Positions 1 through 6,272 of a stretch of 6,272 bases of DNA are shown here, piece by piece; position 1 is the first letter of the stretch, and every line of letters starts with the position of its first letter. The translations under genes were made by a program, and so were the position numbers. The notes beneath the pieces are model-generated. The model was not told where the DNA came from, searched no databases, and was given only the letters and a program-made list of their open reading frames with translations. The DNA lies in NCBI GenBank assembly GCA_023445955.1, contig JAEXJH010000468.1:1-6272 (forward strand). The letters are read 5' to 3'. The DNA comes from Pseudomonadota bacterium (GTDB lineage Bacteria > Pseudomonadota > Alphaproteobacteria > Caulobacterales > Caulobacteraceae).

Positions 1-390
1 CTTCTTGCCCAGGCGACGCACCGACTCGGCCGAGCGCACCACCGAGGCGATATCAAGGAAGGTTGGGCGGCAGACCAGTACGCACAGGTCGGCGCAGTTG
101 ATCGCCTGCAGCACGTCGGCCTCGGGCGCGGCGGGGGTGTCGATCACCAGGGCGTCGAAGTCACTGTGCTGGGCCTGGGTCTGGGTCGAGAACAGCTTGC
201 CGGCGTTGATCTCGGCCAGAACCGGACCATCGCCCGTCCGCGCGCGCAGAGAGTCCGAGGCCGATCGCTGCGGGTCGATATCGGCCAGCATGATCTTGAG
301 GCCCGCCAGGTGCGCGGTGATGGCCAGATTCACCGACAAGGTCGTCTTGCCGGCGCCGCCCTTCCGCGAGATCACAGCCAGGGTCTTCAC
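1..390 (-). CDS. ParA/MinD-family ATPase, N-terminal part (runs off left edge)
   Basis: Reading leftwards from GTG at 390 gives 130 codons open to the window edge, so the C-terminus is missing. The protein opens with a deviant Walker A motif, KGGAGKTT (residues 10-17), with the signature lysine K10 and P-loop lysine K15. LADIDPQRS follows (35-43, Walker A' aspartates) and then the Walker B-like strand LVIDTPA (81-87). These define the ParA/Soj family of ATP-dependent dimerising ATPases that position DNA or protein cargo. The GTG start is supported by AGGGAG seven bases upstream (403-398) and by the motif lying ten residues in, as is usual. There is no N-terminal helix-turn-helix, so this is the short chromosomal or orphan type. 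It does not look like MipZ. No ParB-like partner is visible in the window, so its cargo is unknown. The family call is secure; the role is not. Confidence 0.9.
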   Translation of the reverse strand, partial: MKTLAVISRKGGAGKTTLSVNLAITAHLAGLKIMLADIDPQRSASDSLRARTGDGPVLAEINAGKLFSTQTQAQHSDFDALVIDTPAAPEADVLQAINCADLCVLVCRPTFLDIASVVRSAESVRRLGKK

Positions 391-397
391 TTTAGAA

Positions 398-403
398 CTC
401 CCT
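398..403 (-). promoter_or_regulatory. Ribosome binding site of the ParA-like gene
   Basis: AGGGAG on the minus strand, seven bases before the GTG at 390. It decides the start: the gene has no ATG at this position and could be missed by ATG-only calling. Confidence 0.65.
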
Positions 404-410
404 ACCGGGC

Positions 411-428
411 CAAGGTTTTCGGACCTTG
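411..428. repeat. Inverted repeat CAAGGT-N6-ACCTTG upstream of the ParA-like gene
   Basis: Perfect 6-base arms (411-416 and 423-428) separated by TTTCGG. It lies 21 bases upstream of the ParA-like GTG, so it is either an operator for a dimeric regulator or a hairpin in the 5' untranslated RNA. No T-run follows on either strand, so it is not an obvious terminator. Confidence 0.4.
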
Positions 429-433
429 CAGCC

Positions 434-442
434 TGTGGATAA
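434..442 (-). promoter_or_regulatory. Perfect DnaA box TTATCCACA
   Basis: The minus strand reads TTATCCACA, identical to the high-affinity DnaA box consensus, 43 bases upstream of the ParA-like GTG. A given 9-mer is expected roughly 0.05 times in both strands of a window this size at equal base composition, and less here because the site is AT-rich in a GC-rich background. In Caulobacter, DnaA also acts as a transcription factor, so control of one or both divergent genes is plausible. A single box with no cluster or AT-rich unwinding element does not suggest an origin. Confidence 0.55.
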
Positions 443-452
443 GTAACGCTGT

Positions 453-467
453 CGTGTGAAGAACACG
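453..467. repeat. Inverted repeat CGTGT-N5-ACACG in the divergent region
   Basis: Five-base arms at 453-457 and 463-467 around GAAGA. Size and spacing suit a dimeric regulator site, and it sits 11 bases from the DnaA box. I cannot assign it to a known regulator, and a five-base repeat can arise by chance. Confidence 0.25.
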
Positions 468-560
468 CAACCGAAATGTCGTGGCGGGCGAGTGTTAATG
501 TCCCCGGATCGCGGTTCAGCGGAGTCGGCCGGAAATTCGCCCGTTTCCTTTGCACCTGTC

Positions 561-602
561 CCGCCGCTGTTTCGGCGGCGCCGCTTGACCCTGGGCGGCG
601 CC
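561..602 (+). repeat. Two overlapping GC-rich hairpins upstream of the VTT gene
   Basis: CCGCCG (561-566) pairs with CGGCGG (573-578). GGCGCCGC (577-584) pairs perfectly with GCGGCGCC (595-602) across a ten-base loop. The two stems share bases 577-578, so both cannot form completely at once. The second ends seven bases before the ribosome binding site, where it could affect translation of the membrane protein if it is in the transcript. No T-run follows. Confidence 0.4.
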
Positions 603-608
603 TGCGCG

Positions 609-616
609 AGGAGGGG
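609..616 (+). promoter_or_regulatory. Ribosome binding site of the VTT-family gene
   Basis: AGGAGGGG is a near-ideal Shine-Dalgarno sequence. Taking AGGAGG as the core, the spacing to the GTG at 619 is four bases, slightly short. The alternative ATG at 652 has no such site, so GTG is preferred. Confidence 0.65.
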
Positions 617-618
617 CC

Positions 619-1329
619 GTGATCCGCCGCATCATCGACTTCCTGACCAATATGGACGCCCGCGCCTGGCGCACGGTGGCGGTGTCGTTCGTGCTGCTCG
701 GCGGGGTTGGCGTGGTGTTCCTGTTCGGCGCGCAGCTGCTGGGCGTCAACGGCGAGACGGCGGTCGAGCATTGGCTGGGCGCGGCCAGCGGGCCGTGGGC
801 CCTGCCGATGGCCGTGGCGGCCTTCGCGGTCATGGCCTTCCTGGGCGTGCCGCAGTTCGTGCTGATCGCCGCGGCGGTCGTGGCGTTCGGGCCGTGGACC
901 GGCTTTGCCTACAGCTGGATCGGCACGCTGGTCTCGTCTCTGGTCGGCTTCTGGCTGGGCCGGGCGTATGGCGCGCGGATCCTGCGCGATTTCGCCGGCG
1001 AGGGCGTCAACAAGTTCATGCGGATGATCGGCAAGAACGGCTTCATGGCCAGCCTGATCGTGCGCCTGGTGCCCTCGGCCCCGTTCATCGTCGTCAACAT
1101 GGCCGCGGGCGTGACGCCGATGAAGCTGCGCGACTTCGCCGCCGGCACCGCCATCGGCATCGTGCCGAAGATCGCCCTGACCGCTTTTGCCGGCAATTCG
1201 ATCGTCCAGGCGATGAAGGGCGGCGGCAAGCAGCACATCGTCATGATCGCGCTGGCGGTGGTCATCTGGCTGGCCATGGGCCTGGTCAGCCGCGCCTGGC
1301 TCAAGCGCCGGGAAGAAGCGGAGGGCTAA
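619..1329 (+). CDS. TVP38/TMEM64 (VTT/DedA-like) family inner-membrane protein
   Basis: 236 residues, strongly hydrophobic. Likely membrane segments lie near residues 18-41, 62-90, 94-114, 145-164, 173-192 and 206-225, with a basic tail (LKRREE). Family features are GFWLGRAYG (110-118) and RLVPSAPFIVVNMAAG (149-164) followed by a GTAIGIVPK segment (176-184), as in TVP38/TMEM64 proteins with re-entrant loops. Relatives in the wider DedA/VTT superfamily move or scramble lipids or support membrane homeostasis; the substrate here cannot be read from sequence. The start is GTG with a strong ribosome binding site. It is divergent from the ParA-like gene and convergent with the TetR gene, overlapping it by 29 bases, so it is probably transcribed alone. 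Confidence 0.88.
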   Translation: MIRRIIDFLTNMDARAWRTVAVSFVLLGGVGVVFLFGAQLLGVNGETAVEHWLGAASGPWALPMAVAAFAVMAFLGVPQFVLIAAAVVAFGPWTGFAYSWIGTLVSSLVGFWLGRAYGARILRDFAGEGVNKFMRMIGKNGFMASLIVRLVPSAPFIVVNMAAGVTPMKLRDFAAGTAIGIVPKIALTAFAGNSIVQAMKGGGKQHIVMIALAVVIWLAMGLVSRAWLKRREEAEG

Positions 1330-1960
1330 GGCCCGCCGCGGCGTAGGTCGCCTCGCGCCACGCCCGGACGATCTCGCCGAACCAGCGCGTACGCGTGGCG
1401 TCATCCATGCCGTCGGTCTCCTCGACCCCGGCCGCCCAGGCCTCGATCACGAACGGCATGAAGGTGCGCGCCGCGTGCTGGCAGGTCGCGCGCTGAGCGT
1501 CCGAGGCGCTCTCGGGTGGCGCGACGAAGGGCTCGATCAGCTTGGTCAGCAGATCTTCCAGGGCTTCGCGCCAAGCCGAGGCCTCCGGCGCGCCTCGAGC
1601 GTCGCGGAGGAGCAGCAGCGCCAGCTTCGGATTGGCGGCGCGCGACATCTTCACCAGTCGCGCCAGGCTGGAGCCGTAGCCACCCCAGGGGCTTTCGGCC
1701 TCAGCCTCGATCGTGGCCAGCATCTCGCCGAACAAGGCGTCGATCAGGCTCTGGCGCGAGGGATAGAGCCGATAGATCAGGATCTTGGCCACGCCCATGC
1801 GGTCGGCGACATCCTGCATGGTGGCGACCTGCAGGCCCTTTTTCGAGAATGCGTCGACCGCGGCGTCCAGCACCGCCTGGCCGCGGGCGGCCTTGTCCAC
1901 CCGGGGCTTTGGCTGGCCGGGGCGGCCTCTCGGCGTGGGGACTTTCGCGACTCCGCTCAT
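1301..1960 (-). CDS. TetR-family transcriptional repressor
   Basis: 219 residues. A basic N-terminal arm (RGRPGQPKPR, 11-20) precedes the TetR DNA-binding domain at about 24-76. The helix-turn-helix reads TMQDVADRMGVAKILIYRLYPSR (in parts, 47-69), matching the usual pattern of a G-V/S-turn followed by a Y-R/F-Y-P recognition segment. The remaining ~140 residues are a helical ligand-binding and dimerisation domain with no obvious ligand clue. It is divergent from the alkyl sulfatase gene, and a perfect palindrome lies between them, so it likely represses that gene and itself and releases on binding an alkyl sulfate, alcohol or fatty-acid-like inducer (inference). The ATG has no Shine-Dalgarno before it, and the predicted promoter puts transcription start at the ATG, so the message may be leaderless. 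The 3' end runs 29 bases into the VTT gene. Confidence 0.92.
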   Translation of the reverse strand: MSGVAKVPTPRGRPGQPKPRVDKAARGQAVLDAAVDAFSKKGLQVATMQDVADRMGVAKILIYRLYPSRQSLIDALFGEMLATIEAEAESPWGGYGSSLARLVKMSRAANPKLALLLLRDARGAPEASAWREALEDLLTKLIEPFVAPPESASDAQRATCQHAARTFMPFVIEAWAAGVEETDGMDDATRTRWFGEIVRAWREATYAAAGLSPPLLPGA

Positions 1961-1966
1961 CGGGGT

Positions 1967-1994
1967 TATGTAGAATGAAACTAAAAAGTTTCAA
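1967..1994 (-). promoter_or_regulatory. Predicted TetR promoter overlapping the operator
   Basis: On the minus strand TTGAAAC (1994-1988), a 13-base spacer and TCTACATA (1974-1967) approximate the Caulobacter housekeeping consensus (TTGACGS, 10-14 bases, GCTANAWC). The -35 element and spacer fall inside the palindrome at 1976-1993, fitting autorepression. Six bases separate the -10 from the ATG at 1960, leaving almost no 5' untranslated RNA. Confidence 0.4.
1976..1993. promoter_or_regulatory. Probable TetR operator: palindrome TGAAACT-AAAA-AGTTTCA
   Basis: Perfect 7-base arms (1976-1982 and 1987-1993) around a four-base AAAA centre, in the 50-base gap between two divergent genes, one of which is a TetR repressor. 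TetR-family operators are commonly 15-20 base palindromes in this position. On the plus strand the centre also contains ACTAAAAA (1980-1987), a partial match to a Caulobacter -10 element for the sulfatase gene, so binding would block both promoters. Confidence 0.7.
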
Positions 1995-1999
1995 AATGC

Positions 2000-2005
2000 G
2001 GAGGG
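2000..2005 (+). promoter_or_regulatory. Ribosome binding site fixing the alkyl sulfatase start
   Basis: GGAGGG (core GGAGG at 2000-2004), six bases before the ATG at 2011. In-frame ATGs also occur at 1975, 1996 and 2023, but none has comparable spacing, and 1975 lies at the operator edge. Confidence 0.7.
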
Positions 2006-2010
2006 ACGAG

Positions 2011-3966
2011 ATGCGCAAGGAAATGCTGGCGGCCGGTGTCGCAGTTCTGGCGATGATCGCAGGCGGGGCGCAGGCGGGTGATCCAGCCAGCGCGATCACG
2101 GCCGACAAGCAGAAGGCGTTCGCCACGACCTTGCCGATGGCCGACCGGCAGGACTTCGAATTTGCCGACCACGGCTTCTTAGGGACTCGCGCCGACCCGC
2201 TGATCAAGCGCGCCGACGGCCAGGCCGCCTGGAACCTAGCGGCCTACGACTTCCTCAAGGGCGAGCCGCCGGCGACCGTGAATCCTAGCCTGTGGCGGCA
2301 GGCTCAGCTCTTGTCCAAGCACGGGCTCTTCAAGGTCAGCGACCGCGTCTACCAGGTGCGCGGCTTCGACATCTCCAACATTACCTTCGTGCGCGGCGAC
2401 ACCGGCTGGATCATCATCGACCCGCTGACCATGAAGGAGACGGCCCAGGCGGCGCTGGAGCTGGTCAATGACAAGCTGGGCAAGCTGCCGGTCAAGGCGG
2501 TGATCTACACCCACAGCCACAGCGACCACTTCGGCGGGGTGCGCGGCGTGGTGGACGAGGCCGACGTCAAGGCCGGCAAGGTGGCCATCGTTGCGCCGGA
2601 GGGCTTCATGAAGGAGGTCGCCGCCGAGAACATCCTGGCCGGCAACGCCATGGCCCGTCGCGCTCAGTACCAGTTCGGCATCATGCTGCCGCCGGGCGTC
2701 GAGGGACAGATCACCTCGGGCATCGGCCAGACCATCGCCAAGGGTTCGATCACCCTGATCCCGCCGACCGTCAGCATCGACCACACGGGCCAGGAGCTGA
2801 CGCTCGACGGCGTGAAGATCCGCTTCCAGTACACGCCCTCGACCGAGGCCCCGGCCGAGATGAACCTCTATTTCCCGGACCTGCGGATCCTGGACATGGC
2901 CGAGAACGCCAACGTCTCGATGCACAATATCCTGACTCCGCGCGGGGCGCTGGTTCGCGACAGCAAGGCCTGGGCCGACGACCTGACCGAGTCCATCCGG
3001 CTGTTCGGCGACGTCTCCGACACCATGATCACCAGCCACGGCTGGCCGCGCTTTAGCGGCGCGGTGGTCAAGGGCGTCCTGGCCGATCACCGCGACGCCT
3101 ACAAATACCTGCACGACCAGACGGTGCGGATGATGAACCTTGGCATGACCGGCGACGAGATCGCCGCCAGGATCGAGTTGCCGCCGACCCTGGCCAAGGA
3201 CTGGTTCAACCGCGGCTACTACGGCTCGATGAGCTTCAACAGCCGGGCGGTCTATCAGCGCTACATGGGCTTCTATGACGCCAACCCGGCCCACCTCGTC
3301 CCGTCGCCGCCGGCCGACGCCGGCAAGCGCTACGTCGCGGCCATGGGCGGGGCGGCCAAGGTCAAGGCGATGGCGAAAGAGGCGGCGGGTAAGGGCGACT
3401 ACGCCTGGGCCGCCACGCTCTTGAACCACGCGGTCATGGCCGACGACGGCGACAAGGAGGCCAAGACGCTGCTGGCTGCCGCCTACACGCAGATGGGCTA
3501 CCAGACTGAGAACAGCCTGTGGCGGAACATCTACCTGACCGGCGCCGACGAACTGCGGGGCGGGGTGCGCAAGTTGCCGGCCTCGATGACGCCGATGGAC
3601 ATGCTGGCGGCGCTGGACAGCGCCATGATCTTCGACGTGCTGTCGGTGCGCCTGAACCCCGACAAGGCCAAGGACGCCCACCTGCGGATCGTCTTCGTCT
3701 TCCCGGATCGGAACGAGCGGTTCCTGGTCGAGGTGCGCAACGGCGTGCTGGTCGCCCAGCCTGCGGGGGAGGGCGACAAGGCCGACGCTGTCTTGACCGT
3801 CGCCCGTCCCGTGTTCCTGGAGTCCCTGTTCACGGGCAAGTCGCTGATCCCGAAAATCATGACCGGGGAGGTCAAGCTGGAGGGCGATCGCGCGGCGATG
3901 GGGCGGATGACGGGATGGTTTGACGCCTTCCCCACCGACTTCCCGATCGTTACGCGCCCGAATTAA
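2011..3966 (+). CDS. Secreted alkyl sulfatase, metallo-beta-lactamase fold (SdsA1-like)
   Basis: 651 residues, close to the usual ~650-660 of class III linear alkyl sulfatases, which release sulfate from alkyl sulfates such as dodecyl sulfate. A signal peptide (MRKE, hydrophobic core, GGAQA, cleavage after A22) sends it across the inner membrane. The catalytic domain has THSHSDHFGG with H168, H170, D172 and H173, then E279 (STEAPAEM), E298 (MAENAN) and H343 (SHGWP). These are the seven positions expected for the two-zinc site, each one residue off SdsA1 numbering as I recall it. Residues ~364-520 form the helical dimerisation region typical of the family, and ~530-651 an SCP2-like C-terminal domain that may bind the alkyl chain. 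The start at 2011 is chosen for its ribosome binding site and signal peptide; the frame is open far upstream, but that is antisense to the TetR gene. Regulation is probably by the divergent TetR. The exact substrate is not provable here. Confidence 0.93.
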   Translation: MRKEMLAAGVAVLAMIAGGAQAGDPASAITADKQKAFATTLPMADRQDFEFADHGFLGTRADPLIKRADGQAAWNLAAYDFLKGEPPATVNPSLWRQAQLLSKHGLFKVSDRVYQVRGFDISNITFVRGDTGWIIIDPLTMKETAQAALELVNDKLGKLPVKAVIYTHSHSDHFGGVRGVVDEADVKAGKVAIVAPEGFMKEVAAENILAGNAMARRAQYQFGIMLPPGVEGQITSGIGQTIAKGSITLIPPTVSIDHTGQELTLDGVKIRFQYTPSTEAPAEMNLYFPDLRILDMAENANVSMHNILTPRGALVRDSKAWADDLTESIRLFGDVSDTMITSHGWPRFSGAVVKGVLADHRDAYKYLHDQTVRMMNLGMTGDEIAARIELPPTLAKDWFNRGYYGSMSFNSRAVYQRYMGFYDANPAHLVPSPPADAGKRYVAAMGGAAKVKAMAKEAAGKGDYAWAATLLNHAVMADDGDKEAKTLLAAAYTQMGYQTENSLWRNIYLTGADELRGGVRKLPASMTPMDMLAALDSAMIFDVLSVRLNPDKAKDAHLRIVFVFPDRNERFLVEVRNGVLVAQPAGEGDKADAVLTVARPVFLESLFTGKSLIPKIMTGEVKLEGDRAAMGRMTGWFDAFPTDFPIVTRPN

Positions 3967-3984
3967 CCGCGACCTGGAATAAAC

Positions 3985-4020
3985 TTGCGCCAGCTGCGAC
4001 GGATCGCGCGGCTGGCGCAA
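3985..4020. terminator. Long hairpin after the alkyl sulfatase gene (possible terminator)
   Basis: TTGCGCCAGC (3985-3994) and GCTGGCGCAA (4011-4020) are perfect 10-base arms. A T-G wobble and three further pairs (GCG 3996-3998 with CGC 4007-4009) extend the stem to 14 pairs around an 8-base loop. It begins 18 bases after the sulfatase stop and ends before the leuA leader, so it may insulate the two units. The plus strand continues ATTGCTTGCT, a poor U-tract, so it is not a textbook intrinsic terminator. It could instead protect the mRNA 3' end. Confidence 0.55.
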
Positions 4021-4025
4021 ATTGC

Positions 4026-4054
4026 TTGCTCGATTCTGGGGCGATGTGTAGAAA
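4026..4054 (+). promoter_or_regulatory. Possible promoter of the leuA leader
   Basis: TTGCTCG (4026-4032), 14 bases, then TGTAGAAA (4047-4054) is a weak match to the Caulobacter housekeeping consensus. It would start transcription near 4060-4062, at or just before the leader ATG. An alternative -35 is TTGCTT at 4022-4027. A GANTC site (GATTC, 4032-4036) lies at the -35 edge. Position between the hairpin and the leader makes some promoter here likely; the exact boxes are uncertain. Confidence 0.3.
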
Positions 4055-4061
4055 GTCCGCC

Positions 4062-4118
4062 ATGAACGTCGCGCGCGATCTGCTTCTGCTTCGGCTTATC
4101 AGCCCCTGGGCGCTCTAG
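4062..4118 (+). CDS. leuL: Leucine-rich leader peptide upstream of leuA
   Basis: An ATG opens an 18-codon frame, MNVARDLLLLRLISPWAL, closed by TAG 82 bases before leuA. Six of 18 residues are leucine, four consecutive (codons 7-10: CTG CTT CTG CTT) plus CTT at codon 12 and CTC at 18. CTT appears three times here, while leuA by eye uses nearly only CTG and CTC, so the leader seems tuned to leucyl-tRNA shortage. This is the classic design of an amino-acid attenuation leader, in which ribosome stalling on control codons changes downstream RNA folding. No good Shine-Dalgarno precedes the ATG (only GAAAG), and the predicted promoter starts close to it, so translation may be leaderless. The symbol is given by position and composition, not by homology search. 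Confidence 0.78.
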   Translation: MNVARDLLLLRLISPWAL

Positions 4119-4169
4119 GGGCCGCGCTTCGTCGCGGCCGGGCGCACAGGGGAGAGTTCCCGCAGCCCG
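4102..4169 (+). promoter_or_regulatory. leuA leader RNA with mutually exclusive hairpins
   Basis: Four structures can be drawn. A: GCCCCTGG (4102-4109) with CTAGGGGC (4115-4122), one G-U pair. B: GGCCGCG (4120-4126) with CGCGGCC (4133-4139), perfect. C: B extended by GCGCTC (4110-4115) with GGGCGC (4140-4145) and CCCCTG (4103-4108) with CAGGGG (4147-4152), about 19 pairs. D: CGGGC (4139-4143) with GCCCG (4165-4169) enclosing GGGA (4150-4153) with TCCC (4158-4161). A excludes B and C, and C excludes D. The left arms lie in the end of the leader peptide frame, so ribosome position would choose among them. No U-tract follows any stem, so the final step (Rho, pausing or leuA translation control) is open. 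Confidence 0.55.
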
Positions 4170-4200
4170 CACGCAGACACCCCATTCGACGAGTATTCCC

Positions 4201-5775
4201 ATGACTTCCGTAACGCCCGCCGCTTTCGACAAGCGCGACAACGTCGTCATTTTCGACACCACCATGCGCGACGGCGAGCAGTCGCCCGGCGCGTCGATGT
4301 CGCTGGAAGAGAAGCTGGAACTGGCCAAGATCCTCGAGGAGATGGGGGTCGACATCATCGAGGCCGGTTTCCCGATCGCCTCGAACGGCGACTTCGAGGC
4401 CGTCCGCGAAGTGGCCAAGATCGTCAAGAACTCGACCATCGCCGGCCTGTGCCGCGCCCACCAGGTCGATATCGACCGCTGCGCCGAGGCCCTGAAGCCG
4501 ACGCAGCGCGGCCGGATCCACGTGGTCATCGCCACGTCCGACCTGCACATGAAGCACAAGCTGCAGATGGAGCCGGACGCGGTCATCGACATCATCGCCC
4601 GCTCGGTGACCCACGCCCGCAACCTGCGCGACGACGTCGAGTGGTCGGCCGAGGACGCCACCCGCAGCGACCGCGAATTCCTGCGCCGCGCCACCGAGAC
4701 CGCCATCAAGGCCGGCGCCACGACGATCAACCTGCCTGACACTGTCGGCTACACCTATCCGTCCGAATACGCCGACCTGTTCAACTGGATGGTCAACAAC
4801 GTCGAGGGCGCCGACAAGGTGGTGTTCTCGACGCACTGCCACAACGACCTGGGCCTGGCCGTGGCCAACAGCCTGGCCGGCGTGCAGGGCGGCGCGCGCC
4901 AGATCGAGTGCGCCGTGAACGGCCTGGGCGAGCGCGCCGGCAACGCCGCGCTGGAAGAGATCGTCATGGCGCTGAAGGTGCGCGGCGACCGTCTGCCCTA
5001 CCAGACCGGCATCGACACCACCCACATCACCCGCGCCAGCCGCTACGTCTCGGCCATCACCGGTTTCCCGGTGCAGTACAACAAGGCCATCGTCGGCAAG
5101 AACGCCTTCGCGCACGAGAGCGGCATCCACCAGGACGGCATGCTCAAGAACCGCGAGACCTACGAGATCATGACGCCGGAGTCGGTGGGCCAGGCGCCCT
5201 CGAGCCTGGTCATGGGCAAGCACTCGGGCAGCCACGCCTTCCGCGCCAAGCTGAAGGACCTGGGCTACGAGCTGGGCGAGAACGCGCTGAAGGAAGCCTT
5301 CGGCCGCTTCAAGGACCTGGCCGACCGCAAGAAGCACGTCTACGACGACGACATCATCGCCCTGGTCGACGACGCCCTGGCGCGCGGCTCGGAGAAGATC
5401 CGCGTCTCGCACCTGCGCGTCGTGGCCGGCACCGATGGCCAGTCGGCCGAGCTGACCCTGGACGTCGACGGCGTCTCCAAGACCGCCGAAGCCACGGGTG
5501 ACGGCCCGGTGGACGCGGTGTTCAACGCCATCCACAAGATCGTGCCGCACGAAGCTGCCCTGCGCCTGTTCCAGGTGCATGCGGTGACCGAAGGCACGGA
5601 CGCCCAGGCCCAGGTCTCGGTGCGCCTGGAAGAGGACGGCCGCATCGCCACCGGCGCGGCCGCCGACACCGACACGCTGACCGCCTCGGCCAAGGCCTAT
5701 GTCAACGCGCTGAACAACCTCTTCGCCCGCAAGGAGAAGACCCGGCCCGAAGCGGCGATCGCCAGCGGCTTCTAG
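4201..5775 (+). CDS. leuA: 2-isopropylmalate synthase
   Basis: 524 residues, full length. It condenses acetyl-CoA with 3-methyl-2-oxobutanoate to (2S)-2-isopropylmalate, the first committed step of leucine synthesis, in the cytoplasm. The TIM-barrel domain (about 13-285) carries FDTTMRDGEQSPG (18-30, with R23 and metal ligand D24), the metal-binding HCHNDLG (H212, H214) and NGLGERAGNAALEE (240-253, N248). The linker has HESGIHQDG (305-313). The C-terminal domain (about 385-515) has the GDGPVDAVFNAI segment (433-444) of leucine-sensitive enzymes, so feedback inhibition by leucine is expected. The start is firm: no in-frame ATG, GTG or TTG occurs in the preceding ~75 bases, although the Shine-Dalgarno is weak (GACGAG, seven bases before). 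Expression is probably controlled by the leader upstream. No leuB, leuC or leuD is adjacent, so leuA stands alone here. Confidence 0.97.
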   Translation: MTSVTPAAFDKRDNVVIFDTTMRDGEQSPGASMSLEEKLELAKILEEMGVDIIEAGFPIASNGDFEAVREVAKIVKNSTIAGLCRAHQVDIDRCAEALKPTQRGRIHVVIATSDLHMKHKLQMEPDAVIDIIARSVTHARNLRDDVEWSAEDATRSDREFLRRATETAIKAGATTINLPDTVGYTYPSEYADLFNWMVNNVEGADKVVFSTHCHNDLGLAVANSLAGVQGGARQIECAVNGLGERAGNAALEEIVMALKVRGDRLPYQTGIDTTHITRASRYVSAITGFPVQYNKAIVGKNAFAHESGIHQDGMLKNRETYEIMTPESVGQAPSSLVMGKHSGSHAFRAKLKDLGYELGENALKEAFGRFKDLADRKKHVYDDDIIALVDDALARGSEKIRVSHLRVVAGTDGQSAELTLDVDGVSKTAEATGDGPVDAVFNAIHKIVPHEAALRLFQVHAVTEGTDAQAQVSVRLEEDGRIATGAAADTDTLTASAKAYVNALNNLFARKEKTRPEAAIASGF

Positions 5776-6245
5776 GCCGCTCGCTGCCGGCTGAACGGCC
5801 GCGTCGCCAGGATCTCGGCCCCCAGGTGCGCCTGGGGCTGAACGTCCAGACCCAACTCCCGCAGACTGTCGGCGAGCGCCCTGCGGGGCGTCTCGTCCAG
5901 CAGCGCGCTCGCGTCCACGACCAGCGTCCCGCCGGGGCGCAGCATCGTGTAGGTCGCGGCGATGACGGCGCGCGTGTCGTGCAGGGTGGGGCAGTCCAGG
6001 ACCAGCAAGACGTCGCTGCGCTCGTCGGCCGCCCCGCAGGTGGCCCGGCGGGCGGCCTCGACGCGCTGATAGCCGCGTCGCCACAGCTGGCACATGGCCT
6101 CGCCCGCGCCAGGACCGGCGACGGCCACGAAGCACAGCGGCGTGGCCTGGGCGAGGTCCAGCATGCGGTCCAGGGCGGGATTGATCCCTTCGGTCGGAAC
6201 GCCCAGCAGGAACTGGGCGGCCTGACGGAGTGGGTGGGGCGACAT
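5772..6245 (-). CDS. Small methyltransferase-like (Rossmann-type) protein, function unknown
   Basis: 157 residues. Visible features resemble a compact class I SAM-dependent methyltransferase fold: a glycine-rich VAVAGPGAGEAM (40-51) in the place of motif I, a strand DVLLVLDCP (78-86) in the place of motif IV, and LRPGGTLVVDA (102-112) as in the post-motif segment. It is shorter than most such enzymes (usually 200 or more residues), the acidic ribose-binding position is not clear, and no catalytic motif is recognisable, so it may be degenerate or non-catalytic. The ATG at 6245 has AAGG ten bases upstream (within GAGAAGG, 6262-6256). It converges on leuA with a 4-base overlap: both TAG stops come from one CTAG at 5772-5775. 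Its function cannot be assigned; coding on this strand is supported by the coherent protein fold. Confidence 0.72.
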   Translation of the reverse strand: MSPHPLRQAAQFLLGVPTEGINPALDRMLDLAQATPLCFVAVAGPGAGEAMCQLWRRGYQRVEAARRATCGAADERSDVLLVLDCPTLHDTRAVIAATYTMLRPGGTLVVDASALLDETPRRALADSLRELGLDVQPQAHLGAEILATRPFSRQRAA

Positions 6246-6272
6246 GGTCGGTAAGCCTTCTCGAAAGCAACC

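Follow-up and report, generated by a model that had tools for sequence, protein, structure and literature searches.

What does an 18-codon, leucine-rich reading frame do in front of leuA in a member of the Caulobacteraceae, and could it place that gene under leucine control? The frame lies on the plus strand at positions 4062-4118 of the window, by which we mean the whole 6,272-nucleotide stretch of DNA that was analysed, and its predicted translation is MNVARDLLLLRLISPWAL. Codon by codon it reads ATG AAC GTC GCG CGC GAT CTG CTT CTG CTT CGG CTT ATC AGC CCC TGG GCG CTC TAG, with the TAG stop at 4116-4118, so that six of the 18 codons are leucine codons and the peptide ends in WAL*. It is set between the end of an alkyl-sulfatase-like metallohydrolase gene at 3966 and the ATG of leuA at 4201, which leaves 82 bases (4119-4200) between the leader and its presumed target. 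The latter (4201-5775, plus strand) encodes a 2-isopropylmalate synthase that scores above the cut-offs of NF002087 and TIGR00973 and carries the Pfam LeuA_dimer domain. The first-pass annotation had described an 18-codon frame here with six leucines, four of them consecutive, ending 82 bases from leuA, and the sequence agrees exactly. Elsewhere in the window, a minus-strand gene for a TetR-type regulator stands head to head with the plus-strand metallohydrolase gene, possibly its target (1301-3966 for the pair), and a minus-strand frame of 157 amino acids at 5772-6245, without an NCBIfam or Pfam match, overlaps the end of leuA by four bases.

An ATG-initiated frame of 8-40 amino acids with LLLL and at least five leucines arose in 15 of 20,000 dinucleotide shuffles of 3967-4200; the frame by itself is therefore unusual without being decisive, and it is comparison with relatives that decides. 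From 593 leuA loci of named genomes we took the best 80; our script found the element in 56 of these and no element in 24, the latter being 19 Pelagibacteraceae loci and five others. The Pelagibacteraceae behave uniformly, in that all 19 of their loci among the 80 (within L054-L080) are without the element. A Caulobacteraceae set of 84 further loci spans LeuA identities from 97% to about 60%. The script recognised the element in 28 of the loci L081-L110, the other two (L095 and L096) beginning at a contig edge, and a covariance model matched 34 of 34 in L187-L220 and 20 of 20 in L315-L334, the weakest at 17 bits; in this last group a leucine run ending in CTTA or CTAA stands at the element in 13 of the 20, and seven of the most distant loci have no such run. 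For the counts given below, 35 of 221 loci without a script match were dropped and the remaining 186 were thinned to 166 nonredundant loci; nine of the 35 (L161, L164, L165, L169, L170, L172, L178, L185 and L205) match the model and had been missed by the script.

The element extends well beyond the family. Across 289 genomes sampled from the class, the model has matches in 76 (E up to 0.001, one per genome), and every one of these has a LeuA-type gene downstream on the same strand. The LeuA type of the window is present in 134 of the 289 genomes (E up to 1e-150), and 72 of these are model matches. When 60 of the 62 model-negative genomes were inspected, 18 had a version that could be recognised by eye, several with changed arms, and 42 had none that the eye could find, which brings the total to 90 of the 134 genomes holding this LeuA type. 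The leaders of close relatives read MTVARDLLSLRLISPWAL or MNVARQLLSLRLTTPWAL, and among the 17 members of a close clade there is hardly any variation in the leader's 3' part or in the bases immediately following it; distant relatives have leaders that end, for example, in LLLLIRP*, LLLLSRP* or LRLIVP*. Alignment of the leuA upstream regions of relatives, which had been proposed as a check on the leader, thus bears it out, with related leaders in the Caulobacteraceae and widely in the Alphaproteobacteria. This comparison of sequences gives strong support to a leader before leuA that codes for leucine, given that its frame, its leucine run and above all its CTT codon are kept in relatives.

The codons of the leucine run (CTG CTT CTG CTT CGG CTT, 4080-4097, plus strand), which are presumed to do the sensing, are themselves distinctive. 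It had been noted that half of the leader's leucine codons are CTT, a codon that leuA hardly uses, and the count is indeed three of six in the leader versus none of 37 in leuA, and, in two further genes of the plus strand, one of 54 and none of 22 (Fisher p = 0.0016 versus leuA, 0.0003 versus the three genes pooled). The bias recurs across loci: towards the end of the leaders, 450 of 891 leucine codons are CTT, versus 211 of 5587 in the accompanying leuA genes. The last leucine codon of the run and the A that follows it form a CUUA (4095-4098, plus strand), after which come four bases and then the helix described below. A search of the 166 nonredundant loci that required CTN at this last position ahead of the helix gave CTT in 163 and CTA in three. 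Counted blind to that position, CTTA occupies it in 156 of 163 loci, and in 98 of 101 loci that had been retrieved by leuA alone; we prefer the latter figure because some of the 163 loci came by way of a model that itself contains CUUA. We also considered a fusion of the leader with LeuA by way of a +1 frameshift at CUU-A, an idea prompted by the open +1 frame of the window, and rejected it, as the phase is spread 69/50/47 over the 166 loci.

The first-pass annotation made no mention of three further features, namely a hairpin, its fixed spacing from CUUA and the placement of the promoter. The last codons of the leader form the 5' arm of the predicted hairpin (arm 2, 4103-4115, plus strand), which pairs with a 3' arm that ends in CAGGGG (arm 3, 4140-4152, plus strand), the pairs being 4103-4108 with 4147-4152 and 4110-4115 with 4140-4145, around an inner stem-loop at 4120-4139 (plus strand; 4120-4126 with 4133-4139). 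The stretch 4103-4153 folds at -37.2 kcal/mol (z -3.85), which none of 200 shuffles equalled, and the mean z of the hairpin is -4.40 in 56 Caulobacteraceae and -4.20 in 110 other nonredundant loci. The whole region upstream of leuA folds like its shuffles (z -0.9). An alignment of 55 diverse elements, from which L022, L048 and L056 were omitted and similar elements thinned, and whose rows were collected by requiring CCC(C/T)T, gives the order CUUA, a four-base gap free of indels, CCCCU, a variable middle and AGGGG. In many Caulobacteraceae this appears as GGGG-CUUA-NNNG-CCCC, a form that is not general, and the pairing of the bases before CUU with arm 2 that it might suggest was rejected (mean z -0.19 over 75 loci).

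Changes on both sides of a pair were seen at six of the 11 consensus pairs of this alignment. Such changes occupy 26 cells, where shuffling gives 5.9 on average, and none of 500 shuffles, which ignore relatedness, reaches the covariation score; the number of pairs so changed is reached by 13 of the 500, and sliding the partner by -3 also gives six such pairs. In a set of 185 loci, both-side changes are more numerous than in any of 500 shuffles at 10 of the 11 positions, where pairs 1-6 are paired in all rows by design of the search and only the kinds of pair are informative. Variants of the 5' arm (CCCCUGA, CCCCUAG, CCCCUAA) are matched by changes in arm 3, and strongly divergent arms still pair, as in CCUCUGAG/CUCAGAGG (L232, L258), CCCCAAACGG/CCGUUUGGGG (L246) and CCCAAAGUAUU/AAUGCUUUGGG (L266). 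Since arms of other sequence still pair, it is the pairing that has been kept more than the sequence. In 109 of the 166 loci, the stop of the leader directly follows a proline codon within the 5' arm, and the arm includes the stop in most loci outside the Caulobacteraceae; in the remaining 57, as in the window, the stop comes 13-28 bases past the start of arm 2. The leu, trp and his attenuators have leader families in Rfam, and among the eight matches to Rfam (release 15) in the window up to E = 10, none lies within 3967-4200.

When CUU occupies the A site, counting from the first base of the P-site codon puts the first paired base of arm 2 at +12, the point at which a helix lying ahead comes up against the ribosome's mRNA entrance. 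CUU would then mark the last position at which a starved ribosome leaves the helix intact. Judged from known footprints, the edge of a ribosome with CUU in its A site would touch the first pairs of arm 2, and hence a stall at one of the earlier leucine codons may be the effective one.

Immediately upstream of the leader, we predict a promoter whose -35 box TTGCTC (4026-4031, plus strand) begins with TTGC or TTGA in 52 of 55 Caulobacteraceae loci, with a 17-base spacer in 49 of these 52, and whose TA-rich -10 box TAGAAA (4049-4054, plus strand) has its end 7 or 8 bases short of the leader's A in 49 of the 55. From this spacing, we predict that transcription begins at, or immediately beside, the A of the leader's AUG (4061-4062, plus strand), and a C or T precedes the ATG in 54 of 56 loci. 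A pattern blind to reading frame finds this promoter plus an ATG in 54 of 56 Caulobacteraceae loci and in none of 56 upstream control stretches, and all 54 of these promoter-proximal ATGs are in frame with the CTT of the leucine run. The spacing between promoter and AUG thus leads us to predict that the leader frame is leaderless in the Caulobacteraceae, a family in which Caulobacter crescentus has 375 mapped leaderless mRNAs according to PMC4117421. A start downstream of 4062 had been held to speak against the leader; the predicted start comes close to this limit, falling at about 4061-4062, on the AUG itself. An alternative in-frame ATG at 4044 would give 24 codons, and it lies at the predicted -10 box and 5' of the predicted start site. 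A scan with the E. coli-type consensus called no promoter before the leader.

An operator-like palindrome, GCAA-N5-TTGC (4017-4029, no strand assigned), has its right half within the -35 box and is kept in 43 of 56 Caulobacteraceae loci, always with a spacing of 5, and in none of the 56 upstream control stretches. With its likeness to an operator, it raises the possibility that a repressor or activator acts on leuA as well. An inverted repeat, TTGCGCCAGC ... GCTGGCGCAA, occupies 3985-4020, directly 5' of the leader promoter and 3' of the alkyl-sulfatase-like gene.

We suggest that the leader frame and the predicted hairpin at 4103-4152 together act as a leucine-sensing attenuator, in which a starved ribosome that waits at the CUU codons would not disturb the hairpin, so that leuA stays on, and a ribosome at the stop codon would melt the hairpin and turn leuA off, probably via Rho; we consider this the probable reading, with appreciable room for error. 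The transcript would start on or next to the AUG, and ribosomes would load at its 5' end without the help of a Shine-Dalgarno site. When leucine is scarce, they would wait at the leucine codons, the last of which is so placed that the helix five bases on would sit at the mRNA entrance and need no unwinding, and the hairpin left intact by the stalled ribosome would protect against Rho. When leucine is present, the ribosome would end inside or just past arm 2 and keep that arm single-stranded, and Rho would load on the opened leader and spacer. The geometry leads us to expect that the helix forms only upon a ribosome stall upstream, and we infer that leuA is controlled by leucine through the leader. 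The half of the proposal that concerns the hairpin and the stalled ribosome draws on comparative evidence; the Rho half is an extrapolation.

The alternative that fares best, although we consider it unlikely, is a classical transcription attenuator, in which arm 3 would alternate between arm 2 as antiterminator and a downstream region 4 as part of an intrinsic terminator. The order of parts is that of the textbook, with leucine codons, an arm 2 with or near the stop codon, and arm 3, and single loci do have strong pairing of arm 3 with downstream sequence (L013, z -4.8; L029, -3.6; L053, -2.7; L035, -2.4). In L013 and L029, the partner of arm 3 can be a second copy of the arm 2 sequence further downstream. 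Some lineages may therefore use a competing fold, but over 75 loci the pairing of arm 3 with downstream sequence is at the level of chance (mean z 0.01), and the stretch from arm 3 to leuA folds like its shuffles (mean z -0.20 in 56 Caulobacteraceae, -0.01 in 110 other loci). Moreover, the longest T-run of the spacer is at most four bases in 163 of the 166 loci, and no terminator-like site was found on the plus strand at 3960-4260 of the window. The first-pass annotation had called the frame an attenuation leader. That part of the claim which concerns a leucine-coding leader stands, reinforced by a conserved hairpin that overlaps the leader's end; the intrinsic terminator that such a name implies is absent, with no U-tract and generally no competing downstream hairpin beyond chance. 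The element thus fails as a textbook attenuator by its missing terminator and is nonetheless likely to work like one.

Since there is neither a general competing hairpin nor a U-tract, Rho loading is the simplest off-state for the attenuator that we propose, and the spacer between hairpin and leuA (4153-4200, plus strand), itself without a U-tract, is the candidate region on which Rho would load. Caulobacteraceae spacers contain 39% C and 19% G, versus 38% and 26% at the start of leuA, and they are weakly folded (z +0.62); spacers outside the family contain 30% C and 26% G, with neither the depletion of G nor the weak folding. The G-poor and weakly folded Caulobacteraceae spacer would suit Rho but is not richer in C than leuA, and the case that it makes for a Rho step is weak.

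A second alternative takes the leucine run out of its role as main sensor, and has free leucine stall the ribosome at a Pro-stop in arm 2 by nascent-peptide arrest of the TnaC type, so that the helix stays open. A Pro-stop does lie inside arm 2 in the 109 loci mentioned above, and TnaC also ends in Arg-Pro-stop. However, the leader of the window ends in WAL*, its stop and those of 57 of the 166 loci come 13-28 bases past the start of arm 2, the proline is dictated by the CCCC of that arm, and the CUU bias points to the reading of codons; we find arrest of this kind improbable. Similarly, we give little credence to a third alternative, that the hairpin is an RNA bound by a protein or ligand, with the leader merely keeping ribosomes off or on and translation of the leucine codons being secondary. 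The near-invariant CUUA and the CCCC/GGGG of most loci would be in keeping with a binding site, and in Streptomyces the mutation of leucine codons did not act as in classical attenuation, according to the account in PMC1262725. Yet the arms can change entirely with pairing kept (L246, L266, L258), different arms stand before leuA genes of another subfamily (TIGR00970, see below), and the CTT codon bias is strong. Finally, a chance frame without function, for which one could cite the similar frames in 15 of 20,000 shuffles and the unremarkable fold of the whole region (z -0.9), has next to no probability, being already contradicted by the conservation of frame, codon, position and helix.

Judged from published descriptions, the nearest known system to the leucine-sensing attenuator proposed here is the leuA leader of the actinobacteria and the LEU element associated with it. 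The leuL1 leader of S. lividans, MRFGLLLLSCRGEGL, is described in PMC8079986 as leaderless and without a typical Rho-independent terminator, and the alphaproteobacterial element resembles it as a short leader with a leucine run before leuA, predicted here to be leaderless, and likewise without a Rho-independent terminator. The LEU element is described in PMC1262725 as a pseudoknot whose base stem pairs the leucine run with the Shine-Dalgarno box of leuA, and a regulator-bound RNA has been proposed for it by Seliverstov et al. Unlike the element so described, the helix here begins after the leucine run and ends at 4152, 48 bases before the leuA ATG, and with its different partners we have not filed it as a LEU element. 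Among the plasmid leuA records (60 of 413 listed), one Streptomyces leuA-like locus (L222) has no leucine-run leader; a leuA-like gene on a Rhizobium tropici plasmid (L224) has no leader either, and a Paracoccus record (L223) has a leader with other arms.

Other known leaders share some of these features. With the classical leu, trp and his attenuators the element has in common a run of codons for the end product and a helix into which the leader's end extends and which is expected to form only on a ribosome stall; it differs from them in having neither a U-tract nor a general competing terminator hairpin. The trpL attenuator of Sinorhizobium meliloti, whose transcript begins at the leader ATG and which has a transcription terminator (PMC7298713), is likewise an alphaproteobacterial leader with a start at its ATG, which is predicted in our case, but it serves tryptophan and has a terminator. 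The Caulobacter ilvBN/ilvIH leader is another leader for branched-chain amino acids; as described in PMC4117421, however, it has isoleucine and valine codons and a rho-independent terminator, and the searched main text of that paper does not mention leuA. The tnaC and mgtL leaders are Rho-dependent attenuators, and as with them, translation of the leader would decide on the access of Rho without a U-tract; the signals are different, and the role of Rho is inferred in our case. No paper on an alphaproteobacterial leuA leader was among the literature matches listed, though an earlier description is possible (e.g., in Vitreschak et al. 2004) and priority is uncertain.

One of the model matches, L166, stands before a second kind of LeuA, in that the gene downstream belongs to the TIGR00970 subfamily (730.7 bits, cut-off 697.4), which is the LeuA subfamily of C. 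glutamicum; the leuA of the window is of the TIGR00973 kind. Genes of the TIGR00970 type were found in 81 of the 289 class genomes. We scanned 30 such loci without regard to frame, taking the CTTA or CTAA with the most preceding leucine codons (at least two of six) and the best helix at offsets of 2-15. In 23 of the 30, the leucine run ends in CTTA (once in CTAA), and in these 23 the best helix begins 4-8 bases after the codon, in 21 of them 4-6 bases, with arms that are mostly unrelated to those of the window. These loci point to a general plan that consists of a leucine run, CUUA, about five bases between codon and helix, and a hairpin. The CTTA leaders of the TIGR00970-type alphaproteobacterial loci (L285-L314) lie about 100-310 bases from leuA, often with a CGA codon before the CTTA, and some of these loci have two CTTA leader sites. 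The occurrence of a leuA of this subfamily behind the element in alphaproteobacteria is a further likeness to the actinobacterial system.

More tentatively, and as a possibility on which we would not yet rely, we suggest that these leaders form a terminator-less class of attenuator across the Alphaproteobacteria, common to two distant LeuA subfamilies. A ribosome decoding the near-invariant CUU would dock against a hairpin 5-6 bases ahead, each would hold the other in place, and Rho would be kept off with no need for a competing fold; the leaderless leuA leaders of the actinobacteria may be the same ancient device.

The leader and hairpin have no match in the Rfam library that was searched, and the frame is too small for ordinary gene calls. 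They would offer a compact case for asking how attenuation can run without an intrinsic terminator, and would raise the questions of why a single rare codon, set at a constant distance from a helix, almost never changes and how two distant kinds of one enzyme came to have such a leader in front of them. If the leucine-sensing attenuator proposed here is correct, leuA in much of the class, Caulobacter included, would be under an RNA switch that reads leucine.
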